Assembly: GCF_013155125.1 (NCBI RefSeq)
Contig: NZ_CP053564.1
Coordinates: 1,185,501 to 1,249,500, forward strand
DNA length: 64,000 bases
Direction: 5' to 3'
Origin: Pseudonocardia broussonetiae
GTDB taxonomy: Bacteria; Actinomycetota; Actinomycetes; Mycobacteriales; Pseudonocardiaceae
A program made the position numbers and the translations under genes. Of this stretch, positions 1 to 64,000 are shown piece after piece (within the stretch, counting starts at the first letter, position 1; each line of letters starts with the position of its first letter). The notes under the pieces are model-generated. The model made no database searches and was not told the DNA's origin. It saw only the letters and a list, made by a program, of their open reading frames with translations.

Positions 1-64
1 CCCGCTGCCGCTGCGGGTCGGTGCCCGCGCGGCTGCCGTGCTCGAACCGGGGGTGGCACCGTGA
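1..64 (+). CDS. TadE-family pilus/secretion protein, C-terminal end (partial)
   Basis: Only the last 20 codons are in the window, read in frame 2 and ending at TGA 62-64. The visible tail (PLPLRVGARAAAVLEPGVAP) resembles the C-terminus of small TadE-like proteins of the Rv3655c type, which sit in an actinobacterial Tad/Flp-like secretion cluster. Its stop overlaps the GTG of the next gene as GTGA, so the two are translationally coupled. The family call rests on the short tail plus context. Confidence 0.45.
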   Translation, partial: PLPLRVGARAAAVLEPGVAP

Positions 65-543
65 GAACCGCAGCCGGGAGCACCGAGGCCGGGAGCACGG
101 CGGCTGTGAGCACCGAGGCCGGGAGCACGGCGGCTGTGAGCACCGAGGCCGGGAGCACGGCGGTCGGGAGCACCACAGCCGGCCGGACGAGGCCGGCTGC
201 ACCGGACGACGGCTTCGCCACCGTGTGGGCGGCCGGCGCCGTGGCCGTCCTGGTCGGCCTGCTCGTCATCGGCCTCGAGCTCGGCGGCGGCATCGCCGCC
301 CGCCACCGCGCGGAGGCCGCCGCCGACCTCGCGGCGCTCGCCGCGGCCGGGCACGCCGTCCACGGTCCGGAGGCCGCCTGCGCACGGGCGGCCGCGATCG
401 CGGCCCACACCGGCGTCCGCGTCCGGACGTGCCGGCTCGACGGGTGGGACGCGCTCGTGGAGGTCGAGACCGACCTCGGTCTCGCCGTGCTGGGTCCGCC
501 GGTCGCCACGGCGCGGGCCCGCGCCGGCCCCGCACCGACCGCC
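61..543 (+). CDS. Rv3654c-type TadE-like membrane protein; reading frame lacks a nearby stop
   Basis: This is a helicase/secretion-neighbourhood TadE-like protein of the kind found next to Rv3649-type helicases. The GTG start at 61 overlaps the preceding stop. An unusual repeat-rich N-terminus (about residues 7-40, Ala/Gly/Ser/Thr) precedes the conserved body, which starts at DDGFATVWAAG (about residue 49). It has one hydrophobic helix (VAVLVGLLVIGLELGGGIA) followed by RHRAEAAADLAALAAA, typical of the family. Two cysteines (HGPEAACAR, VRTCRLDGW) are conserved positions in related proteins. Family members end at about 120-150 residues, near GPAP here. This frame has no stop until 3747 and runs antisense through the helicase gene. 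The end given marks only the end of recognisable homology. A lost stop or a small indel near 545-680 is likely, since TGA codons exist in the other two frames at 681 and 695. Confidence 0.6.
81..170 (+). repeat. Three tandem 30-bp repeats at the 5' end of the TadE-like gene
   Basis: Three head-to-tail 30-bp units lie at 81-110, 111-140 and 141-170. The first two are identical and the third differs at its end. The unit length is a multiple of three, so copy number can change without a frameshift. Each repeat encodes an STEAGSTAAV-like decamer. The first two units each end with an in-frame GTG (106 and 136), so each is also a possible start codon. Confidence 0.85.
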
Positions 544-545
544 GG

Positions 546-948
546 CGACGGATCCGGGGCCCCGGCCGGGCCGAGCGCGCGCTACGACGCGACCAGCGGG
601 CACCCGGGCGGGACGAGCGGACCCAGTGCACGGTGGGCGGTCGTCCGAGTGCCCGAACCGCTCCCGATCAGCGGGACGGGTGACCGAAAAGGCCTGATCA
701 GGACGCTCGTCGTCGCCACTCTGCCGATCGTCGACGGCCGCTGGTGCGCGAGGCTCCGGGAGTGCCTACTGGTGTCACGACGGAGCTCACGCCCCGTTCC
801 GCACCGACCCGCTCCCCGAACTGCGGAGGGCCCGGCGCGTCCCCCCGACGCAACCCCCGGCCGGCTCACCGCGAATCGGTTGTTGCCGGCCGGCCCGCTG
901 CCCCGCGGACCGGCCGGCAACCACCTCCCGAGCCGGCGGGACGCCGGA
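546..948. other. Convergent intergenic stretch without a recognisable gene
   Basis: This lies between the end of TadE-like homology and the stop of the minus-strand helicase gene. The open frames through it have Arg/Pro-rich low-complexity composition and no recognisable domain. No strong terminator hairpin was seen. It contains stops in frames 2 and 3 (695, 681) but none in the TadE-like frame. Confidence 0.5.
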
Positions 949-3333
949 TCAGCCGCCCGCGGTCACCGGCCCGGCCAGGGCCGCGAGCACCACGTCGAGC
1001 ACCCGCACCGCACCCCGTTTGTCGAGCGGCGCGTTGCCGTTGCCGCACTTGGGCGACTGCACGCACGACGGGCACCCGCTGCGGCAGCCGCAGTCGCGGA
1101 TCGCGGCGCGGGTGGCCGTCAGCCAGGCGCGCAGCACCTCGTGCCCGCGCTCGGCGAACCCGGCCCCGCCGGGGTGGCCGTCGTGCACGAAGACGGTGGG
1201 GCGGCCGGTGTGCGGGTGCAGGGCCGTCGACATGCCGCCGATGTCCCAGCGGTCGCAGATCGCGAACAGCGGCAGCAGACCGATCGCCGCGTGCTCCGCG
1301 GCGTGCAGGGCACCGGGCAAGTCGTCGGGCCCGACCCCGGCGGCGGCCAGGGCGGCGTCGTCGACGTCGTAGAGGACCGACCGCGTGCGCAGCGTCTGCT
1401 CGGGCATGTCGAGCGGCACGGTCTCCAGGACGGTGCCGTCGGGGGCGCGGCGCTGGTAGGCCACCACCTGCGAGGTCACGTCCACCTCGGCGAACGCGAC
1501 GCCGACCGGCCCGTGCTCGCGCCGCGACAGCACCCGCACGACCTCGACGTCGGCGGTCGAGCGCGCGTCGGTGCGCCAGTCGGGGTCGGCCGCCACCACC
1601 AGGGCGACGCCCGCGTCGAGGTCGAGCTCCTCCACCAGGTGGCTCTCGCCCCGGTGCAGGTACACCGCGCCGGGGTGCACGGAGGCGGGCGCCGAGGCCG
1701 CGTCCACCGTGCCGAGCATCCGCCCGGTGCCCGCCTCCACCACGGCCACCTGCCCGAGCCCCGAGCCGCGGATGTCGACCGAGCCTGCGGGCCGCTCCCG
1801 CGGGGAGGGCCAGAACCAGCCGGCCGGGCGACGGCGCAGCACGCCGTCGGCCACCAGCTCGTCGAGCACGGCCGCGGCCGGCGCCCCGCCGAACAGCTCC
1901 TCGACGTCGTCCTCGGTGATCGGCAGCTCCGCGGCCGCGCAGACCAGCTGCGGCGCCAGCACGTAGGGGTTGGCCGGGTCGAGCACGCAGCCCTCGACGG
2001 GTGCGCCGAGAAGCGCGTCGGGGTGGTGCACGAGGTAGGTGTCCATCGGGTCGTCGCGGGCCACGAGCACGACCAGCGCCGAGTCGGCGGCCCGCCCGGC
2101 GCGCCCGGCCTGCTGCCAGAACGACGCGCGGGTGCCCGGGAACCCGGCGACGACCACGGCGTCGAGCCCCGCGATGTCGACGCCCAGCTCGAGGGCGTTG
2201 GTGGTGGCCACCCCGAGCAGTGCACCGCTCGCGAGGGCCGCCTCGAGCGCGCGGCGCTCCTCGGGGAGGTAGCCGCCGCGGTAGGCCGCCACGCGTGCGG
2301 CCAGGTCGGGGTCGACGTCGGCGAGCAGCCGCTGCGCCCCCAGAGCGGTGAGCTCCGCGCCGCGCCGCGAGCGCACGAAGGCGAGCGTGCGGGCGCCCTC
2401 GACAACGAGGTCGGCGAGCATCCGCGCCGCCTCGGAGCCCGCCGGGCGCCGCACCGGGGCCCCGTTCTCGCCGGTCAGCTCGGGCAGCAGCGGCGGCTCC
2501 CACAGGGCGACGGTGCGCCCGGCGTGCGGGGAGGCGTCGACGGTGACGGCCGTGACGGCGCGCCCGGTGAGCCGGCTCGCGAACGCGGCGGGCTCGGCCA
2601 CGGTGGCCGAGGCCAGCACGACGGTCGGGCGGGCGCCGTAGCGGGCGGCCACCCGCAGCAGCCGCCGCAGCAGCAGCGCCACGTGCGAGCCGAACACCCC
2701 GCGGTAGGTGTGGCACTCGTCGACGACCACGACGCACAGCCGACGCAGGAAGGTGGCCCAGCGGCTGTGCCGGGGCAGGACGGCGCGGTGCAGCATGTCG
2801 GGGTTGCTGAAGATCCAGCGCGAGTGGGCGCGGGCCCAGTCGCGCTCCTCCAGCGGGGTGTCGCCGTCGAGCGGGGCGGGCCGGACGCCGGGCAGGTCGA
2901 GCTCGGCCAGCGCGCGGAGCTGGTCGGCGGCCAGCGCCTTGGTCGGCGAGAGGTAGAGCGCGGTGGCGCGTGGGTCCTCGGCGAGCCGCGAGAGCACCGG
3001 CAGCTGGTAGGCGAGCGACTTCCCCGACGCCGTGCCGGTGGCCACCACGACGTCGCGCCCGGCGTGCGCGAGCGAGGCCGCCTCGGCCTGGTGCCGCCAC
3101 GGGGCGCCCACCCCGCGGCGCACGAACGCCTCGCGCACCGGCGCCGCCACCCAGCCGGGCCACGGCACGACGTCGCCCTCGCGGGCGGGCACGGTGGCGA
3201 CGTGGCGCAGCGGGCCGTCACCGGTCGGGCCCCCGCCGGACGGCCAGGGCCCGAACGGGTCGTCGGCGGGATGCGCGGAGCCGGCCCCGGCGAGCACCCG
3301 GCGCAGCAGTGCCTCCCCGCGGTCGGCCGTCAC
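949..3333 (-). CDS. DEAD/DEAH-box helicase with C-terminal four-cysteine DUF1998-type domain (MrfA/YprA, Rv3649 type)
   Basis: This is a superfamily 2 DNA helicase. The B. subtilis relative MrfA takes part in mitomycin C repair, so a DNA-repair role is inferred. The product is about 794 aa from the GTG at 3333, which has AGGGG seven bases upstream; a longer GTG start at 3381 is possible. Visible motifs are Walker A GTASGKS (about residues 100-106), the DEAH-box variant DECH (about 205-208), LASAT (motif III), and QQAGRAGRA (motif VI). The C-terminal cysteine cluster CGCRSGCPSCVQSPKC is the zinc or Fe-S site of this subfamily. The gene is convergent with the TadE-like gene, an arrangement also seen around Rv3649-Rv3654c in mycobacteria. 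Confidence 0.9.
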   Translation of the reverse strand: MTADRGEALLRRVLAGAGSAHPADDPFGPWPSGGGPTGDGPLRHVATVPAREGDVVPWPGWVAAPVREAFVRRGVGAPWRHQAEAASLAHAGRDVVVATGTASGKSLAYQLPVLSRLAEDPRATALYLSPTKALAADQLRALAELDLPGVRPAPLDGDTPLEERDWARAHSRWIFSNPDMLHRAVLPRHSRWATFLRRLCVVVVDECHTYRGVFGSHVALLLRRLLRVAARYGARPTVVLASATVAEPAAFASRLTGRAVTAVTVDASPHAGRTVALWEPPLLPELTGENGAPVRRPAGSEAARMLADLVVEGARTLAFVRSRRGAELTALGAQRLLADVDPDLAARVAAYRGGYLPEERRALEAALASGALLGVATTNALELGVDIAGLDAVVVAGFPGTRASFWQQAGRAGRAADSALVVLVARDDPMDTYLVHHPDALLGAPVEGCVLDPANPYVLAPQLVCAAAELPITEDDVEELFGGAPAAAVLDELVADGVLRRRPAGWFWPSPRERPAGSVDIRGSGLGQVAVVEAGTGRMLGTVDAASAPASVHPGAVYLHRGESHLVEELDLDAGVALVVAADPDWRTDARSTADVEVVRVLSRREHGPVGVAFAEVDVTSQVVAYQRRAPDGTVLETVPLDMPEQTLRTRSVLYDVDDAALAAAGVGPDDLPGALHAAEHAAIGLLPLFAICDRWDIGGMSTALHPHTGRPTVFVHDGHPGGAGFAERGHEVLRAWLTATRAAIRDCGCRSGCPSCVQSPKCGNGNAPLDKRGAVRVLDVVLAALAGPVTAGG

Positions 3334-3424
3334 CGCCGCACCCCTGCGCTCGCCGCCGTCCACGGGGACCGAGGCTGGCACACGGCCCCGACAGTCCGGT
3401 CGGCCGGCCCGGTGGTGCAGCGGT

Positions 3425-4423
3425 TCAGGCCAGCGCCCGCACCGCGGCCTCCGCCACGTCCGTCACGTCGGCCCGGGCCGCGTTCCAGCCGGGAGAGCTG
3501 GGCACGCGGGTCAGCACCGCCACGACGAACCGCTCGTCGGCACCCACCAGGCCCGCGCTGTGCAGGTAGTACTGCCCCGAGAAGCAACACATCCAGCCCT
3601 GCTTGGCCGCCGCACCGGGCGCGCCCGGCCCGTCCACCCCCGGGTCGAGCAGGCCGAAGGCCTGGTCGAAGCCGTCGCGGGCGGTCGCGGGCGCCGCGGC
3701 CAGCGCGTCGACGAGGAACGTGCGGTCGGCGTCGGCCATGCCGGTGAGGATGTGGTCGTAGAGGCGCAGGTAGTCGGTGGCCGGCACCGACATCTCGCCC
3801 CACTGCGACGGGTCGGCGGGCGCGGTCGTGCCGGTCAGGCCCACGGCGGCGCTCACCCGTGCCGCTGCGCCGACCCCGTCGAAGCGGGTCCACAGCGCGT
3901 TCATCGCGCCGTCGTCGCTGGGCCCGAGCGCGCGGCGCACCAGGTCGAGGTCCTGCTGAGTCACCACCAGCCCCTCGGTGCGGCGCCGGTCGAGCATGTC
4001 GACCGCGACCACCAGCTTCGACAGCGACGCCGTGTAGAACGGCTCGGCCCCGCGGTCCCCGACGGCCGTCTCCCCGGTGACGCGGTCGAGCACGGCCACC
4101 CCGAGCTCGGTCGCGGGCGCGGCCGCCGACTGCGCGGCCTCGACGGCGGCCCGGGCCAGACCGGTGCGGGCGGCCGGGACGATGCTGCCCAGCCCGGCGG
4201 CGACGTCGGGCAGCGGCAGGCCCCCGACGGCGAGGCCGTCGGCGACGGAACCGGCGTCGGCGGACGGCTCGGCGTCCCCGGCCGAGGGCGCCACGACCAG
4301 CCGCGCGGCCACGGGCGAGGGCGGGCGGTCGTCCGCCGCGACCAGCGGGATGGCCAGGCAGATCACGGCGAGGCAGGCGGCCACCAGACCACCGGCGGCG
4401 ACCGGACGGGCGCGGTTCGTCAC
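3425..4423 (-). CDS. Secreted or membrane-anchored serine hydrolase (class A beta-lactamase/PBP-like fold)
   Basis: The product is about 332 aa from GTG 4423. This start puts a hydrophobic segment (GGLVAACLAVICLAIPLVAA) near the N-terminus as a signal or anchor; codons upstream give a basic, unconserved extension. The active-site motif SLSK (S133-x-x-K136) and a later SDD (about 169-171) match the SxxK and SxN motifs of penicillin-recognising enzymes. The third motif is a degenerate KQG in place of KTG. This is more typical of actinobacterial serine hydrolases of unknown substrate than of a true resistance beta-lactamase. It diverges from hppA. A role in cell-wall metabolism is only inferred. 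Confidence 0.75.
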   Translation of the reverse strand: MTNRARPVAAGGLVAACLAVICLAIPLVAADDRPPSPVAARLVVAPSAGDAEPSADAGSVADGLAVGGLPLPDVAAGLGSIVPAARTGLARAAVEAAQSAAAPATELGVAVLDRVTGETAVGDRGAEPFYTASLSKLVVAVDMLDRRRTEGLVVTQQDLDLVRRALGPSDDGAMNALWTRFDGVGAAARVSAAVGLTGTTAPADPSQWGEMSVPATDYLRLYDHILTGMADADRTFLVDALAAAPATARDGFDQAFGLLDPGVDGPGAPGAAAKQGWMCCFSGQYYLHSAGLVGADERFVVAVLTRVPSSPGWNAARADVTDVAEAAVRALA

Positions 4424-4657
4424 GGGCGGATCACGAACGGCACACCGTCGGAGTTCACGGGTACGCACCCTACGAGCACTTCGTGACCCTATCGTTGCGG
4501 GACCGGCGCGACGCCCCTCCGCTGCAGCGCGGCCTGGGTCACACATCTACACTGCACCCGCCCGTCACCGCGCTCACCTGCGGAGACGGCTCGTGACGAC
4601 GCCAGGGTCGACGTCTGCTCCCCCTGGCCCATGTGATCCACAGAACCAGGAGGACGG

Positions 4658-6979
4658 ATGTCTCGGTCCACCCTCGCCGCGGACGCGAACTCGATCGCGC
4701 TCGCGTCGAACGACTACATCATCGTCGGTGTGGTCGCGGTGGTCGCCCTCGCCGCCCTGGCCATCGGCTTCGTCCTGCGCAAGGAGGTCCTCGCTGCTGA
4801 CGCGGGTACCGACAAGATGCAGGACATCGGCCGAGCGGTCCAGGAAGGCGCCACGGCGTACCTCAACCGCCAGTTCAAGACGCTCGGCGTCTTCGTCGTC
4901 ATCGTGTTCTTCCTGCTGTTCGCGCTCCCCGCAGCGAACTTCGGCGAGAGCATCGGCCGCTCGATCTTCTTCCTGATCGGCGCGCTGTTCTCGGCCACCA
5001 TCGGCAGCCTGGGCATGCGCCTGGCCACGGCCGCGAACATCCGGGTCGCCTCGGCGTCGCGCGAGGAGGGCGGCCGGGAGAAGGCCACCCGCATCGCGTT
5101 CCGCACCGGCGGCGTCGTCGGCATGTTCACCGTCGGCCTCGGCCTGTTCGGTGCGGCCGTCGTCGTGCTGGTCTACGCCGGTGGCGCTCCCCGCGTGCTG
5201 GAGGGCTTCGGCTTCGGTGCCGCGCTGCTCGCGATGTTCATGCGCGTCGGCGGCGGCATCTTCACCAAGGCCGCGGACGTGGGTGCCGACCTCGTCGGCA
5301 AGGTCGAGCAGGGCATCCCCGAGGACGACCCCCGCAACGCCGCCACGATCGCCGACAACGTCGGCGACAACGTGGGTGACTGCGCCGGCATGGCCGCGGA
5401 CCTCTTCGAGTCCTACGCCGTGACGCTCGTGGCCGCGCTGATCCTCGGCACCGCCGCGTTCGGCCTGCAGGGCCTGCTGTTCCCGCTGATCGTGCCGGCC
5501 ATCGGCGTGATCACCGCGGTGATCGGCGTCTACATCACCCGCACCCGCCCGAACGAGGGCAGCCTGACGACGATCAACCGGAGCTTCTACATCTCCGCGG
5601 GCATCTCCGCGGTGCTCAGCGCGGTCGCCGCCTACGTCTACCTCCCGGGCACCTTCGAGGGGCTGACCAACCCGTCCGACGCCACGGTCGTCGGCGACAT
5701 GGCGGGCACCGACCCGCGCCTGCTGGCCACGGTCGCCGTGATCATCGGCATCGTGCTGGCCGCGGCCATCCTCAAGCTGACCGGCTACTACACCGGCACG
5801 GAGGACAAGCCCGTCCAGGACGTGGGCAAGTCCTCGCTCACCGGTGCGGCCACGGTCATCCTGTCCGGCATCTCGATCGGCTTCGAGTCCGCGGTCTACA
5901 CCGCGCTGGTGATCAGCGCGGCCGTGTTCGGCGCGTTCGCGCTGGCCACGGGCTCGATCACGGTGGCCCTGTTCGCGGTGGCGCTGGCCGGTACCGGCCT
6001 GCTCACCACGGTCGGCGTCATCGTCGCCATGGACACGTTCGGCCCGGTGGCCGACAACGCCCAGGGCATCGCCGAGATGTCGGGCGACGTCACCGGCGCC
6101 GGCGTGGACATCCTCACCGAGCTCGACGCGGTGGGGAACACGACGAAGGCCATCACGAAGGGCATCGCGATCGCCACGGCCGTGCTCGCGGCCACCGCGC
6201 TGTTCGGCTCCTACCGCGACGCGATCACGGTGGCGCTGGCCGAGGCGGGCGTCGCACTGGGCGACGCCGGCACCGCCTTCGCCTACGAGGTGTTCGCCCC
6301 GAACACCCTCGTCGGCGTGATCATCGGCGCCTCGGTCGTGTTCATGTTCTCGGGTCTGGCGATCAACGCCGTCACCCGGGCCGCGGGCGCGATCGTGTTC
6401 GAGGTGCGCCGCCAGTTCCGGGAGAACCCGGGGATCATGGACTACTCCGTGCGGCCCGACTACTCCCGCGTCGTCGACATCTGCACGCGCGACTCGCTGC
6501 GCGAGCTGGCCACCCCCGGCCTTCTCGCCATCCTGTCGCCGATCGCGGTCGGCTTCGGCCTCGGCGTCGGCCCGCTGGCCGGCTACCTGGCCGGCGCCAT
6601 CGCCACCGGCACCCTGATGGCGATCTTCCTCGCCAACTCCGGTGGCGCGTGGGACAACGCGAAGAAGCTGGTCGAGGACGGCAACCACGGCGGCAAGGGC
6701 TCGCCCGCGCACGAGGCCACCATCATCGGTGACACCGTGGGCGACCCGTTCAAGGACACCGCCGGCCCGTCGATCAACCCGCTGCTCAAGGTCATGAACC
6801 TGGTCTCGGTGCTCATCGCGCCGGCCGTCGTGGCCCTGTCCGTGGGTTCCACGGCCAACCCGGTGATCAGCATCGCCATCGCGCTCGTCGCGGTCGCGAT
6901 CATCGTCGGGGCGCTCGTGGTGGCCAAGCGCCGCTCGACGTCCATCACCGACACCCCCGCGGAGAGTGCGGTCGCCTGA
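4658..6979 (+). CDS. hppA: Membrane-bound H+-translocating pyrophosphatase, K+-independent type
   Basis: This integral membrane enzyme hydrolyses pyrophosphate and pumps protons. Its 773 aa and many hydrophobic helices fit the family. The substrate-binding signature DNVGDNVGDCAGMAADLFES lies at about residues 233-252. The cation-specificity segment reads GNTTKAITKG, with Lys at 497 and Thr at 500. These are the residues of K+-independent H+-PPases, where K+-dependent enzymes have Ala and Ala/Gly. AGGAGG lies just upstream of the ATG. A strong terminator follows the gene. Confidence 0.95.
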   Translation: MSRSTLAADANSIALASNDYIIVGVVAVVALAALAIGFVLRKEVLAADAGTDKMQDIGRAVQEGATAYLNRQFKTLGVFVVIVFFLLFALPAANFGESIGRSIFFLIGALFSATIGSLGMRLATAANIRVASASREEGGREKATRIAFRTGGVVGMFTVGLGLFGAAVVVLVYAGGAPRVLEGFGFGAALLAMFMRVGGGIFTKAADVGADLVGKVEQGIPEDDPRNAATIADNVGDNVGDCAGMAADLFESYAVTLVAALILGTAAFGLQGLLFPLIVPAIGVITAVIGVYITRTRPNEGSLTTINRSFYISAGISAVLSAVAAYVYLPGTFEGLTNPSDATVVGDMAGTDPRLLATVAVIIGIVLAAAILKLTGYYTGTEDKPVQDVGKSSLTGAATVILSGISIGFESAVYTALVISAAVFGAFALATGSITVALFAVALAGTGLLTTVGVIVAMDTFGPVADNAQGIAEMSGDVTGAGVDILTELDAVGNTTKAITKGIAIATAVLAATALFGSYRDAITVALAEAGVALGDAGTAFAYEVFAPNTLVGVIIGASVVFMFSGLAINAVTRAAGAIVFEVRRQFRENPGIMDYSVRPDYSRVVDICTRDSLRELATPGLLAILSPIAVGFGLGVGPLAGYLAGAIATGTLMAIFLANSGGAWDNAKKLVEDGNHGGKGSPAHEATIIGDTVGDPFKDTAGPSINPLLKVMNLVSVLIAPAVVALSVGSTANPVISIAIALVAVAIIVGALVVAKRRSTSITDTPAESAVA

Positions 6980-6998
6980 CCGAGCTCCCCCGCAGAAC

Positions 6999-7031
6999 GG
7001 AGGCCGTCCACCCGTCGGGTGGGCGGCCTCC
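6999..7031 (+). terminator. Intrinsic terminator of hppA
   Basis: A 15-bp stem (GGAGGCCGTCCACCC / GGGTGGGCGGCCTCC, one G-T wobble) with a 3-nt loop begins 19 bp after the hppA stop. It has no U tract, as is common in high-GC actinobacteria. Confidence 0.85.
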
Positions 7032-7080
7032 GGCGCGTCGGGGGGAGACCGGATCGAACGGGTGTTCTATCCTGCGCGTC

Positions 7081-7689
7081 GTGCCGCAGCTGTCGCTGTT
7101 CTCCGCCGACGCGCGCCCCGCCGGGGTCCGCGACCTCGCCGGCCTGCTCTGCGGCCCCGGCCGGATCGTCCGCTTCGGCGCGGGCGACCAGGCCCGGCTC
7201 TCCGCCGACCTCATCGACGCCGGACGCGCCCGCGCCGTCGTCGCCGCCTGCGCGGCCACCGGCATCCCCGTCACCTCCGTCACCACCGCCGCGGGCACCC
7301 CCTCGGTCCGCACGGCGTTCCGCTGCGACCTCGTCCCGCTCGCCGCGGAGTGGCTGGCACCCGGACGAGCGGGTGAAGGCGTCAAGGCGGTCCCCGCCGG
7401 GTGGCAGCTCGACGGCGCGGCCCTGCGCCTGTGGGCCCTGTCCGCGGGCCGCCCCGACGAGCGCGGCGGGTACCTCCTCCTGCTCGACCCGGACGCCCCG
7501 CAGACCCACCTCCCGCTGGTCGCGGCCACCACGCGGCTCGGCATCCCGCCCGCCCGCGTGGGCGACGGCACGGTCCTGAGGATCAGCGGGACGCGGCGCG
7601 TGCAGCGGCTCGTCGAGCTGGTCGGACCGGTGCCGCGAGGGGTCGCCGACACCGACTGGCCGCGGTGCTGGGGGCGCCGCGCGGGTTGA
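7081..7689 (+). CDS. Conserved actinobacterial hypothetical protein (Rv3647c-like position)
   Basis: A 202-aa soluble protein from GTG 7081 with no signal peptide or transmembrane segment. No catalytic motif is recognised. Segments such as FGAGDQARLSADLIDAGRAR and ALRLWALSAGR look conserved-type and globular. It lies directly upstream of topA on the same strand, as the uncharacterised Rv3647c does in M. tuberculosis, so orthology is inferred from synteny. Function is unknown. Confidence 0.65.
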   Translation: MPQLSLFSADARPAGVRDLAGLLCGPGRIVRFGAGDQARLSADLIDAGRARAVVAACAATGIPVTSVTTAAGTPSVRTAFRCDLVPLAAEWLAPGRAGEGVKAVPAGWQLDGAALRLWALSAGRPDERGGYLLLLDPDAPQTHLPLVAATTRLGIPPARVGDGTVLRISGTRRVQRLVELVGPVPRGVADTDWPRCWGRRAG

Positions 7690-7845
7690 CAAGGGTGGTT
7701 AGGCTCCCCCGGCACGAGGGCCCCGGTGTGACCGAGGCGACACCCTGCGTGGGTGGGCAGGCCCGGTATCGGTGTGTAGGCCGGAAGACGAGGCACGCAT
7801 ACTGCGAGGGCGGAACCTCCGCGCAGCCGCGAAGGACAGGACACT

Positions 7846-10689
7846 GTGACCACCGGAACGACGAGTTCGACACCCGAGACCGGGGAGAGCACCGGCACCC
7901 CGAAGTCCGGGGGCGGGCGTCGCACGTCCACGCCCCGGGCCGCCACGACCGGACGGCCGACGCGCCGCCTGGTGATCGTCGAGTCGGGCACGAAGGCCGC
8001 GAAGATCCAGAAGTTCCTGGGCAAGGACTACGTCGTCGAGGCCTCCGTCGGCCACATCCGCGACCTGCCCCGCGGTGCCGCCGACGTCCCCGCCAAGCAC
8101 AAGGGCGAGGCCTGGGCCCGCCTGGGCGTCGACGTCGACAACTCCTTCGCTCCGCTCTACATCATCACGCCGGAGAAGCGCAGCAAGGTCGCCGAGCTCC
8201 GTGAGGCGCTGAAGTCCGTCGACGAGGTCCTGCTCGCCACGGACCCCGACCGCGAGGGCGAGGCCATCGCCTGGCACCTGCTCGACACGCTCAAGCCGAA
8301 GGTCCCGGTCCGCCGGATGGTCTTCCACGAGATCAGCGAGCCGGCCATCCGCGCCGCGGTGGAGAACCTGCGCGACCTCGACCAGGACATGGTCGACGCC
8401 CAGGAGACGCGCCGCATCCTCGACCGCCTCTACGGCTACGAGGTCTCCCCCGTGCTGTGGAAGAAGGTCATGCCGAAGCTCTCGGCGGGCCGGGTGCAGT
8501 CGGTGGCCACGCGGATCGTGGTGGCGCGCGAGCGCGAGCGCATGGCGTTCGTGTCGGCGTCGTACTGGGACATCGCCGCGCAGATGGACGCGGGCGCCGA
8601 CGCCACCCCGCGCCAGTTCGGCTCGCGCCTGGTCGCGATCGACGGCGCCCGGGTCGCCACGGGCCGCGACTTCGGCCCCGACGGCCGCCTCAAGTCCGAC
8701 GCCACCGCCCTCGACGAGGCCGGCGCCCGCCGCCTGGCCGAGGCGCTGGAGGGGCGCGACCTCACCGTCGAGTCGGTCGAGTCGAAGCCCTACACGCGCA
8801 AGCCCTACCCGCCGTTCATGACCTCCACGCTGCAGCAGGAGGCCGGCCGCAAGCTCCGCTTCTCCGCCGACCGCACGATGCGCAGCGCGCAGCGGCTCTA
8901 CGAGAACGGCTACATCACCTACCTCCGCACCGACTCCACCACGCTGTCGGCCTCGGCCATCGACGCGGCCAGGAGCCAGGCGCGCGAGCTCTACGGTGAC
9001 GCCTACGTCCCCGACCAGCCGCGGCAGTACACCCGGAAGGTCAAGAACGCGCAGGAGGCCCACGAGGCCATCAGGCCCGCGGGCGACGTCTTCCGCACGC
9101 CCGGCGAGATCGCCCGCGAGGTCGACGGCGACGACTTCCGCCTCTACGAGCTGATCTGGCAGCGCACCGTCGCCTCGCAGATGGCCGACGCGCGCGGCAC
9201 GACGGTCAGCGTCCGCATCGCGGGCACGGCCGCCACCGGCGAGGCCGTCACGTTCGCGACGTCCGGGCGCACCATCACCTTCCCCGGCTTCCTGCGCGCC
9301 TACGTCGAGACCGTCGACGACCAGGCGGGCGGCGAGGCCGACGACGCCGAGTCGCGCCTGCCCGAGCTGACGAAGGGCCAGTCGCTGACGGCCGCGTCGC
9401 TCACGGCCGAGGGGCACTCGACCAACCCGCCGTCGCGGTTCACCGAGCCGAGCCTGATCAAGCAGCTCGAGGACCTCGGCATCGGCCGCCCGTCCACCTA
9501 CGCCTCGATCATCAAGACGATCCAGGACCGCGGGTACGTGTGGAAGAAGGGGCAGGCGCTGGTCCCCTCGTGGATCGCGTTCGCCGTCGTCGGGCTGCTG
9601 GAGCACCACTTCGGCCGGCTCGTCGACTACGACTTCACCGCCGCCATGGAGGACGAGCTCGACGCCATCGCCGCCGGCACGCAGGGCCGCACGAGCTGGC
9701 TGTCGGGCTTCTACTTCGGCGCCGAGCAGGGCTCCGAGGGCTCGGTGGCGCGCGCGGGCGGGCTGAAGAAGCTCGTCGGCGTCAACCTGGAGGAGATCGA
9801 CGCGCGGGAGATCAACTCCGTGCCGGTCTTCGACGACGTCGTGGTCCGCGTCGGCCGCTACGGCCCCTACCTGGAGCGCGTGCGCGACGGGCAGTCCCAG
9901 CGCGCCAACCTGCCCGAGGACCTGCCGCCCGACGAACTCACGCCCGAGGTCGCCGAGCAGCTGTTCTCGGTGCCGCAGGAGGGCCGCTCGCTGGGCGTCG
10001 ACCCGATCAGCGGGCACGAGATCGTCGCCAAGGAGGGCCGCTACGGGCCCTACGTCACCGAGGTCCTGCCCGAGCCGGAGGCCCCGCCGGCCGCCGAGGG
10101 GGCCAAGCCGAAGAAGGCGCCCGCGAAGCCGAAGCCGCGCACCGGGTCGCTGTTCAAGGGCATGTCGACGGAGACGATCACGCTCGAGGACGCGCTGCGG
10201 CTGCTGTCGCTGCCACGGCTGGTGGGCACCGACCCGGAGACCGGCGAGGAGATCACCGCGCAGAACGGCCGCTACGGGCCCTACCTCAAGAAGGGCACCG
10301 ACTCGCGGTCGCTCACCGACGAGGAGCAGCTGTTCACGGTCACCCTCGAGGAGGCCGTGGAGATCTACAAGCAGCCCAAGCAGCGCGGGCGGCGCACGGC
10401 CGCGGCCACCCCGCCGCTGCGCGAGCTCGGCGTCGACGCGAACTCGAAGAAGCCGATGGTGATCAAGGACGGGCGGTTCGGCCCGTACGTCACCGACGGC
10501 GAGACGAACGCGAGCCTGCGCAAGGGCGACAGCGTCGAGCAGATCACCGACGAGCGGGCCAGCGAGCTGCTGGCCGAGCGGCGGGCGAAGGCGCCGGCGC
10601 CGAAGAAGGCCCCGGCGCGCAAGGCGCCCGCGAAGAAGCCGGCGGCCCGCAAGCCGGCGACGCGCAAGAAGGCCCCGGTCGAGAAGTAG
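7846..10689 (+). CDS. topA: DNA topoisomerase I (type IA)
   Basis: This enzyme relaxes negative supercoils through a 5'-phosphotyrosine intermediate. The product is 947 aa from GTG 7846, preceded by GGACAGG. The Toprim domain begins at RRLVIVESG, with the acidic motif DPDREGE at about residues 133-139. The catalytic tyrosine is the second Tyr of YITYLRTDS (Y359). The C-terminal half has repeated zinc-less topo_C_Rpt units (GRYGPYL, GRYGPYV, GRYGPYL, GRFGPYV). It ends in a Lys/Ala/Pro-rich basic tail (about residues 915-947), as in other actinobacterial TopA proteins lacking zinc fingers. A poorly conserved Thr/Gly-rich leader of about 40 residues precedes the Toprim domain. Confidence 0.97.
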   Translation: MTTGTTSSTPETGESTGTPKSGGGRRTSTPRAATTGRPTRRLVIVESGTKAAKIQKFLGKDYVVEASVGHIRDLPRGAADVPAKHKGEAWARLGVDVDNSFAPLYIITPEKRSKVAELREALKSVDEVLLATDPDREGEAIAWHLLDTLKPKVPVRRMVFHEISEPAIRAAVENLRDLDQDMVDAQETRRILDRLYGYEVSPVLWKKVMPKLSAGRVQSVATRIVVARERERMAFVSASYWDIAAQMDAGADATPRQFGSRLVAIDGARVATGRDFGPDGRLKSDATALDEAGARRLAEALEGRDLTVESVESKPYTRKPYPPFMTSTLQQEAGRKLRFSADRTMRSAQRLYENGYITYLRTDSTTLSASAIDAARSQARELYGDAYVPDQPRQYTRKVKNAQEAHEAIRPAGDVFRTPGEIAREVDGDDFRLYELIWQRTVASQMADARGTTVSVRIAGTAATGEAVTFATSGRTITFPGFLRAYVETVDDQAGGEADDAESRLPELTKGQSLTAASLTAEGHSTNPPSRFTEPSLIKQLEDLGIGRPSTYASIIKTIQDRGYVWKKGQALVPSWIAFAVVGLLEHHFGRLVDYDFTAAMEDELDAIAAGTQGRTSWLSGFYFGAEQGSEGSVARAGGLKKLVGVNLEEIDAREINSVPVFDDVVVRVGRYGPYLERVRDGQSQRANLPEDLPPDELTPEVAEQLFSVPQEGRSLGVDPISGHEIVAKEGRYGPYVTEVLPEPEAPPAAEGAKPKKAPAKPKPRTGSLFKGMSTETITLEDALRLLSLPRLVGTDPETGEEITAQNGRYGPYLKKGTDSRSLTDEEQLFTVTLEEAVEIYKQPKQRGRRTAAATPPLRELGVDANSKKPMVIKDGRFGPYVTDGETNASLRKGDSVEQITDERASELLAERRAKAPAPKKAPARKAPAKKPAARKPATRKKAPVEK

Positions 10690-10690
10690 C

Positions 10691-10732
10691 CGTGAGTGGA
10701 TACGAGTGCCGGAGCACTCGTATCCACTCACG
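10691..10732. terminator. Long perfect hairpin between convergent genes (bidirectional terminator)
   Basis: Two perfectly complementary 19-nt arms (CGTGAGTGGATACGAGTGC and its complement) flank a 4-nt loop. The hairpin starts immediately after the topA stop and ends just before the stop of the opposing small gene. It can terminate transcription from both sides. The arms are far longer than a normal intrinsic terminator needs. Confidence 0.8.
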
Positions 10733-10736
10733 GGGG

Positions 10737-10925
10737 TCAGCAGGCGAGGTCGCCCGCGAACGCCTCCCGCCACACGACCCCGCTCGCGCACGCGCCCGGA
10801 CCGGACGGCTCGGCCGCCCGCGCCTGCTGCGTGCCCAGCGCCATGATCCCGACGGCCACCGCGAGCGCGGCCAGCACCACGCACGCCAGCCGCCGCCACC
10901 CTTCGGCCGGTGCCGTCCGGTCCAT
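10737..10925 (-). CDS. Small putative secreted peptide
   Basis: A 62-aa ORF starting with ATG. It has a basic N-terminus (RR at 11-12), a hydrophobic core (ACVVLAALAVAVGIMALG) and a possible signal peptidase site after QARA (about residue 37). The mature part would be only about 25 residues, including two Cys. No family is recognised. Its stop abuts the topA-side hairpin, which supports a real transcription unit. The ORF is short and could be spurious. Confidence 0.4.
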   Translation of the reverse strand: MDRTAPAEGWRRLACVVLAALAVAVGIMALGTQQARAAEPSGPGACASGVVWREAFAGDLAC

Positions 10926-11021
10926 CGCGCCACCTCGTTCCCACCGGGCGGGCCCCCGGGGCCGCGCCGACGCCCTCGACGGCGGTAGGTGGTGCGCGGC
11001 GGTGCGCCTGATACGCGACGG

Positions 11022-11492
11022 TCAGCCGACGAGCAGCGCCTTCACCGCGGCGGCGACCCGCCCGCCGTCGGCCCGGCCGGCCGCGGCGGCGTTGGCCTTC
11101 TTCATGACCTGCCCCATCTGACGCGGGCCGGGCCGCTCGCCCAGCTCCGCGGCGGTCTCGTCGACGGCGGTGCGCGCGATCGCGGCCAGCTCGTCGTCGG
11201 AGAGCTGGGTGGGCAGGTAGCGGTCGAGGATCTCGCCCTCGGCCCGCTCCTGCGCGGCGAGCTCGTCACGGCCCGCCCCGGCGAACGCCTCCGCCGACTC
11301 GGCGCGCTTCTTCGCCTCCTTGGCGATCACCTTGAGCACCTCGTCGTCGGAGAGCTCACGCGCCTCGGTGCCGGCGACCTCGGCGTTGCCGATGGCCGTC
11401 AGCGTCATCCGCAGGGTGGACTTGACCAGCTCGTCGCGGGCCTTCATCGCCGCGGTCAGGTCGGCCCGCAGCTGCGCCTTCAGGGTGCTCAC
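11022..11492 (-). CDS. GatB/YqeY domain-containing protein
   Basis: A 156-aa soluble protein of the YqeY family, related to the tRNA-binding C-terminal domain of GatB. The N-terminus MSTLKAQLRADLTAAMKARD, the central KKRAESAEAF and the C-terminal GQVMKKANAAAAGRADGGRV are typical of the family. A tRNA-linked role is inferred from homology; free-standing YqeY proteins are not well characterised. It is divergent from the phosphoesterase gene, with 35 bp between starts. Confidence 0.85.
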   Translation of the reverse strand: MSTLKAQLRADLTAAMKARDELVKSTLRMTLTAIGNAEVAGTEARELSDDEVLKVIAKEAKKRAESAEAFAGAGRDELAAQERAEGEILDRYLPTQLSDDELAAIARTAVDETAAELGERPGPRQMGQVMKKANAAAAGRADGGRVAAAVKALLVG

Positions 11493-11527
11493 GCCGCGGA
11501 ACGGTACCCCCGACGTACCCTGGGGCG

Positions 11528-12469
11528 GTGAACAGCTGGGCTCGGCTCGCCATCGGAGCCACGACGACGGGCGCGGCCGCCGTCGCCTACGGGGCGGGTG
11601 TCGAGCGCCGCCGCTGGACGCTGCGCGAGGCCACGGTGCCGGTCCTCGCCCCCGGCACGCGGCCCCTGACGGTGCTGCACGTGTCCGACCTGCACATGAC
11701 GCCGGGCCAGCGCGGCAAGCAGCGCTGGGTGGCCGAGCTGGCCGCGCTGGAGCCCGACCTCGTCGTCAACACCGGCGACAACCTCGCCCACACCCGCGCC
11801 GTCCCGAGCGTGATGGCCGCGCTCGACCCGCTGCTCTCGCGGCCCGGCGTGTTCGTGTTCGGCAGCAACGACTACTTCGGCCCGACCCCGAAGAACCCCG
11901 CCCGCTACCTCACCGGCACGCGCACCAAGCCGACCGGCGAGCTGCTGCCCTGGCGGGACCTGCGCGCGGCGATGGTCGAGCGCGGCTGGCAGGACGCCAC
12001 GCACGCCCGGCTCAGCGTCGACGTCGACGGCGTGTCCGTCGCGGTCGCCGGCGTCGACGACCCGCACCTCGGGCTCGACCGCTACGACCGCATCGCCGGT
12101 CGCCCCGCCCCGGGCCACGCCCTGCGCCTGGGCCTCACGCACTCCCCCGAGCCCCGCGTCCTCGACGCGTTCGCGGCCGACGGCTACGACCTCGTCATGG
12201 CCGGCCACACCCACGGCGGCCAGCTCCGCCTGCCCGGCTACGGCGCGATCGTCACCAACTGCGGCATCGACCGCTCCCGCGCCCGCGGCGCCTCCCGCTG
12301 GGGCACCCACACCCACCTGCACGTCTCCGCCGGTCTGGGCACGTCCCCGTGGGCGCCGGTCCGGTTCGCCTGCCCGCCGGAGGCCACCCTGCTGACCCTC
12401 GTCGCCCGCCCGGCGGTCCCGACGGCGGCGGACGCCACCCCCGCGGACGCCGCGGCGGACGTCGGCTAG
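11528..12469 (+). CDS. Calcineurin-like metallophosphoesterase, membrane-anchored
   Basis: A 313-aa protein from GTG 11528. An N-terminal hydrophobic stretch (LAIGATTTGAAAVAYGAG) probably serves as an anchor. The binuclear metal motifs are all present: DLH (D54, H56), NTGDN, GSND and GHTHGGQ. This resembles the YkuE/YaeI group of phosphoesterases. Substrate is unknown. A tRNA gene follows 35 bp after the stop. Confidence 0.88.
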   Translation: MNSWARLAIGATTTGAAAVAYGAGVERRRWTLREATVPVLAPGTRPLTVLHVSDLHMTPGQRGKQRWVAELAALEPDLVVNTGDNLAHTRAVPSVMAALDPLLSRPGVFVFGSNDYFGPTPKNPARYLTGTRTKPTGELLPWRDLRAAMVERGWQDATHARLSVDVDGVSVAVAGVDDPHLGLDRYDRIAGRPAPGHALRLGLTHSPEPRVLDAFAADGYDLVMAGHTHGGQLRLPGYGAIVTNCGIDRSRARGASRWGTHTHLHVSAGLGTSPWAPVRFACPPEATLLTLVARPAVPTAADATPADAAADVG

Positions 12470-12504
12470 AGTGGTCCACGGCTCGCAGCACGATCACGGG
12501 CCAT

Positions 12505-12581
<77 letters not shown>

Positions 12582-12588
12582 CACGCAG

Positions 12589-12617
12589 GGCCCTCCGACC
12601 ACACGGTCCGGAGGGCC
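12589..12617 (+). terminator. Terminator after tRNA-Pro
   Basis: A hairpin with arms GGCCCTCCG and CGGAGGGCC and an 11-nt loop lies 8 bp after the tRNA, followed by TT. Confidence 0.7.
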
Positions 12618-12641
12618 TTCGCCGTTCCCAGGGAGCGTCTG

Positions 12642-13250
12642 TCAGAGCAGCCCGTGCGCCCGCGCGTTCGCGATGACCTGGGCGCGGTTGCGGGCCTGCA
12701 GCTTGCCCATGACGTTGTGCAGGTAGGTCTTGACCGTGTTCACCGACAGCCCGAGCTGCTCGCCGATCTCGACGTTGGTGTGGCCGAACGCGACCAGCCG
12801 CAGGACGTCGTACTCGCGAGGAGTGACCGGGGCGGCGGCCGAGCCGGCGGTGCCGGCACCGTCGTAGCGGCCCGTGCGGAACACCTCGCGCAGCGCGTCG
12901 CGCAGCACCGTGCCCGACGCGTCCTTGACGACGAGCCCGCACGCGCCCGCGGCCAGCGACGGGGCCACCGCGGCGTGCTCGGGGAACGCGGTGAACAGCA
13001 GCACGCGGCTGGCGGGTGAGACCTCGCGGATCCGGGGCACGACGTCGACGGCCACGGCGTCGGGCAGGCGCAGGTCGAGCAGCACCACGTCGGGCTTCTC
13101 CGCGGCGCAGAGCCGGACGGCCGCGGCCGCGTCGGCGGCGCTCCCGACGACGCGGATGTCGCCGTGGCGGTCGAGCTGGGTGACCACGCCGTCGCGCACC
13201 ACCGGGTGGTCGTCGACGACGACGACCCGGATGCCGCGACCGCTCAGCAC
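12642..13250 (-). CDS. LuxR/NarL-family response regulator
   Basis: A 202-aa two-component regulator. The receiver domain begins IRVVVVDDHPVVRDGV; the phosphoacceptor Asp is in DVVLLDLRLPD and the conserved Lys in VVKDASG. The C-terminal LuxR HTH contains TPREYDVLRLVAFGHTNVEI and LGLSVNTVKTYLHNVM. The GTG at 13250 overlaps the end of the kinase gene, so the two are co-translated partners. The operon also contains an acyl-CoA ligase and faces a terpene-dehydratase-like gene, which are likely but unproven targets. Confidence 0.92.
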   Translation of the reverse strand: MLSGRGIRVVVVDDHPVVRDGVVTQLDRHGDIRVVGSAADAAAAVRLCAAEKPDVVLLDLRLPDAVAVDVVPRIREVSPASRVLLFTAFPEHAAVAPSLAAGACGLVVKDASGTVLRDALREVFRTGRYDGAGTAGSAAAPVTPREYDVLRLVAFGHTNVEIGEQLGLSVNTVKTYLHNVMGKLQARNRAQVIANARAHGLL

Positions 13251-14401
13251 GGCAGCTCGATGCGCCAGGTCGCGCCGCCCTCCGGCGGCGACGCCACGCG
13301 CACGCTCCCGCCGAGCCGGGCGGCCGCGTCGGCGGTGTGGGTGAGGCCGATGCCCGGCGCGTGGTCGGCCGGGAGGCCCCGACCGTCGTCGGTGACGGCC
13401 ACGACGATCCGGTCGCCGCGGGGGTGGTGCCCGGCGGTGACGACGACGGCCCCGGCCCGCGCGTGCTTCTCCACGTTGAGCAGCGCCTCCCGGAACGCGG
13501 CCACCAGCACCTCCGTGCCCGCGGGCGGGAGCCGCGGTGGGTCCTCGTCGAGGACGACGAGCTCGGCGGGGACGCCGGTGCGGTCGGTGAACGCGGTGCA
13601 GTCGGCCTGCAGCGTCACGGCCAGCGCGAGGGCCGACGGCGAGGCGCGCAGCGTCCGCAGGGAGTCGCGCAGCGCCGTGGAGGCCTCGCTCGCCTGGCGC
13701 TGCAGCCGGTCGAGGCGGGCGACGAGCTCGGGGTCGCCGCCCGCGGTCTCGGCCAGCCCCGCCACCCCGGAGCCGATGGCGAACAGCAGCGCCCCGACGC
13801 TGTCGTGCAGCGCCGCGGCGACGCGGCTGCGCTCCTCGTGCACGGCGACCTCGCGGGCCAGCCGCGCCTGCTCCGCCACGGCGACGGCCAGCGCCGCCTC
13901 GTCGGCCACGGCGCGCGCCCGCTCGACCGCGCGGTCGCCGAACGCCCCGTCGACGCGGGCACCCACGGCCAGCACCCCGAGCACCCGGCCCGCGCGCCGG
14001 ACCGGCACCGCGAGCAGGCGGCGGACGCCCTCGGCCTCGATGTGCCCGTCGAAGGTGTGGGTGATGCCCGTGGCGCGGAGGTAGTCGTCGACCCAGAGGG
14101 GGCTCGCGGTGTCGTGCACCTTGCCGGTGAGGCCGAGCCCGCGGGGGACGCGCAGCCCGCGCAGCAGGCCGGTGCGGTCGCCGTGGACCTGCCCCAGCAC
14201 GAGGTACTCGCCGTGCTCGTCGTCGCCGGGCACGGGCTCGGCCACCCACGTGACGTCACCGTCGGCCGCGAGGCGCTCCAGCGTGGCGCGGAGCGCGGTG
14301 CGGCGGTCCAGCAGCGCGACCAGCTCGGCCTGCTCCCGGGCGACCGCCTCGAGCTCGTCGTCCACCGCGCCATTCAACGCCGACGCGGCGGCACCTGTCA
14401 C
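13244..14401 (-). CDS. GAF-domain sensor histidine kinase (HisKA_3/HATPase type)
   Basis: A 385-aa soluble kinase with no transmembrane segment. A GAF-like sensor domain occupies about residues 45-175. It is followed by the HisKA_3 dimerisation helix with phospho-His in ALHDSVGALLFAIG and an HATPase domain (ALLNVEKHARAG as N-box, DDGRGLP as G1 box, GIGLTH as G2 box). The GTG at 14401 overlaps the ligase stop by 4 bp. Cytoplasmic GAF sensing suggests a small-molecule or redox ligand; none can be named. Confidence 0.9.
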   Translation of the reverse strand: MTGAAASALNGAVDDELEAVAREQAELVALLDRRTALRATLERLAADGDVTWVAEPVPGDDEHGEYLVLGQVHGDRTGLLRGLRVPRGLGLTGKVHDTASPLWVDDYLRATGITHTFDGHIEAEGVRRLLAVPVRRAGRVLGVLAVGARVDGAFGDRAVERARAVADEAALAVAVAEQARLAREVAVHEERSRVAAALHDSVGALLFAIGSGVAGLAETAGGDPELVARLDRLQRQASEASTALRDSLRTLRASPSALALAVTLQADCTAFTDRTGVPAELVVLDEDPPRLPPAGTEVLVAAFREALLNVEKHARAGAVVVTAGHHPRGDRIVVAVTDDGRGLPADHAPGIGLTHTADAAARLGGSVRVASPPEGGATWRIELPC

Positions 14402-15945
14402 GGGGTGAACTGCTTGATGAGCTCGCGGCGCATGATCTTCCCCGTCGACGTCGCGGGCAGCGCGTCGACGAACCGGACCAGCCGCGGGCGCTTGTAGGCC
14501 GCCAGGTGCCCGGCCGTGTGCGCGATGAGCTCCTCCTCGGTCGGGCTCGTCCCGGCGGCCGGCACGACGTAGGCGCAGGCCAGCTCGCCGCGCACCGGGT
14601 CGGGCACCGGCCCCACCGCCACCATCGCGACGGCGGGGTGCCCGGCCAGCACGCGCTCGACCTCGGCGGGGTAGACGTTGTAGCCGCCCGTGATGATCAT
14701 GTCCTTGCGCCGGTCGACGACGAAGACGTGCCCGGTCTCGTCCATCGTGGCGACGTCGCCGGTGTGCAGCCAGCCGTCGGGCTCGATCGCCTCGGCCGTC
14801 GCCGTCGGGTTGCCGTGATAGCCGATCATGACGATCGGGCCGCGCACCATCAGCTCACCCGGGACCCCCGGGGCCGCGTCGCGCCGCACGTCCTCGAGGT
14901 CGGCGATGCGCACCTGCACCCCGGGCAGCGAGACACCGATCGAGCCGGGCACCGGCGGCGCGTGCAGGGGGTGGGTGGTGCCGAGCCCGGCGATCTCGGT
15001 CATGCCCCACAGCTCGATCAGCGGGGCGCCGGAGCGGGTCTCCCAGCGCTCGATCGTGGACAGCGCGATCGTCTGCCCGCCGACCGTGCACCGCGTGAGC
15101 GACGACAGGTCGGCGTCGGCGATGCCGGGGTCGGCGAGCAGCATCGCGTACATCGCCGGCACGCCCTCGAACAGCGTGGCCCGGTGCTCGCCGATCAGCC
15201 GCAGCGCCTCGCCCGGCGCGAACCGCTCCATCAGCACGACGGTGCCGCCGGCGAGGAACGTCCCGTTGATCGCGACGTTGCCGTAGACGTGCGGCGCCGG
15301 CAGCGCCGTGACGACGACGTCGCCGGCGTGGCGGCCGTGCACCGTGGCCGTCGTGGCGCAGTTCCACAGCACCGCCCGGTGGCTCTGCACCGCGCCCTTG
15401 GGGTGACCGGTCGTGCCCGAGGTGTAGCCGATCGTCGACGGCGCCGCGGGGTCCGTGACGACCTCCGGCACGGGGTCCGTGCAGGCCAGGACCTCGGCGA
15501 AGCCCACGGCCCCGTCGGCCTCCCCGTACGCGACGACGGTGCCGAGCTCGGGGAGGTCGCGCGTCAGCTCGACGACGGTGCCGGCCTGCTCGGCGCTGGT
15601 GAACACCGTGGCCGACCCGCAGTCGCGCAGCACGAACGCGAGCTCCTCGGGCGTCAGCATGACGTTGACCGGGTTGATGACCGCGCCCGCCTTCAGCGCG
15701 CCGTGCGCGGTGACGACCCACTCCCACCGGTTCTGCGCGTAGAGCGACACCACCTGGCCCGGGCGGACGCCGCGCACAGCGAGCCACGCCGCCACGCGGT
15801 CGCTGAGTGCGTCGAGCTCGGTGAACGTCAGCGTCCGCGTCGCCGTCACCAGCGCCGTCTTCGCGCCGAACCGCGCCGCCGCCACCCGCAGGATGTCCCC
15901 AGGACCGTCCACACCGACCTCCGCACTCAGGAGCGGACAGCTCAC
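14398..15945 (-). CDS. Acyl-CoA synthetase / AMP-dependent ligase (class I adenylate-forming)
   Basis: A 515-aa enzyme that activates a carboxylic acid to its CoA thioester through an acyl-AMP. The P-loop A3 motif is IGYTSGTTGHPKGAV, followed by the A5-like ELWGMTE, A7 WLHTGDVATMD, A8 RRKDMIITGGYNVYP and the catalytic Lys in STGKIMRREL. It heads an operon with the two-component pair and diverges from the linalool dehydratase-like gene, so its substrate may be an acid derived from that substrate. Acyl specificity cannot be read from sequence. Confidence 0.88.
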   Translation of the reverse strand: MSCPLLSAEVGVDGPGDILRVAAARFGAKTALVTATRTLTFTELDALSDRVAAWLAVRGVRPGQVVSLYAQNRWEWVVTAHGALKAGAVINPVNVMLTPEELAFVLRDCGSATVFTSAEQAGTVVELTRDLPELGTVVAYGEADGAVGFAEVLACTDPVPEVVTDPAAPSTIGYTSGTTGHPKGAVQSHRAVLWNCATTATVHGRHAGDVVVTALPAPHVYGNVAINGTFLAGGTVVLMERFAPGEALRLIGEHRATLFEGVPAMYAMLLADPGIADADLSSLTRCTVGGQTIALSTIERWETRSGAPLIELWGMTEIAGLGTTHPLHAPPVPGSIGVSLPGVQVRIADLEDVRRDAAPGVPGELMVRGPIVMIGYHGNPTATAEAIEPDGWLHTGDVATMDETGHVFVVDRRKDMIITGGYNVYPAEVERVLAGHPAVAMVAVGPVPDPVRGELACAYVVPAAGTSPTEEELIAHTAGHLAAYKRPRLVRFVDALPATSTGKIMRRELIKQFTP

Positions 15946-15965
15946 CGGACTCCGCCGCGTCCCGG

Positions 15966-15983
15966 CACACCCGAACGGGTGTG
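15966..15983. promoter_or_regulatory. Perfect palindrome in the divergent ligase/LDI promoter
   Basis: CACACCCG-AA-CGGGTGTG, with 8-bp perfect arms, lies in the intergenic region between the ligase start (15945) and the LDI start (16017). It is a candidate operator for a dimeric regulator of both units. It also argues against an LDI start at 15981, which would lie within the palindrome. Confidence 0.55.
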
Positions 15984-16016
15984 GTGGCGTCGCCCGGGAT
16001 CGGTACGTTCCGCGGA

Positions 16017-17489
16017 GTGACGACGACGACGTTGGACGCCGACCAGCTCGGGCACCTGCGGCACTGGGACAACCTGTCGCGGCGGTTGCCCCACGACTGG
16101 TCGGGCATGCAGGGGCGGGGCCTGGGCGAGGACGACTTCGGCAGCTACCGGTTCCAGCTCGCGTACATGGTCTACGGGCTCGCGCTGACCCACCGCCACC
16201 GGCTCCCGGCCGCGCCCGGCGTGTTCCGGCCGACCATCGAGCGGCTGATCACGAAGCTGCTCGAGCCCGACGTGTGGATGTACTGGCGCGACGTCTCCCG
16301 CGGTGGCTCGGTGTTCAACGCCCACCTGTCCGACCGGCTGCACGAGGAGTGGGACCCGGTCGTCCGCGACAACATCATGTACTCGGCGTACGTGCAGTCG
16401 TGCGCGCTGCTGCACGACCAGCTCTTCGCCGACGACCGCTACGCCGAGCCCGGCTCGCTCTCGTTCCGGCACTGGTCGTTCTTCTGGGGCGGGCAGGAGA
16501 AGGTGTTCGCCTACGACCGCGACACCCTCAACGACCACCTCTACTGGCAGATGGTCGAGAACGGCTACGTCGGCGTCGCCTGCGAGCCCAACTGCGTGTT
16601 CCAGATCTGCAACCAGCCCGCGATCCTCGGCTTCCGGCTGCACGACCTGATCACCGGAGGGAACCGCGCCGAGGAGGTCGTCGCCGGGTACGAGCGGGTG
16701 TGGGCCGACTTCGGGCGCCTCGACGAGCGCGGCCACTACGCGATGATGGTCTCCGAGGACAGCCGGGCGGTGCGCGGCAACGACGCCCTGTCCCCCTGGG
16801 TCGACGCCTGGTGCGGCGCCCTGATGTCGATGTGGAACCGCGAGTTCGTCCGCGAGCACTACCCCCGCCAGGTCGCCGACTTCCTCGTCCCGGGCCCGGA
16901 CGGGACGCTGTCGGTCCGGTCGGCCCCGGCGATGCAGGTCATGGGCCAGACCGTCGTGTCCGACACCTGCGACACCGGCTGGGTCGCGGCCTGGGCCTCG
17001 GAGATGGGCGACCGCGCGACCCTCGACGGGCTGCTCGCCCACGCCGACCGGTTCATGGGCCCGAAGCGGGTCGACGGCGGCCTGCACTACCCGCGCAACG
17101 ACACCCCGACCGACGCCGACGGCCACCGCACCCTGATCGAGCCGATGACGGGCAACGTCCTGCTCGGCTACGCCCGGCTCAACGTCGCCGACGGCCTGTG
17201 GGGCCTCTACAACCGCCCGTGGGACGCCGCGCACCACGCCGAGCCCGCGCTCGTCGAGGTCGAGCGGGACGTCGAGGTCAGCCGGGCCGAGGTCGTCGAC
17301 GGCGTGCTGCACGCCCGGCTGCGGCGCGACCGCACCGTGCCCGGCGGCGGCACCGTGACGCTCGACCGGCTCGCCCCGGGCACCCGGCTGCGGCTGGACG
17401 GCCAGGAGGTCACCGGCCGCCGCGACGGCGACGCGCTCGTGGTCGAGGTGCCCGACGGGCCCGCCGTCGACCTGGTGGCCGCGCCGTGA
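16017..17489 (+). CDS. Linalool dehydratase/isomerase-like (LDI) family protein
   Basis: A 490-aa protein from GTG 16017. Its core resembles LinD of Castellaniella, which interconverts geraniol, linalool and myrcene. The diagnostic segment CEPNCVFQIC gives Cys189 and Cys198, spaced by 9 as are the catalytic Cys171/Cys180 of LinD; a third Cys sits at 193. HWDN near the N-terminus, YRFQLAYMVYG and FRHWSFFWGG are further LDI-type segments in which the LinD acid/base residues (Asp, Tyr, His) would lie. A C-terminal beta-rich extension of about 90 residues follows. No signal peptide is visible, whereas LinD is periplasmic, so this version looks cytoplasmic. The stop overlaps the Sco-like gene by 4 bp. 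Homologues exist with other or unknown alkenol substrates, so the exact reaction is uncertain. Confidence 0.72.
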   Translation: MTTTTLDADQLGHLRHWDNLSRRLPHDWSGMQGRGLGEDDFGSYRFQLAYMVYGLALTHRHRLPAAPGVFRPTIERLITKLLEPDVWMYWRDVSRGGSVFNAHLSDRLHEEWDPVVRDNIMYSAYVQSCALLHDQLFADDRYAEPGSLSFRHWSFFWGGQEKVFAYDRDTLNDHLYWQMVENGYVGVACEPNCVFQICNQPAILGFRLHDLITGGNRAEEVVAGYERVWADFGRLDERGHYAMMVSEDSRAVRGNDALSPWVDAWCGALMSMWNREFVREHYPRQVADFLVPGPDGTLSVRSAPAMQVMGQTVVSDTCDTGWVAAWASEMGDRATLDGLLAHADRFMGPKRVDGGLHYPRNDTPTDADGHRTLIEPMTGNVLLGYARLNVADGLWGLYNRPWDAAHHAEPALVEVERDVEVSRAEVVDGVLHARLRRDRTVPGGGTVTLDRLAPGTRLRLDGQEVTGRRDGDALVVEVPDGPAVDLVAAP

Positions 17490-17980
17490 CCGCCCCGCCC
17501 ATCCGCGCGACGTACTCGCTGGTCGACCACCACGGCACCCCGGTCACCGAGGGCAGCTACGCCGGCCGCTGGCAGCTCGTCCAGTTCGGGTTCACCGCCT
17601 GCAAGGTGGTGTGCCCGCGCGCGCTGGCGAAACTCGGCGCCGCGCTCGACGCCCTCGAGCGCACGTCGGGCCCCACGCCGCTGGTGCCGCTCTACGTCAG
17701 TGTCGATCCCGAGCGCGACACCCCGGACGTGCTGGCGGCGTTCCTCGCCGCGTCGCACCCGCGGTTCACCGGGCTGACCGGGACGCCCGAGCAGGTCGAC
17801 GACGCCAAGCGCGCGTTCCGCGTCTTCGCCCGGCGCCGCGACACCCCCGACGGCTACGAGGTGCCGCACACCGCGATCACCTACCTGCTCGACGCCGCCG
17901 GGCGGCCCGCGCACCACTGGCCCGACCACGCGACGGCGGAGACGATCGCGGACGACCTCCGACGCCTGCTCGCCGGGTAG
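17486..17980 (+). CDS. Sco1/SenC-family thioredoxin-fold protein without signal sequence
   Basis: A 164-aa protein whose GTG overlaps the LDI stop as GTGA. The Sco motif is CKVVC (Cys39-x3-Cys43) within FGFTACKVVCPRAL, with the third copper ligand His128 in VPHTAITYLLD. YVSVDPERDTPDVL is the family signature. Sco proteins normally are membrane-tethered or lipoproteins and deliver Cu to extracytoplasmic enzymes. Here no signal peptide, lipobox or transmembrane helix is seen. A cytoplasmic thiol-disulfide role for the coupled LDI-like enzyme, whose active site is a Cys pair, is therefore plausible but inferred. Confidence 0.8.
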   Translation: MTAPPIRATYSLVDHHGTPVTEGSYAGRWQLVQFGFTACKVVCPRALAKLGAALDALERTSGPTPLVPLYVSVDPERDTPDVLAAFLAASHPRFTGLTGTPEQVDDAKRAFRVFARRRDTPDGYEVPHTAITYLLDAAGRPAHHWPDHATAETIADDLRRLLAG

Positions 17981-17981
17981 C

Positions 17982-18554
17982 TCACCCGGCCTGCGACCTC
18001 GCCCGGCGCCGCTCCACGAACGCCCGCTTCTTGGTGTCCGACCCGCAGACGGCCATCGAGCACCACACGCCGGACCCGTTGCGGGAGCGGTCGAAGAACG
18101 CGGCCCGGCAGCGGGGGTGGCGGCAGACCTTCAGGCGCGGCCAGTCGCCGGCGGCGGTGACCGCGCGGCCGAGCAGGTCGGCCAGCAGGCCGCGGACCCC
18201 GCCCCCGACCGGCACGAGCGCCGCGGGGTCGCCCGCGAGGCCCACGTGCAGCGGCAGGTCCGGCGCGACCGCGGCCAGGCGGGCGAGCGCCTCGCCGTCG
18301 ACGGGCTCCCGTCCGGCGTCGTCGTGGCGGGCCAGCGCCGCGCGCACCCCCTCGCGGACGACCCGCGCGAGCGCCACCTCGTCGTCGGTGACGTCGTCCT
18401 CGGCGACGTCGACGCCGTGCTCGCGGCAGAACCGCGCGAGGTCCGCGCGGGTGGCCAGGCCGTCGTCGGCACCGCCGGAGAGGTGGCCGAACCAGGTGTT
18501 CACCAGGTCCTGGACGAGCGCCAGCGACGCGGGGGCGTTGTGCCGGGGGTTCAC
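17982..18554 (-). CDS. CGNR zinc-finger (ABATE domain) transcriptional regulator
   Basis: A 190-aa protein. The N-terminal ABATE-type region (LVNTWFG...) is followed by a C-terminal zinc-finger region with CRHPRCRAAFFDRS and WCSMAVCGSDTKKRAFVERR. The CGNR motif appears as the variant CGSD. These are predicted DNA-binding regulators of stress or small-molecule genes. It is convergent with the Sco gene (1 bp apart) and divergent from the VOC gene across a perfect palindrome, which could be its operator. Confidence 0.82.
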   Translation of the reverse strand: MNPRHNAPASLALVQDLVNTWFGHLSGGADDGLATRADLARFCREHGVDVAEDDVTDDEVALARVVREGVRAALARHDDAGREPVDGEALARLAAVAPDLPLHVGLAGDPAALVPVGGGVRGLLADLLGRAVTAAGDWPRLKVCRHPRCRAAFFDRSRNGSGVWCSMAVCGSDTKKRAFVERRRARSQAG

Positions 18555-18584
18555 GCCGCAGACGTTACCAGCAAAAGGGGTTGA

Positions 18585-18603
18585 CCGGTCACACTGTGAC
18601 CGG
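18585..18603. promoter_or_regulatory. Palindromic operator between CGNR regulator and VOC gene
   Basis: CCGGTCACA-C-TGTGACCGG is a perfect inverted repeat with 9-bp arms, and a further GGTCACA half-site lies at about 18619. Its position between divergent genes suits autoregulation by the CGNR protein. Confidence 0.6.
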
Positions 18604-18656
18604 CTAACTTCAGTGAGCGGTCACACCCGGGCCGCCCGAGCGGCAGGAGCCCTCCG

Positions 18657-19076
18657 ATGTTCCGTGGATTCGCGACCCTGAACCTCTACGCCGACGACGT
18701 CACCGCCGCCCGCGACTGGTACGCGCGGCTGTTCGACACCGAGGCCTACTACGCCTACCCGCCTGCCCCGGCCGCCCCCGCCTACGTCGAGTTCCGCATC
18801 GGCGACGACGGCGACGAGATCGGCTTCATCGACCGCCGCTACGCCCCGCCCGGTACCGGCGCGCCGGGCGGCGCGGTCATGCACTGGCACGTCGACGACC
18901 TGCCCGGCACCGTCGCCCGCCTGCTGGAGATGGGCGCCACGGAGTACCAGCCGGTCACCGAGCACGGCGACGGCTCGGGCTTCACCACCGCGTCGGTGGT
19001 CGACCCGTTCGGCAACGTCCTGGGCGTCATGCACAACCCGCACTACCTGGAGGTCGTCGGCGCCCGCGCGGCGTAG
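18657..19076 (+). CDS. VOC-family (glyoxalase/bleomycin resistance-like) protein
   Basis: A 139-aa protein with the paired beta-alpha-beta-beta-beta modules of the vicinal oxygen chelate fold. FATLNLYADDVTAARDWYARLF begins module 1 and GAVMHWHVDDLPGTVARLLEMG module 2, with DPFGNVLGVMHNPHY at the end. The family includes isomerases, lyases and dioxygenases, and no substrate can be assigned. It ends 8 bp from the convergent acyl-CoA dehydrogenase stop. Confidence 0.85.
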   Translation: MFRGFATLNLYADDVTAARDWYARLFDTEAYYAYPPAPAAPAYVEFRIGDDGDEIGFIDRRYAPPGTGAPGGAVMHWHVDDLPGTVARLLEMGATEYQPVTEHGDGSGFTTASVVDPFGNVLGVMHNPHYLEVVGARAA

Positions 19077-19083
19077 CGCCGGG

Positions 19084-20235
19084 TCACAGGCCCAGCGCCT
19101 TGCCGATGACCTCCTTCATGATCTCGGTGGTCCCGCCGTAGATCCGGGTGATCCGGGCGTCGGCGTAGGCGCGGGCGATCGGGTACTCGTTCATGTACCC
19201 GTAGCCCCCGTGCAGCTGCAGGCACCGGTCGACCGCCCGACCCTGCAGCTCGGTGCACCACCACTTCGCCTTCGACGCGTCGACAGCGGTGAGCTCGCCC
19301 GCGTTGAGCGCGCGCACGCAGTCGTCGACGTAGTGCTCGGCGATGTCGACCTCGGTGGCGATCTCGGCCAGCACGAACCGCGAGTTCTGGAACGACCCGA
19401 TCGGCTGCCCGAAGGCCTTCCGCTCCTTCACGTACTCCAGCGTCTGCTCCAGCGCGGTGCGCGCGGCGGCCACCGCGGCGATCCCGATGGACAGCCGCTC
19501 CTGGGGCAGGTTCGTGACGAGCTGGGTGAAGCCCTGCCCCTCCTCCGACCCGAGCAGGTTCGCCACCGGCACCCGGACGCCGGCGAACGACAGCTCCGCG
19601 GTGTCCTGGGCGTGCTGGCCGAGCTTGTCGAGGTTGCGCCCCCGCTCGAAACCGGCCATCCCCCGCTCCAGCACCAGCAGGCTCATCCCCCGGTGCTTCT
19701 GCGTGGGGTCGGTCTTCACCGCCGTGATCATCAGATCCGCGTTGATCCCGTTGGTGATGAACGTCTTCGCCCCGTCGACGACGTACTCGTCGCCCTCGCG
19801 CCGCGCGGTCGTGGCGATCGACGCGAGGTCGGAGCCGGTCCCGGGCTCGGTCATCGCGATGCCGGTGATGAGCTCCCCGGACACGATGCCGGGCAGCCAG
19901 CGCTGCTTCTGCTCGTCGTTCGCGAACGCGAGGAAGTAGGGCAGGCAGATGTCGTTGTGCAGGGTCAGGCCCAGCCCGGCCGCGGCGGCCCCGCCGCGCA
20001 TGACCTCCTCGGCGACGACGGCGTTGAACCGGAAGTCCCGCACCCCTCCCCCGCCGTACTCCTCGGGGACGTCCGTGCCGAGGAACCCGGACCGGCCGGC
20101 GGCGGTGTAGAGCTCCCGGGGGACGATCCCGGCGGCCGCCCACCGCTCGTGGTGCGGCACCACCTCGGTGTCGAGGAAGCGCCGGAACGACTCGCGGAAC
20201 GCCTCGTGCTCGGTCTCGTACAGGGTGCGGCGCAT
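19084..20235 (-). CDS. Acyl-CoA dehydrogenase (long-chain-type active site)
   Basis: A 383-aa flavoenzyme catalysing alpha,beta-dehydrogenation of an acyl-CoA. Seen are ITGIAMTEPGTGSDLASI (FAD/substrate loop), KAFGQPIGSFQNSRF, and the C-terminal IYGGTTEIMKEVIGKALGL. Gly replaces the Glu found in the YEGT motif of medium-chain enzymes. As in the long-chain group, the catalytic Glu is expected in helix G, present here as LPQERLSIG. The ATG overlaps the ferredoxin stop by one base (TGATG). It is the last gene of the accD-to-ACAD operon. Confidence 0.93.
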   Translation of the reverse strand: MRRTLYETEHEAFRESFRRFLDTEVVPHHERWAAAGIVPRELYTAAGRSGFLGTDVPEEYGGGGVRDFRFNAVVAEEVMRGGAAAAGLGLTLHNDICLPYFLAFANDEQKQRWLPGIVSGELITGIAMTEPGTGSDLASIATTARREGDEYVVDGAKTFITNGINADLMITAVKTDPTQKHRGMSLLVLERGMAGFERGRNLDKLGQHAQDTAELSFAGVRVPVANLLGSEEGQGFTQLVTNLPQERLSIGIAAVAAARTALEQTLEYVKERKAFGQPIGSFQNSRFVLAEIATEVDIAEHYVDDCVRALNAGELTAVDASKAKWWCTELQGRAVDRCLQLHGGYGYMNEYPIARAYADARITRIYGGTTEIMKEVIGKALGL

Positions 20236-20438
20236 CAGGTTCCCCCGTCGTCGGCCCGCAGCGCGGCGACCGGGCAGGCGGACACGCCGAGCCGCGCCGC
20301 GTCCTCCTCGCCCGCCGGCACCGGCCGGTCCTGCCCGACGGCGCTGTAGCCGTCGTCGTCGAGCGGGAACAGGTCCGGGTCGACGACGTAGCACTGGCTG
20401 TGCGCCTCGCAGAGCGAGGAGTCCACGCTGATCCTCAT
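20235..20438 (-). CDS. [3Fe-4S] ferredoxin, P450 redox partner
   Basis: A 67-aa ferredoxin with only three cluster cysteines: Cys10 and Cys16 in LCEAHSQC, and Cys55 in SACPVAAL. The position of the fourth ligand of a 4Fe-4S cluster is His13 or Ala12 here, the pattern of [3Fe-4S] ferredoxins paired with bacterial P450s. The ATG overlaps the P450 stop as ATGA. It should carry electrons from a ferredoxin reductase, not encoded in this window, to the adjacent P450. Confidence 0.93.
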   Translation of the reverse strand: MRISVDSSLCEAHSQCYVVDPDLFPLDDDGYSAVGQDRPVPAGEEDAARLGVSACPVAALRADDGGT

Positions 20439-21667
20439 ACCGCGGCCGCCTGCCCGGCCCGGTGCTCCACCGGCAGCGCGGCCAGCGAGCGCGATGCGAG
20501 GCTGTCCTTCCACTCGGGCTCCCCGGCCAGGCGGAGCCCGGGCAGGCGCTCGACGATGCGGCCCAGCGCGATCCGGGTCTCCATCCGGGCCAGCTGCGCG
20601 CCGATGCAGGCGTGGATCCCCTTCCCGAACGCGATGTGCGGGTTGGGGGTGCGACCGATGTCGAGCCGGTCGGGATCGGCGAACCGGGTCGCGTCGCGGT
20701 TGGCCGAGGCCAGCACGAGGTGGACGCGCTGCCCGGGCGAGATCGCGCGCCCGGCGATCTCGGTGTCGGCCACGACCCAGCGGTTGAGGACCTTGATCGG
20801 GCCCTCGAACCGCAGCAGCTCCTCGACGGCCGGGGCCAGCAGGTCCGGCTCGGCCCGGAGCCGGTCGAGCTGGTCGGGGTGGCGCAGCAGCGCCAGCGTG
20901 GCGTTGGCGATCGAGTTGGTGGTGGTCTCGTGCCCGGCGAACAGCAGCAGCGCGCACATCGCGACGAGCTCGTCGTCGGCGAGGCGGTCGTCGCCGTCCT
21001 CGTCGGTCGCCATCATCGCCGTGAGCATGTCCTCGCCCGGCTCGCGGCGGCGCAGCGCGATCAGCCCGCGGAAGTAGTCGTCCATCTCCCGCAGCCCGCG
21101 CAGCGCCCGCTCGTGACGGTCGGCCCGGGCCGTGCCGCCGGTGCCGAACGCCACCAGCGCGAGCTCGTCGGACCAGTCGCGGAACCGGTCGCGGTCGGCC
21201 ACCGGGGCGCCGAGCATGGTCGCGATGACGGTCGCCGGCAGCGGGTAGGCGACCGCGGAGATGAGGTCGCCCGTGCCGGCGAACCCGTCGAGCAGCCCGT
21301 CGACCAGCCCGGTGATCTGCTCGCCCATCGCCGAGATGCGCTGGGCCTTGAACGCCCCGCCGGCCAGCTTGCGCAGCCGGGTGTGCACCGGCGGGTCGTT
21401 GACCACCATCCAGCCCGACAGCAGCTCCAGCACCCGGTCCGACGCCGCGGTCGCGTCCGACGAGCGCCGGGCCTCGCGCAGCGGGCGGACGCGGTCGCTG
21501 GACAGCGCCTTGTTCTGGAACGCGGCCGACACGTCGTCGTAGCGGGTGAGCAGCCACGCCCGGTGCGCGTCGCTCCAGTGCACCGGGTCGTGCTCGCGCA
21601 GGGCCGCCAGCACCGCGTAGGGGTCGGCGCTGGCCCGCCGCGTCAGCAGGTCGTCATCCAGGTGCAT
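20435..21667 (-). CDS. Cytochrome P450 monooxygenase
   Basis: A 410-aa soluble bacterial P450. The haem loop is FGKGIHACIG with axial Cys354. The I-helix oxygen-activation motif is AGHETT (244-249) and the K-helix ExxR is EELLR (282-286). It overlaps the upstream LLM gene by 14 bp and the downstream ferredoxin by 4 bp. With acyl-CoA dehydrogenase, hydratase and carboxylase in the same operon, it probably hydroxylates the catabolic substrate or a chain intermediate. The CYP family is not assigned. Confidence 0.95.
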   Translation of the reverse strand: MHLDDDLLTRRASADPYAVLAALREHDPVHWSDAHRAWLLTRYDDVSAAFQNKALSSDRVRPLREARRSSDATAASDRVLELLSGWMVVNDPPVHTRLRKLAGGAFKAQRISAMGEQITGLVDGLLDGFAGTGDLISAVAYPLPATVIATMLGAPVADRDRFRDWSDELALVAFGTGGTARADRHERALRGLREMDDYFRGLIALRRREPGEDMLTAMMATDEDGDDRLADDELVAMCALLLFAGHETTTNSIANATLALLRHPDQLDRLRAEPDLLAPAVEELLRFEGPIKVLNRWVVADTEIAGRAISPGQRVHLVLASANRDATRFADPDRLDIGRTPNPHIAFGKGIHACIGAQLARMETRIALGRIVERLPGLRLAGEPEWKDSLASRSLAALPVEHRAGQAAAV

Positions 21668-22604
21668 GCGCGTCCGTCCTCTCGTGCAGGAGCCGGGGCA
21701 GGCCGGCGGCGACCAGCTCGACGTGCCGGTCGACCAGGTCCGGCGCGAGCCCGGCGATGTCGGCGAAGCAGAAGACGTCGGTGACGGGCAGCCCGGCGGT
21801 GCGCTCGGCGATCCGCTCCGCGGCCTGCTCGGCCGTGCACACCTCGAGCTTCGGGAACGCGGCGGAGCCGCGGGCCGCGCCGCGGTCGTTGCCGGAGTAG
21901 CTGCTGCGGTTGTGCCGCCCGGACGGGCGGATCCGCTCGCGGGCGGCGTCCGGGTCGTCGGCGAGGAACAGGTTGACCAGCCCGCCCATCCGGGCCGCGC
22001 CGGGGTCGTGGCCGCCGGCCGCGAGGCCCTCGCGGTACGGGCCGAGCAGCTCGGGGTCGATCCACAGCAGGCCGGCGCCCGTGCGCCCGGCGATGCGCGC
22101 GCCGCGCGGGCCGCGCGCCCCCACCCAGACGGGCACCGGGCGCTGCACCGGCGGCGGGGTCGCGGTGCCGTCGGCCCAGAACCGCTCGACGTCGCCGATC
22201 GCGCTCTCCAGCGCGTCGTACCGGCCCCGGAAGTCGGCGCCGACCGCGGCGAACTCCGGCTCGCGCCACCCGGCGCCCAGCCCCAGCTCCAGCCGCCCGT
22301 CGGAGAGGATGTCGACGACCGCGGCCTGCTCGGCCAGCGCCCGTGGGTGCGTCAGCGGCGCCACCGCCACGGCCGTCCCGACCCGCACGCGCTCGGTGCG
22401 CGCCGCGATCGCCGCGGCGAAGGTCAGCGGCGCCGGCAGGTAGCCGTCGTCGAACCCGTGGTGCTCGCTCGTCCAGATCGCGTCGACGCCGCGCCGCTCG
22501 GCCTCGCCGATCCGGCGCAGCGCGTCGGCGTAGACCTGCGGCCACGGCCGCGCGGTGCCGGGGTTGCGGAGGTCGTAGTAGAGGCCGACCCGGATCCGGG
22601 TCAC
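21654..22604 (-). CDS. LLM-class flavin-dependent oxidoreductase (bacterial luciferase-like, probably F420)
   Basis: A 316-aa TIM-barrel protein of the luciferase-like monooxygenase superfamily from GTG 22604. IRVGLYYDLRNP, IWTSEHHGFDDGYLPAPL, ERVRVGTAVAVAPLTHPRALAEQ and GRLELGLGAGWREPEF are typical. The actinobacterial context suggests cofactor F420, though FMN cannot be excluded. The start overlaps the SnoaL gene stop by 4 bp. Confidence 0.85.
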   Translation of the reverse strand: MTRIRVGLYYDLRNPGTARPWPQVYADALRRIGEAERRGVDAIWTSEHHGFDDGYLPAPLTFAAAIAARTERVRVGTAVAVAPLTHPRALAEQAAVVDILSDGRLELGLGAGWREPEFAAVGADFRGRYDALESAIGDVERFWADGTATPPPVQRPVPVWVGARGPRGARIAGRTGAGLLWIDPELLGPYREGLAAGGHDPGAARMGGLVNLFLADDPDAARERIRPSGRHNRSSYSGNDRGAARGSAAFPKLEVCTAEQAAERIAERTAGLPVTDVFCFADIAGLAPDLVDRHVELVAAGLPRLLHERTDAHAPG

Positions 22605-23374
22605 GTCCGGGCCCCGGCCAGGGCCCGCGCGAAGCCGAGGCGGTCCCGGACGACGCGGCCGTCGGTGACCCGGCCACCGGTGACGGTGACGAGCCCGACC
22701 AGGGACAGCGTCGCGTCGGTGCCGGTCCGCTCCACCCCGTCGAGGCCGCCGGCGTAGCGCCCGGTCCGGGTGAGCCTGAAGGCGACCCGGTCGCCCGCGG
22801 AGAACAGGTCGTCGACGGTGGTGCGCGCGTCGTCGAGGTCGGGGCCGGCGCTGCCGTCGTCGTAGCGGACCGCGTCGCCGGGCAGGCCCGCGTCGATCCA
22901 CTCCCGCACGGCCGCCTCGGCCGCGGGGTCGGCCGACACCGCCGGGGTGTCCCACGGGGCGAGGGCGGGTGGCTCCGCGGAGGCGGGCCGTCCGGAGGCG
23001 AGCTGGACCCGCCGGGCGTGGTAGTCCTGCTCGACCAGGTTCTCGGTGAGCCGGGTGCCGTTCCAGCGGTAGAGGCCGAGCCCGCCCCACACCGCGACCG
23101 CGCCGCCGTGCCGGCTCGACGCGCCGTGCTCGGAGAACCGCATGGCGAGCCGGTCGCCGTTGGTGACGATCTCGTGGACGGTGAGGCCGAGGCCCGGGAA
23201 CTGGCGGAACTGCGCCTGCGCGGCCGGGACGTAGGCGTCGTCGCGCCCGGCGACGAGGTGCGGGCCCATCCGCAGCGCGTAGTCGGGCTCCATGATCTCG
23301 GCGCACACCGACGTGTCGTGCCGGTTCGTGTAGTCGACGACGTAGCGGCGCATGAGCGCGACGAGGGGCTCCAT
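22601..23374 (-). CDS. Tandem SnoaL/NTF2-like protein
   Basis: A 257-aa protein that appears to hold two NTF2-like (SnoaL) modules: residues about 1-125 (MRRYVVDYTNRHD...VHEIVTNGDRLAMRF) and about 155-250 (RTTVDDLFSAGDRVAFRLTRTG). The fold hosts isomerases, hydrolases and ligand-binding proteins, and no activity can be assigned. The ATG overlaps the enoyl-CoA hydratase stop by one base. Confidence 0.75.
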   Translation of the reverse strand: MEPLVALMRRYVVDYTNRHDTSVCAEIMEPDYALRMGPHLVAGRDDAYVPAAQAQFRQFPGLGLTVHEIVTNGDRLAMRFSEHGASSRHGGAVAVWGGLGLYRWNGTRLTENLVEQDYHARRVQLASGRPASAEPPALAPWDTPAVSADPAAEAAVREWIDAGLPGDAVRYDDGSAGPDLDDARTTVDDLFSAGDRVAFRLTRTGRYAGGLDGVERTGTDATLSLVGLVTVTGGRVTDGRVVRDRLGFARALAGART

Positions 23375-24183
23375 CAGCGGCCCTCGAACACCGGCGCGCG
23401 CTTCTCGGCGAACGCGGCGATGCCCTCGGCCGCGTCGGCCGTGGCGTGCAGCGTGGTCAGCGCGGCGGTGGAGTGGTCGAACTCCCCCCGGTCGACGCCC
23501 CGGTTAACCAGGCTCTTCCCGGCGGCCACGGCCAGCGGTGCGGCGGCCGCGACGCGGACGGCCAGCGCGCGCGCCACGTCCATCAGCTCGGCGGCGGGCA
23601 CCACCTTCTGCGCGAGCCCGATCTGCTGCGCCGTCGCGGCGTCCACGCGCTCGCCCGCGAACATCATCAGCTTGGTCCAGTGCCGCCCGATCACCGACGG
23701 CGCGCGCAGCACGCCGAAGCCGGGGACCAGCCCGACGGCGGTCTCGGGCATGCCGAACGTGGCCGTGTCGGCGGCGACGACGATGTCGCAGGCGAGGGCG
23801 AGCTCGCACCCGCCGCCCATCGCGTAGCCGTTGACGGCGGCGATCACCGGCAGCGGGCACTCCTCCACCGCCGCGAAGGTGCGCATGCAGTCCTGCTGGA
23901 ACGCGCGCTGCGCGGTGACGTCGGCCAGCGCGGCGAAGCTCGTGATGTCCCCGCCCGCGGAGAACGCCCGGTCGCCCGCGCCGGTGATCACGACGGCGCG
24001 GGTGCTGCCGTCGGCCTCCAGCGCGGCCAGGGCCTCGCGCAGCTCGGGCCAGAAGGTGCGACCCATCGCGTTGAGCTTCTCCGGCGCGTCGATCGTGATC
24101 ACGGCGACCGGCCCGTCGGTCTCGCAGCGCAGGTTCGGCGGCGCCGCGCCGTCGTGCCGGTCGACCGCTGCCGTCGTGGTCAC
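23374..24183 (-). CDS. Enoyl-CoA hydratase/isomerase family protein
   Basis: A 269-aa crotonase-fold enzyme from GTG 24183. ITIDAPEKLNAMG starts the fold. The oxyanion hole is supplied by RAFSAGGDITSF and AVNGYAMGGGCELALACD; MPETAVGLVPGFG carries the position of the second catalytic Glu. It probably hydrates an enoyl-CoA in the operon pathway. The start overlaps the accD stop by 4 bp. Confidence 0.92.
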   Translation of the reverse strand: MTTTAAVDRHDGAAPPNLRCETDGPVAVITIDAPEKLNAMGRTFWPELREALAALEADGSTRAVVITGAGDRAFSAGGDITSFAALADVTAQRAFQQDCMRTFAAVEECPLPVIAAVNGYAMGGGCELALACDIVVAADTATFGMPETAVGLVPGFGVLRAPSVIGRHWTKLMMFAGERVDAATAQQIGLAQKVVPAAELMDVARALAVRVAAAAPLAVAAGKSLVNRGVDRGEFDHSTAALTTLHATADAAEGIAAFAEKRAPVFEGR

Positions 24184-25744
24184 CGGATCCCCCCGGTGCG
24201 TCCGTGGCTCGCGATGTCGATGCTCGTGGCGATGACGGCGCGGGTCTGCGCCGGCTCGATGACGTCGTCGAGCGAGAGGTTCGCCGCGGCCTCCCACGGC
24301 TCGGCCTCGCTGATCCACTCCGCCGTGAGCTCCTCGACCAGCGCCGCGTGCGCGGCCGGGCCCTGCTCGGCCAGGACCTTCTCGAGGCGGCGGCGGTGGA
24401 TCGTGCGGATGCCGGTCTCGGGGGCCATGAACCCGAGCTCGGCGGAGGGCCAGGCGTAGAGGAAGTCCGGCCGGGTCGGCCGCCCGCCCATCCGAAGTGC
24501 CCGCCGCCGTAGGCCTTGCGCAGGACCACGCCCACCTTCGGCACCCGCGCCTCGGCGATCTGGGAGACCAGCGCCTCGTAGCCGTGCAGGATGCCCCCGC
24601 GCTCGGCCTGGGTGCCGATCATCAGCCCCGGGACGTCGTGCAGGAACACCAGCGGGAGGCCGAACGTGTCGCACATCTGGACGAACGTGCGCTCCTTGGC
24701 CAGCGCGGCGGGGTCCAGCGCCCCCGCGCGCACGATCGGCTGGTTGCCGACCAGGCCGACCGGGCGGCCCTCGATCCGCGCCAGCGCGCAGAGGACCGAC
24801 CCGCCCCAGCCGTCGGCCCAGGGCAGGATGCTGGCCTCGTCGGCGAGGCAGGCGAAGACGTCGCGCACGTCGTAGCCGGCCCGGGACCCGAGCGGCACGA
24901 TCGACGCGAGATCGGCGGGGTCGCGGGCGGGCGGGAGCGGCGGTGCCGTCGGGGCCGGCTGCGACGAGTTGGGCGGCAGGTAGGACAGGAACGCCGCGAT
25001 CGCGTCCATCGCGTCGGCCTCGGACTCCACGACGAGGTGGGCGTTGCCGGCCTCGGTGGCCGCCTGCGGCCCGCCCAGCTCGGCGTCGGTGACCTTCTCG
25101 CCGATCGCGGGCTCGACCACGGACGGCCCGGAGAGCGCGAGCGAGGCCGACCGGAGCATCACCACGAAGTGCGCCGTGGAGGCGTGCAGGGCGGAGTCGC
25201 CGTAGGACGGACCGAGGACCGCCGCGGCGCGCGGGACGACCGGCTCACCGGGCGGCGGCTTGAGGAACGAGGTGAAGTCCAGCGGCAGCCCGGAGAACCG
25301 CCAGCCCGAGACGTCGGGCATGCGCCCGCCGTCGGCGTCGCAGAGCAGCACGAGCGGGAAGCCGTGGCGCTGCGCGTGCTCGATGAGCCGGCCCTGCTTG
25401 CGCATGCTGACCGGGGCCGTGGTGCCGGCGACCACGCTCGCGTCGATGCCGATCACGCCGATCCGTCTGCCGTCGAGCAGGCCGAAGCCGGTGACGACCG
25501 CGTCGCCCGGGATGTGCTTGGCGGTCCGCAGCTCCGGCAGGGCCAGCGCGCCGATCTCGAACCACGAGCCGGGGTCGACCAGCATGTCGATGCGCTCGCG
25601 GACGGGCAGCCTGCCGGACTCGCGGTGCCGGCGCAGGCCCTCGGGCCCACCCATCTCCAGCGAACGCTCGCGGCGCTCGCGGAGTTCGGCGATCCTGTCC
25701 GCCATCGAGGCGGCCGGTCGCGTGTCAACGCTCTCGACGGTCAC
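24180..25744 (-). pseudogene. Acyl-CoA carboxylase carboxyltransferase (beta) subunit, interrupted by a 1-nt frameshift
   Basis: The first ~417 codons read as a biotin-dependent carboxyltransferase: RIAELRERRERSLEMGG, RIDMLVDPGSWFEIG, GRRIGVIGIDASVVAGT, then the C-terminal domain LPLVFLHDVPGLMIG and LRKAYGGGHFG. Near 24492 the frame breaks. The expected continuation (MGGRPTRPDFLYAWPSAELG to SHGRTGGIR) is intact in another frame and ends at 24180. The sequence around GGGHF reads as if one base were missing before the ATG of MGGRP. Without the lesion the protein would be about 521 aa, normal for the family. It is divergent from the biotin carboxylase gene, its expected partner. It may be a true mutation, a sequence error or, less likely, programmed recoding. 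Confidence 0.85.
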
Positions 25745-25792
25745 GTGACCTCCGTGTGCGCGGGGATGGGGGACGATCGGGGCGACGCTAGA

Positions 25793-25814
25793 CTACCAGA
25801 CGGCCGATTGGTAG
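25793..25814. promoter_or_regulatory. TetR-type operator between accD and accA
   Basis: A 22-bp imperfect palindrome with outer arms CTACCA and TGGTAG around a GGCC centre; left half CTACCAGACGG, right half CCGATTGGTAG. It lies in the divergent promoter region and shares its right half-site with five other sites in the window. Confidence 0.65.
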
Positions 25815-25859
25815 ACAGTACCGCACGAGGGTCGACGCCCCGCCGAGAGAGGACCGCCA

Positions 25860-27656
25860 ATGCAGCGGATCGAGCAGCCCATCGCGACCGTCCTGGTCGC
25901 CAACCGCGGCGAGATCGCGGTCCGCGTCATCCGGTCCTGCCGCGAGCTGGGGCTGCGCTCGGTGGCGGTCCACTCCGACGTCGACGCCGGGGCGCTGCAC
26001 GTGCGGCTCGCCGACGAGGCGCACCGCATCGGCCCCGCTCCGGCCAGGCGTTCCTACCTCGACGTCGACGCGGTGCTGGCGGCGGCGAAGGCGTCCGGCG
26101 CCGACGCGGTCCACCCCGGCTACGGCATGCTCTCCGAGGACGCCGGGTTCGCCGCGGCGGTCGAGGCCGCGGGGCTGGTGTTCGTCGGGCCGCCCGCCGA
26201 CGTCGTCGCGCGGATGGGCGACAAGGTGGCCGCGCGGGCGGTCGCCACGGGCTGCGGGGTCCCGGTCGCGCCGGGCAGCGACGGCACGCTCGATCCCGCC
26301 GACCTCCCCGGCGCCACCGCGCTCGCGGAGGGGCTCGGCTGGCCGGTGGTCGTCAAGGCGTCGTTCGGCGGCGGGGGCCGCGGGATGCGGGTCGTCCAGG
26401 ACGCGGGCGGGCTCGCCGACGCGATCGCCGCGGCCGGCCGCGAGGCGGACGCCGCGTTCGGCCGGGCCGAGGTGCACCTGGAGCGCTACCTGGACCGGCC
26501 CCGCCACGTCGAGGTCCAGGTGCTCGCCGACGCTCACGGGACCGTGGTCCACCTCGGCGACCGCGACTGCTCGGTGCAGCGCCGCCACCAGAAGCTGATC
26601 GAGGAGGCCCCCGCGCCCGGCCTCGCGCCGCACCTGCGGGCCGCGCTGCACGACGCCGCACTGCGCGTCACCCGCTCCGTCGGCTACCGCGGCGCGGGCA
26701 CCGTCGAGTTCCTGGTGCTGCCCGCCACCGGCGAGTTCTTCTTCCTGGAGATGAACACCCGCCTGCAGGTCGAGCACGGCGTCACCGAGATGGTCACCGG
26801 GATCGACCTGGTGGCGGCGCAGCTGCGGATCGCCGCGGGCGAGGCGCTGTGGTTCACCCAGGACGACGTCCGCCTCGACGGGCACGCGGTGCAGGCCCGC
26901 ATCGCGGCCGAGGACCCGTGGGAGTCCTTCCGCCCGGCGCCGGGGCCGGTGCACGAGCTCGCCCTGCCCCACGGCCCGTGGCTGCGCTGCGACACCGGGA
27001 TCGAGTCCGGCGACGCGGTCGCGGCCGAGTACGACTCGATGTTCGCCAAGGTGCTCGCCTGGGGCGGGGACCGGGACCTCGCCCGGCGCCGGCTGATCGG
27101 CGCCCTCGACGAGCTGCGGGTGGTCGGCGTCCCGACCACCGCGCCCTACCTGCGCGGCGTGCTCGCCACGGAGTCCTTCGCGGCCGGCACCCACGACACC
27201 GGGTCGGTGGCCCGGGACTGGGCGCCCGACCCGGCCGACCGCCCGGCCGCCACCGCGCCGGCCCCCGCCGCACCGGCGACGGCCGGCACCGTCCCGGTCC
27301 GCCGGGTGCGGATCGCGACCGACCGGGGCCCCGTGGAGGTCGCGGTGCCCGGCCTGGCCCGACCGGCCGGTCCCGGCGCGGCGCCCGCCGCCCGGCCCTC
27401 CCGGTCGGGGTCCGGCGCCGACGCGGTCGTGTCCGGGCCCGGGGCGCCGCCGGTCGCGCCGATGGACGCCACCGTGGTCGCGGTGGCGGTCGTGGCCGGT
27501 CAGGAGGTCGGGGTGGGCGAGGTCCTCGCGGTGCTCGAGGCGATGAAGATGGAGATCGAGGTGCGCTCCGACGTCGCCGGCACGGTGCAGGAGGTGCTGG
27601 TGGCCCCGGGCGACCCGGTCGCCGCGGGGAAGCCGCTGGTGCGCTTCACCACCTGA
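25860..27656 (+). CDS. Acyl-CoA carboxylase alpha subunit (biotin carboxylase + BCCP)
   Basis: A 598-aa biotin-dependent carboxylase subunit that carboxylates biotin with ATP and bicarbonate. The biotin carboxylase domain begins TVLVANRGEIAVRVIRSCRE, with the ATP-grasp loop KASFGGGGRGMR and the catalytic segment EMNTRLQVEH. An Ala/Pro linker leads to the C-terminal biotinyl domain, where LEAMKMEIE carries biotinyl Lys563. It is shorter than propionyl-CoA carboxylase alpha (about 660 aa) because the linker region is small. The presumed beta partner is the frameshifted divergent gene. Specificity (propionyl-, methylcrotonyl- or geranyl-CoA-like) cannot be read here. Confidence 0.93.
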   Translation: MQRIEQPIATVLVANRGEIAVRVIRSCRELGLRSVAVHSDVDAGALHVRLADEAHRIGPAPARRSYLDVDAVLAAAKASGADAVHPGYGMLSEDAGFAAAVEAAGLVFVGPPADVVARMGDKVAARAVATGCGVPVAPGSDGTLDPADLPGATALAEGLGWPVVVKASFGGGGRGMRVVQDAGGLADAIAAAGREADAAFGRAEVHLERYLDRPRHVEVQVLADAHGTVVHLGDRDCSVQRRHQKLIEEAPAPGLAPHLRAALHDAALRVTRSVGYRGAGTVEFLVLPATGEFFFLEMNTRLQVEHGVTEMVTGIDLVAAQLRIAAGEALWFTQDDVRLDGHAVQARIAAEDPWESFRPAPGPVHELALPHGPWLRCDTGIESGDAVAAEYDSMFAKVLAWGGDRDLARRRLIGALDELRVVGVPTTAPYLRGVLATESFAAGTHDTGSVARDWAPDPADRPAATAPAPAAPATAGTVPVRRVRIATDRGPVEVAVPGLARPAGPGAAPAARPSRSGSGADAVVSGPGAPPVAPMDATVVAVAVVAGQEVGVGEVLAVLEAMKMEIEVRSDVAGTVQEVLVAPGDPVAAGKPLVRFTT

Positions 27657-27659
27657 CCG

Positions 27660-27739
27660 CCCGCCCGCGCCCGCGCGCGCCCCCTCGCCCGCGCACCCCC
27701 TCGCCCGCGCACCCGCGCCCCGCCCGCCCACGCGCCCCC
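27660..27739. repeat. Low-complexity C-rich tract after accA
   Basis: An almost pure C/G tract with short tandem copies of CCCCTCGCCCGCGCAC. It has no coding potential and lies between the carboxylase stop and the IS left end. Confidence 0.7.
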
Positions 27740-27955
27740 GTTACCTTCTTGATCAAGCCCGATGAGGGCTTGCAGGCCACCGGTCACGGCATGACTTGTC
27801 GCCCCTGTCGTCGATGATCTGGGGGGTGTTGTCACCGTGGTCGGAGGGCGCCAACGACCGCTGATAGAGACCTGACCCGCTCGCGTGGTCTGCTCGTAAC
27901 GTGGCTGCCGGCGCGGGTGCCCGGGTCGGCCTGCCCCAGCGGCTAAGGAGGCGTC
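27740..27955 (+). ncRNA. Candidate bridge RNA region of the IS110 element
   Basis: In IS110 elements the noncoding end preceding the transposase encodes a structured bridge RNA that pairs with target and donor DNA. This 216-bp stretch is noncoding, less GC-skewed than its upstream neighbour, and lies in the correct position. Short complementary segments are visible (for example the palindrome CTTGATCAAG near the left edge), but I could not fold it or identify guide loops. The call rests on family knowledge and position. Confidence 0.35.
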
Positions 27956-27956
27956 G

Positions 27957-29196
27957 TTGTCGAAGTCCGACAAGATCCCCGAGCACGACTTCACCGTGTT
28001 CTGCGGGCTCGACGTAGGCAAATCGGTGCACCACGCCTGCGCGCTGGACCCGACCGGGCAGCGGCTGCACGACAAGCCGCTGCCCAACGACGAGACCGCG
28101 CTGGCCGAAATCTTCCAGCAGCTGTCCGTGCACGGACGGGTGCTGGTGGTCGTCGATCAGCCCGCCTCGATCGGTGCCCTGGCCGTCGCGGTCGCCCGGT
28201 CACTGGGGATCGAGGTCGCCTACCTGCCCGGGTTGGCGATGCGCCGCATCGCCGACCTGCACCCCGGACAGGGCAAGACCGACGCCCGTGACGCCTACGT
28301 CATCGCCGACGCAGCCCGCACCATGCCCCACACCCTGCGCCGGGTCGGCACCGACGACGAGATCCTCGCCGAACTCACCGTGCTCGCCGGCTACGACGAC
28401 GACCTCGCCGCTCAGTCCACCCGGCTCATCAACCGCCTGCGCGACGCCCTGCTGCACGTCCATCCCGCGCTGGAACGCCTGCTCGGACCCCGTATGGACC
28501 GCGGCGGGGGTACTCGACCTGCTCGCCGCCGCCCCCCCACACCCGACGCGCTGCGCCAGCTCGGCGAGGACGGCATCACCGCCGCGATGCGCCCTCGCTC
28601 GCCGCGGCTGGCCAAGACCCTGCCCGCGCAGATCCTCGCCGCGCTCGACGCCCAGACCGTCGTCGTCCCCGGCACCACCGCGTTCGGCCGCGTCATCGTC
28701 GGCGTCGCCACCCAACTGCGGGAGGTCCGCGCCGAGCGCGACACATTGGCCGCCGAGCTCGAGTCCCGCCTGGAGGCCCACCCTCTTGCCGAGGTCCTGA
28801 TCTCGATGCCCGGCCTCGGGTTCAGGACCGCCCTCAAGATCCTCACCATCGTCGGGGACGGCGCCGCGTTCCCCCACCGCCGGGCACCTCGCCGCCTACG
28901 CCGGCCTCGCTCCCGTCACCCGCAGATCCGGGACCTCGATCAAGGGCGAGACCCGCTCCCAGCGCGGGAACCACGCCCTGAAGTCCGCGCTGTTCTTGTC
29001 GGCGTTCGCCAGCCTCGCCGACCCGACAAGCCGCGCCTACTACGACCGCAAACGAGCCCAAGGCAAGCGGCACAACGCCGCATTGATCTGCCTCGCCCGC
29101 CGCCGCACCGACGTCATCTACGCCATGCTCCGCGACCGCACGCCCTACGCACCGCCAACGTCCTCGGAGCCTCGCCCGGCGCCCGCCGCCGCTTGA
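27957..29196 (+). pseudogene. IS110-family transposase (frameshifted)
   Basis: It starts at TTG 27957 with AAGGAGG five bases upstream. The N-terminal RuvC-like DEDD domain is clear: FCGLDVGKSVHHA, VLVVVDQPA, and GQGKTDARDAYVIADAA. The frame is shifted between about 28506 and 28546, where VLDLLAAAP appears in another frame between G-rich and C-rich runs. It breaks again near 28870 at a run of five C, after which the C-terminal Transposase_20 part (GHLAAYAGLAP to GNHALKSALFLSAFASLADP) continues in a different frame to TGA 29194-29196. The intact length would be about 410 aa. As written, no full-length transposase is made. The shifts sit at homopolymers, so sequencing error is possible. Confidence 0.85.
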
Positions 29197-29234
29197 CAAC
29201 CCCATAGAGACACCCCCCCCGCCCCCCGCCCTCC

Positions 29235-29291
29235 GTGACAGTGAAGTGGCTTTACTGGCGCCCAGTGGCAGTAAAGCCACTCCACTGTCAC
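29235..29291. terminator. Large hairpin, copy 1, between IS and MBL gene
   Basis: 23-nt arms (29235-29257 and 29269-29291) with one mismatch enclose the loop GCGCCCAGTGG. The right arm is CAGTAAAGCCACTCCACTGTCAC-like and identical to that of copy 2. It lies in a convergent intergenic region and probably terminates transcription from both sides. Confidence 0.7.
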
Positions 29292-29346
29292 CGATGAGGG
29301 ATGCTCGCCCGCCCCACCCTTGCCCGCCCGCCCACCGCCGCCGCCC

Positions 29347-29403
29347 GTGGCAGTGGAGTGGCTCTACTGGCGCCCAGTGGCAGTAAAGCCACTCCACTGT
29401 CAC
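29347..29403. terminator. Large hairpin, copy 2, near-duplicate of copy 1
   Basis: 23-nt arms (29347-29369 and 29381-29403) enclose the same 11-nt loop as copy 1. Its right arm is identical to that of copy 1, while the left arm carries a few changes that preserve pairing or leave single mismatches. The two copies are 112 bp apart in direct orientation. Confidence 0.7.
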
Positions 29404-29480
29404 CCGGTGGGGGCGGCGCGGGGGGCTGTGGGCGCGCGGGGCTGTGGGCGCGCGGGGGCGGGGGGCGCGGGGCGCCCGCG

Positions 29481-30536
29481 TCACGGCGTCCGGTGGTGCC
29501 CGACCCCGTCGACCTGCTCCACGACCAGCCGGCCCTGGAGCGCGAGCAGGTCCAGGTGGGACTCCGTCTCCAGCACCGCGAGCATCCGGTTGAACGCGTC
29601 GAGCTCGGTCAGCGCCCGCTCCCGGCGGGTCCAGGTCAGTCCGTCGGCGACGGCGGCCGCGGTGTCCCGGCCCGACGCGACGGCCCGCTCGGTGGCGGCC
29701 AGCCGGGCGTCGTGGTGCCCGAGCAGCTCGTCGATGCGGGCGTGCGCGCTCGGGGTGACCCGGCCGTGCGCGGGCAGCAGCCTCGCGTCGGGCATCGCGC
29801 GGACCCGGCGCAGCGACCCGAGGTAGTCGCGCAGCGGGTGCGGGGCCCGCACCGCCTCGAACCCGATCGACGGCGTGATGTGGGGCAGGACGTGGTCGCC
29901 GGCGAACAGCAGCGCGCCGGGCTCGTCGTGGTAGACGAGGTGGCCGGTGGTGTGGCCCGGGGTCTCGACCGCCCGCAGCTCGCGCTCGCCCGCCGCCAGC
30001 ACCGCGCCGTCGGCCAGCCAGTCGTCGGGCTCCTCCCAGATGTCGCGCGGCATGCCGTCGCGGCCGTCGAGCTCCGACAGCTCGCGGACCAGCGCGTCGG
30101 CGCCGCACCGGCGCAGCGCCTCGAGCTGGGGCGCCAGCGCGTGCGTCGGTCCGGCCGCCACGTGCAGCGACTCGCGCTCCCCCGCGCCGAGGGCCACAGC
30201 CGTGCCGTGCTCGCGGCGCAGCTCGACGGCGAGCGTGTAGTGGTCGCGGTGGACGTGGGTGACGAGCACGGTGCGGACGTCGGCCGGCCTGCGGTCCAGC
30301 GCCGCCAGGCCCGCGGCGAGCAGCGCGTCGGCGCCGCTGCGCATCTGGCCGGCGTCGACGAGCAGCGTGCCGCCGTCGGCGTCGAGGTCGAGGGCGTAGA
30401 CGTTGACGGCCTTGAGCGCGTCGCCCGGCAGCGGGAGCGGGATCCGGTGCACGCCCGGCGCCACGGCGTAGACGCCCGGGTCGCTCCAGAGCCGCTCGGG
30501 GTCCTCGGCCTGCACGCGCAGCGCTCCGGCGCGCAT
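29481..30536 (-). CDS. MBL-fold metallo-hydrolase
   Basis: A 351-aa metallo-beta-lactamase-fold hydrolase. The metal-binding motif is THVHRDH (HxHxDH), with further ligands in ETPGHTTGHLVYH and FAGDHVLPH. A C-terminal winged-helix-like region (about residues 260-345) matches the RNase Z/glyoxalase II-like subgroup that often acts on thioesters or lactones. The ATG overlaps the SDR stop by one base. A thioesterase-like step in the pathway is possible but unproven. Confidence 0.85.
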   Translation of the reverse strand: MRAGALRVQAEDPERLWSDPGVYAVAPGVHRIPLPLPGDALKAVNVYALDLDADGGTLLVDAGQMRSGADALLAAGLAALDRRPADVRTVLVTHVHRDHYTLAVELRREHGTAVALGAGERESLHVAAGPTHALAPQLEALRRCGADALVRELSELDGRDGMPRDIWEEPDDWLADGAVLAAGERELRAVETPGHTTGHLVYHDEPGALLFAGDHVLPHITPSIGFEAVRAPHPLRDYLGSLRRVRAMPDARLLPAHGRVTPSAHARIDELLGHHDARLAATERAVASGRDTAAAVADGLTWTRRERALTELDAFNRMLAVLETESHLDLLALQGRLVVEQVDGVGHHRTP

Positions 30537-31366
30537 CAGCGCCCACCCCCGGACGCCGCCACGATCCGGGAGTCCGGCCCGCCGCCGTCGACGAGCAGCC
30601 GCTGCCCGGTGACGTAGCCGGCGTCGGCGGAGGCGAGGAACGCCACCACCCCGGCGACGTCCTCCGGCCGCGCGACCCGGCCGAAGGGGTAGCTCGCGTC
30701 CAGCTCGGCCAGGGTGGCCCCGCCCGCGGTGGCCGCGACCAGGCGCTCCCCCATGTCGGTGGCGACCAGCCCCGGCGCGACGATGTTGACGCGCAGCCCG
30801 TGGGCGCGCTCCTCGCGGGCCAGCGTGCGGGCCGCCGCCTCCAGCGCGGCCTTCGCCATCGTGTAGGCCGCGCCGCCCGGCGGTGCCGCGTCCACGATCG
30901 CGCTGGAGACCACGACGACGTCGGCCCGCCCCGCCGCCCGCAGGTCCGGCAGCAGCGCCCGGACCAGCGCGAGCGGGCCGAGCACGTGCACCCGCAGGAG
31001 CCGCAGGTACTCCTCGTCGGCCGTGTCGGCGACGGCGGTGCCGCGGCTGGCCGTGCCGGCGTTGCTGACCAGCAGGTCGACCGGGCCGAGGTCGGCGCGG
31101 ACCAGCGCGGGCAGCGCGGCGACCGCGTCGGGGTCGTCGACGGGCGCGCGGTAGGCGCGGGCCGTGCCGCCCGCCGCCTCGATCGCGGCCACGGCCTCGG
31201 CGGCCGCGTCGGCGTCGCGCCGGTAGTTCACGGCGACGGCGGCACCGTCGGCGGCCAGCCGCAGCGCGACGGCGCGGCCGACCCCGCGGGATCCCCCCGT
31301 CACCAGGGCGGTCCGGCCGCTCAGCGGGAGTGCGGCGCGGTCGGGAGCGGTGCGGGGGTCGGACAC
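30536..31366 (-). CDS. SDR-family oxidoreductase
   Basis: A 276-aa classical short-chain dehydrogenase from GTG 31366. The NAD(P)-binding motif is TGGSRGVG, NAG lies in LVSNAGTAS, the catalytic Ser is in VVSSAI, and Tyr-xxx-Lys is in YTMAK. It lies 28 bp downstream of the TetR gene and overlaps the MBL gene, suggesting a tetR-SDR-MBL operon. Substrate is unknown. Confidence 0.9.
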   Translation of the reverse strand: MSDPRTAPDRAALPLSGRTALVTGGSRGVGRAVALRLAADGAAVAVNYRRDADAAAEAVAAIEAAGGTARAYRAPVDDPDAVAALPALVRADLGPVDLLVSNAGTASRGTAVADTADEEYLRLLRVHVLGPLALVRALLPDLRAAGRADVVVVSSAIVDAAPPGGAAYTMAKAALEAAARTLAREERAHGLRVNIVAPGLVATDMGERLVAATAGGATLAELDASYPFGRVARPEDVAGVVAFLASADAGYVTGQRLLVDGGGPDSRIVAASGGGR

Positions 31367-31394
31367 GGGTCTCCTGGTGGTCGGTGGGGCCGGC

Positions 31395-32087
31395 TCAGCT
31401 GCCGGCCGCCGCGGTGAGCGCGGCGCGGCGCCCGGCCCGGGCCGCCAGCGCCTCCTCGGTAGCGATGCCACGGATGGCCATGTCGGCGAACTGCGCGCCG
31501 ATCGCCTCCGGCGGGAACGTGCCGCCCGGGCGGAACCAGCGGTACACCCAGTTCGTCGAGCCCAGCACGGACAGCGCGGCCAGCCGCGGCTCGACGTCGG
31601 GCCGGACCAGCCCGTCGCGCTGCGCCTGCTCGATGAGGTCGCGGAACACGCCCTGGTAGGCGTGCTCGCTTCCCAGCACCTCGCGGGAGCGCTCCTCCGG
31701 GAGGGAGGACAGCTCGTGCAGGAACACCGCGGTCGGGACGAGGTTGCGGCAGGTGTGCTCGACGTGGCCGAGGATCACGCCCTCCAGCCGCTCCAGCGCG
31801 TCACCCGGCCGGTCGGCGCACGCGCGCACGACGGCGAGCCCGTCGCGGTGGACGGTGCTGATGACGTCGAAGAGGAGGTCCTCCTTCGACTGGATGTAGT
31901 AGTAGAGGCTGCCCTTGAGCATCCCGAGCCGGTCGGCGATGTCCTGCAGCGAGGCGCCGTCGTAGCCCTTCTCGTAGAACACCTGGGTGGCGACGTCGAT
32001 CAGCTCGGCCCACCGCTCCTCCCGGGGCTTGCGCTCACCCCCGGAGCGCCGCACACTCCTGCCCGCCGGCTGCCGCATCCGCGCCAC
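31395..32087 (-). CDS. TetR/AcrR-family transcriptional regulator
   Basis: A 230-aa repressor. The N-terminal HTH spans about residues 25-75 (WAELIDVATQVFYEKGYDG, LQDIADRLGMLKGSLYYYIQ, SKEDLLFDV). The C-terminal ligand domain is of the KstR2-like group, whose characterised members often bind CoA thioesters. A TTGGTAG-type operator lies about 33 bp upstream of its start, implying autoregulation. The same half-site recurs before most catabolic operons, so this is the best candidate for their common regulator. Confidence 0.9.
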   Translation of the reverse strand: MARMRQPAGRSVRRSGGERKPREERWAELIDVATQVFYEKGYDGASLQDIADRLGMLKGSLYYYIQSKEDLLFDVISTVHRDGLAVVRACADRPGDALERLEGVILGHVEHTCRNLVPTAVFLHELSSLPEERSREVLGSEHAYQGVFRDLIEQAQRDGLVRPDVEPRLAALSVLGSTNWVYRWFRPGGTFPPEAIGAQFADMAIRGIATEEALAARAGRRAALTAAAGS

Positions 32088-32119
32088 ATCCCCTCAGGTC
32101 CTGATCGGATCGATCCAGT

Positions 32120-32133
32120 CTACCGTTTGGTAG
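32120..32133. promoter_or_regulatory. TetR operator upstream of the tetR gene
   Basis: CTACC-GTTT-GGTAG forms a near-perfect palindrome (TCTACC/GGTAGA arms). It lies between the tetR start (32087) and the stop of the next upstream gene (32145). It contains the CCGTTTGGTAG half-site found at 39030. Confidence 0.7.
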
Positions 32134-32144
32134 ATCGCCCCCGA

Positions 32145-32902
32145 TCAGAGGCGGGTCGCCGCGTCGAGCCGGACGACCTCGCCGTTGAGCAGCTCGTTCT
32201 CCATGAAGCTCGCCACCAGGTGGGCGAAGTCGGCGGGACGCCCGAGCCGCTTGGGGAACACGTGCAGGTCCATCAGCGCGGCCCGGCGCTCCTCGCCCGC
32301 CCCGGCGAGCATGCCGGTGTCCATGATCCCCGGGCAGACGGTCATCACGCGGACGCCCCAGATCGCGAGGTCGCGAGCCAGGGGCAGGGTCAGCGCCACG
32401 ATCCCGCCCTTCGACGCCGCGTAGGCCGCCTGGCCCGCCTGCCCCTCCAGCGCCGCGGCCGAGGACACGTTGACGATCAGGCCCCGCTCGCCGTCGGGCC
32501 CGGGTTCGTTGCGGGCCATCGCGGCGACGGCGTGGCGCAGGACGTCGAAGGTGCCGACGAGGTTGATCTCCACGGTCTTCCGGAAGACGTCCAGCGGGTG
32601 CAGCTGCCCCTTGCGCGAGAGCACCCGCGCGGCCGGGCTGATGCCGGCCGCGTTGACGCAGACGTCGATCCGGCCGAAGTGGGCGGCGACCTCCCCGACG
32701 GCCGACTCCACCTGCGCGGCGTCGGCGACGTCGGCCGGCACGAACAGCGCGGCGTCGCCCAGCTCGGCCGCGAGCCCGGCCCCGTCCGACGACGGCAGGT
32801 CCAGCACGCCGACCCGCGCCCCGCGCTCCACGAGCATGCGGGCGGTGCCCGCGCCGAGGCCCGACGCGCCGCCGGTGACGATCCCGACCGCCCCCGCGAC
32901 CT

Positions 32903-32906
<4 letters not shown>
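32145..32906 (-). CDS. SDR-family oxidoreductase, 3-hydroxyacyl-CoA dehydrogenase type 2-like
   Basis: A 253-aa SDR from GTG 32906. TGGASGLG binds the dinucleotide, and D36 in GVLDLP suggests NAD preference. Ser in NVSSAAALEGQ and Tyr/Lys in YAASK form the active site. The central insert PAARVLSRKGQLHPLDVFRK and the C-terminal DLHVFPKRLGRPADFAHLV resemble HSD17B10-type 3-hydroxyacyl-CoA dehydrogenases, which suggests a beta-oxidation step. It overlaps the preceding SDR gene as GTGA and ends the eight-gene operon. Confidence 0.88.
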
Positions 32907-34192
<1,286 letters not shown>

Positions 34193-34196
<4 letters not shown>

Positions 34197-34621
34197 GCGT
34201 CGAACCCCTCCATCTGCGGTGCGGTGAGGGGGGAGATCGTCCGGCCGGAGATCAGCCAGCGGTCGCCCACCCGCCGGTAGGTGTCCTCGTTGAGCGCGGC
34301 GGCCTTGATGGAGGCCCCGCTCTTCGTCGAGCCCTCGGCGAGCACGTAGTTCGTGCCGTGCGCGGCGTCGGGGCCGTCGAACTCGATCACGTGGTTGGTG
34401 ATCAGGTGGTACTGCTCGGCCATCGTCTCGGCGTCGGAGGTGAAGAAGCCGAGCACCTCCTCGCGCCCCTCGAACCGCTTGAGCCCCACCGCCGTCGCGT
34501 CCCAGTAGGCGTCGTCGGTGTAGGCCGACACCGCCTCCTCGGGACGGAACAGGTCGAGCCCGCGCGCGTAGACGTAGGTGGCGTTCATGATCTGCTGGAT
34601 GTCGGTCGCCCGGTCGCTCAT
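34193..34621 (-). CDS. SnoaL/NTF2-like protein
   Basis: A 142-aa NTF2-like protein (DIQQIMNATYVYARGLDLFRPEEAVSAYTDDAYWDATAVG). Its acidic and aromatic cone residues are in line with a ring-hydroxylating-dioxygenase-beta-like or isomerase-like SnoaL_4 fold. It lies 9 bp downstream of the alcohol dehydrogenase gene. Specific function is unknown. Confidence 0.8.
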
Positions 34622-34630
34622 GTCAGCCCC

Positions 34631-35752
34631 TCAGTGGTCGTACATGATCACGCCACGCAGGTTCTTGCCCTCCTGCATGTCCGTGAACGCCTGGTTGATG
34701 TCCTCGAGCCGGTAGGTGCGGGTGATCAGCTCGTCGAGCATGAGCTGGCCGGAGCGGTACAGCTCGCACAGCAGCGGCACGTCGTTGCGCGAGTTGGTCG
34801 TGCCGTACAGCGAGCCCTGCAGCCGCTTGCCCGACATGGCGAAGGTGAACAGGTCGAACTCGACGTCGCGCTGCAGGATCGGCGCGGCCGAGGTCAGCAC
34901 GATGACGCCGCCGCGGCGGGTCATCTCCTGCGCCGGGTTGAGCAGGTTCCCGTGCGCGATCCCGACCGTGATGATCACCCGGTCGGCCCCCTGGCCGTCG
35001 GTCAGCCGGCCGACCAGCTCGGCGGCCGCCTCGTAGTCCGACACGGAGTGGGTGGCACCGAAGGCCTCCGCCTGCTCCTGCTTGAACGCCACCGGGTCCA
35101 CCGCGATGATGTTCCTCGCCCCCTTGTGCCGGGCGCCCTGCACCGCGTTGATCCCCACCCCGCCGATGCCGACGATGACCACCGTGTCACCGATCTGCAT
35201 GTCGGCGGCGTAGACCGACGACCCCCAGCCGGTGGGCACGCCGCAGCCGATCAGGGCCGCCTTGTCCAGCGGGATGTCCTTGTCGATCTTGATGACGCCG
35301 TCGACGGGTGCGCACACGTAGGGCGCGAACGTGCCCAGGAACGACATGCAGCCCACGCCCTTGCCCCGGGCGTGCACGCGGTGCGTGCCGTCGGGGGCGT
35401 AGCCGGCGAGCACGCCCGCGCCGAGCGCGCACATGTTCGAGCGGCCGGAGACGCACATGCGGCACTTCCCGCACGAGGGCAGGAAGGAGAGGACGACGTG
35501 GTCACCCACCTCGAGGTCGGTGACGTTCGGCCCCACCTCGGTGATGACGCCCGCCCCCTCGTGCCCGCCGAGCACCGGCGCCCACGGCAGCGGGATGACG
35601 CCGTCGTCGAGGTGGTGGTCGCTGTGGCAGATGCCCGACGCGGCGAGCTGCACCATGACCTCGCGGTCCTTGGGCGGGTCGATCTCGATGTCCTCGACGC
35701 TCCAGCCCGAGTTGGTGCCGGGCTCCCACAGCAGTGCTCCAGTGGTCTTCAT
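34631..35752 (-). CDS. NDMA-dependent (mycofactocin-type) zinc alcohol dehydrogenase
   Basis: A 373-aa zinc-dependent medium-chain dehydrogenase. The N-terminus MKTTGALLWEPGTNSGWSVE is the hallmark of the NDMA-dependent ADH subfamily, which retains NAD and uses mycofactocin as electron carrier. The catalytic zinc site has CHSDHH and GGHEGAGV. The structural zinc site is CGKCRMCVSGRSNMC. The Rossmann motif is VGIGGVGINA. It lies in the same operon as a P450, an acyl-CoA ligase and a mycofactocin-type SDR, which suits stepwise alcohol-to-acid oxidation before CoA activation. Confidence 0.92.
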   Translation of the reverse strand: MKTTGALLWEPGTNSGWSVEDIEIDPPKDREVMVQLAASGICHSDHHLDDGVIPLPWAPVLGGHEGAGVITEVGPNVTDLEVGDHVVLSFLPSCGKCRMCVSGRSNMCALGAGVLAGYAPDGTHRVHARGKGVGCMSFLGTFAPYVCAPVDGVIKIDKDIPLDKAALIGCGVPTGWGSSVYAADMQIGDTVVIVGIGGVGINAVQGARHKGARNIIAVDPVAFKQEQAEAFGATHSVSDYEAAAELVGRLTDGQGADRVIITVGIAHGNLLNPAQEMTRRGGVIVLTSAAPILQRDVEFDLFTFAMSGKRLQGSLYGTTNSRNDVPLLCELYRSGQLMLDELITRTYRLEDINQAFTDMQEGKNLRGVIMYDH

Positions 35753-35772
35753 CGGTGCTCCTTGGTGACTGG

Positions 35773-37344
35773 TTAGACGGAACGGTCGCGGTCGGCCCAG
35801 TACGGATCGCGCAGCGCGCGCTTGAGGATCTTCCCGGTCGGCGCCTTGGGCAGGGCGTCGACGAACTCCACCGAGCGCGGCTTCTGGTAGGAGGCGAGGT
35901 GCTGCCGCGCGGTGCCGATGATGTCGGCCTCGGTGGCCGTGCTCTCGGGCTTCAGCACGACGAAGGCCTTCACGCTCTCGCCCCACTCGTCGTCGGGCAC
36001 GCCGATGACGGCGCACTCGAGCACCGACGGGTGCTGGTTGACGGCCTCCTCGACCTGCACCGAGTAGATGTTCTCCCCGCCGGAGATGATCATGTCCTTG
36101 GCGCGGTCGACGATGAACACGTAGGAGTCGGCGTCCCACGTCGCGATGTCGCCGGTCCACATCCAGCCGTCCCGGATCGTCGCCGCGGTGAGGTCGGGCC
36201 GGTTGAGGTAGCCGAGCATGTTCGCCTCGGACCGGACCACGATCTGGCCCGCGGTCCGCCCGTCCTTGGGCACCGGCACGCCGTCGGGGTCGACGACCCG
36301 GACGGTGGTGATCAGGCCCTCGCGTCCGCAGGAGCGCAGCCGTTCCGGGTGCACCCCGCGCACCGCGTCGGCGTGGTCCTCCTGGGACAGGAAGCACATC
36401 GTCGTGCCCTCGGTCTGCCCGTAGCCCTGGATCAGGGTGCAGGGGAAGGCGTCGAGCGCGGCCTTCACCACCGACGACGGCATCGGCCCGCCGCCGTACT
36501 GGACGTTGCGCAGGCTGGAGATGTCGTACCCGGTGAAGCCGGGCAGGGCCATCATCCAGTTGAGCATCGTCGTGATCCCGAGGAACGCCGAGACGCGCTC
36601 CGCCTCGATGAGCTCCATCGCGGTCGTGGCGTCGAAGGTCATGAGGACGACCGGGCACCCGTGGCGCAGGTAGTTCATCGAGAGCACGACCGGGATGTGG
36701 TACATCTGCCCGGTCAGCATGTAGACGTCGGTCGGCACGATCCGCTCGGCCACGGTCTGGTTGAACATGCCGAACGACACGCTCCGGTGGCTGTGCAGCG
36801 CGCCCTTCGACTGACCGGTGGTGCCCCCGGTGTAGAGGATGAAGAACGGGTCGTCGTCCCCGACGTGCGCCGACCACTCCGGCTCGTCGTCGGAGCTGCG
36901 GGCCAGCAGGTCCTCGTAGCTGCCGTCGCCGCCGGCGCCGTACTGCAGCCAGTGCGGCACGTCGACCGCGGCCTGCAGCTCCTTGGCCGTGTCGAGCCAC
37001 TCGTCGGAGGTCAGCACCGCGCGCGGCGCGGCGTCGGCGACGATCCGCCCCAGCTCGGCCGCACCCAGGCGCCAGTTCAGCGGCTGGGCCACCAGCCCCG
37101 CCCGCCCCGCGGCGAAGTACAGCTCCTGGTACTCGATCGAGTTCTTGGCCAGGATCGCGACCCGGTCACCCTGCTGCAGCCCCAGCCCGCCGTCGCCGTG
37201 CCCGCGCAGCCCGTTCGCCAGCCGGCGCACCCGCTCGTCCAGGGCGCGCCAGGAGATCCGGCGCCCGCTCGGCGCGTCGACCACGGCGTCCGCGTCCGGC
37301 GTGAGCGCCGCCCACTTGGCCGGGATGGTCCCGATGTTCGGCAT
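35773..37344 (-). CDS. Acyl-CoA synthetase (FadD-like)
   Basis: A 523-aa class I adenylate-forming ligase. The P-loop is ILYTGGTTGQSKGALHSHRS; then come GYGQTEGT, WMWTGDIATWD, RAKDMIISGGENIYSVQVEE, and the catalytic Lys in APTGKILKRAL. It sits between an NTF2-like gene and the NDMA-type ADH and presumably activates the acid formed by the operon's oxidations. Confidence 0.9.
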   Translation of the reverse strand: MPNIGTIPAKWAALTPDADAVVDAPSGRRISWRALDERVRRLANGLRGHGDGGLGLQQGDRVAILAKNSIEYQELYFAAGRAGLVAQPLNWRLGAAELGRIVADAAPRAVLTSDEWLDTAKELQAAVDVPHWLQYGAGGDGSYEDLLARSSDDEPEWSAHVGDDDPFFILYTGGTTGQSKGALHSHRSVSFGMFNQTVAERIVPTDVYMLTGQMYHIPVVLSMNYLRHGCPVVLMTFDATTAMELIEAERVSAFLGITTMLNWMMALPGFTGYDISSLRNVQYGGGPMPSSVVKAALDAFPCTLIQGYGQTEGTTMCFLSQEDHADAVRGVHPERLRSCGREGLITTVRVVDPDGVPVPKDGRTAGQIVVRSEANMLGYLNRPDLTAATIRDGWMWTGDIATWDADSYVFIVDRAKDMIISGGENIYSVQVEEAVNQHPSVLECAVIGVPDDEWGESVKAFVVLKPESTATEADIIGTARQHLASYQKPRSVEFVDALPKAPTGKILKRALRDPYWADRDRSV

Positions 37345-37353
37345 GAGCGGGCC

Positions 37354-37764
37354 TCAGTACGGGAGGTCGAGGTAGATGTGGCGGGTCCGGATCAGCCAGT
37401 CGCCGCCCTCGCGGACCAGCTCGTCGCGGTACCAGCCGCTGGAGAGCACCCGCGCGGCGCCGCCCTCGATCGACAGCAGCGTCAGGTTGCACACCGTCGA
37501 CGCCGTGTCCGCGGTCTCGGCGTTGACGACCAGGTTGCTGACGTTGTGGCGGCGCTGGTCGGTCTGGGCCGCCAGCGAGTCGGCGTGCAGCTTCCGGATC
37601 GCCTCCCGGCCCTCGAACGGGCCGACGGTGTCGCCGTCGCGGCCGATCTGCAGCGTCATCGACGCGTCCTCGGCGAACTGGGCGGCGACGAGGTCGACGT
37701 CGTTCTCGTCGTACCCCCAGGCCGCCCGGCCCAGGACGTTCTCGATCTCCGCACGTGCGGTCAT
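37354..37764 (-). CDS. SnoaL/NTF2-like protein
   Basis: A 136-aa NTF2-like protein (ENVLGRAAWGYDENDVDLVAAQFAEDASMTLQI). It follows the P450 gene by 10 bp. It is one of five SnoaL-like genes in the island, all embedded in oxidative operons. Function is unknown. Confidence 0.8.
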   Translation of the reverse strand: MTARAEIENVLGRAAWGYDENDVDLVAAQFAEDASMTLQIGRDGDTVGPFEGREAIRKLHADSLAAQTDQRRHNVSNLVVNAETADTASTVCNLTLLSIEGGAARVLSSGWYRDELVREGGDWLIRTRHIYLDLPY

Positions 37765-37774
37765 GGCGGCCTCC

Positions 37775-38989
37775 TCAGGCGGTGGGGGTGAAGGTGAGGT
37801 GCAGCGACGCGGGGGCCCGGGTGAACACCCCGTGCTCCGGCGGCGGCGCGCCGTCGGTGAAGCGGATGTCCTGCATGGCGTCGAGGAGCTGGGCGATGCC
37901 CGTCTCCAGCTCGGTCTTGGCGAGCATCGCGCCGACGCAGAAGTGCCGCCCGAGGCAGAACGCCGTGTGGTTGGCGCCCGCGGTGTAGGCCCGGCCGAGG
38001 TCGAGGTCGGTGCGGAAGATGTCGAACGCGTCGGGGTCCGCGTACTTCTCGGGGTCCCGGTTGGCCGCGCCGATCAGGCAGGTCACCGTCTTCCCCGCCT
38101 CGACGACCCCGCCGGACAGCTCGACGTCCTCCGCGGGCTGGCGCATGATCATGTGGACTGGCGGGGAGTGCCGCAGCGTCTCGGCGAACGCGGCGGAGAC
38201 CAGCGAGTGGTCGTTGCGGACGGCCTCGAGCTGCTCCGGGTGCTGGACCAGGTTGCTCATCACGCTCGCGATGGCCTTGTCGGTGGTCTCGCCGCCCGCG
38301 GTGAGCAGCAGGCTGCAGAACGCCTTGACCTCCTCGTCGGTCATCCGCACGCCGTCGATCTCGGCCGAGCACAGCGTCGAGAGCAGGTCGTCGCCCGGGT
38401 CGTCGCGGCGCCGGCGGATGATCGGGAGCAGGTACTCCTCGAACTCGGCCTTGGTGCGCAGGCCGTCGGCGGTGGCCTGCTCGTCGCCCGACAGGTTCGA
38501 CAGGAACGCCATGATCGCGGTGTACCAGCGGTGGAAGTGCTCGTGGTCGGCCTTGGGCAGGCCCAGCATGTCGACGATGACGTTGATCGGGAACCGGGTC
38601 GCGTACTGGCGGACGAGGTCGACGTGGCCGTCGGCGGCGAACGCGTCGATCAGCTCGCGGGAGTTCTGCTCGATGACCGGCACGAACCGGGTCATCAGGT
38701 CGCGCCCGCGGAACGCCGGGGCCACGAGGTTGCGGTGCGTGGAGTGCTCGCGCCCGTCCATCTGCAGGATCGTCCGACCGTGCACCGGCTCCAGCTGCCA
38801 GTCGTAGTTGCGGCTGGTGAACACCGGGTCCTTGAACGCCCGCTCGACGTCGGCGTAGCGGCTGATGACGTAGCTCTGCATCGGCTCGAACCAGATCAGC
38901 GGGTGCTCGTCGCGCATCGTCCGGTAGGCCGAGTAGGGGTCGGCGGCGAACTCGGGGGACAGGATGTCGGGTGCGGTCGTCATGGACAC
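37775..38989 (-). CDS. Cytochrome P450 monooxygenase
   Basis: About 404 aa from GTG 38989, chosen because GGAGG lies seven bases upstream; ATG 38983 and ATG 39016 are alternatives. The I-helix motif is AGGETTDK, the ExxR helix is ETLRHSP, and the haem loop is FCLGRHFCVG with axial Cys351. The motif HSPPVHMIMRQPAEDVEL is usual in actinobacterial CYPs that hydroxylate steroids, terpenoids or fatty acids. No ferredoxin is adjacent, so it may share the [3Fe-4S] ferredoxin of the 20-kb operon. It is the first gene of a minus-strand operon preceded by an operator. Confidence 0.93.
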   Translation of the reverse strand: MSMTTAPDILSPEFAADPYSAYRTMRDEHPLIWFEPMQSYVISRYADVERAFKDPVFTSRNYDWQLEPVHGRTILQMDGREHSTHRNLVAPAFRGRDLMTRFVPVIEQNSRELIDAFAADGHVDLVRQYATRFPINVIVDMLGLPKADHEHFHRWYTAIMAFLSNLSGDEQATADGLRTKAEFEEYLLPIIRRRRDDPGDDLLSTLCSAEIDGVRMTDEEVKAFCSLLLTAGGETTDKAIASVMSNLVQHPEQLEAVRNDHSLVSAAFAETLRHSPPVHMIMRQPAEDVELSGGVVEAGKTVTCLIGAANRDPEKYADPDAFDIFRTDLDLGRAYTAGANHTAFCLGRHFCVGAMLAKTELETGIAQLLDAMQDIRFTDGAPPPEHGVFTRAPASLHLTFTPTA

Positions 38990-39022
38990 GCAGGAACCTC
39001 CGGAGCCAGTAGTCATCGTCGT

Positions 39023-39040
39023 CTAACGGCCGTTTGGTAG
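39023..39040. promoter_or_regulatory. TetR operator upstream of the P450-led operon
   Basis: CTAACGGCCGTTTGGTAG, with a GGCC centre and the shared right half CCGTTTGGTAG. It lies 34 bp upstream of the P450 start, a position that would block RNA polymerase. Confidence 0.68.
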
Positions 39041-39111
39041 CGGTGAGGCTAGCACTGCTCCCCGCACCCGACAAGGCGTTCCACCAGCGGCGACGTCCCG
39101 CCGGTGCCGAC

Positions 39112-40134
39112 TCAGTGCGCGGGGGCGTGTGCGGCGGCGGCCAGTCCGGCGATCGTCGCGAGCGGGCCGTCGAGGTCGCCCGCGGACGCCCCGGGGGTGA
39201 GCACGACCGACAGCTCGATCCCGGCCGCGTGCAGCTCCTGCGCGCGGCGCGCGACGCTCGCGCCGTCACCCACGGCGCAGAGCCGGTGCACCGCCTCGTC
39301 CGGCACGAGCGCGAGCGCGGCCCTGCGGTCACCGGCCTTCCAGAGGTCCGTGGCGCGGTCGAGCTCGGCGAAGGCCCCGGCGAACGAGGCCCGGTGGGTG
39401 GGCACCATGGCGTACTGCAGGACGAGCCGGCGCAGCCGCGCGGTCGCCTCGTCGACGCGCTCGCCCGCGTAGCCCCAGAACGAGGCCATCGCCCACACCG
39501 AGCCCGGCTCGCGCCCGGCCTCCCGCTCCCCCTCGCGGACCAGCGCCAGCTTGGCCGGCACCTCGTCGGGCGGGCACCACGTGACGAACACCCCGTCGGC
39601 GACCCGGCCGGCCAGCCGCAGCATCCGCGGGTTCATCGCCGCGAGCACGATCGGCGGGGGGCTCGCCGGCAGCAGCCCGCACCGGAACCCGTGCACCCGC
39701 GGGTGGTCCACCTCGACGCGCTCCCCCGCCCAGGCCTGGCGCAGCGCCCGCACGTAGCCCTCGGCGGTGGCCAGCGGCGCGTCGAACTCCCGGCCGTGCC
39801 AGTCCTCGACGATCATCGGGCTGCTCGCGCCGAGCCCGGCGAGCACCCGGCCGGGCGCCGCCGAGGCGAGCGTGGCGAAGCCCATCGCGGTGAGCGCGGC
39901 CGACCGCGGGTACATCCCGGCGATGCCGCTGCCCACCCGGATCCGCGACGTGCTCGCGGCGATGAGGCCGAGCATCGAGAACACCTCGGGCCCGGCCACC
40001 TCGCCGACCCACACCGAGTCGTAGCCGTGCTCCTCGGCGGCCCGGGCCAGCCGCAGGTACTCGGGAGCGGACAGCCCGTCGTCGACGGGCATGGTCACGC
40101 CCAGCCGCAGCGGACCGGGCGGGGCCGTGCTCAC
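39112..40134 (-). CDS. LLM-class flavin/F420-dependent oxidoreductase
   Basis: A 340-aa luciferase-like TIM-barrel protein from GTG 40134, which overlaps the SnoaL stop by 4 bp. Typical segments are LRLGVTMPVDDGLSAPEYLRLA, YDSVWVGEV, SRIRVGSGIAGMYPRSAA, and GRVLAGLGASSPMIVEDWHG. This matches actinobacterial F420-dependent oxidoreductases of unknown substrate. Confidence 0.85.
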   Translation of the reverse strand: MSTAPPGPLRLGVTMPVDDGLSAPEYLRLARAAEEHGYDSVWVGEVAGPEVFSMLGLIAASTSRIRVGSGIAGMYPRSAALTAMGFATLASAAPGRVLAGLGASSPMIVEDWHGREFDAPLATAEGYVRALRQAWAGERVEVDHPRVHGFRCGLLPASPPPIVLAAMNPRMLRLAGRVADGVFVTWCPPDEVPAKLALVREGEREAGREPGSVWAMASFWGYAGERVDEATARLRRLVLQYAMVPTHRASFAGAFAELDRATDLWKAGDRRAALALVPDEAVHRLCAVGDGASVARRAQELHAAGIELSVVLTPGASAGDLDGPLATIAGLAAAAHAPAH

Positions 40135-40505
40135 GGTCGGACCTGGCGCGCGACGGCCGCGGTGTCGTACCAGCTGCTCAGCCGCACGATCACCCCGTCG
40201 CGCAGGTCGAACACGTCGACCGCGTCGAACGCGACCGGCCGCCCGTCGTGCAGCCGGCCCTCGAACCGGATCTCGGTGACGACCGCGTCGCCGTCCCGCA
40301 GCACCCGCGTGACGCGGTCGTGGTGCTCCGCGAAGCCCGCCAGCACGGCCGGGAAGTGGGCGAGCACGGCCTCGCGCCCGATCCGCGGCGGCGCCCCGAC
40401 GGCGTGCAGCTCCCCGTCCGGGTGCCACAGCGGCTCCAGGTCGGCGAAGCGGTGCTCGTTGAGCGCGGCGAAGTAGCCGTCGACGACGGCGGGCGCGGTG
40501 CTCAC
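40131..40505 (-). CDS. SnoaL/NTF2-like protein
   Basis: A 124-aa NTF2-like protein (VVDGYFAALNEHRFADLEPL, FDAVDVFDLRDGVIVRLSSWYD), coupled on both sides by GTGA overlaps between two LLM oxidoreductase genes. The tight coupling suggests it processes the product or binds the substrate of those enzymes. Confidence 0.8.
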   Translation of the reverse strand: MSTAPAVVDGYFAALNEHRFADLEPLWHPDGELHAVGAPPRIGREAVLAHFPAVLAGFAEHHDRVTRVLRDGDAVVTEIRFEGRLHDGRPVAFDAVDVFDLRDGVIVRLSSWYDTAAVARQVRP

Positions 40506-41632
40506 GCGTCCTCCAGCAGGGTGCGCAGCTCCGACATCGCCGAGAACGACCAGCGCGCCAGCGACGGGTCGCCGAACGCGGTGATGTTCCACATGACCAG
40601 GTGGCGCAGCCCGGCGTGGCGGTACTCCGCGAGCTCCTCGGCCACCTGCTTGGGCGTGCCGCAGAACGCGTAGTGCCGCACCACCTCCGGCGGGATCGCG
40701 TCGATGATCCGCAGCGACTCGGCCCGCTCGACGGCGGTCGGGATGAAGTCGTGGAACCCCGACCCGTGCGGGCCGCCGTCCAGCGGGGGCGTGACCCCGA
40801 GGTCGCGGAACACCTGGGACGGCAGCAGGACGCACAGGGCCCGCACCAGCGGGGCCTCGGTGAGCCGGGCGACGGTCTCCTCGTCGGGCCCCATCAGGAT
40901 GTAGCCGAGCATGCCGGGGGTGATCCCGGCCGGGTCCCGTCCGGCGTCCTGCGCCGAGCGCTCGATGGTCGTCAGCGCGCCGCGGTAGTCGGGTGCCGTC
41001 ATCTTGGTGGGCAGCCAGCCGTCGGCCTTGGCGCCGGTGAGCCGCAGCATCCGGGGGCCGTGCGCAGCCGTCCAGATCTCCGGCGGCGTGCCGCCGTACG
41101 GGGAGAGCCCGAGCACCGCGCGGTCGAGGGTGTGGAAGCGGCCCTCGAAGTCGACCGGGCCGTCGGCCTCCCACAGCAGCCGCATGATGTCGATGCCCTC
41201 CGACAGCCGGGCGACGGGCGTGTCGAACGGCATGCCGTAGGGCGTCACGTTGAGCTTCTCGCCGCTGCCCAGGCCGATGATCGCCCGGCCCTTCGTCACG
41301 TGGTCCAGCGTCAGCGCGGCCTGCGCGGCCATGGCCGGGTGGCGGCGGATGAGGTCGGTGACGACGACGCCGACCCGGATCCGCTCGGTCTGCGCACCGA
41401 CGACGCCCATCATGATCAGCGGGTCGAAGTAGGTGTGCGGGTTGGGCTGGTGCTCCGCGAGCGGGGTCAGGTCCGGCGTCCACATCGTGTCGGGGTGCCA
41501 GCCCATCAGGTGGTCGGGCCACCAGACCGCGTCGAAGCCCTCGGCCTCGCTGCGCTGCGCGAAGCGCACCGCGGCGTCGGCGGGCGGCATGATCTGGCCG
41601 GGGACGCCCAGCTCGAGCCGGGGGAGCCCCAT
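40502..41632 (-). CDS. LLM-class F420-dependent oxidoreductase
   Basis: A 376-aa luciferase-like protein (LELGVPGQIMPPADAAVRFAQ, WWPDHLMGWHPDTMW, ERIRVGVVVTDLIRRHPAM, RAIIGLGSGEKLNVTPYG). The GSGEKLN-type loop after the fifth strand and the long insertion resemble F420-dependent phthiodiolone ketoreductase/mer-like proteins. The ATG overlaps the stop of the FAD-dependent oxidoreductase by one base. Confidence 0.87.
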   Translation of the reverse strand: MGLPRLELGVPGQIMPPADAAVRFAQRSEAEGFDAVWWPDHLMGWHPDTMWTPDLTPLAEHQPNPHTYFDPLIMMGVVGAQTERIRVGVVVTDLIRRHPAMAAQAALTLDHVTKGRAIIGLGSGEKLNVTPYGMPFDTPVARLSEGIDIMRLLWEADGPVDFEGRFHTLDRAVLGLSPYGGTPPEIWTAAHGPRMLRLTGAKADGWLPTKMTAPDYRGALTTIERSAQDAGRDPAGITPGMLGYILMGPDEETVARLTEAPLVRALCVLLPSQVFRDLGVTPPLDGGPHGSGFHDFIPTAVERAESLRIIDAIPPEVVRHYAFCGTPKQVAEELAEYRHAGLRHLVMWNITAFGDPSLARWSFSAMSELRTLLEDA

Positions 41633-43020
41633 CAGTACCGCCACCCGTCGCCGAAGGTCGCCAGCCGGCGCCCGAGGTAGTCCTCGACGACCGTGAGCGC
41701 GGCGCGGGCCGCGCGGTCGGTGCCGATGCCGCGGCTGCGGAAGGTCTCGCTGGCGAAGTAGAGGCCCTCGACGTTCGGGGCCCGCCAGTGCGGCCGGTAC
41801 CGGCCGACCAGGCCGGGCATCTGGATCACGCCGAACGAGGGCTCGAACACCAGGTGCCTGCGCCGCCAGACCGGCTTCGCGAAGCCCGGCCACATCGTCT
41901 CGAGGTCGTGCTCGAAGGCGGTCATGGTGTCGCGCAGGAACCGCTGGTCGCGCCCCTTGGAGCCGGGCACGATCGCGCCCATCACGTGCAGGTGGGTGCC
42001 CGGCGGCGAGCAGGACGGGTCCATCGCGGTCTGGTCGAACATGAACCCCGAGCAGTCCGTGCTCGGCGTCGAGGTCCAGGTGGCCAGCTCGCGCGGGTCG
42101 TAGCGGGTCACCGGCTCCTCGGTCGCGAGGTAGAGGCCGAGCCAGGCGATCCGGAACTTGTCCTGGGCCAGGAAGTCGATCTGGGCGCTGTACCACTCGG
42201 GCAGCTCCTCGCGCGGCACGACGTCCAGCACGTGCCAGACGGGCAGCGTGGAGATCACGCACGGCGCCTCGAGGACCTCCTCCTCGAAGAACTCGTTGGG
42301 CAGCACCTTCGGCTCCCGCCCGACGGCGACGCCGACGACCTCACCGTTCTCGATCACCACCCGCTGCACGCTCGTGCCCAGCCGCAGCTCGCCGCCGTTC
42401 GCGGTGATCGCGTCGGACAGGTCGGCCCACATGCCGTCCCAGCCCTGGCCCGGCCAGAACGAGTAGGCGGCCGTGTTGCGCTCCTCGAAGTGCATCTTGC
42501 GCACGTAGAGGTTGTCGCTGGCCGAGTGGTCGTACCAGTTGTCGGTCATGCACTCGAGCACGGAGATGAACTCGAAGAGGTCGACCACGCCCTGGTCGTG
42601 GGTGTGCTGGTGGATCCACTCCCGCAGCGACCGGTCGTCCCACTGGTCGAGCTCCTCGTAGGGCGTGTCGACCAGCGCCTTGATGACCTTCTTGAGCTCG
42701 CGCTTGTCGGCGTAGCGGTCGCGGATCGACCCCCAGGTGCCCGAGGCGTTGTCCCAGATGGGCATCTCCCGGCTGACCTCGCCGTGCACGAGCTCCTTGC
42801 CGACGTGCTCGAACACCTTGGTGATGCCCGAGCCGCCGTCCTCGACGAGGTGCCCGCCGAGGTTGACGGTGAACCCCTCGTCCGGCACCGCCATGGCGCG
42901 GCCCCCGGCGTACGGGCTGCGGTCGACGACCACCACCCGCTTGCCCTCCTTGGCCAGCAGCGCACCGGCGGTGAGCCCGGCCGCGCCCGCACCGATCACC
43001 ACGACGTCGTAGCTCGGCAT
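41632..43020 (-). CDS. FAD-dependent amine oxidase/phytoene desaturase-like oxidoreductase
   Basis: A 462-aa flavoprotein. The N-terminal dinucleotide fold is YDVVVIGAGAAGLTAGALLAK, followed by the second FAD motif SPYAGGRA and the C-terminal FAD-binding GLYFASETFRSRGIGTDRA. The architecture is that of carotenoid desaturase/protoporphyrinogen oxidase-like proteins, which desaturate or isomerise hydrophobic substrates. In this context it could dehydrogenate a ring or isoprenoid intermediate. Neighbouring genes are LLM oxidoreductase and MaoC hydratase, in the same orientation. Confidence 0.87.
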   Translation of the reverse strand: MPSYDVVVIGAGAAGLTAGALLAKEGKRVVVVDRSPYAGGRAMAVPDEGFTVNLGGHLVEDGGSGITKVFEHVGKELVHGEVSREMPIWDNASGTWGSIRDRYADKRELKKVIKALVDTPYEELDQWDDRSLREWIHQHTHDQGVVDLFEFISVLECMTDNWYDHSASDNLYVRKMHFEERNTAAYSFWPGQGWDGMWADLSDAITANGGELRLGTSVQRVVIENGEVVGVAVGREPKVLPNEFFEEEVLEAPCVISTLPVWHVLDVVPREELPEWYSAQIDFLAQDKFRIAWLGLYLATEEPVTRYDPRELATWTSTPSTDCSGFMFDQTAMDPSCSPPGTHLHVMGAIVPGSKGRDQRFLRDTMTAFEHDLETMWPGFAKPVWRRRHLVFEPSFGVIQMPGLVGRYRPHWRAPNVEGLYFASETFRSRGIGTDRAARAALTVVEDYLGRRLATFGDGWRY

Positions 43021-43030
43021 GACACCCTCC

Positions 43031-43483
43031 CTACTCCCCAGCGACTGTTCTCGGTCGGCCCGCCGGCCGCGCGTCCGACACGTCGACGCTCGCGGTGCCC
43101 GTCAGGGCGCGGACCGGTGCGTCCTCCCCCGGCCGGAACACGTCCAGCCAGACCTCGCAGTCGGCCAGCCCGTCGGCGACCGCGACGACCCGGCCGCCCG
43201 CCACGACCCGGTCCCCCGCGAAGACGTTGGCGCCGAACCGCATCGACACCGCCCGGATCCGGTCGGCGCCGCCCGCCCAGGCGAGGAGCATGTTCTGCAC
43301 GTAGCCCAGGTTGGTCGGGCCCTGGTTGACCAGCCGCTCGCCGAGGCCGTTGCGCCGCACGGCGTCGGGGTCGAGGTGGATGGGGTTGGGGTCGCGCAGC
43401 AGCGCGGCCAGCAGCTTCATCTTCTCCGGGTCGACGCGGTCCAGCTCCCAGGCCGGGAGCGCGTCGCCGGCGCGGGCGCTCAC
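43031..43483 (-). CDS. MaoC-like (R)-enoyl-CoA hydratase subunit
   Basis: A 150-aa hot-dog protein from GTG 43483. The hydratase-2 catalytic motif is DPNPIHLD (Asp/His pair, D31-x4-H36). NQGPTNLGYVQNMLLAW and FGANVFAGDRVVAGGRV follow the usual MaoC layout. It is translationally coupled with the 43480-43929 gene, which lacks such a motif, suggesting a heteromeric hydratase like the ChsH1-ChsH2 type of steroid side-chain catabolism. Confidence 0.85.
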   Translation of the reverse strand: MSARAGDALPAWELDRVDPEKMKLLAALLRDPNPIHLDPDAVRRNGLGERLVNQGPTNLGYVQNMLLAWAGGADRIRAVSMRFGANVFAGDRVVAGGRVVAVADGLADCEVWLDVFRPGEDAPVRALTGTASVDVSDARPAGRPRTVAGE

Positions 43484-43929
43484 CGCTCCCGCCGGGGGAA
43501 GACGAACGACGTGCGCACCTCGGCGTCGACCGCGCCGTCCGCACCGAGCAGCTCGACCAGCATCGTCGCGATGTCGAAGGCCCCCGTCCGCGCGCCCTGC
43601 TTGCGCACCACGTCGACGACCGACGCCCGCGTCGCGTACTCCGCGCCGACCCGCAGCGGGCGGTGCACCCGCACCGACCACTCGCCGAGCATCGGCCCGT
43701 CCGCGGACGTGGCGTGGAACAGCGCGAAGACCTCGTCGAGCTCCACCCCCAGCCCGCCCTGCGCGGCGAGGAAGACCATGAGCGGGTGGGCGAGGCCGTC
43801 CGGTCCTGCGGGCGGCCCGCCGACGACGTCGCGCAGCAGCCGGTCGACGTAGGGCTCCACGCGCGCGCGACCACCCGGGAAGCGGTGCCCCACCACCGCG
43901 GCCACCTGCTCCTGCGCGACCAGCGCCAT
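43480..43929 (-). CDS. FAS1-like/MaoC N-terminal dehydratase partner subunit
   Basis: A 149-aa hot-dog-fold protein from ATG 43929; a longer start at 43974 and a GTG at 43938 closer to the GGGAGG are possible. Sequence such as HRFPGGRARVEPYVDRLLRDVVG, HPLMVFLAAQGG and VHRPLRVGAEYATRASVVDV is typical of non-catalytic FAS1_DH/MaoC N-terminal subunits. It lacks the D-x4-H motif and pairs with the downstream MaoC subunit. Confidence 0.8.
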   Translation of the reverse strand: MALVAQEQVAAVVGHRFPGGRARVEPYVDRLLRDVVGGPPAGPDGLAHPLMVFLAAQGGLGVELDEVFALFHATSADGPMLGEWSVRVHRPLRVGAEYATRASVVDVVRKQGARTGAFDIATMLVELLGADGAVDAEVRTSFVFPRRER

Positions 43930-43998
43930 GACCGACACACCCTCCCGACCGCCGACACCGCATGCCTTGTCCACCGTCGGGCGTCGCTGCTAGTTTGT

Positions 43999-44012
43999 CA
44001 AACGATTGGTAG
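43999..44012. promoter_or_regulatory. TetR operator in the divergent hydratase/ligase promoter
   Basis: CAAACGATTGGTAG, close to the 14-bp form at 32120 (arms with a GATT centre). It is in the intergenic region between the minus-strand hydratase operon and the plus-strand ligase gene and could control both. Confidence 0.6.
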
Positions 44013-44028
44013 GTACCCGGGAGGCACG

Positions 44029-45648
44029 ATGATGCGCACCACGGTCCCCGCCCTCCTCGACGCCCGCGCCGCCGACGCTCCGGAGCAGGGCATCGCCTTC
44101 CCGGACGGGAGGGCGTCCTACCCCGAGCTGGCGGACCGGACGCGGCGGCTCGCGGCCGCGCTGTGGGCCCACGGCGTCCGCCCGGGCGACCGGGTGGGCG
44201 TGCTCCTGCACGGCAGCCTCGACAGCGTCCTGACCTGGCTCGCCGCGTCCCGGATCGGCGCCGTCGCGGTGCCGGTCAACGTGCGGTTCCGCGCCGCGGA
44301 GCTGCGCCGGCTCCTCGACGACGCCGACCTGGCCGTGCTGCTGACCGGCGGCGCCTTCGCCGGGGTCCTCGACGAGGCGCTCGCGGAGCTCGGCGGGGGC
44401 GCGCCGCCCGTGGTCGTGCTCGACGACGGGCCGGCGCCGGTGGGGGCCACCGGGCGGGCCGCGTTCGAGGCCGCCGCGGACGACGTCGCGGCGGCTGCGG
44501 TCGAGGCCGCGCAGGCCGCGATCGGACCGGACGACCCCGCGGTGATGCTCTACACCTCGGGCACCACGTCCGGGCCGCGCGGCTGCCTGCACAGCCACGC
44601 GTCGCTCGTGCACGTGGGCGCGTCGCTGGCGCGGAGGCTGGAGCTCACGCCCGACGACCGCTTCTGGACGCCCCTGCCGATGTTCCACTGCGGCGGCCTC
44701 GACGTCGCGCTGACGGCGCTGGCCGCCGGCTGCGGGATGGTGCACGTCGGCACGTTCGAGCCGGGCCGCGCGCTGCGCCAGCTCGTCGAGGAGCGCTGCA
44801 CCGTCGCGTTCCCGGCGTTCGAGACGATCTGGCTCCCGGTCCTGGACCACCCGGACTTCGCCGCGGCAGACCTGTCGGCGCTGCGGCTGGTGCTCAACGT
44901 CGGCAGCCCGGAGCGGATGCGCTCGATGCAGGCCCGGCTGCCGCACGCGGTGCAGCTCTCCTGCATGGGCATGACCGAGTCGATGGGCTTCTGCTGCGTC
45001 GGCTCGCCGGCCGATCCGGCCGAGCGCCGGGCCACCACGTGCGGGACGCCGCTGCCCGGCATGGAGGTCCGGGTGGTCGACCCGGCGACCGGCGCCGAGG
45101 TGCCGCCCGGCACGCCCGGCGAGTTCCGGTTCCGCGGGGTCTCCCGGATGCTGGCCTACCACCGCGACCCGGAGCTCACGGCGCGGCGCATCGACGCCGA
45201 CGGCTGGTTCGCCTCCGGCGACCAGGTCGTCGCCGACGGGACGGGTGCGCTGCGCTTCCTCACCCGGCTCGACGACCGCCTCAAGATCGGTGGCGAGAAC
45301 CTGGCGGCGACCGAGCTGGAGGGCTTCCTGTGCGAGCACCCCGCGGTCGGGATCGTGCAGGTCGTGGGGGCCCCCGACGCCCGCTACGGCGAGGTGGCCG
45401 CCGCGTTCGTGCAGCTGCGTCCCGGAGCCTCCGCGACCGAGCAGGACATCGTCGACCACTGCCTCGGCCGCATCTCCACGTTCAAGGTCCCCCGCTACGT
45501 CCGGTTCGTCGCCGACGGCGAGTGGCCGATGTCGGGGACGAAGGTGCAGAAGTTCCGGCTCCGGGCCCGGATCGCCGAGGAACTGGCCGCCCGCGGCGTC
45601 ACCGAGGCCCCGCGGATGGTCGCCCCACCCCCGTCCGGAGGGCGATGA
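44029..45648 (+). CDS. Acyl-CoA synthetase / AMP-dependent ligase
   Basis: A 539-aa adenylate-forming ligase. The start at ATG 44029 has GGGAGG at optimal distance. The P-loop is MLYTSGTTSGPRGCLHSHAS, with SGPRG in place of the more usual GxPKG, so Arg replaces Lys in the loop. The rest is standard: GMTESMGF, WFASGDQVV, RLDDRLKIGGENLAATELEG, and GTKVQKFRLR as the C-terminal Lys region. It is followed 4 bp later by the molybdoenzyme. Its closest paralogue in the window is the ligase at 47832. Confidence 0.88.
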   Translation: MMRTTVPALLDARAADAPEQGIAFPDGRASYPELADRTRRLAAALWAHGVRPGDRVGVLLHGSLDSVLTWLAASRIGAVAVPVNVRFRAAELRRLLDDADLAVLLTGGAFAGVLDEALAELGGGAPPVVVLDDGPAPVGATGRAAFEAAADDVAAAAVEAAQAAIGPDDPAVMLYTSGTTSGPRGCLHSHASLVHVGASLARRLELTPDDRFWTPLPMFHCGGLDVALTALAAGCGMVHVGTFEPGRALRQLVEERCTVAFPAFETIWLPVLDHPDFAAADLSALRLVLNVGSPERMRSMQARLPHAVQLSCMGMTESMGFCCVGSPADPAERRATTCGTPLPGMEVRVVDPATGAEVPPGTPGEFRFRGVSRMLAYHRDPELTARRIDADGWFASGDQVVADGTGALRFLTRLDDRLKIGGENLAATELEGFLCEHPAVGIVQVVGAPDARYGEVAAAFVQLRPGASATEQDIVDHCLGRISTFKVPRYVRFVADGEWPMSGTKVQKFRLRARIAEELAARGVTEAPRMVAPPPSGGR

Positions 45649-45652
45649 CCGC

Positions 45653-47737
45653 ATGGCCACCACCGAGCACCGCACCTACTGCCGCTACTGCATCTCGCTG
45701 TGCGGGCTGCGGGTCACCACCGACGGCGACCGCGTCGTCGAGGTCAGCGGCGACCGGGAGCACCCCGTCTCGGCCGGGTACACCTGCCCCAAGGGCCGCT
45801 CGCTCGGCGCGTTCCACCACCGGCCCGACCGGCTCGACCACCCGGTGCTGCGCCGCGACGGCGAGCTGGTCCGGGTGGGCTGGGAGGAGCTGCTCGACGA
45901 CCTCGCCGGGCGCATCCGCCCGATCATCGAGGAGTCCGGGCCGGACGCGCTCGGCTCCTTCCTCGCCACCGGCGCCGCCTTCGACCCGGCCGGGCGCACC
46001 GCCGGCACCCGCCTGCTGCGGGCACTCGGCTCGCGCAGCGCGTACTCCTCGGCGACGGTCGACACGCCGGGCAAGCCGCTCGTCGCGGAGCTGATGGGCG
46101 GCTACCCGGGCCTGATCCCCGCCGTCGACCACGACCACGCGACGCTCGCGCTGTTCGTCGGCACCAACCCCGTCGTGTCGCACGGGCACCTCAACGCGCT
46201 GCCGATGCCGACCGCCCGCCTGCGGCGGCTCGCCGAGCGCGGCGAGGTCTGGGTGATCGACCCCCGCCGCACGGAGACCGCGAAGCTCGCCACCCGCCAC
46301 CTGGCGGTCCGGCCCGGCACCGACCACGCCGTGCTCGCCTTCCTCGTCCGGGAGCTGCTGCCCGAGGGCGCCGACGCCGCGTACCTCGACGCGCACGCCG
46401 AGGGCGTCGACGAGCTGGCCTCCGCCGTCGCGCCGTTCGACCGCGACACGGCCGCGGCGCTCGCCGGGGTGCCCGCCGACGACCTCGACGACCTGCTGGC
46501 CGCCGTGCGCCGCCACGGCAGGATCGCCGGGCAGACCGGCACCGGCGTGTCCATGTCGGCCACGGCGAACGTGACGGAGTGGCTGCTGTGGGCGCTGCAC
46601 GTCGTCACCGGGTCCTACGACCGCGAGGGCGGGATGTGGTTCCACCCCGGCTTCCTCACCCAGCTCGACCGCCGCCGGCTCCCGCACTCCGACGGCTCCG
46701 CCGCCCCCGGTCCGCGCTCGCGCCCGGAGCTGCCCGGCCGCTACGGCGAGTACCCCGCCGCGGCGCTGGCCGACGAGATCGAGGCGGGGAACCTGCGCGC
46801 GCTGCTGGTCGGCGGGGGCAACCCGATGCTCGCGCTCCCCCAGCCGGAGCGGGTGTCCGCGGCGCTGTCCCGGCTCGACGTGCTCGCCGTCGTCGACGTG
46901 CTGCCCTCCGCCACCACCGCGCTCGCGACCCACCTGCTGCCCGCCGCGGGCCAGCTCGAGCGCGCCGACCTGCCGCTGTTCGTCGACCGCTACGTGCCGC
47001 AGGTGAGCACCCAGTACACCGCCGCCGTCGTCGCGCCGGCCGCGCAGCGGCGGCCGATGTGGTGGGTGTTCGCCCAGCTGGGGCGCCGGCTCGGCGTCGA
47101 CGTGCTGCCCGCGGGACTGGACCCCGACACGGCCACCGACGACGACGTGCTGGCCGCGATCGGCGGGCGCGGGCGGGTCGGGTTCGACGCGCTGCGCGCG
47201 GCCGACGGCCCGGTCCTCGCCGAGCGCGCGGTCTACGGCTGGGTCACCGACCAGCTGCCCGGCGGCCGGTGGCGGCTCGCTCCCCCGGCGCTGGTCGCGC
47301 AGCTCGCCGCCGCCCCGCTCGTCCCGGCCGGGCCCGGCGCGCTGCGCCTGATCCCGCGCCGCCAGATCCGGCACCTGAACTCGCAGCTCACCGACGACGG
47401 CGGGGCGCGGACCGGCCGCGAGGCGGCGGCCGCCGGGCTGCACCCGGCCGACGCGGGCGACCTCGGGATCGCCGACGGCGACCTGGTGGAGCTGCGCAGC
47501 GCCCACGGGAGCCTGCGCTGCGTGGCGCAGGTGGACGACAGCCTGCGCCGCGGCGCGGTCGCCGTGCCGCACGGCTGGGGCGCGCCCGCGGTCGGCGCGC
47601 TGACCTCCGACCGGGCCGACGTCGACCCGCTGACCGGGATGCCGCTGCTCACCGACGTCCCGCTGACCGTCACCCGGGTCCGAGGGGCCCGATCATCTCG
47701 GCGCCGGGTTCCACCTGTTAGGACCATGACAAACTAA
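45653..47737 (+). CDS. Molybdopterin-dependent oxidoreductase with N-terminal [4Fe-4S] domain
   Basis: A 694-aa member of the DMSO reductase superfamily. The N-terminal Fe-S site is CRYCISLCG with Cys10, Cys13, Cys17 and a fourth Cys45 in GYTCPKG. Bis-MGD-binding segments include LFVGTNPVVSHGH and VGGGNPML. The C-terminal guanylate domain includes LNSQLTDDG and DGDLVELRSAHG. No Tat signal is seen, so it should be cytoplasmic. The residue coordinating Mo could not be assigned. It is coupled to an acyl-CoA ligase, unusual company for this family, and may hydroxylate or oxidise a CoA-pathway intermediate or pass electrons to other carriers. The last codons overlap an operator site. Confidence 0.88.
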   Translation: MATTEHRTYCRYCISLCGLRVTTDGDRVVEVSGDREHPVSAGYTCPKGRSLGAFHHRPDRLDHPVLRRDGELVRVGWEELLDDLAGRIRPIIEESGPDALGSFLATGAAFDPAGRTAGTRLLRALGSRSAYSSATVDTPGKPLVAELMGGYPGLIPAVDHDHATLALFVGTNPVVSHGHLNALPMPTARLRRLAERGEVWVIDPRRTETAKLATRHLAVRPGTDHAVLAFLVRELLPEGADAAYLDAHAEGVDELASAVAPFDRDTAAALAGVPADDLDDLLAAVRRHGRIAGQTGTGVSMSATANVTEWLLWALHVVTGSYDREGGMWFHPGFLTQLDRRRLPHSDGSAAPGPRSRPELPGRYGEYPAAALADEIEAGNLRALLVGGGNPMLALPQPERVSAALSRLDVLAVVDVLPSATTALATHLLPAAGQLERADLPLFVDRYVPQVSTQYTAAVVAPAAQRRPMWWVFAQLGRRLGVDVLPAGLDPDTATDDDVLAAIGGRGRVGFDALRAADGPVLAERAVYGWVTDQLPGGRWRLAPPALVAQLAAAPLVPAGPGALRLIPRRQIRHLNSQLTDDGGARTGREAAAAGLHPADAGDLGIADGDLVELRSAHGSLRCVAQVDDSLRRGAVAVPHGWGAPAVGALTSDRADVDPLTGMPLLTDVPLTVTRVRGARSSRRRVPPVRTMTN

Positions 47738-47751
47738 CGGCCGTCTGGTGA
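47734..47751. promoter_or_regulatory. TetR operator upstream of the 47.8-kb ligase operon
   Basis: CTAACGGCCGTCTGGTGA is close to the 39023 site (13 of the first 14 bases match). It overlaps the stop codon of the molybdoenzyme gene and lies about 80 bp before the ligase start. Confidence 0.6.
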
Positions 47752-47831
47752 CATGGGCCACCACTCGCGACGGTGCGACCGGAGGTGTCCGGGGCGCTCG
47801 TCGCGCCCGCCGACGCGCCTCCGGAGGACCC

Positions 47832-49508
47832 GTGAGCACGACGCCCCGCCGGCCCGTGGCGGCTACCACGCTCGGCGACCTGCTGCACCGCCGCGCGGCC
47901 GAGCACCCCGACCGCGAGGCGCTGGTCTTCCCCGCCGAGCGGGCCACGTACGGCGAGCTCGCCGCACGGGCGGAGCTGCTCGCGCGCGGGCTCGTCGGGA
48001 CGGGGGTGCGGCCGGGTGACCGGGTCGGGATCCTGCTCCCGGCGTCGGTCGACCTGGTGGCGCTGCTGTTCGCCGTCACCGACATCGGCGCGGTCGCGGT
48101 GCCGATCAACGCCCGGTTCAAGAGCGCCGAGCTGTCGCAGATCGTCGTCCACTCCGGGATGCGGGTGCTGGTGACCGCCCCGCCCGCCCCCGGCGAGCCC
48201 GACTTCGCCGACCTGCTCACCGCGACCTTCCCCGACCTCGCCGGGGCGCCCGCGGGCGAGCTCGACCTGCCCTCCGCCCCGGAGCTGCGCCGCATCGTGC
48301 ACCTGGGCGGGCCGGGCGGGCCCGGACTCACACCGGGCGCCGACGTCGAGGCGCTCGGGGCGGCCGTCGACCCCGGCACCGTCGCGGCGGCCGCGGCGTC
48401 GGTGCGGGTGCGCGACACCGCGCTGCTGGTCTACACCTCGGGCACCACCGCCTCGGCCAAGGGCGCGATGCTCAGCCACGAGGCCGTCACCCGGCTGGCC
48501 GACGGCATCGCCCACGAGCGCATGCCGCTCACGCCCGAGGACCGCGTGTGGACCGCGATCCCACTGTTCCACGGCGGCGGCATCACCTTCGCGCTCACCT
48601 GCATCACCGCGGGCGCCGCGTTCGTGCACCCGCGGTTCTTCGACCCCACCACGACGCTCGACCTGCTCGTCCGCGAGCGGGTCACGGTCGCGCTCGCCGC
48701 CTTCGAGACGATCTGGCTGCCGGTGCTCGACCGGCCCGACTTCGCCGGGCACGACCTGAGCCGGATCCGCGTGGTGATGGTCGTGGGCGTCGCGGAGCGG
48801 CTGCGCGCGATGGCCGCCCGGCTGCCCGACGCCGTCCACGTGTCCTGCGTGGCGATGACCGAGTCGTCGGCGTTCCTCACCCTCAACCGGCTCGACGACC
48901 CGCTGGAGAAGCGGGTCACGACCGGCGGGCACCCGATGCCCGGCATGCTCTGCCGGGTCGTCGACCCCGAGACGGGTGTGGACCAGCCGCCCGGGACGCC
49001 CGGCGAGCTGCTCTTCCGCGGGCCCAACGCGTTCGACGGCTACTTCCGCGACCCGGAGCTCACCGCGCAGGTCTTCGACGACGAGGGCTGGTTCCGCACC
49101 GGCGACGTCGTCGTGGCCGACGCCGACGGCAGGCTCACGTTCCTCTCCCGGCTCAAGGACATGCTCAAGGTGGGCGGCGAGAACGTGTCGGCCGCCGAGG
49201 TGGAGGGCTTCCTGCTGGGCCACCCGGCCGTGGGCATCGTGCAGGTGGTGGCCGCGCCGGACGCCTACTACGTCGAGGTCCCCGCCGCGTTCGTCCAGCT
49301 CAAGCCGGGCTGCGAGGCCACCGAGCAGGAGATCATCGACTTCTGCGTCGGGCGGATCGCGTCCTACCGCGTGCCGCGCTACGTCCGGTTCGTGACCGAG
49401 TGGCCGATGTCCGGGACGAAGGTGAAGAAGGTCGACCTGCGGGCGCGGATCGCCGAGGAGCTCGCCGCCGCCGGGATCACCGAGGCCGAGCGGGTCTCCT
49501 CCCGGTGA
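47832..49508 (+). CDS. Acyl-CoA synthetase / AMP-dependent ligase
   Basis: A 558-aa ligase from GTG 47832, preceded by GGAGGA. The P-loop is VYTSGTTASAKGAMLSHEA, then AMTESSAFL, WFRTGDVVV, RLKDMLKVGGENVSAAEVEG and the C-terminal Lys in SGTKVKKVDLR. It is highly similar in layout to the 44029 ligase, suggesting duplication for related acids. A longer in-frame start at 47748 has no good ribosome site and would overlap the operator. Confidence 0.9.
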   Translation: MSTTPRRPVAATTLGDLLHRRAAEHPDREALVFPAERATYGELAARAELLARGLVGTGVRPGDRVGILLPASVDLVALLFAVTDIGAVAVPINARFKSAELSQIVVHSGMRVLVTAPPAPGEPDFADLLTATFPDLAGAPAGELDLPSAPELRRIVHLGGPGGPGLTPGADVEALGAAVDPGTVAAAAASVRVRDTALLVYTSGTTASAKGAMLSHEAVTRLADGIAHERMPLTPEDRVWTAIPLFHGGGITFALTCITAGAAFVHPRFFDPTTTLDLLVRERVTVALAAFETIWLPVLDRPDFAGHDLSRIRVVMVVGVAERLRAMAARLPDAVHVSCVAMTESSAFLTLNRLDDPLEKRVTTGGHPMPGMLCRVVDPETGVDQPPGTPGELLFRGPNAFDGYFRDPELTAQVFDDEGWFRTGDVVVADADGRLTFLSRLKDMLKVGGENVSAAEVEGFLLGHPAVGIVQVVAAPDAYYVEVPAAFVQLKPGCEATEQEIIDFCVGRIASYRVPRYVRFVTEWPMSGTKVKKVDLRARIAEELAAAGITEAERVSSR

Positions 49509-49600
49509 CCCCCGACGCGGTCGTGCGGCCGGCCTCGGACCGCTCGCGCACGGTCACGGGCATCGCGCTGCCCGTCGACCTCGGGGCCACGGCCCTGTGA
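49505..49600 (+). pseudogene. 31-codon remnant of an SDR C-terminus
   Basis: The GTG overlaps the ligase stop as GTGA. The mini-ORF reads MTPDAVVRPASDRSRTVTG and then IALPVDLGATAL. The second half is the standard C-terminus of SDR enzymes (SD.SR.VTG..LPVD.G), as in the intact neighbours ITGVTLPVDAG and VTGQRLLVDGGG. The rest of the gene is missing. It looks like the residue of an SDR deletion joined to the ligase operon. Confidence 0.7.
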
Positions 49601-49643
49601 CGACCTGCCCGCTGGGGCGCAGGAACACCGATGGAGGGACGAC

Positions 49644-49955
49644 ATGTACCAGGTCACCGTGCTCTACAACCACCCCGAGGACCCGGCGGCGTTCGACAGG
49701 CACTACCGGGAGGTGCACGCGCCGCTCGCCGCCAAGATCCCCGGGGTGCAGGCGTACACCGCGTCCTGGGCGGGCCCCTCCCCCGACGGGAGCAGCTCGC
49801 CCTACCACCTCGTCGCGACCCTGCAGTTCGCGTCGGCCGAGGCGTTCGCGGCCGGTTTCGGCGGGCCCGAGGGCCAGGCGGCGAACGCCGACCTCGCCAA
49901 CTTCGCGGGCGCGGGGGCGACGATCGTGGCCGGCGAGGCGGAGAGCTTCGCCTGA
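49644..49955 (+). CDS. EthD-family protein
   Basis: A 103-aa small dimeric alpha-beta barrel protein (YQVTVLYNHPEDPAAFDRHY, HAPLAAKIPGVQAYTASW). The DxxYxxxHxPL pattern of EthD is present. EthD is named from the P450 ether-degradation cluster of Rhodococcus. Its biochemical role is unclear, but it recurs next to P450 and BVMO catabolic genes. GGAGGGACGAC precedes the ATG. Confidence 0.87.
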   Translation: MYQVTVLYNHPEDPAAFDRHYREVHAPLAAKIPGVQAYTASWAGPSPDGSSSPYHLVATLQFASAEAFAAGFGGPEGQAANADLANFAGAGATIVAGEAESFA

Positions 49956-50030
49956 CCGGTCCGCGCGGCCGGCGCTCCGGCGCCGGTCGCGCCGACGGCC
50001 CCACTCGACGCCACTCGGACGCTATTCAAA

Positions 50031-50044
50031 CTAACGATTGGTGG
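50031..50044. promoter_or_regulatory. TetR operator upstream of the hydrolase/BVMO operon
   Basis: CTAACGATTGGTGG, the 14-bp form of the shared site. It lies 67 bp upstream of the alpha/beta-hydrolase start. Confidence 0.6.
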
Positions 50045-50111
50045 CTATGGTCGGAGTCACGCCGCCGGGCCAGAACACCGGCCTCGCGTCCGACCCCCAC
50101 GAGGAGGATGC

Positions 50112-51050
50112 ATGGCTCTCGACGCCGCGACCACGCAGTTCCTGACCCAGATGGCCGGGACCGGCATGAAGCCGCTCCACGAGATGACACCCCTGGAGGC
50201 CCGCGGGCTGACCGCGATGCTCGGGGACATGTACGGCCCGGGCCCGGAGATGGCCCGCGTCGAGGACCACGTCGTCGAGGGGCCGGACGGGTCGTTCCCC
50301 GTCCGGGTCCTGGTGCCGGCCGGCACCCCCCGCGGCGTGCTCGTCTACTACCACGGCGGCGGGTGGGTGATCGGCGCCCTCGGCGAGTTCGACACCCTCG
50401 GCCGGACCCTCGCCGAGCGGACCGGCTGCGCCGTGGTCCTGGTCGACTACCGGCTCGCGCCGGAGGACCCCTACCCGGCCGCGGTGCAGGACGCCTGGGC
50501 GGCCGTGCAGTGGGCCGCCGGACGCGTGGAGGACATCGCCGGCTCCCGGGTCCCGCTCGTGGTCGCCGGTGACAGCGCGGGCGGCAACCTGGCCGCGGTC
50601 GTGAGCCGGCGGGCGCGTGACACCGGCGGACCGGCCATCGACCTGCAGGTCCTGGTCTACCCGGTGACCGACTGCGACCTCGACAACGGCTCCTACCGCG
50701 ACCCCGCCAACCAGCTGATGCTCAGCCGCGACAGCATGATCTGGTTCTGGGACCTCTACGCCCCCTCCGCGGCCTCACGGGAGGACCCCGACGCCTGCCC
50801 GGGACGCGCGGCCGACCTCGCCGGGCTCCCCCCGGCGGTCGTGCTCACCGCCGAGCACGACGTGCTGCGCGACGAGGGCGAGGCCTACGCCGCCCGGCTG
50901 CGCGACGCCGGGGTCCCGGTGCAGCAGCGGATGTTCGAGGGCCAGATGCACGGCTTCTTCACGATGGTCAACATCCTGCCCGGCAGCGCCGCCGGCATCG
51001 GCTTCGTCGCCGACGCCGTCCACCAGCACCTGGCCGGGCAGCCGGCCTGA
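50112..51050 (+). CDS. Alpha/beta hydrolase (hormone-sensitive lipase family)
   Basis: A 312-aa esterase/lactonase. The HSL-type oxyanion motif is YYHGGGWVIG, the nucleophile Ser is in AGDSAGGNLAAV, the acid is probably in EHDVLRDEGE and the His in QMHGFFTM. GAGGAGG precedes the ATG at 50112. It directly precedes a Baeyer-Villiger monooxygenase, so the natural inference is hydrolysis of the ester or lactone made by that enzyme. Confidence 0.92.
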   Translation: MALDAATTQFLTQMAGTGMKPLHEMTPLEARGLTAMLGDMYGPGPEMARVEDHVVEGPDGSFPVRVLVPAGTPRGVLVYYHGGGWVIGALGEFDTLGRTLAERTGCAVVLVDYRLAPEDPYPAAVQDAWAAVQWAAGRVEDIAGSRVPLVVAGDSAGGNLAAVVSRRARDTGGPAIDLQVLVYPVTDCDLDNGSYRDPANQLMLSRDSMIWFWDLYAPSAASREDPDACPGRAADLAGLPPAVVLTAEHDVLRDEGEAYAARLRDAGVPVQQRMFEGQMHGFFTMVNILPGSAAGIGFVADAVHQHLAGQPA

Positions 51051-51086
51051 CCGTCCACGACACGACTCGACGAGGAGGAGATCGGG

Positions 51087-52694
51087 ATGCAGGAACGGAT
51101 CGAGGAGTTCGACGCCGTCGTCGTCGGCGCCGGGCTGTCGGGCCTCTACATGCTGCACGAGCTGCGGGGCCAGGGGTTGTCGGTGCGGGTGTACGAGGCG
51201 GGCGACGGGGTCGGGGGCACCTGGTTCTGGAACCGCTACCCGGGCGCGCGCTGCGACGTGGAGAGCATGGAGTACTCGTACTCCTTCTCCCCCGAGCTCG
51301 AGCAGGAATGGGAGTGGACCGAGAAGTACCCGACGCAGCCGGAGATCCTGCGCTACATCGAGCACGTCGCCGACCGCTTCGACCTGCGCCGTGACGTCGT
51401 GCTGCAGACGCGGGTCGAGTCCGCGGTGTTCGACGAGGAGAACGGCCGCTGGACCGTCGCGACCGAGGGCGGCGAGCGCGTGTCGGCGCAGTTCTGCATC
51501 ATGGCCACCGGGTGCCTGTCGACGTCGAAGACGCCCGAGATCCCGGGGCTGGAGACGTTCCAGGGCCGCTGGTACCACACCGGGCACTGGCCGCACGAGG
51601 GCGTCGACTTCACCGGCCTGCGCGTCGGCGTCGTGGGCACCGGCTCGTCGGGCATCCAGTCCATCCCGCTGATCGCCGAGCAGGCCGAGCACCTGACCGT
51701 CTTCCAGCGCACCCCGAACTTCGCCATGCCCGCGGGCAACCGGCCGCTGGACCCGGCGCAGCAGGCCGATCTCAAGGCCCGCTACCCGGAGCACCGGCAG
51801 GCCGCGCGCGAGTCCGGCTTCGGCATCCCGGTGCCGCTGCCCACGCAGTCGGCGCTCGAGGTCGACGCCGCGGAGCGCGACCGGGCCTACCAGGCCGGCT
51901 GGGACAAGGGCAGCCTGGTCTCGATCCTGCTGTCCTACACCGACACCATCGTGGACAAGGCGGCCAACGACACCGCGGCCGAGTTCGTCCGCAACAAGAT
52001 CCGGGAGATGGTGCACGACCCGGAGACCGCGGAGGCGCTCTGCCCGAACGACCACCCGTTCGGCACCAAGCGGCCGTGCCTGGACACGAACTACTTCGCG
52101 ACGTTCAACCGGCCGAACGTCGACCTCGTCGACGTCCGCCGGACGCCGCTGCAGGAGATCACCCCGACCGGCCTGCGCACCTCCGACCGGGAGTACGCGT
52201 TCGACGCGCTCGTGTTCGCGACCGGGTTCGACGCCATGACGGGTGCGCTCACGTCCATCGACATCCGGGGGCGGGACGGGGTCCGGCTCAAGGAGCGCTG
52301 GGCCGAGGGCCCGCGGGCCTACCTCGGCCTCGGCGTCGCCGGCTTCCCGAACCTGTTCACGATCACCGGTCCGGGCAGCCCGTCGGTGCTGTCGAACATG
52401 ATGGTCTCCATCGAGCAGCACGTGGAGTGGATCTCCGAATGCGTCGCCTTCCTCCGCGAGCGCGGGCACTCCACGATCGAGGCGACCGAGGACGCCCAGG
52501 ACGCCTGGGTCCAGCACGTGCAGGACGCCGGCAACATGACGCTCTACCCCACCGCCAACTCCTGGTACATGGGGGCGAACGTCGAGGGCAAGCCGCGGGT
52601 GTTCATGCCCTACATCGGGGGGGTGGGGGTGTACCGCCAGAAGTGCGACGACGTCGCGGCCAAGGGCTACGAGGGCTTCGCCCTCGCCGAGTGA
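51087..52694 (+). CDS. Type I Baeyer-Villiger monooxygenase (FAD/NADPH)
   Basis: A 535-aa flavin monooxygenase converting ketones to esters or lactones. The first Rossmann motif is VVVGAGLSGLYML, then GVGGTWFWNRYPGARCDVES. The BVMO fingerprint FQGRWYHTGHWP (F158 onward, FxGxxxHTxxW) and the second Rossmann motif GVVGTGSSGIQSI are all present. Cyclohexanone monooxygenase-like enzymes have this size. It lies between the hydrolase and a VOC protein in one operon. Confidence 0.95.
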   Translation: MQERIEEFDAVVVGAGLSGLYMLHELRGQGLSVRVYEAGDGVGGTWFWNRYPGARCDVESMEYSYSFSPELEQEWEWTEKYPTQPEILRYIEHVADRFDLRRDVVLQTRVESAVFDEENGRWTVATEGGERVSAQFCIMATGCLSTSKTPEIPGLETFQGRWYHTGHWPHEGVDFTGLRVGVVGTGSSGIQSIPLIAEQAEHLTVFQRTPNFAMPAGNRPLDPAQQADLKARYPEHRQAARESGFGIPVPLPTQSALEVDAAERDRAYQAGWDKGSLVSILLSYTDTIVDKAANDTAAEFVRNKIREMVHDPETAEALCPNDHPFGTKRPCLDTNYFATFNRPNVDLVDVRRTPLQEITPTGLRTSDREYAFDALVFATGFDAMTGALTSIDIRGRDGVRLKERWAEGPRAYLGLGVAGFPNLFTITGPGSPSVLSNMMVSIEQHVEWISECVAFLRERGHSTIEATEDAQDAWVQHVQDAGNMTLYPTANSWYMGANVEGKPRVFMPYIGGVGVYRQKCDDVAAKGYEGFALAE

Positions 52695-52722
52695 GGCCGG
52701 CACGCCGGTACCCGGGAGCACC

Positions 52723-53271
52723 GTGACGGGGCCCGTGCCGGACCTGGCGGACCTGCCGGACGGCATCACCGGACTGCGGTGCGTCGACCACATCGCGGTC
52801 GCCACCCGCTCGATCGCCGACGCGCACCGCCTCTACGGCGGTGTGCTCGGCGGGCGGTTCATGAACGGGGGCGACTACGCCGGCACGGGCATCCGCACGC
52901 TCCAGCTCCGGCTGGCGGGCGGGATGAAGGTCGAGCTGCTGCAGCCGACGGACCCGTCGTCCTACCTCGCCGCGTACCTGGAGAAGCGCGGCGAGGGGCT
53001 GCACCACGTCACCCTGCTGTTCGACGACGTGGAGCGGGCGATCGGGGCGTTCTCCTCCCAGGGGTACGAGCTCGTCGACGTCGACCTGCGCCGGCCCGCC
53101 TGGCGGGAGGCCTACGTGCGGCCGCGCTCGGCGTTCGGCACGCTGCTGCAGCTCGTGGACTCGACCGTGCGCTGGGACGTGCCGGTGCCGGGGATCACCG
53201 CCCAGCAGGTGCTGGCCGGTGACGTCGTGTGGGACGAGGAGACCGAGCTGCCCCGGCTCCGGGGCGGCTAG
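52723..53271 (+). CDS. VOC-family protein
   Basis: A 182-aa protein from GTG 52723 with VOC modules (LRCVDHIAVATRSIADAHRLY and EGLHHVTLLFDDVERAIGAF). The His/Glu metal ligands of methylmalonyl-CoA epimerase-like VOC enzymes appear as DHIAV, KVELLQ, and LHHVTL. It is a candidate epimerase or isomerase in the pathway. The stop overlaps the convergent LLM gene by 4 bp. Confidence 0.82.
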   Translation: MTGPVPDLADLPDGITGLRCVDHIAVATRSIADAHRLYGGVLGGRFMNGGDYAGTGIRTLQLRLAGGMKVELLQPTDPSSYLAAYLEKRGEGLHHVTLLFDDVERAIGAFSSQGYELVDVDLRRPAWREAYVRPRSAFGTLLQLVDSTVRWDVPVPGITAQQVLAGDVVWDEETELPRLRGG

Positions 53272-54290
53272 CCGACCAGCTCGGCGACGACCTCCAGCTC
53301 GGCCCGCCCGCCGCCCACGACCATCGTCGTGACCAGCGAGTTCCGCCACGAGTCCAGCTCCTCGGCGATCTTGCCCCGCGGCCCGACCAGCGCGATCTGC
53401 TCCACCATCGACAGCGGCACCGCGGCCGCGGCCTCGTCCTTGCGCCCGGCGAGGTAGGACTCCTGGATCCGCGCGCACTCGTCCTCGTAGCCCATGCGGG
53501 CGAAGACGTCGTAGTGGAAGTTGACGCCCTTCGCCCCCATGCCGCCGATGTAGAGCGCGAGCATCGGGCGGATCCGGTCGGCCGCGGCGTCGACGTCCTC
53601 GTCGACGACGACCTGCACCATGCAGACGACCTCGAAGTCGTCGGCGGTGCGGCGGGCGCCCGAGCGGGCGAAGCCCTCGGTGAGGCAGTCGCGGTAGAAG
53701 GCGTCGTGGCGCGGGGCGTAGAACAGCGGCTGCCAGCCGTCGGCGATCTCCGCCGCCAGTGCCACGTTCTTCGGGCCCTCCGCGGCGAGCAGGATCGGCA
53801 GATCGGTGCGCAGCGGGTGGACGGTCGGGCGCAGCGGCTTGCCCAGCCCGGCGCCGCCGGGGTGCGGGATCGCGTAGTGCTCGCCGGCGAACTCGACGCG
53901 CTCGCGTGCGAACGCCGAGCGCAGGATCTGCACGTACTCCCGCGTCCGGGCCAGCGGCTTCGGGTAGGGCTGCCCGTACCAGCCCTCCACGACCTGCGGC
54001 CCGGACGCACCGATGCCGAGCACCATCCGGCCGCCGGAGAGGTGGTCGAGCGTCAGCGCGGCCATCGCGGTGGCCGTCGGGGTGCGGGCCGACATCTGCA
54101 CGACCGAGGTGCCCAGCCGCACGCGCGAGGTGCGCGCGCCCAGCCAGGCCAGCGGCGTCAGCGCGTCGGAGCCGTAGGCCTCGGCGGTCCAGATCGAGTC
54201 GAAGCCGAGGTCCTCGGCCGCCGCGACGCGCTCCGCCGCGGCCGGGTCCGGCCCCGCCCCCCAGTACCCGAGCGCCAGCCCGAGCCGCAT
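53268..54290 (-). CDS. LLM-class F420-dependent oxidoreductase (Rv3520c-like)
   Basis: A 340-aa luciferase-like protein (LRLGLALGYWGAGPDPAAAERV-type start, IWTAEAYGSDALTPLAWLGA, SRVRLGTSVVQMSARTPTATAM, GRMVLGIGASGPQVVEGWYG). This pattern is that of a broad actinobacterial group including Rv3520c. The ATG overlaps the SDR stop by one base. F420 use is inferred from the family. Confidence 0.88.
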   Translation of the reverse strand: MRLGLALGYWGAGPDPAAAERVAAAEDLGFDSIWTAEAYGSDALTPLAWLGARTSRVRLGTSVVQMSARTPTATAMAALTLDHLSGGRMVLGIGASGPQVVEGWYGQPYPKPLARTREYVQILRSAFARERVEFAGEHYAIPHPGGAGLGKPLRPTVHPLRTDLPILLAAEGPKNVALAAEIADGWQPLFYAPRHDAFYRDCLTEGFARSGARRTADDFEVVCMVQVVVDEDVDAAADRIRPMLALYIGGMGAKGVNFHYDVFARMGYEDECARIQESYLAGRKDEAAAAVPLSMVEQIALVGPRGKIAEELDSWRNSLVTTMVVGGGRAELEVVAELVG

Positions 54291-55114
54291 CAGAGCGAGT
54301 CCACGAAGAAGTCGAGCTCGGGGTCGTCGGTGCCGCCGTAGGCCGAGAGGTCGGTCGTCCCCGCCCGGGCCAGCACCTCGACGTCGAGCAGGATCTGCCC
54401 CGTCGGGCGCTGCGGGTCGGTGAACAGCGCCACCGCCGCGTCGCCCATGATCTCCGGGGTCCGCGAGCGGGAGGCCGCCTCCGCACCGCCCAGCAGGTTG
54501 ACCACCGCCGCGGTCGCGATCGTCGTCTGCGGCCACAGGCAGTTGGCGCGCACGCCCTTCTCGGCGAACTCCGCGGCGAAGCCCAGCGTCAGGATCGTCA
54601 TCCCCATCTTGCTCAGCGCGTACGCCGGGAACCGCCCGAGCCAGTGCGGGGCCAGGTTGACCGGCGGCGAGAGCGTCACGACCTGCGCGTCGTCGCTCGC
54701 GAACAGGTGCGGCAGCGCGGCCCGCGTGAGCTGCCAGGTGCCCTTGCTGTTGATCTGCTGCATGAGGTCGTAGCGCTTGGGGGCGAGGTCGAGGGTGCCC
54801 GTGAGGTTCAGCGCCGAGGCGTTGTTGACGACGATGTCGATGCCGCCGAACGTCTCCACGGCGGTCGCGACGGCGCGCGCGCAGTCGGCCTCCTCGCGCA
54901 CGTCCCCGACCACGGCGACGGCCCGTCCCCCGGCCTCCTCGATCTCGGCGACGGCGGTGTGCACGGTGCCGGGCAGGCGCGGGTCGGGCTGGTCGGTCTT
55001 GGCCAGCAGCACCGCGTTCGCCCCCTCCTTCGCGGCCGCGACGAGGATCGCCAGCCCGATACCCCGGCTGCCGCCGGACATGACGATGGTGCGGTCCTTC
55101 AGGGAATCGGTCAC
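54290..55114 (-). CDS. SDR-family oxidoreductase (HSDL2-like)
   Basis: A 274-aa short-chain dehydrogenase. The dinucleotide motif is SGGSRGIG; KTDQPDPRLPGTVHTAVAEIE is the signature insertion of hydroxysteroid dehydrogenase-like 2 (HSDL2) relatives. NNASALN contains the NNAS variant and YALSK the active-site Tyr/Lys; the catalytic Ser is in VTLSPP. It is paired with the LLM gene. Confidence 0.9.
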   Translation of the reverse strand: MTDSLKDRTIVMSGGSRGIGLAILVAAAKEGANAVLLAKTDQPDPRLPGTVHTAVAEIEEAGGRAVAVVGDVREEADCARAVATAVETFGGIDIVVNNASALNLTGTLDLAPKRYDLMQQINSKGTWQLTRAALPHLFASDDAQVVTLSPPVNLAPHWLGRFPAYALSKMGMTILTLGFAAEFAEKGVRANCLWPQTTIATAAVVNLLGGAEAASRSRTPEIMGDAAVALFTDPQRPTGQILLDVEVLARAGTTDLSAYGGTDDPELDFFVDSL

Positions 55115-55153
55115 GGGAGCTCCAGGATCGTCGGCGAGGCGGAGGCGAGGCAG

Positions 55154-56275
55154 TCAGGGCTGACTGTAACCGGAGGGGTCGGCGGTCGCGTCCTCCGCAG
55201 CGTCGTCCTCGGCAGCCTCCGCAGCCTCCGCGCCCGGCACGTCGTCGCGGATGAGGATGTCGATCCAGCGGGTGTGCGGGTGGATGTCGACGAGCAGGGC
55301 CTTGACCAGCAGCGTCAGCGGGATGGCCAGCAGCGCCCCCAGCGGCCCGACGACGAAGCCCCAGAACACCAGCGCGAGGAACGTGACCGTCACCGACAGC
55401 CCGACCGCGTCGCCGACGAACCGCGGCTGGATGACCGTCTGCAGCAGCACGTTGATGACCATGAACGACACCACCACCGCGGTCATCAGCCCCGGTCCGC
55501 CCTCCAGCAGCGCGAACGCCGCGGGCGGGGCGAGCGCGATGAGGAAGCCGATGTTGGGCACGAAGTTCGCGACGAACGCCAGCAGCCCGAACAGCAGCGC
55601 CAGGGGCACGCCGAGGACCCACAGGACCGCCACGTCGAGCGCCGCGATGACCAGCCCGAACACCGTGGCGACGGCCAGGAAGCTGCGGGTGCCGTGGGCG
55701 AAGGCGGTGAGCGCCTCGACGACGTGCGGCCGCGTGCGCCCCAGCGCCCGGAGGCGCTCGGGGAAGGTCGCGGAGTCGAACGCCATGAACAGCAGCACCG
55801 ACAGGATCAGCAGCAGGTTCGACAGCAGCCCGGCGAACTGCGCGAGGAAGCCCTGCAGCACCCCGACGACGCTGCCGACGTCGAACTGGTCGAGCGCGGC
55901 CTGGATCTGGTCGGGCCCGACGCCGATCGTCGCGAGCAGCTCGGAGGCCTCGCCGAGCAGGATGTTGAGCTGCCCGCCGTAGCCCGGAAGGACCCGCGCG
56001 AGCTCGGCCACGGCGTACACCAGCGACCCCACCAGCGCGACGAGGATCGCGTACACCGACCCCAGCGTCACGAGCGTGGCGAGCCAGCGCGGCACGCCCC
56101 GGCGGCGCAGCGCCCCCGCGATCGGCGCGACCGTCACCATCAGCACCAGCGCGAGGAACAGCGGCCCGAGCAGCCCGCCGAACGCCTGCAGCCCCGCGAT
56201 CGTGACGACGGCCGCGGCGAAGCCGAACAACGGGTTCGACCACGTCGTGCGGGTGGGGGGCGCGGCGTCGGTCAC
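55154..56275 (-). CDS. AI-2E (TqsA/PerM-like) family membrane protein
   Basis: A 373-aa permease-like protein from GTG 56275, chosen because the N-terminal extension from 56332 is unconserved. About eight hydrophobic helices are visible (e.g. FGFAAAVVTIAGLQAFGGLL, LFGLLAFVANFVPNIGFLI, VVVSFMVINVLLQTVIQP). LVFWGFVVGPLGALLAIPLTLLVKALL near the end is the family signature. The Asp/Glu/Ala-rich C-tail (about 30 residues) is cytoplasmic. Substrate is unknown; relatives include AI-2 exporters and Na+/H+ antiporters. Confidence 0.88.
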   Translation of the reverse strand: MTDAAPPTRTTWSNPLFGFAAAVVTIAGLQAFGGLLGPLFLALVLMVTVAPIAGALRRRGVPRWLATLVTLGSVYAILVALVGSLVYAVAELARVLPGYGGQLNILLGEASELLATIGVGPDQIQAALDQFDVGSVVGVLQGFLAQFAGLLSNLLLILSVLLFMAFDSATFPERLRALGRTRPHVVEALTAFAHGTRSFLAVATVFGLVIAALDVAVLWVLGVPLALLFGLLAFVANFVPNIGFLIALAPPAAFALLEGGPGLMTAVVVSFMVINVLLQTVIQPRFVGDAVGLSVTVTFLALVFWGFVVGPLGALLAIPLTLLVKALLVDIHPHTRWIDILIRDDVPGAEAAEAAEDDAAEDATADPSGYSQP

Positions 56276-56336
56276 GCGGTGATCGTGGCAGACCCGCGGG
56301 TCGGCACCCGGCAACGCGGCCGCCGCGCGCACGTCG

Positions 56337-57083
56337 TCAGGGCGTGAGCCACCTGCTCGCCGCGCCCACCGCGGCGAGGCGGCCGGCGGCGTCGTGCAGC
56401 TCGGCGCGGCCGGCGGCGAACCGGGAGCCCGCGTGCACCGGCGTCGCGCGGGCGGTGAAGGCGGCGCCGTCGACGGCGACCCCGCGCAGGAACGTGACGT
56501 CGAGCTCCACCCCGCCCGTCGCGACGTCGAGGGCGTGGGCCAGCACCGTCGCGAGCACCCCGCCCTGCACCGTCGCGCCGTAGTTCGCGAGCCCCGGGTC
56601 GGCGACGGCGGACACGCCGTCCGGGCCCGTCCGCATCCCGAGCAGCACGGCCGAGGGTTCCGCGGCCGGCGGCGGGCCCGAGGACGGCAGCACCGCGCAG
56701 CGCGAGGTCGCCGACAGGACCGGCTCCCCGGAGGCGTCGACGACGAGCACCTCGCTCACTCCGGTCGGGCCGCGGTGCACGAGCCGGGCCGTCGCGGACA
56801 GCGCACCCTCGCCCGGCGCGAACACCGAGGCGTGCAGGCTCAGCGTGCCGACCCGGTGCCCCGCGGGCAGGGTCGTGCCGATCGCGGAGCCGAGCAGGAA
56901 GTCGGCGAGGACGAGCGCGCCCCCGAGCGGCGGCAGCACCGCGGCCGACGGCAGGTCGCCGACCACCCGGCCGGGCTCGACCTCGGTGAGCCGGATCCCG
57001 GTCGTGCGGGAGGCGGGGGCGAGGCGGGCGGGATCGGTGATCGCGGCGCGCAGGCGCTCCAGCGGCGCGGTGGGCTCGGGCAC
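56337..57083 (-). CDS. Double hot-dog acyl-CoA thioesterase-like protein
   Basis: A 248-aa protein from GTG 57083 with two hot-dog-like halves (residues about 20-130 and 160-248). VSEVLVVDASGEPVLSATSRCAVL closes the first half. NYGATVQGGVLATVLAHALDVA supplies the PaaI-like N-x3-x-GG motif in the second. Hydrolysis of an acyl-CoA thioester is inferred. It is divergent from the septum-formation lipoprotein. Confidence 0.72.
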   Translation of the reverse strand: MPEPTAPLERLRAAITDPARLAPASRTTGIRLTEVEPGRVVGDLPSAAVLPPLGGALVLADFLLGSAIGTTLPAGHRVGTLSLHASVFAPGEGALSATARLVHRGPTGVSEVLVVDASGEPVLSATSRCAVLPSSGPPPAAEPSAVLLGMRTGPDGVSAVADPGLANYGATVQGGVLATVLAHALDVATGGVELDVTFLRGVAVDGAAFTARATPVHAGSRFAAGRAELHDAAGRLAAVGAASRWLTP

Positions 57084-57190
57084 GGCGCGCAACCTAACCC
57101 GGATCACGATCCGGCGATCATCGCGGCGACGTACGGAACAGGTGGCCGACCCGTCGTAACCTTCGTCGCCCACCGGACCTCCTCAGGAGC

Positions 57191-57634
57191 ATGACCATGA
57201 ACTCCTCCGCCCGCCGCGTCGTCGTCGCCCTCGCCGCCGGCGCCCTCCTCTCCGTCGCCGCCTGCAGCGGCACCAGCGTGCTCGACCTCGAGGTCGGCCA
57301 GTGCCTCACCGACACCGCGAGCGACGACCAGGTGAGCTCCGTGCCCGTCGTCGAGTGCTCCGAGCCGCACACCGGTGAGATCTTCGCCCTCCCCCAGCTC
57401 CCCGACGGCGACTTCCCCGGCGAGCAGGCCATCAGCGACCAGGCCGACCAGCTCTGCGCCGGCCAGGCCTTCCAGGACTACGTCGGCCTGCCCTACCAGG
57501 ACTCCGACATCTACTACTCGACGCTCGTGCCCAGCACGGACACCTGGGACGACGGCGACCGGGAGATCGTCTGCATCCTGGCCGCGCAGGACGGCAGCTC
57601 CAGCACCGGCTCGCTGCGGGGCGCCAACCGCTGA
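57191..57634 (+). CDS. Septum-formation family lipoprotein
   Basis: A 147-aa lipoprotein. The signal peptide ends in the lipobox LSVAAC (Cys25). The mature domain VGQCLTDTASDDQ, VVECSEPHTGEIFAL, CAGQAFQDYVG and ITC-like REIVCIL matches the septum_form/DUF4190-associated domain with conserved cysteines and HxxE. It is probably extracytoplasmic and cell-envelope associated. Exact function is not established. Confidence 0.85.
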   Translation: MTMNSSARRVVVALAAGALLSVAACSGTSVLDLEVGQCLTDTASDDQVSSVPVVECSEPHTGEIFALPQLPDGDFPGEQAISDQADQLCAGQAFQDYVGLPYQDSDIYYSTLVPSTDTWDDGDREIVCILAAQDGSSSTGSLRGANR

Positions 57635-57695
57635 CGTCGCGGGGGCCGGGCGGGCCGGGGGCACCGGCGGTCGCGGTGGGGCAGGATCGGGTTCC

Positions 57696-59516
57696 GTGAC
57701 CACCCATCCCGCCGCCCCCGTCCCCGACCGGCTCTTCGACGACGAGCGCGAGCAGCGCTGGCGGGCCCGGTTCACCGCGCCGCGGATGTCCCGGCCGGCG
57801 TGGGCCCGCGACGCGCCCGACCGGTGCGTCTACTCCTCGAACGCCAGCGGGACGACCGAGATCTACACGTGGGACCGCGCCACCGACGTCCACCGCCGGG
57901 TCACCGACCGCCGCAGCGGCACGCACTCCGCGACGCTGCCCCCCGACGGCGCCGAGGTCTGGTGGTTCGCCGACGCCGACGGCGACGAGTTCGGGCACTG
58001 GGTCGCCGAGCCGTTCGCCCCGGACGGCTCCGCGGCCGCGCCCGCCGTGCCCGGCGTCGAGGACGGCTACCCGGCGGGGCTCGACATCGGCCGCCGCGTC
58101 ACCGCCGTCGGCACCTCCACCGACGACGGCACGCGCATCTGGCTGCGGCGCGGGGACGAGCCCGCGACCGTCGTCTACGAGAACGCGGAGGACGCGGGCG
58201 TCGGCGCGCTGTCGGAGGACGAGACGCTGCTCGCGATCAGCCACTCCGAGCACGGCGACTCGCGCCACCCGTCGCTGCGGGTGGTCCGCGTCGACGACGG
58301 CGGCACCGTCGCGGAGCTGCACGACGGGCCGGGCAGGGGGCTCAGCCCGATCTCGTTCGCGCCGGTCGTCGGCGACCCGCGCCTGCTGGTCCTGCACGAG
58401 CGCCACGGGCGGGAGGAGCTGCTCGTCTGGGACGTCGTCGCCGGGACCGAGACGGAGCTCGCGCTGGACCTGCCCGGTGAGCTGTCGGCCGACTTCACCC
58501 CCGACGCCCGCGCGCTGCTCGTCTGGCACACCCACGCCGCGCGCACCCGCCTGCACCGCTACGACCTCGACGCCGGCGTGCTCACCGAGCTGCCGGTCGC
58601 GCCCGGCTGCGTCGGGTCCGCGGACGTGCGCCCCGACGGCACGGTCGAGTACACGTGCTCCTCGGCCGCCGAGCCGTCGACGGTCCGCGCGCTGCACCCC
58701 GACGGCACCGACCGCGTCCTCGTGACGCCGCCCGGGGAGCGGGCGCCCGGCTCGGTGCCGGTCACCGACCTGTGGGTCGACGGCCCCGGCGGGCGCATCC
58801 ACGCGCTGGTCGCGAGCCCGGCCGGCGGCGACGGGCGCGCGGTGTTCAGCCTGCACGGGGGCCCGCACGCCGCCGACGAGGACCGCTTCACCGCCGTCCG
58901 CGCCGCGTGGGTGGACGCCGGGTTCGTCGTCGTCGAGGTGAACTACCGCGGCTCCACCGGCTACGGCTCGGCGTGGCGCGACGCGATCGAGGGCCGGCCG
59001 GGCACCACCGAGCTCGAGGACGTCGCCGCGGTGCTCGACGCCTGCGTCGCGCAGGGCCTCGTCGACGCGTCGAAGTGCGTGATCGAGGGCTGGTCCTGGG
59101 GCGGGTACCTGGCGCTGCTGGGCGTCGGCACCCAGCCGCAGCGCTGGGCGGCCGGGCTCGCCGGGGTGCCGGTCGCCGACTACGTCGCGGCCTACGCCGA
59201 CGAGATGGAGCAGCTGCGGGCGTTCGACCGCGCGCTGTTCGGCGGGTCGCCCGAGGAGGTGCCGGAGCGCTACCGGACGGCGTCGCCGCTGACCTACGTC
59301 GACGAGGTGCGTGTGCCGGTGCTCGTGCTGGCCGGGGAGAACGACCCGCGCTGCCCGATCCGGCAGATCGACAACTACCTCGACGCCCTGGCCGGGCGCG
59401 GCGACGCGCCCTACGAGGTGGCCCGGTTCGACGCGGGGCACGGGAGCCTGGTGGTGGAGCAGACGCTGCAGCACATCGCCACGGAGATCGACTTCGCGCG
59501 GCGGGCGCTGGGCTGA
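57696..59516 (+). CDS. S9-family prolyl oligopeptidase-like serine peptidase
   Basis: A 606-aa two-domain peptidase from GTG 57696. The N-terminal about 340 residues form a beta-propeller (WDRATDVHRRVTDRRSGTHS-type repeats). The C-terminal alpha/beta-hydrolase domain has catalytic Ser467 in GWSWGGY, Asp550 in AGENDPRCP and His582 in DAGHGS. No signal peptide is seen, so it is likely cytoplasmic. Substrate peptides are unknown. Confidence 0.92.
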   Translation: MTTHPAAPVPDRLFDDEREQRWRARFTAPRMSRPAWARDAPDRCVYSSNASGTTEIYTWDRATDVHRRVTDRRSGTHSATLPPDGAEVWWFADADGDEFGHWVAEPFAPDGSAAAPAVPGVEDGYPAGLDIGRRVTAVGTSTDDGTRIWLRRGDEPATVVYENAEDAGVGALSEDETLLAISHSEHGDSRHPSLRVVRVDDGGTVAELHDGPGRGLSPISFAPVVGDPRLLVLHERHGREELLVWDVVAGTETELALDLPGELSADFTPDARALLVWHTHAARTRLHRYDLDAGVLTELPVAPGCVGSADVRPDGTVEYTCSSAAEPSTVRALHPDGTDRVLVTPPGERAPGSVPVTDLWVDGPGGRIHALVASPAGGDGRAVFSLHGGPHAADEDRFTAVRAAWVDAGFVVVEVNYRGSTGYGSAWRDAIEGRPGTTELEDVAAVLDACVAQGLVDASKCVIEGWSWGGYLALLGVGTQPQRWAAGLAGVPVADYVAAYADEMEQLRAFDRALFGGSPEEVPERYRTASPLTYVDEVRVPVLVLAGENDPRCPIRQIDNYLDALAGRGDAPYEVARFDAGHGSLVVEQTLQHIATEIDFARRALG

Positions 59517-59522
59517 GCCGAG

Positions 59523-59577
59523 TTGCAGGGGAGCCACGTTCCCGCAACCGGACGGCGGGAACGTGGCTCCCCTGCAA
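59523..59577. terminator. Long perfect hairpin between convergent S9 peptidase and ohr genes
   Basis: Perfectly complementary 23-nt arms (59523-59545, starting TTGCAGGGGAGCCACG, and 59555-59577) enclose a 9-nt loop. It begins 7 bp after one stop codon and ends 12 bp before the opposing stop, so it can act as a bidirectional terminator. Confidence 0.8.
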
Positions 59578-59588
59578 GGGCGCGAGCG

Positions 59589-60011
59589 TCAGACCGTCGC
59601 CTTCAGCGCCACGTCGACGTTGCCGCGGGTGGCCTTCGAGTACGGGCACACCTGGTGCGCACCCTCGACGATCTCGTCGGCCTGGGCCTGGTCGAGGCCC
59701 GGCAGGTGCGCGGTGATCGTGGCGCTGATGCCGAAGCCGGAGTCGTCGGACGCGAGGCCCACCGCGGCCTCGACGGTGGCGCCGTCGGGCACCGCCACGC
59801 CCTTGTTCTTCGCCACCAGGCGCAGGGCGCCGTGGAAGCAGGTGGCGTAGGCCGCCGCGAAGAGCTGCTCGGGGTTGGTCGCGCCGCCGGGACCGCCCAG
59901 CGCGGGCGGCATCTTCACGTCCTCGTCGAGGATCCCGTCGGAGGTCCGGACGTGCCCGTCCCGCCCGCCGCCGGAGGAGGTCGCCTCGGCCGTGTAGATC
60001 GCATCCGCCAT
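59589..60011 (-). CDS. ohr: Organic hydroperoxide resistance protein (Ohr)
   Basis: A 140-aa OsmC/Ohr peroxidase that reduces organic hydroperoxides with two active-site cysteines. They are seen as AAYATCFHGAL (peroxidatic Cys) and HQVCPYSKATRGN (resolving Cys). IYTAEATSSGGGRDGHV at the N-terminus and LGGPGGATNPEQLFAA match Ohr. Lipoyl/dihydrolipoamide is the usual reductant. No ohrR gene is adjacent; the upstream gene is divergent. Confidence 0.93.
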   Translation of the reverse strand: MADAIYTAEATSSGGGRDGHVRTSDGILDEDVKMPPALGGPGGATNPEQLFAAAYATCFHGALRLVAKNKGVAVPDGATVEAAVGLASDDSGFGISATITAHLPGLDQAQADEIVEGAHQVCPYSKATRGNVDVALKATV

Positions 60012-60158
60012 GGTGCAGTCCCTTCGAAAACTATGTTGTGCACGACTCGGTCTGCTCCAACGTAGCGCACGCCGCGACCCACCGTCGTCATGGACCGGTA
60101 GCCGGACGGAAACACGCGGCGCGCACGATGGCGGACGTCCCGAGGAGGTGGCGACCCG

Positions 60159-61196
60159 ATGCTGTGGCGTGTGCACGTGGAGCTGGAGGACCGGCCCGGC
60201 CGGCTGGGCGAGCTCGCCACGGCGGTCGGCGAGGCCGGATGCAACATCATCTCGCTGCACGTCGTCGGAGAACCGGCCGACGACGGCTCCGTCACCGACG
60301 AGCTGCTGGTCAAGGTGCCCGCGGGCGTCGACCCGGCGGCGATGACGGCGGCGGTCGAGAGCGCGGGGATCCCCTGCACCCTGCTGGTGCGGGCCGACGC
60401 GCAGGAGCTCGCCGACCCGGCGACCACCGCGCTGGCCCTGGCCCGCATGGTCGCCGCGGACCCGGGCAGCGCCCCCCGGGCGGTCGCGACGATGCTGCGG
60501 GCCCGGCTGGTCGACCCCGCCGCGCCCGACACCGGCGGCCACTCGCACTCGCTGCGCGTCGGTGCCCGCCAGCTGCGCCTGGGCCGCGCGTGGCCGTTCA
60601 CCGCCACCGAGATCTCCCGCGCCGCGGCGCTGCTGGAGCTCGCGGCGCAGCTCGCGCTGCACGCCCCGGCCGCCTCCGAGCGCGACGAGCGCATCCTGCT
60701 GCTGCGCGACGGCTCCGAGGTGCGGATGCGCGCCGCCACCGCGGCCGACGCCCCGCTGGTCGCGGCCCTGCACGCGCGCTGCTCCCCCGCCACCCGGCGC
60801 TCGCGCTTCCTGAGCCCCGCCCCGCGGCTCGACGCCGCCGAGCTGCACCGCCTGCTCGGCGACGACGACGGCGAGGCGGTCCTGGCCGTCACCGTCGACG
60901 GCGGCAGCGCGGTCGGCGTGGCCACCCTCAACCCGGACGGCCCGACGGCCGCGCGGTTCGGCGTCGTCGTCGAGGACGCCTGGCAGGGCCGCGGCGTCGG
61001 CACCGCGCTGCTGCGGCGCACCGCCGACGCGGCCGCCGAGCGGGGGCTCACCGGGCTGACGGGCGTCGCGCGCCCCGACGACCTCGGCGTCACCCGCCTG
61101 CTGCGGCGCGCCGGGCTGCGCCCGTCGGCCGAGATCACCGGCGGCGAGGTGCGGCTGCGCGCGGACCTCGCCGCCGGGAGCACCCTGGTCGGCTAG
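60159..61196 (+). CDS. ACT-domain GNAT acetyltransferase
   Basis: A 345-aa protein. An ACT domain (about residues 1-75, MLWRVHVELEDRPGRLGELA, CNIISLHVVG) is followed by an intermediate segment and a C-terminal GNAT domain (about 190-335) whose acetyl-CoA-binding motif is VVEDAWQGRGVGTALLRR. ACT-GNAT fusions in actinobacteria are amino-acid-regulated protein lysine acetyltransferases (AAPatA type), so allosteric control by an amino acid is inferred. GAGGTGG precedes the ATG at 60159. Confidence 0.85.
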   Translation: MLWRVHVELEDRPGRLGELATAVGEAGCNIISLHVVGEPADDGSVTDELLVKVPAGVDPAAMTAAVESAGIPCTLLVRADAQELADPATTALALARMVAADPGSAPRAVATMLRARLVDPAAPDTGGHSHSLRVGARQLRLGRAWPFTATEISRAAALLELAAQLALHAPAASERDERILLLRDGSEVRMRAATAADAPLVAALHARCSPATRRSRFLSPAPRLDAAELHRLLGDDDGEAVLAVTVDGGSAVGVATLNPDGPTAARFGVVVEDAWQGRGVGTALLRRTADAAAERGLTGLTGVARPDDLGVTRLLRRAGLRPSAEITGGEVRLRADLAAGSTLVG

Positions 61197-61212
61197 GGCC
61201 AGGCCGGGGCCA

Positions 61213-62241
61213 CTACCCGGCCGCCCGCTCCGCGAGCCCCAGCCCGTACTCCGGGAACCACTGCCCGGCCTCGGGCTCGCCCGGGCGGCAGGCGCCGTCG
61301 GACTCCCCGGGCCGCTTCACCCACAGCAGCGCGTCGACGAGGGCGTAGCCGGTGTCGGTGGTGGGCGTCGCCCCCAGCGCGCGGTCGGGCGGGTTGCAGA
61401 AGCTCGGAGCCCCGTCGATGTCGCCCTCGGGCGGCGGACCGGCCCCGTTGCGGCTGGTGTCGATGACGAACCGGGCCCCGTCGAGGCGCTCCGACAGCGC
61501 GGTCCCGAACTCGACGTTGACCTCGGTCGTGCGGAAGTTGGCGACGTTGAGCGCGAAGCCGTCGGCCCGCCGCACGCCCGAGCGGTCGAGCGCGCCGGCG
61601 AGGGCGTCGACGTCGGTGATGAAGCCGGGGTTGCCCGCGTCGATGTAGACGGTGGCGCCGGCCCCCTTGAGCGTGTCGATGGCGTCGCCGAGCAGCACGT
61701 AGCGCTCGTCGCGCAGTTCGCCGTCGACGCACCCCGAGAGCTCGTGCGGCACCGCGTCCGGCTCCAGGACGACGGTGGCGCCGCTGCCCTCGACGGCACC
61801 GGCCAGCTCGGAGATCCAGCCGCGGTAGTAGTCGCCGTCGGGCGCCCCGCCGCCGGAGAAGCTGCCGCAGTCGCGGTGCGGGATGTTGTAGGCCACCAGC
61901 AGCGGGCGGGCGCCCACCGCCGTGGCGCGGTCGACGTAGTCGCGGGTCTGCGCCCGGACCTCCGCGGCGTCGCCGGACACCCACAGCGGCAGCGGCTGCT
62001 CGCTGATGCGGCGGATCGTGTCGGCGTCCTCGGTGCGTCCCTCGGCCCTCCACTGCTCCACCTGGGCGGCGGCCGCCGTGCGCGGGTCGACGTAGTACCC
62101 CGACTCCGACGACGAGCCGAGCGCGGGCGCCGGGGGCGCCGGCGCGGGTGCGGGCGCGGTGCACCCCGCCAGCACCGCCGCCGCGGCGAGCAGGCCGCCG
62201 ATCCGGGCGGCCGGAACGCTTCGCACCGTCGCGGCCCTCAC
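61213..62241 (-). CDS. cslZ: GH6 endoglucanase lipoprotein, CslZ-like
   Basis: A 342-aa glycoside hydrolase family 6 enzyme with a lipoprotein signal (lipobox LAGC, Cys27) and a Pro/Ala linker. GH6 catalytic segments are YNIPHRDCGSFSGGGAPD, the general acid in VVLEPDAVPH, YIDAGNPGF and FVIDTSRNG. It is smaller than secreted cellulases and lacks a CBM. It overlaps the glxA stop as GTGA. In Streptomyces the locus cslA-glxA-cslZ makes and processes a tip-associated beta-glucan. The symbol is assigned from that arrangement. Confidence 0.85.
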   Translation of the reverse strand: MRAATVRSVPAARIGGLLAAAAVLAGCTAPAPAPAPPAPALGSSSESGYYVDPRTAAAAQVEQWRAEGRTEDADTIRRISEQPLPLWVSGDAAEVRAQTRDYVDRATAVGARPLLVAYNIPHRDCGSFSGGGAPDGDYYRGWISELAGAVEGSGATVVLEPDAVPHELSGCVDGELRDERYVLLGDAIDTLKGAGATVYIDAGNPGFITDVDALAGALDRSGVRRADGFALNVANFRTTEVNVEFGTALSERLDGARFVIDTSRNGAGPPPEGDIDGAPSFCNPPDRALGATPTTDTGYALVDALLWVKRPGESDGACRPGEPEAGQWFPEYGLGLAERAAG

Positions 62242-64000
62242 TGGACCTGCACCCACCGCGCCACCGACGGCACACCGGCGTCGTCGACGAGGAAGAGCAT
62301 GTAGAAGCCCGGCGGCACGAGCGTCGGCTCGGCGGGCACGGCCAGGCCGAGCGTCCCGTCGGGGTTGTCCGTGACGTCGAGGGCGACCGTGCGCTGCTCC
62401 AGGTCGGTGACGTGCGTGGCCGCGCTGGGCCGTACCAGCCGCGCACGGTCGATGCGGGCGGCGTCCGGCGTGGACACCGTCAGCGTCTGGCCCAGCCCGA
62501 CGGTGGCCGCCGCGTCGGTGATCTCCGGCCGCGGCCCCTGGAACATGTAGGGCGGGGTGAAGATCTCGATGCGGTGCTCGAAGTCGGCGTCGCGGGTGTT
62601 GAGCGGGTCGGAGAACAGCGCGTCGCCGCCCAGCACGATCACCTGGCCGTTGGGCAGCAGCAGGCCCGCGGAGTGGTAGTCGCGCCCGACCGAGGACTCC
62701 GCGGCGGGCCGCAGGGTGTTCGACGAGGGCGTGTAGAGGCTGGCCACGAAGTTGTGGCTCTGCCCCTTGCCGCGGTAGTCGCGCGACCCGCCCGCGATGA
62801 GGATGTCGTCGGTCGGCAGCGTGACGACGTTCGGGTAGCGCGTGGGCGCGGGCAGGTCCGGCCCGGGCGTGTACGCCGGCGCCTCGGCCGCGAGGTCGAT
62901 GACGTCGGTGCGCGCGGTCGACCGCGGCGACTCGCCGACGCCGCCACCGCCGACGACGAGCATCCGCTGGTCCTGCACGGGACCGGCCCACACGGATCCG
63001 GAGGTCTCCATCATGTCGGGGTCGCGCAGGCCCGGGACCGGTACGAACGTGTTGTCGTCGAGGTTCCAGAAGCCGGGTGTGCGCCCCTCCTCGGCCGGGC
63101 CGTAGCCCGTGCTGGAGCCGGTGAAGAACAGCTCGCCGGGCGTCGCGGTCTGGAACAGCGCGGGGTAGGTCGGGAAGTAGCGGAACAGGTCGGGCCGCTC
63201 CGTCCACTCCTTCGTGGCCGGGTCGTAGACCTCGTTCTGCCCGGGCAGGATCGTGCCGGTGCCGTCGAGGCCCGACACCGAGAGCACGGTGCCGTCCGAC
63301 AGCGGCGTGAGGGTGGGGTACCAGCGCTTGTGCTTCATGTCCCCGACGCGCACGTACTCCTCGGTGACCGGGTCGAACTCGAAGGAGTCGGCGATGCCCT
63401 GGTAGTCCTGCTTGTCCAGGTCCATCGCCTCGGCGAGGCCGTAGTAGTTCTCCGCATCGGGGCCGGAGAGCCCGGTGATCGCGTACTGCGCCGGGTCGGC
63501 GGTGACGCCGGGGGCGCCCTCGACGATCGACTCCACCCAGACCACGGTCTCGCTCGCCGTGACGGTCGCGCTGCCGTCGCGGGCGATCACCTTGGCCGCG
63601 GGCGGCAGCGAGAACGCGCTGGTCGCGCGGTAGGACTTGCCGTCGGGAGCGACGAACTCGGTGCCCGCCGGGAAGTCGCGGCCGCCGTCGGGGAACTCGT
63701 TGCGCACGCGCATCGCTCCCGCGGCGTGCGTGACGGCGCCCTCGAGCAGCTCGTAGCGCTGGGTGCCGCCGGCGACGAGCAGGTTGCCGTCGGAGAGGAA
63801 CGCGTGCCCGGCGCAGAACATGTCGGCGGGGGTCATGACCATGCGCGCCTGGCCGGTGGCGGGGTCGTAGAGCAGGCTGCGGAACGTGCCCGCGTCGAAC
63901 TGGGCGCGGTCGTTGCCCGACCCGGCGATGATGAGCAGCTTGCCGGTGGGCAGCAGCGCGGCGTGGATCGCGTTGACCTGCAGGTCCTCGGGCAGCTCGA
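62238..64000 (-). CDS. glxA: GlxA-like copper radical oxidase (AA5, DUF1929), 5' end outside window
   Basis: About 587 codons are present, open to the window edge, so the N-terminus is missing. Kelch-type repeats (TGKLLIIAG, DGNLLVAGG, DGTVLSVSG, DDILIAGGS, NGQVIVLGG) form the propeller. The galactose/glyoxal oxidase copper site is recognisable: Cys in DMFCAGHAFL (Tyr-Cys cofactor), Tyr in KRWYPTL, Tyr-His in RDYHSAGL, and the C-terminal His in AATHVTDLEQ. The DUF1929 domain ends at WVQVQ. With cslZ translationally coupled behind it, this is the glxA member of the csl locus, which needs copper delivery for maturation. The cellulose-synthase-like cslA is expected just beyond 64000. Confidence 0.88.
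   Translation of the reverse strand, partial: ELPEDLQVNAIHAALLPTGKLLIIAGSGNDRAQFDAGTFRSLLYDPATGQARMVMTPADMFCAGHAFLSDGNLLVAGGTQRYELLEGAVTHAAGAMRVRNEFPDGGRDFPAGTEFVAPDGKSYRATSAFSLPPAAKVIARDGSATVTASETVVWVESIVEGAPGVTADPAQYAITGLSGPDAENYYGLAEAMDLDKQDYQGIADSFEFDPVTEEYVRVGDMKHKRWYPTLTPLSDGTVLSVSGLDGTGTILPGQNEVYDPATKEWTERPDLFRYFPTYPALFQTATPGELFFTGSSTGYGPAEEGRTPGFWNLDDNTFVPVPGLRDPDMMETSGSVWAGPVQDQRMLVVGGGGVGESPRSTARTDVIDLAAEAPAYTPGPDLPAPTRYPNVVTLPTDDILIAGGSRDYRGKGQSHNFVASLYTPSSNTLRPAAESSVGRDYHSAGLLLPNGQVIVLGGDALFSDPLNTRDADFEHRIEIFTPPYMFQGPRPEITDAAATVGLGQTLTVSTPDAARIDRARLVRPSAATHVTDLEQRTVALDVTDNPDGTLGLAVPAEPTLVPPGFYMLFLVDDAGVPSVARWVQVQ

Follow-up and report, generated by a model that had tools for sequence, protein, structure and literature searches.

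Two enzymes provide the closest described counterparts for proteins of the linalool dehydratase/isomerase (LDI) family: LinD of Castellaniella defragrans, which is periplasmic, and the linalool isomerase (Lis) of Thauera linaloolentis. LinD carries a capping disulfide between C48 and C101 as well as a cysteine pair formed by C171 and C180. Lis is described as depending on a reductant and as anchored in the membrane by four predicted N-terminal transmembrane segments, with an LDI-related domain for which a cytoplasmic location is predicted; its gene stands apart from its neighbours (PMC4791888). Proteins of the Sco1/SenC family (PF02630), such as human SCO1 and Bradyrhizobium ScoI, combine the Sco fold with a CxxxC motif and a distal histidine, and their partner is cytochrome oxidase. 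The CuA site in subunit II of that oxidase is extracytoplasmic, holds two coppers, and contains a CxxxC motif. This cysteine pair is the one served by Sco, whose role is described in PMC9145763. In the literature on LDI together with SenC, SCO1 or copper, we found no earlier description of an LDI-Sco system, in agreement with the initial annotation of the DNA analysed here, which knew of none.

Here, we analysed 64,000 nucleotides of the Pseudonocardia broussonetiae genome (the whole stretch is called the window below). Its forward strand encodes an LDI-family protein of 490 amino acids (16017 to 17489; GTG start at 16017, TGA stop at 17487 to 17489), followed by a leaderless Sco-family protein of 164 amino acids (17486 to 17980; GTG start at 17486, stop at 17978 to 17980). 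The LDI stop and the Sco start have the letters GTGA in common, which confirms the 4 bp overlap from which the initial annotation had proposed translational coupling. The LDI family assignment also holds, as the Ldi profile (PF18566) matched the first protein with 361.5 bits against a cut-off of 26.1 and its predicted fold is that of LinD; further family comparisons ruled out a wrong family. For the second protein, the SCO1/SenC profile (PF02630) gave 143.7 bits against a cut-off of 22.8 and fold matching returned the Sco fold, while NCBIfam had no model that matched either protein. The 7.29 Mb host genome holds a single LDI match, and its only other SCO1-SenC match lies exactly on the cut-off (22.8 bits). 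Pseudonocardia oceani was the closest named relative found, with an LDI identity of 95%.

Compared with these known systems, the window LDI is a PF18566 member but not LinD proper: it lacks a signal sequence, has a Sco partner, and has no equivalent of the C48-C101 disulfide, its first cysteine being C129. LinD H129 aligns to Y125 and LinD N175 to C193 of the window LDI, whose C-terminal beta region (residues 409-490) falls outside the LinD match. With Lis, it has in common the predicted cytoplasmic placement of the LDI domain, and a need for a reductant would be a further likeness; the membrane anchor and the isolated gene of Lis set it apart. The window Sco is likewise a PF02630 member but not a cytochrome-oxidase Sco. 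It shares family, fold, CxxxC and distal histidine with SCO1 and ScoI, and differs from the Sco1/SenC chaperones in having no anchor or leader, belonging to a clade of its own, carrying a CRVVCPR-type loop, and having as its partner an LDI that, in contrast to the CuA site, is predicted to be cytosolic.

Distribution of the pair in bacteria and fungi

Scanning close LDI relatives in one genome per species gave 44 loci from actinobacteria (Pseudonocardia, Actinomycetospora, Streptomyces, Amycolatopsis, Saccharothrix, Lentzea, Kutzneria, Mycobacterium, Rhodococcus, and an actinomycetotal MAG) and proteobacteria (Rhodanobacter, Bradyrhizobium, Rhizobium, Tardiphaga, Ensifer, Rhodopseudomonas, Caulobacter, and Sphingomonas). 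At 39 of the 44 loci, an intact Sco gene lay directly downstream on the same strand, at a distance between an 8 bp overlap and a 14 bp gap. The 4 bp overlap recurred in 29 of these 39 with the chosen starts, each Sco start being set at whichever start codon was closest to the LDI stop, a choice that favours short gaps. As for the five exceptions, the Sco gene is placed one gene upstream at L035; no Sco lies inside locus L043, and the Sco of that genome has no LDI within about 1.5 kb beside it; at L063 an LDI with C193 stands next to a truncated Sco, an intact one lying elsewhere in the genome; frameshifts split both genes at L065; and both are fragmentary at L068. An LDI-type Sco match is present in all five of these genomes, that of L065 being frameshift-split. 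In Amycolatopsis jejuensis, to which L068 belongs, the LDI and Sco fragments adjoin, and the same genome has an intact pair (L039).

Whole-genome counts, in which part of the first-look candidates was scored per genome (six or seven in the LDI counts, no more than 14 or 18 in the Sco counts) and absences are not absolute, placed this LDI in 18 of 249 genomes of the window's family (E below 1e-130) and in 3 of 197 genomes of the Rhodanobacter family; Pseudonocardiaceae and the other family and genus labels of the surveyed genomes were inferred from named loci. The LDI-type Sco occurred in 19 of the same 249 genomes (E below 1e-58), and all 18 LDI genomes were among these 19, with the two matches adjacent on one strand. 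In genome G412 the Sco gene lies upstream of the LDI gene, and G540, one of the 18, has an extra broken LDI copy without a Sco match. Genome G434 has an intact Sco (L129, 4427-5082). Just upstream lies a stretch that matches LDI residues 427-486 with 53% identity, and nothing else of this LDI was detected; in this genome, the LDI has been lost and the Sco kept. The three LDI genomes of the Rhodanobacter family were the same three with an adjacent LDI-type Sco (238-243 bits). All three also contain an ordinary Sco, and the best other Sco in genomes of that family reached 147 bits. The adjacency first noted in a single genome is thus borne out across genomes (39/44 loci, 18/18, and 3/3), and the 44-locus scan rules out that it is confined to the window genome.

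Among 394 sampled genomes of the window's class, 14 apart from the window genome hold LDIs of other branches, and no Sco was detected near these LDIs within flanks of about 1.5 kb. The LDI and Sco trees correlate (Mantel r 0.576, with 0 of 2000 permutations as high), a value that was obtained from 38 loci, without L035 and L043 in addition to the rows dropped from the Sco alignment, and that shared ancestry inflates.

In fungi, the two domains occur as LDI-Sco fusions, which were found by a search limited to long proteins with this Sco type. With a Fusarium fusion as the query, both Pfam domains were present in 49 of the best 120 of 192 proteins. Among the matches listed, the named double-domain fusions are all from ascomycetes, the genera being Fusarium, Neocosmospora, Ilyonectria, Dactylonectria, Aspergillus, and Colletotrichum. 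A motif parse recognised 36 fusions among these matches, with Sco first and LDI second in 35 of them, C193 in 36/36, and CxxxC in 31/36. When aligned to the window Sco, 40 of the 49 listed fusions had all three Sco ligands, and the other nine were gapped, none being substituted. These nine (P0138, P0139, P0141, P0162, P0174, P0175, P0177, P0179, and P0181) are without the segment around one or more ligands and are probably mis-spliced or truncated gene models, because close relatives such as P0133 have the stretch. The LDI tree nests the fusions within the Sco-linked branch of bacteria, where proteins from Streptomyces and Allosphingosinicella are their neighbours. Co-occurrence and fusions together show that the pairing exceeds chance. 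One entry assigned to a fern (P0136, Adiantum nelumboides) has the LDI first and resembles a frameshifted Pseudonocardia LDI-Sco pair; it is probably contamination.

Cysteine motif, Sco ligands, and predicted location

The LinD-type cysteine pair ascribed to the window LDI by the initial annotation is present as C189 (codon 16581 to 16583, forward strand) and C198 (16608 to 16610, forward strand), which align to LinD C171 and C180. We compared 41 Sco-linked LDIs with 18 other family members (without L033, L060, L065, L068, L001, and L003; the distant LDI loci L017, L022, and L024 had no match to compare), and the C-x8-C pair was found in 41/41 and 18/18, with C189, E190, C198, and N199 invariant in both sets. 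A third cysteine, which the initial annotation did not mention, is C193 (codon 16593 to 16595, forward strand), present in all 41 proteins of the Sco-linked branch and in none of the 18 others, so that the pair becomes C-x3-C-x4-C throughout this branch. Q196, Q200, and M31 are likewise invariant in the branch and occur in 0/18 others, and two further invariant residues, H59 and H13, occur in 2/18 and 4/18. Pooled database searches, partly from the matches listed, gave 238 LDI proteins, of which 234 matched C-E-x-x-C-x4-C; in an alignment, the metagenomic protein P0085 keeps C189 and C193 and has Pro at 190 and Phe at 198, and the models P0158, P0181, and P0195 are missing the cysteine region. 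By these sequence comparisons, the extra cysteine, which creates a CxxxC, tracks the Sco partner. LDIs of other branches, whether soluble or with hydrophobic N-termini, are without C193, so that being cytoplasmic does not in itself make an LDI dependent on a Sco. What is new here is a soluble, Sco-linked LDI branch with a third cysteine.

On the side of the partner, the CKVVC motif and His128 singled out by the initial annotation were recovered as C39-KVV-C43 (17600 to 17614, forward strand) and H128 (17867 to 17869, forward strand), the distal histidine of the CxxxC...H motif. Both cysteines and the histidine occur in 40/40 aligned Scos, a set that includes the window and is without L001 and L003 (window copies), L033 (a near-duplicate), and the broken L063, L065, and L068. 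Two additional histidines, H15 and H144, are conserved in 39/40 and 36/40 bacterial Scos and in 37/49 and 41/49 fungal fusions among the matches listed. The loop of the partners is of the CRVVCPR type as opposed to CPDVCP in ordinary Scos, and they form a clade (tree support 0.996) apart from 28 ordinary Scos, which are the best-scoring ones, 27 of them from one family, with L119, L120, and L121 missed by the motif. The best fold match of the Sco protein was copper-bound ScoI, and the Sco-TlpA mixed-disulfide structure (4txo) was among the best matches. That the partner is simply the cell's ordinary cytochrome-oxidase Sco was ruled out by the separate clade and by the ordinary Sco also present in the three Rhodanobacter-family LDI-Sco genomes.

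Hydropathy bears out the claim that both proteins lack a signal sequence. Neither the N-terminus of the window LDI nor the in-frame residues upstream of it showed a LinD-type periplasmic export signal, the upstream stretch containing no segment that is hydrophobic (mean hydropathy over 17 residues, 0.61 at best), and a cryptic signal peptide from an alternative start was ruled out on the same measure. Similarly, no membrane or lipoprotein anchor typical of a cytochrome-oxidase Sco was detected by hydropathy in the 40 Sco partners: over their first 45 residues, values stay at or below 1.51 and 0/40 have a hydrophobic leader, whereas 26/28 ordinary Scos reach at least 2.0 upstream of the domain. 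The fungal fusions leave little room for a presequence, because 48 of the 49 among the matches listed have no more than 18 residues ahead of Sco residue 10 (P0156 has 48). The cytoplasmic LDI to which the initial annotation drew attention is not in itself new, because the catalytic part of the membrane-anchored Thauera linalool isomerase is also predicted to be cytoplasmic (PMC4791888). Several actinobacterial LDIs of other branches (within L004-L021) have, by eye, a long hydrophobic N-terminal region before the LDI domain, similar to that isomerase.

Gene neighbourhood

Divergent from the LDI gene, the reverse strand of the window encodes an AMP-binding acyl-CoA ligase (14398 to 15945; PF00501), a GAF histidine kinase (13244 to 14365; Pfam), and a LuxR-type response regulator (12642 to 13250; Pfam). 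Counting each query's own locus, here the window, similar genes occur in 11/45, 7/45, and 11/45 loci, respectively, with six of the regulator matches at 73% identity or above. A perfect palindrome, CACACCCGAACGGGTGTG (15966 to 15983), lies between the ligase and LDI genes and is a candidate operator. Of 12 spacers compared, six carry it unchanged (window, L025, L026, L029, L030, and L059). This is its only perfect copy in the 7.29 Mb genome, where two further copies have one mismatch; GAF kinase- and LuxR-like genes follow the ligase in five of the six palindrome loci and in L028. On the same counting basis, relatives of a Rhodanobacter zinc alcohol dehydrogenase, whose PDB relatives include benzyl alcohol dehydrogenase, were found in 13/45 loci (directly upstream in eight proteobacterial ones), and aldehyde dehydrogenase matches in 8/45, where those of L043 and L057 share 76% identity with the query from L049 and the remaining ones at most 37%. 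L043, L049, and L057 combine LDI, alcohol dehydrogenase, aldehyde dehydrogenase, and ligase. By analogy, this set resembles the steps that follow LinD, where geraniol is described as passing through geranial and geranic acid into beta-oxidation (PMC6600392, PMC4097962). No copper genes were found among the scanned part of the neighbours, and a tie of LDI-Sco to one fixed gene cluster was ruled out, as the neighbourhood varies.

Within 8 kb of the pair, the opposite strand of the window (19087-25744) encodes an acyl-CoA dehydrogenase, a ferredoxin, a P450, a luciferase-like oxidoreductase, a double SnoaL protein, an enoyl-CoA hydratase-like ORF (by sequence), and a carboxyl transferase. These genes could form the lower part of an acyclic-terpene pathway. 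The carboxyl transferase gene (23504-25744, reverse strand) has a frame change near its end, whether natural or an assembly error: PF01039 is matched up to profile position 385 of 493, and what remains of the domain seems to be encoded in a different frame.

Possible roles of the Sco partner

The pairing and the fungal fusions suggest that the Sco partner likely acts on the three-cysteine motif of the LDI in one of two ways: (i) it loads copper into the motif or (ii) it keeps the motif reduced. Our tentative choice, held with somewhat less than even confidence, is that the predicted cytosolic three-cysteine LDI and its leaderless Sco, adjacent in bacteria or fused in fungi, constitute a conserved module in which the Sco loads copper(I) onto the motif. 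The Sco would bind copper via C39, C43, and H128 and would hand Cu(I) to C189 and C193 of the LDI, in the way that secreted Scos supply the CxxxC copper site of cytochrome oxidase. A loaded, or at least reduced, LDI would catalyse the interconversion of a primary allylic alcohol with an alkene or a tertiary allylic alcohol. Oxidation and activation of the primary alcohol would fall to the enzymes encoded nearby, namely the zinc alcohol dehydrogenase, the aldehyde dehydrogenase, and the CoA ligase. The putative copper ligand triad (40/40 bacterial Scos and 40/49 listed fungal fusions) and the best fold match, copper-bound ScoI, point in this direction. Free copper is scarce in the cytosol, which counts against loading, as do the lack of copper genes in the scanned part of the neighbourhood, the unusual CRVVCPR loop in place of CPDVCP, the substitutions in P0085, the nine gapped fusions, and the truncated Sco of L063. 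In the published accounts, LinD was most likely purified cofactor-free (PMC6600392) and Scos may also work as thiol reductants (PMC9145763), and both points weigh on the same side. A further-reaching version strikes us as rather doubtful: LDI-Sco proteins of bacteria and fungi alike would be soluble cytosolic copper(I)-thiolate hydro-lyases/isomerases in which Cu(I), installed in C-x3-C-x4-C by a dedicated Sco that is fused in fungi, binds the substrate double bond, giving aerobes an oxygen-tolerant terpene hydration/isomerisation. Should this hold, neither a Sco client in the cytosol nor a dehydratase of the copper type would, to our knowledge, have been known before.

A metal-free alternative, which we regard as possible although we do not lean towards it, is that the Sco works in the cytosol as a thiol-disulfide reductase, maintaining the catalytic LDI cysteines in reduced form in aerobic cells. 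C193 would be the resolving cysteine, forming a disulfide with C189 or C198 once either is oxidised, and the Sco would then open this bond. The third cysteine, four residues from C189, is suited to a protective disulfide; the reading agrees with the thioredoxin-type fold of the Sco and the Sco-TlpA match; and co-occurrence and fusions fit it equally well. In the published accounts, LinD is sensitive to oxygen and reaches full activity only with DTT (PMC6600392), and Lis is inactive without a reductant (PMC4791888). However, His128, a metal ligand that would be superfluous for a pure reductase, is present in 40/40 bacterial Scos and in all 47 of the 49 listed fungal fusions that cover the site, and C193 is missing from LDIs without a Sco seen nearby. 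Copper loading is slightly favoured over reduction because H128 is invariant and no Sco was seen near LDIs without C193. The LDI domain of Lis, predicted to be cytoplasmic, speaks against the reductase, although the same enzyme, being of the type without C193 and predicted to face the cytoplasm, also weighs against the preference for copper (PMC4791888).

It seems unlikely that the Sco is a catalytic or regulatory subunit, one that takes part in the reaction through a residue of its own, as a peroxidase, or through a covalent thiol relay and does not mature the enzyme, even though the fungal fusion implies lasting contact, chaperones are rarely fused to their client, and this Sco group has the extra conserved histidines H15 and H144. 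We know of no catalytic precedent for a Sco. In the descriptions of LinD and Lis, both enzymes function without a partner of this kind (PMC6600392, PMC4791888). Co-inheritance of the two genes in one operon without functional contact is very improbable. The presence of the pair in distant phyla and the correlated trees would be expected of any block moved together, but little else in the neighbourhoods is conserved (after the pair itself, the most frequent gene cluster reaches 12/45 loci), co-occurrence is 18/18 and 3/3, the domain order of the fungal fusion is opposite to that of most bacterial pairs, and a single LDI residue, C193, tracks the presence of the Sco.

Whichever role applies, the LDI-Sco pairing is real and common to bacteria and fungi. 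Two protein families are joined here in one unit that recurs in Actinomycetota, Proteobacteria, and Ascomycota, and the gene fusions testify independently to contact between them. The unit opens the question of Sco clients beyond cytochrome oxidase, inside the cytosol. It is relevant, too, to how terpenes are converted in air, for example to the aerobic conversion of myrcene to geraniol by a Rhodococcus (strain MLT1), which was recorded as mechanistically unclear (PMC4097962), although this LDI branch was found in only 2 of the 28 Rhodococcus genomes searched. LDIs are wanted biocatalysts, and those of the Sco-linked branch may need their Sco.
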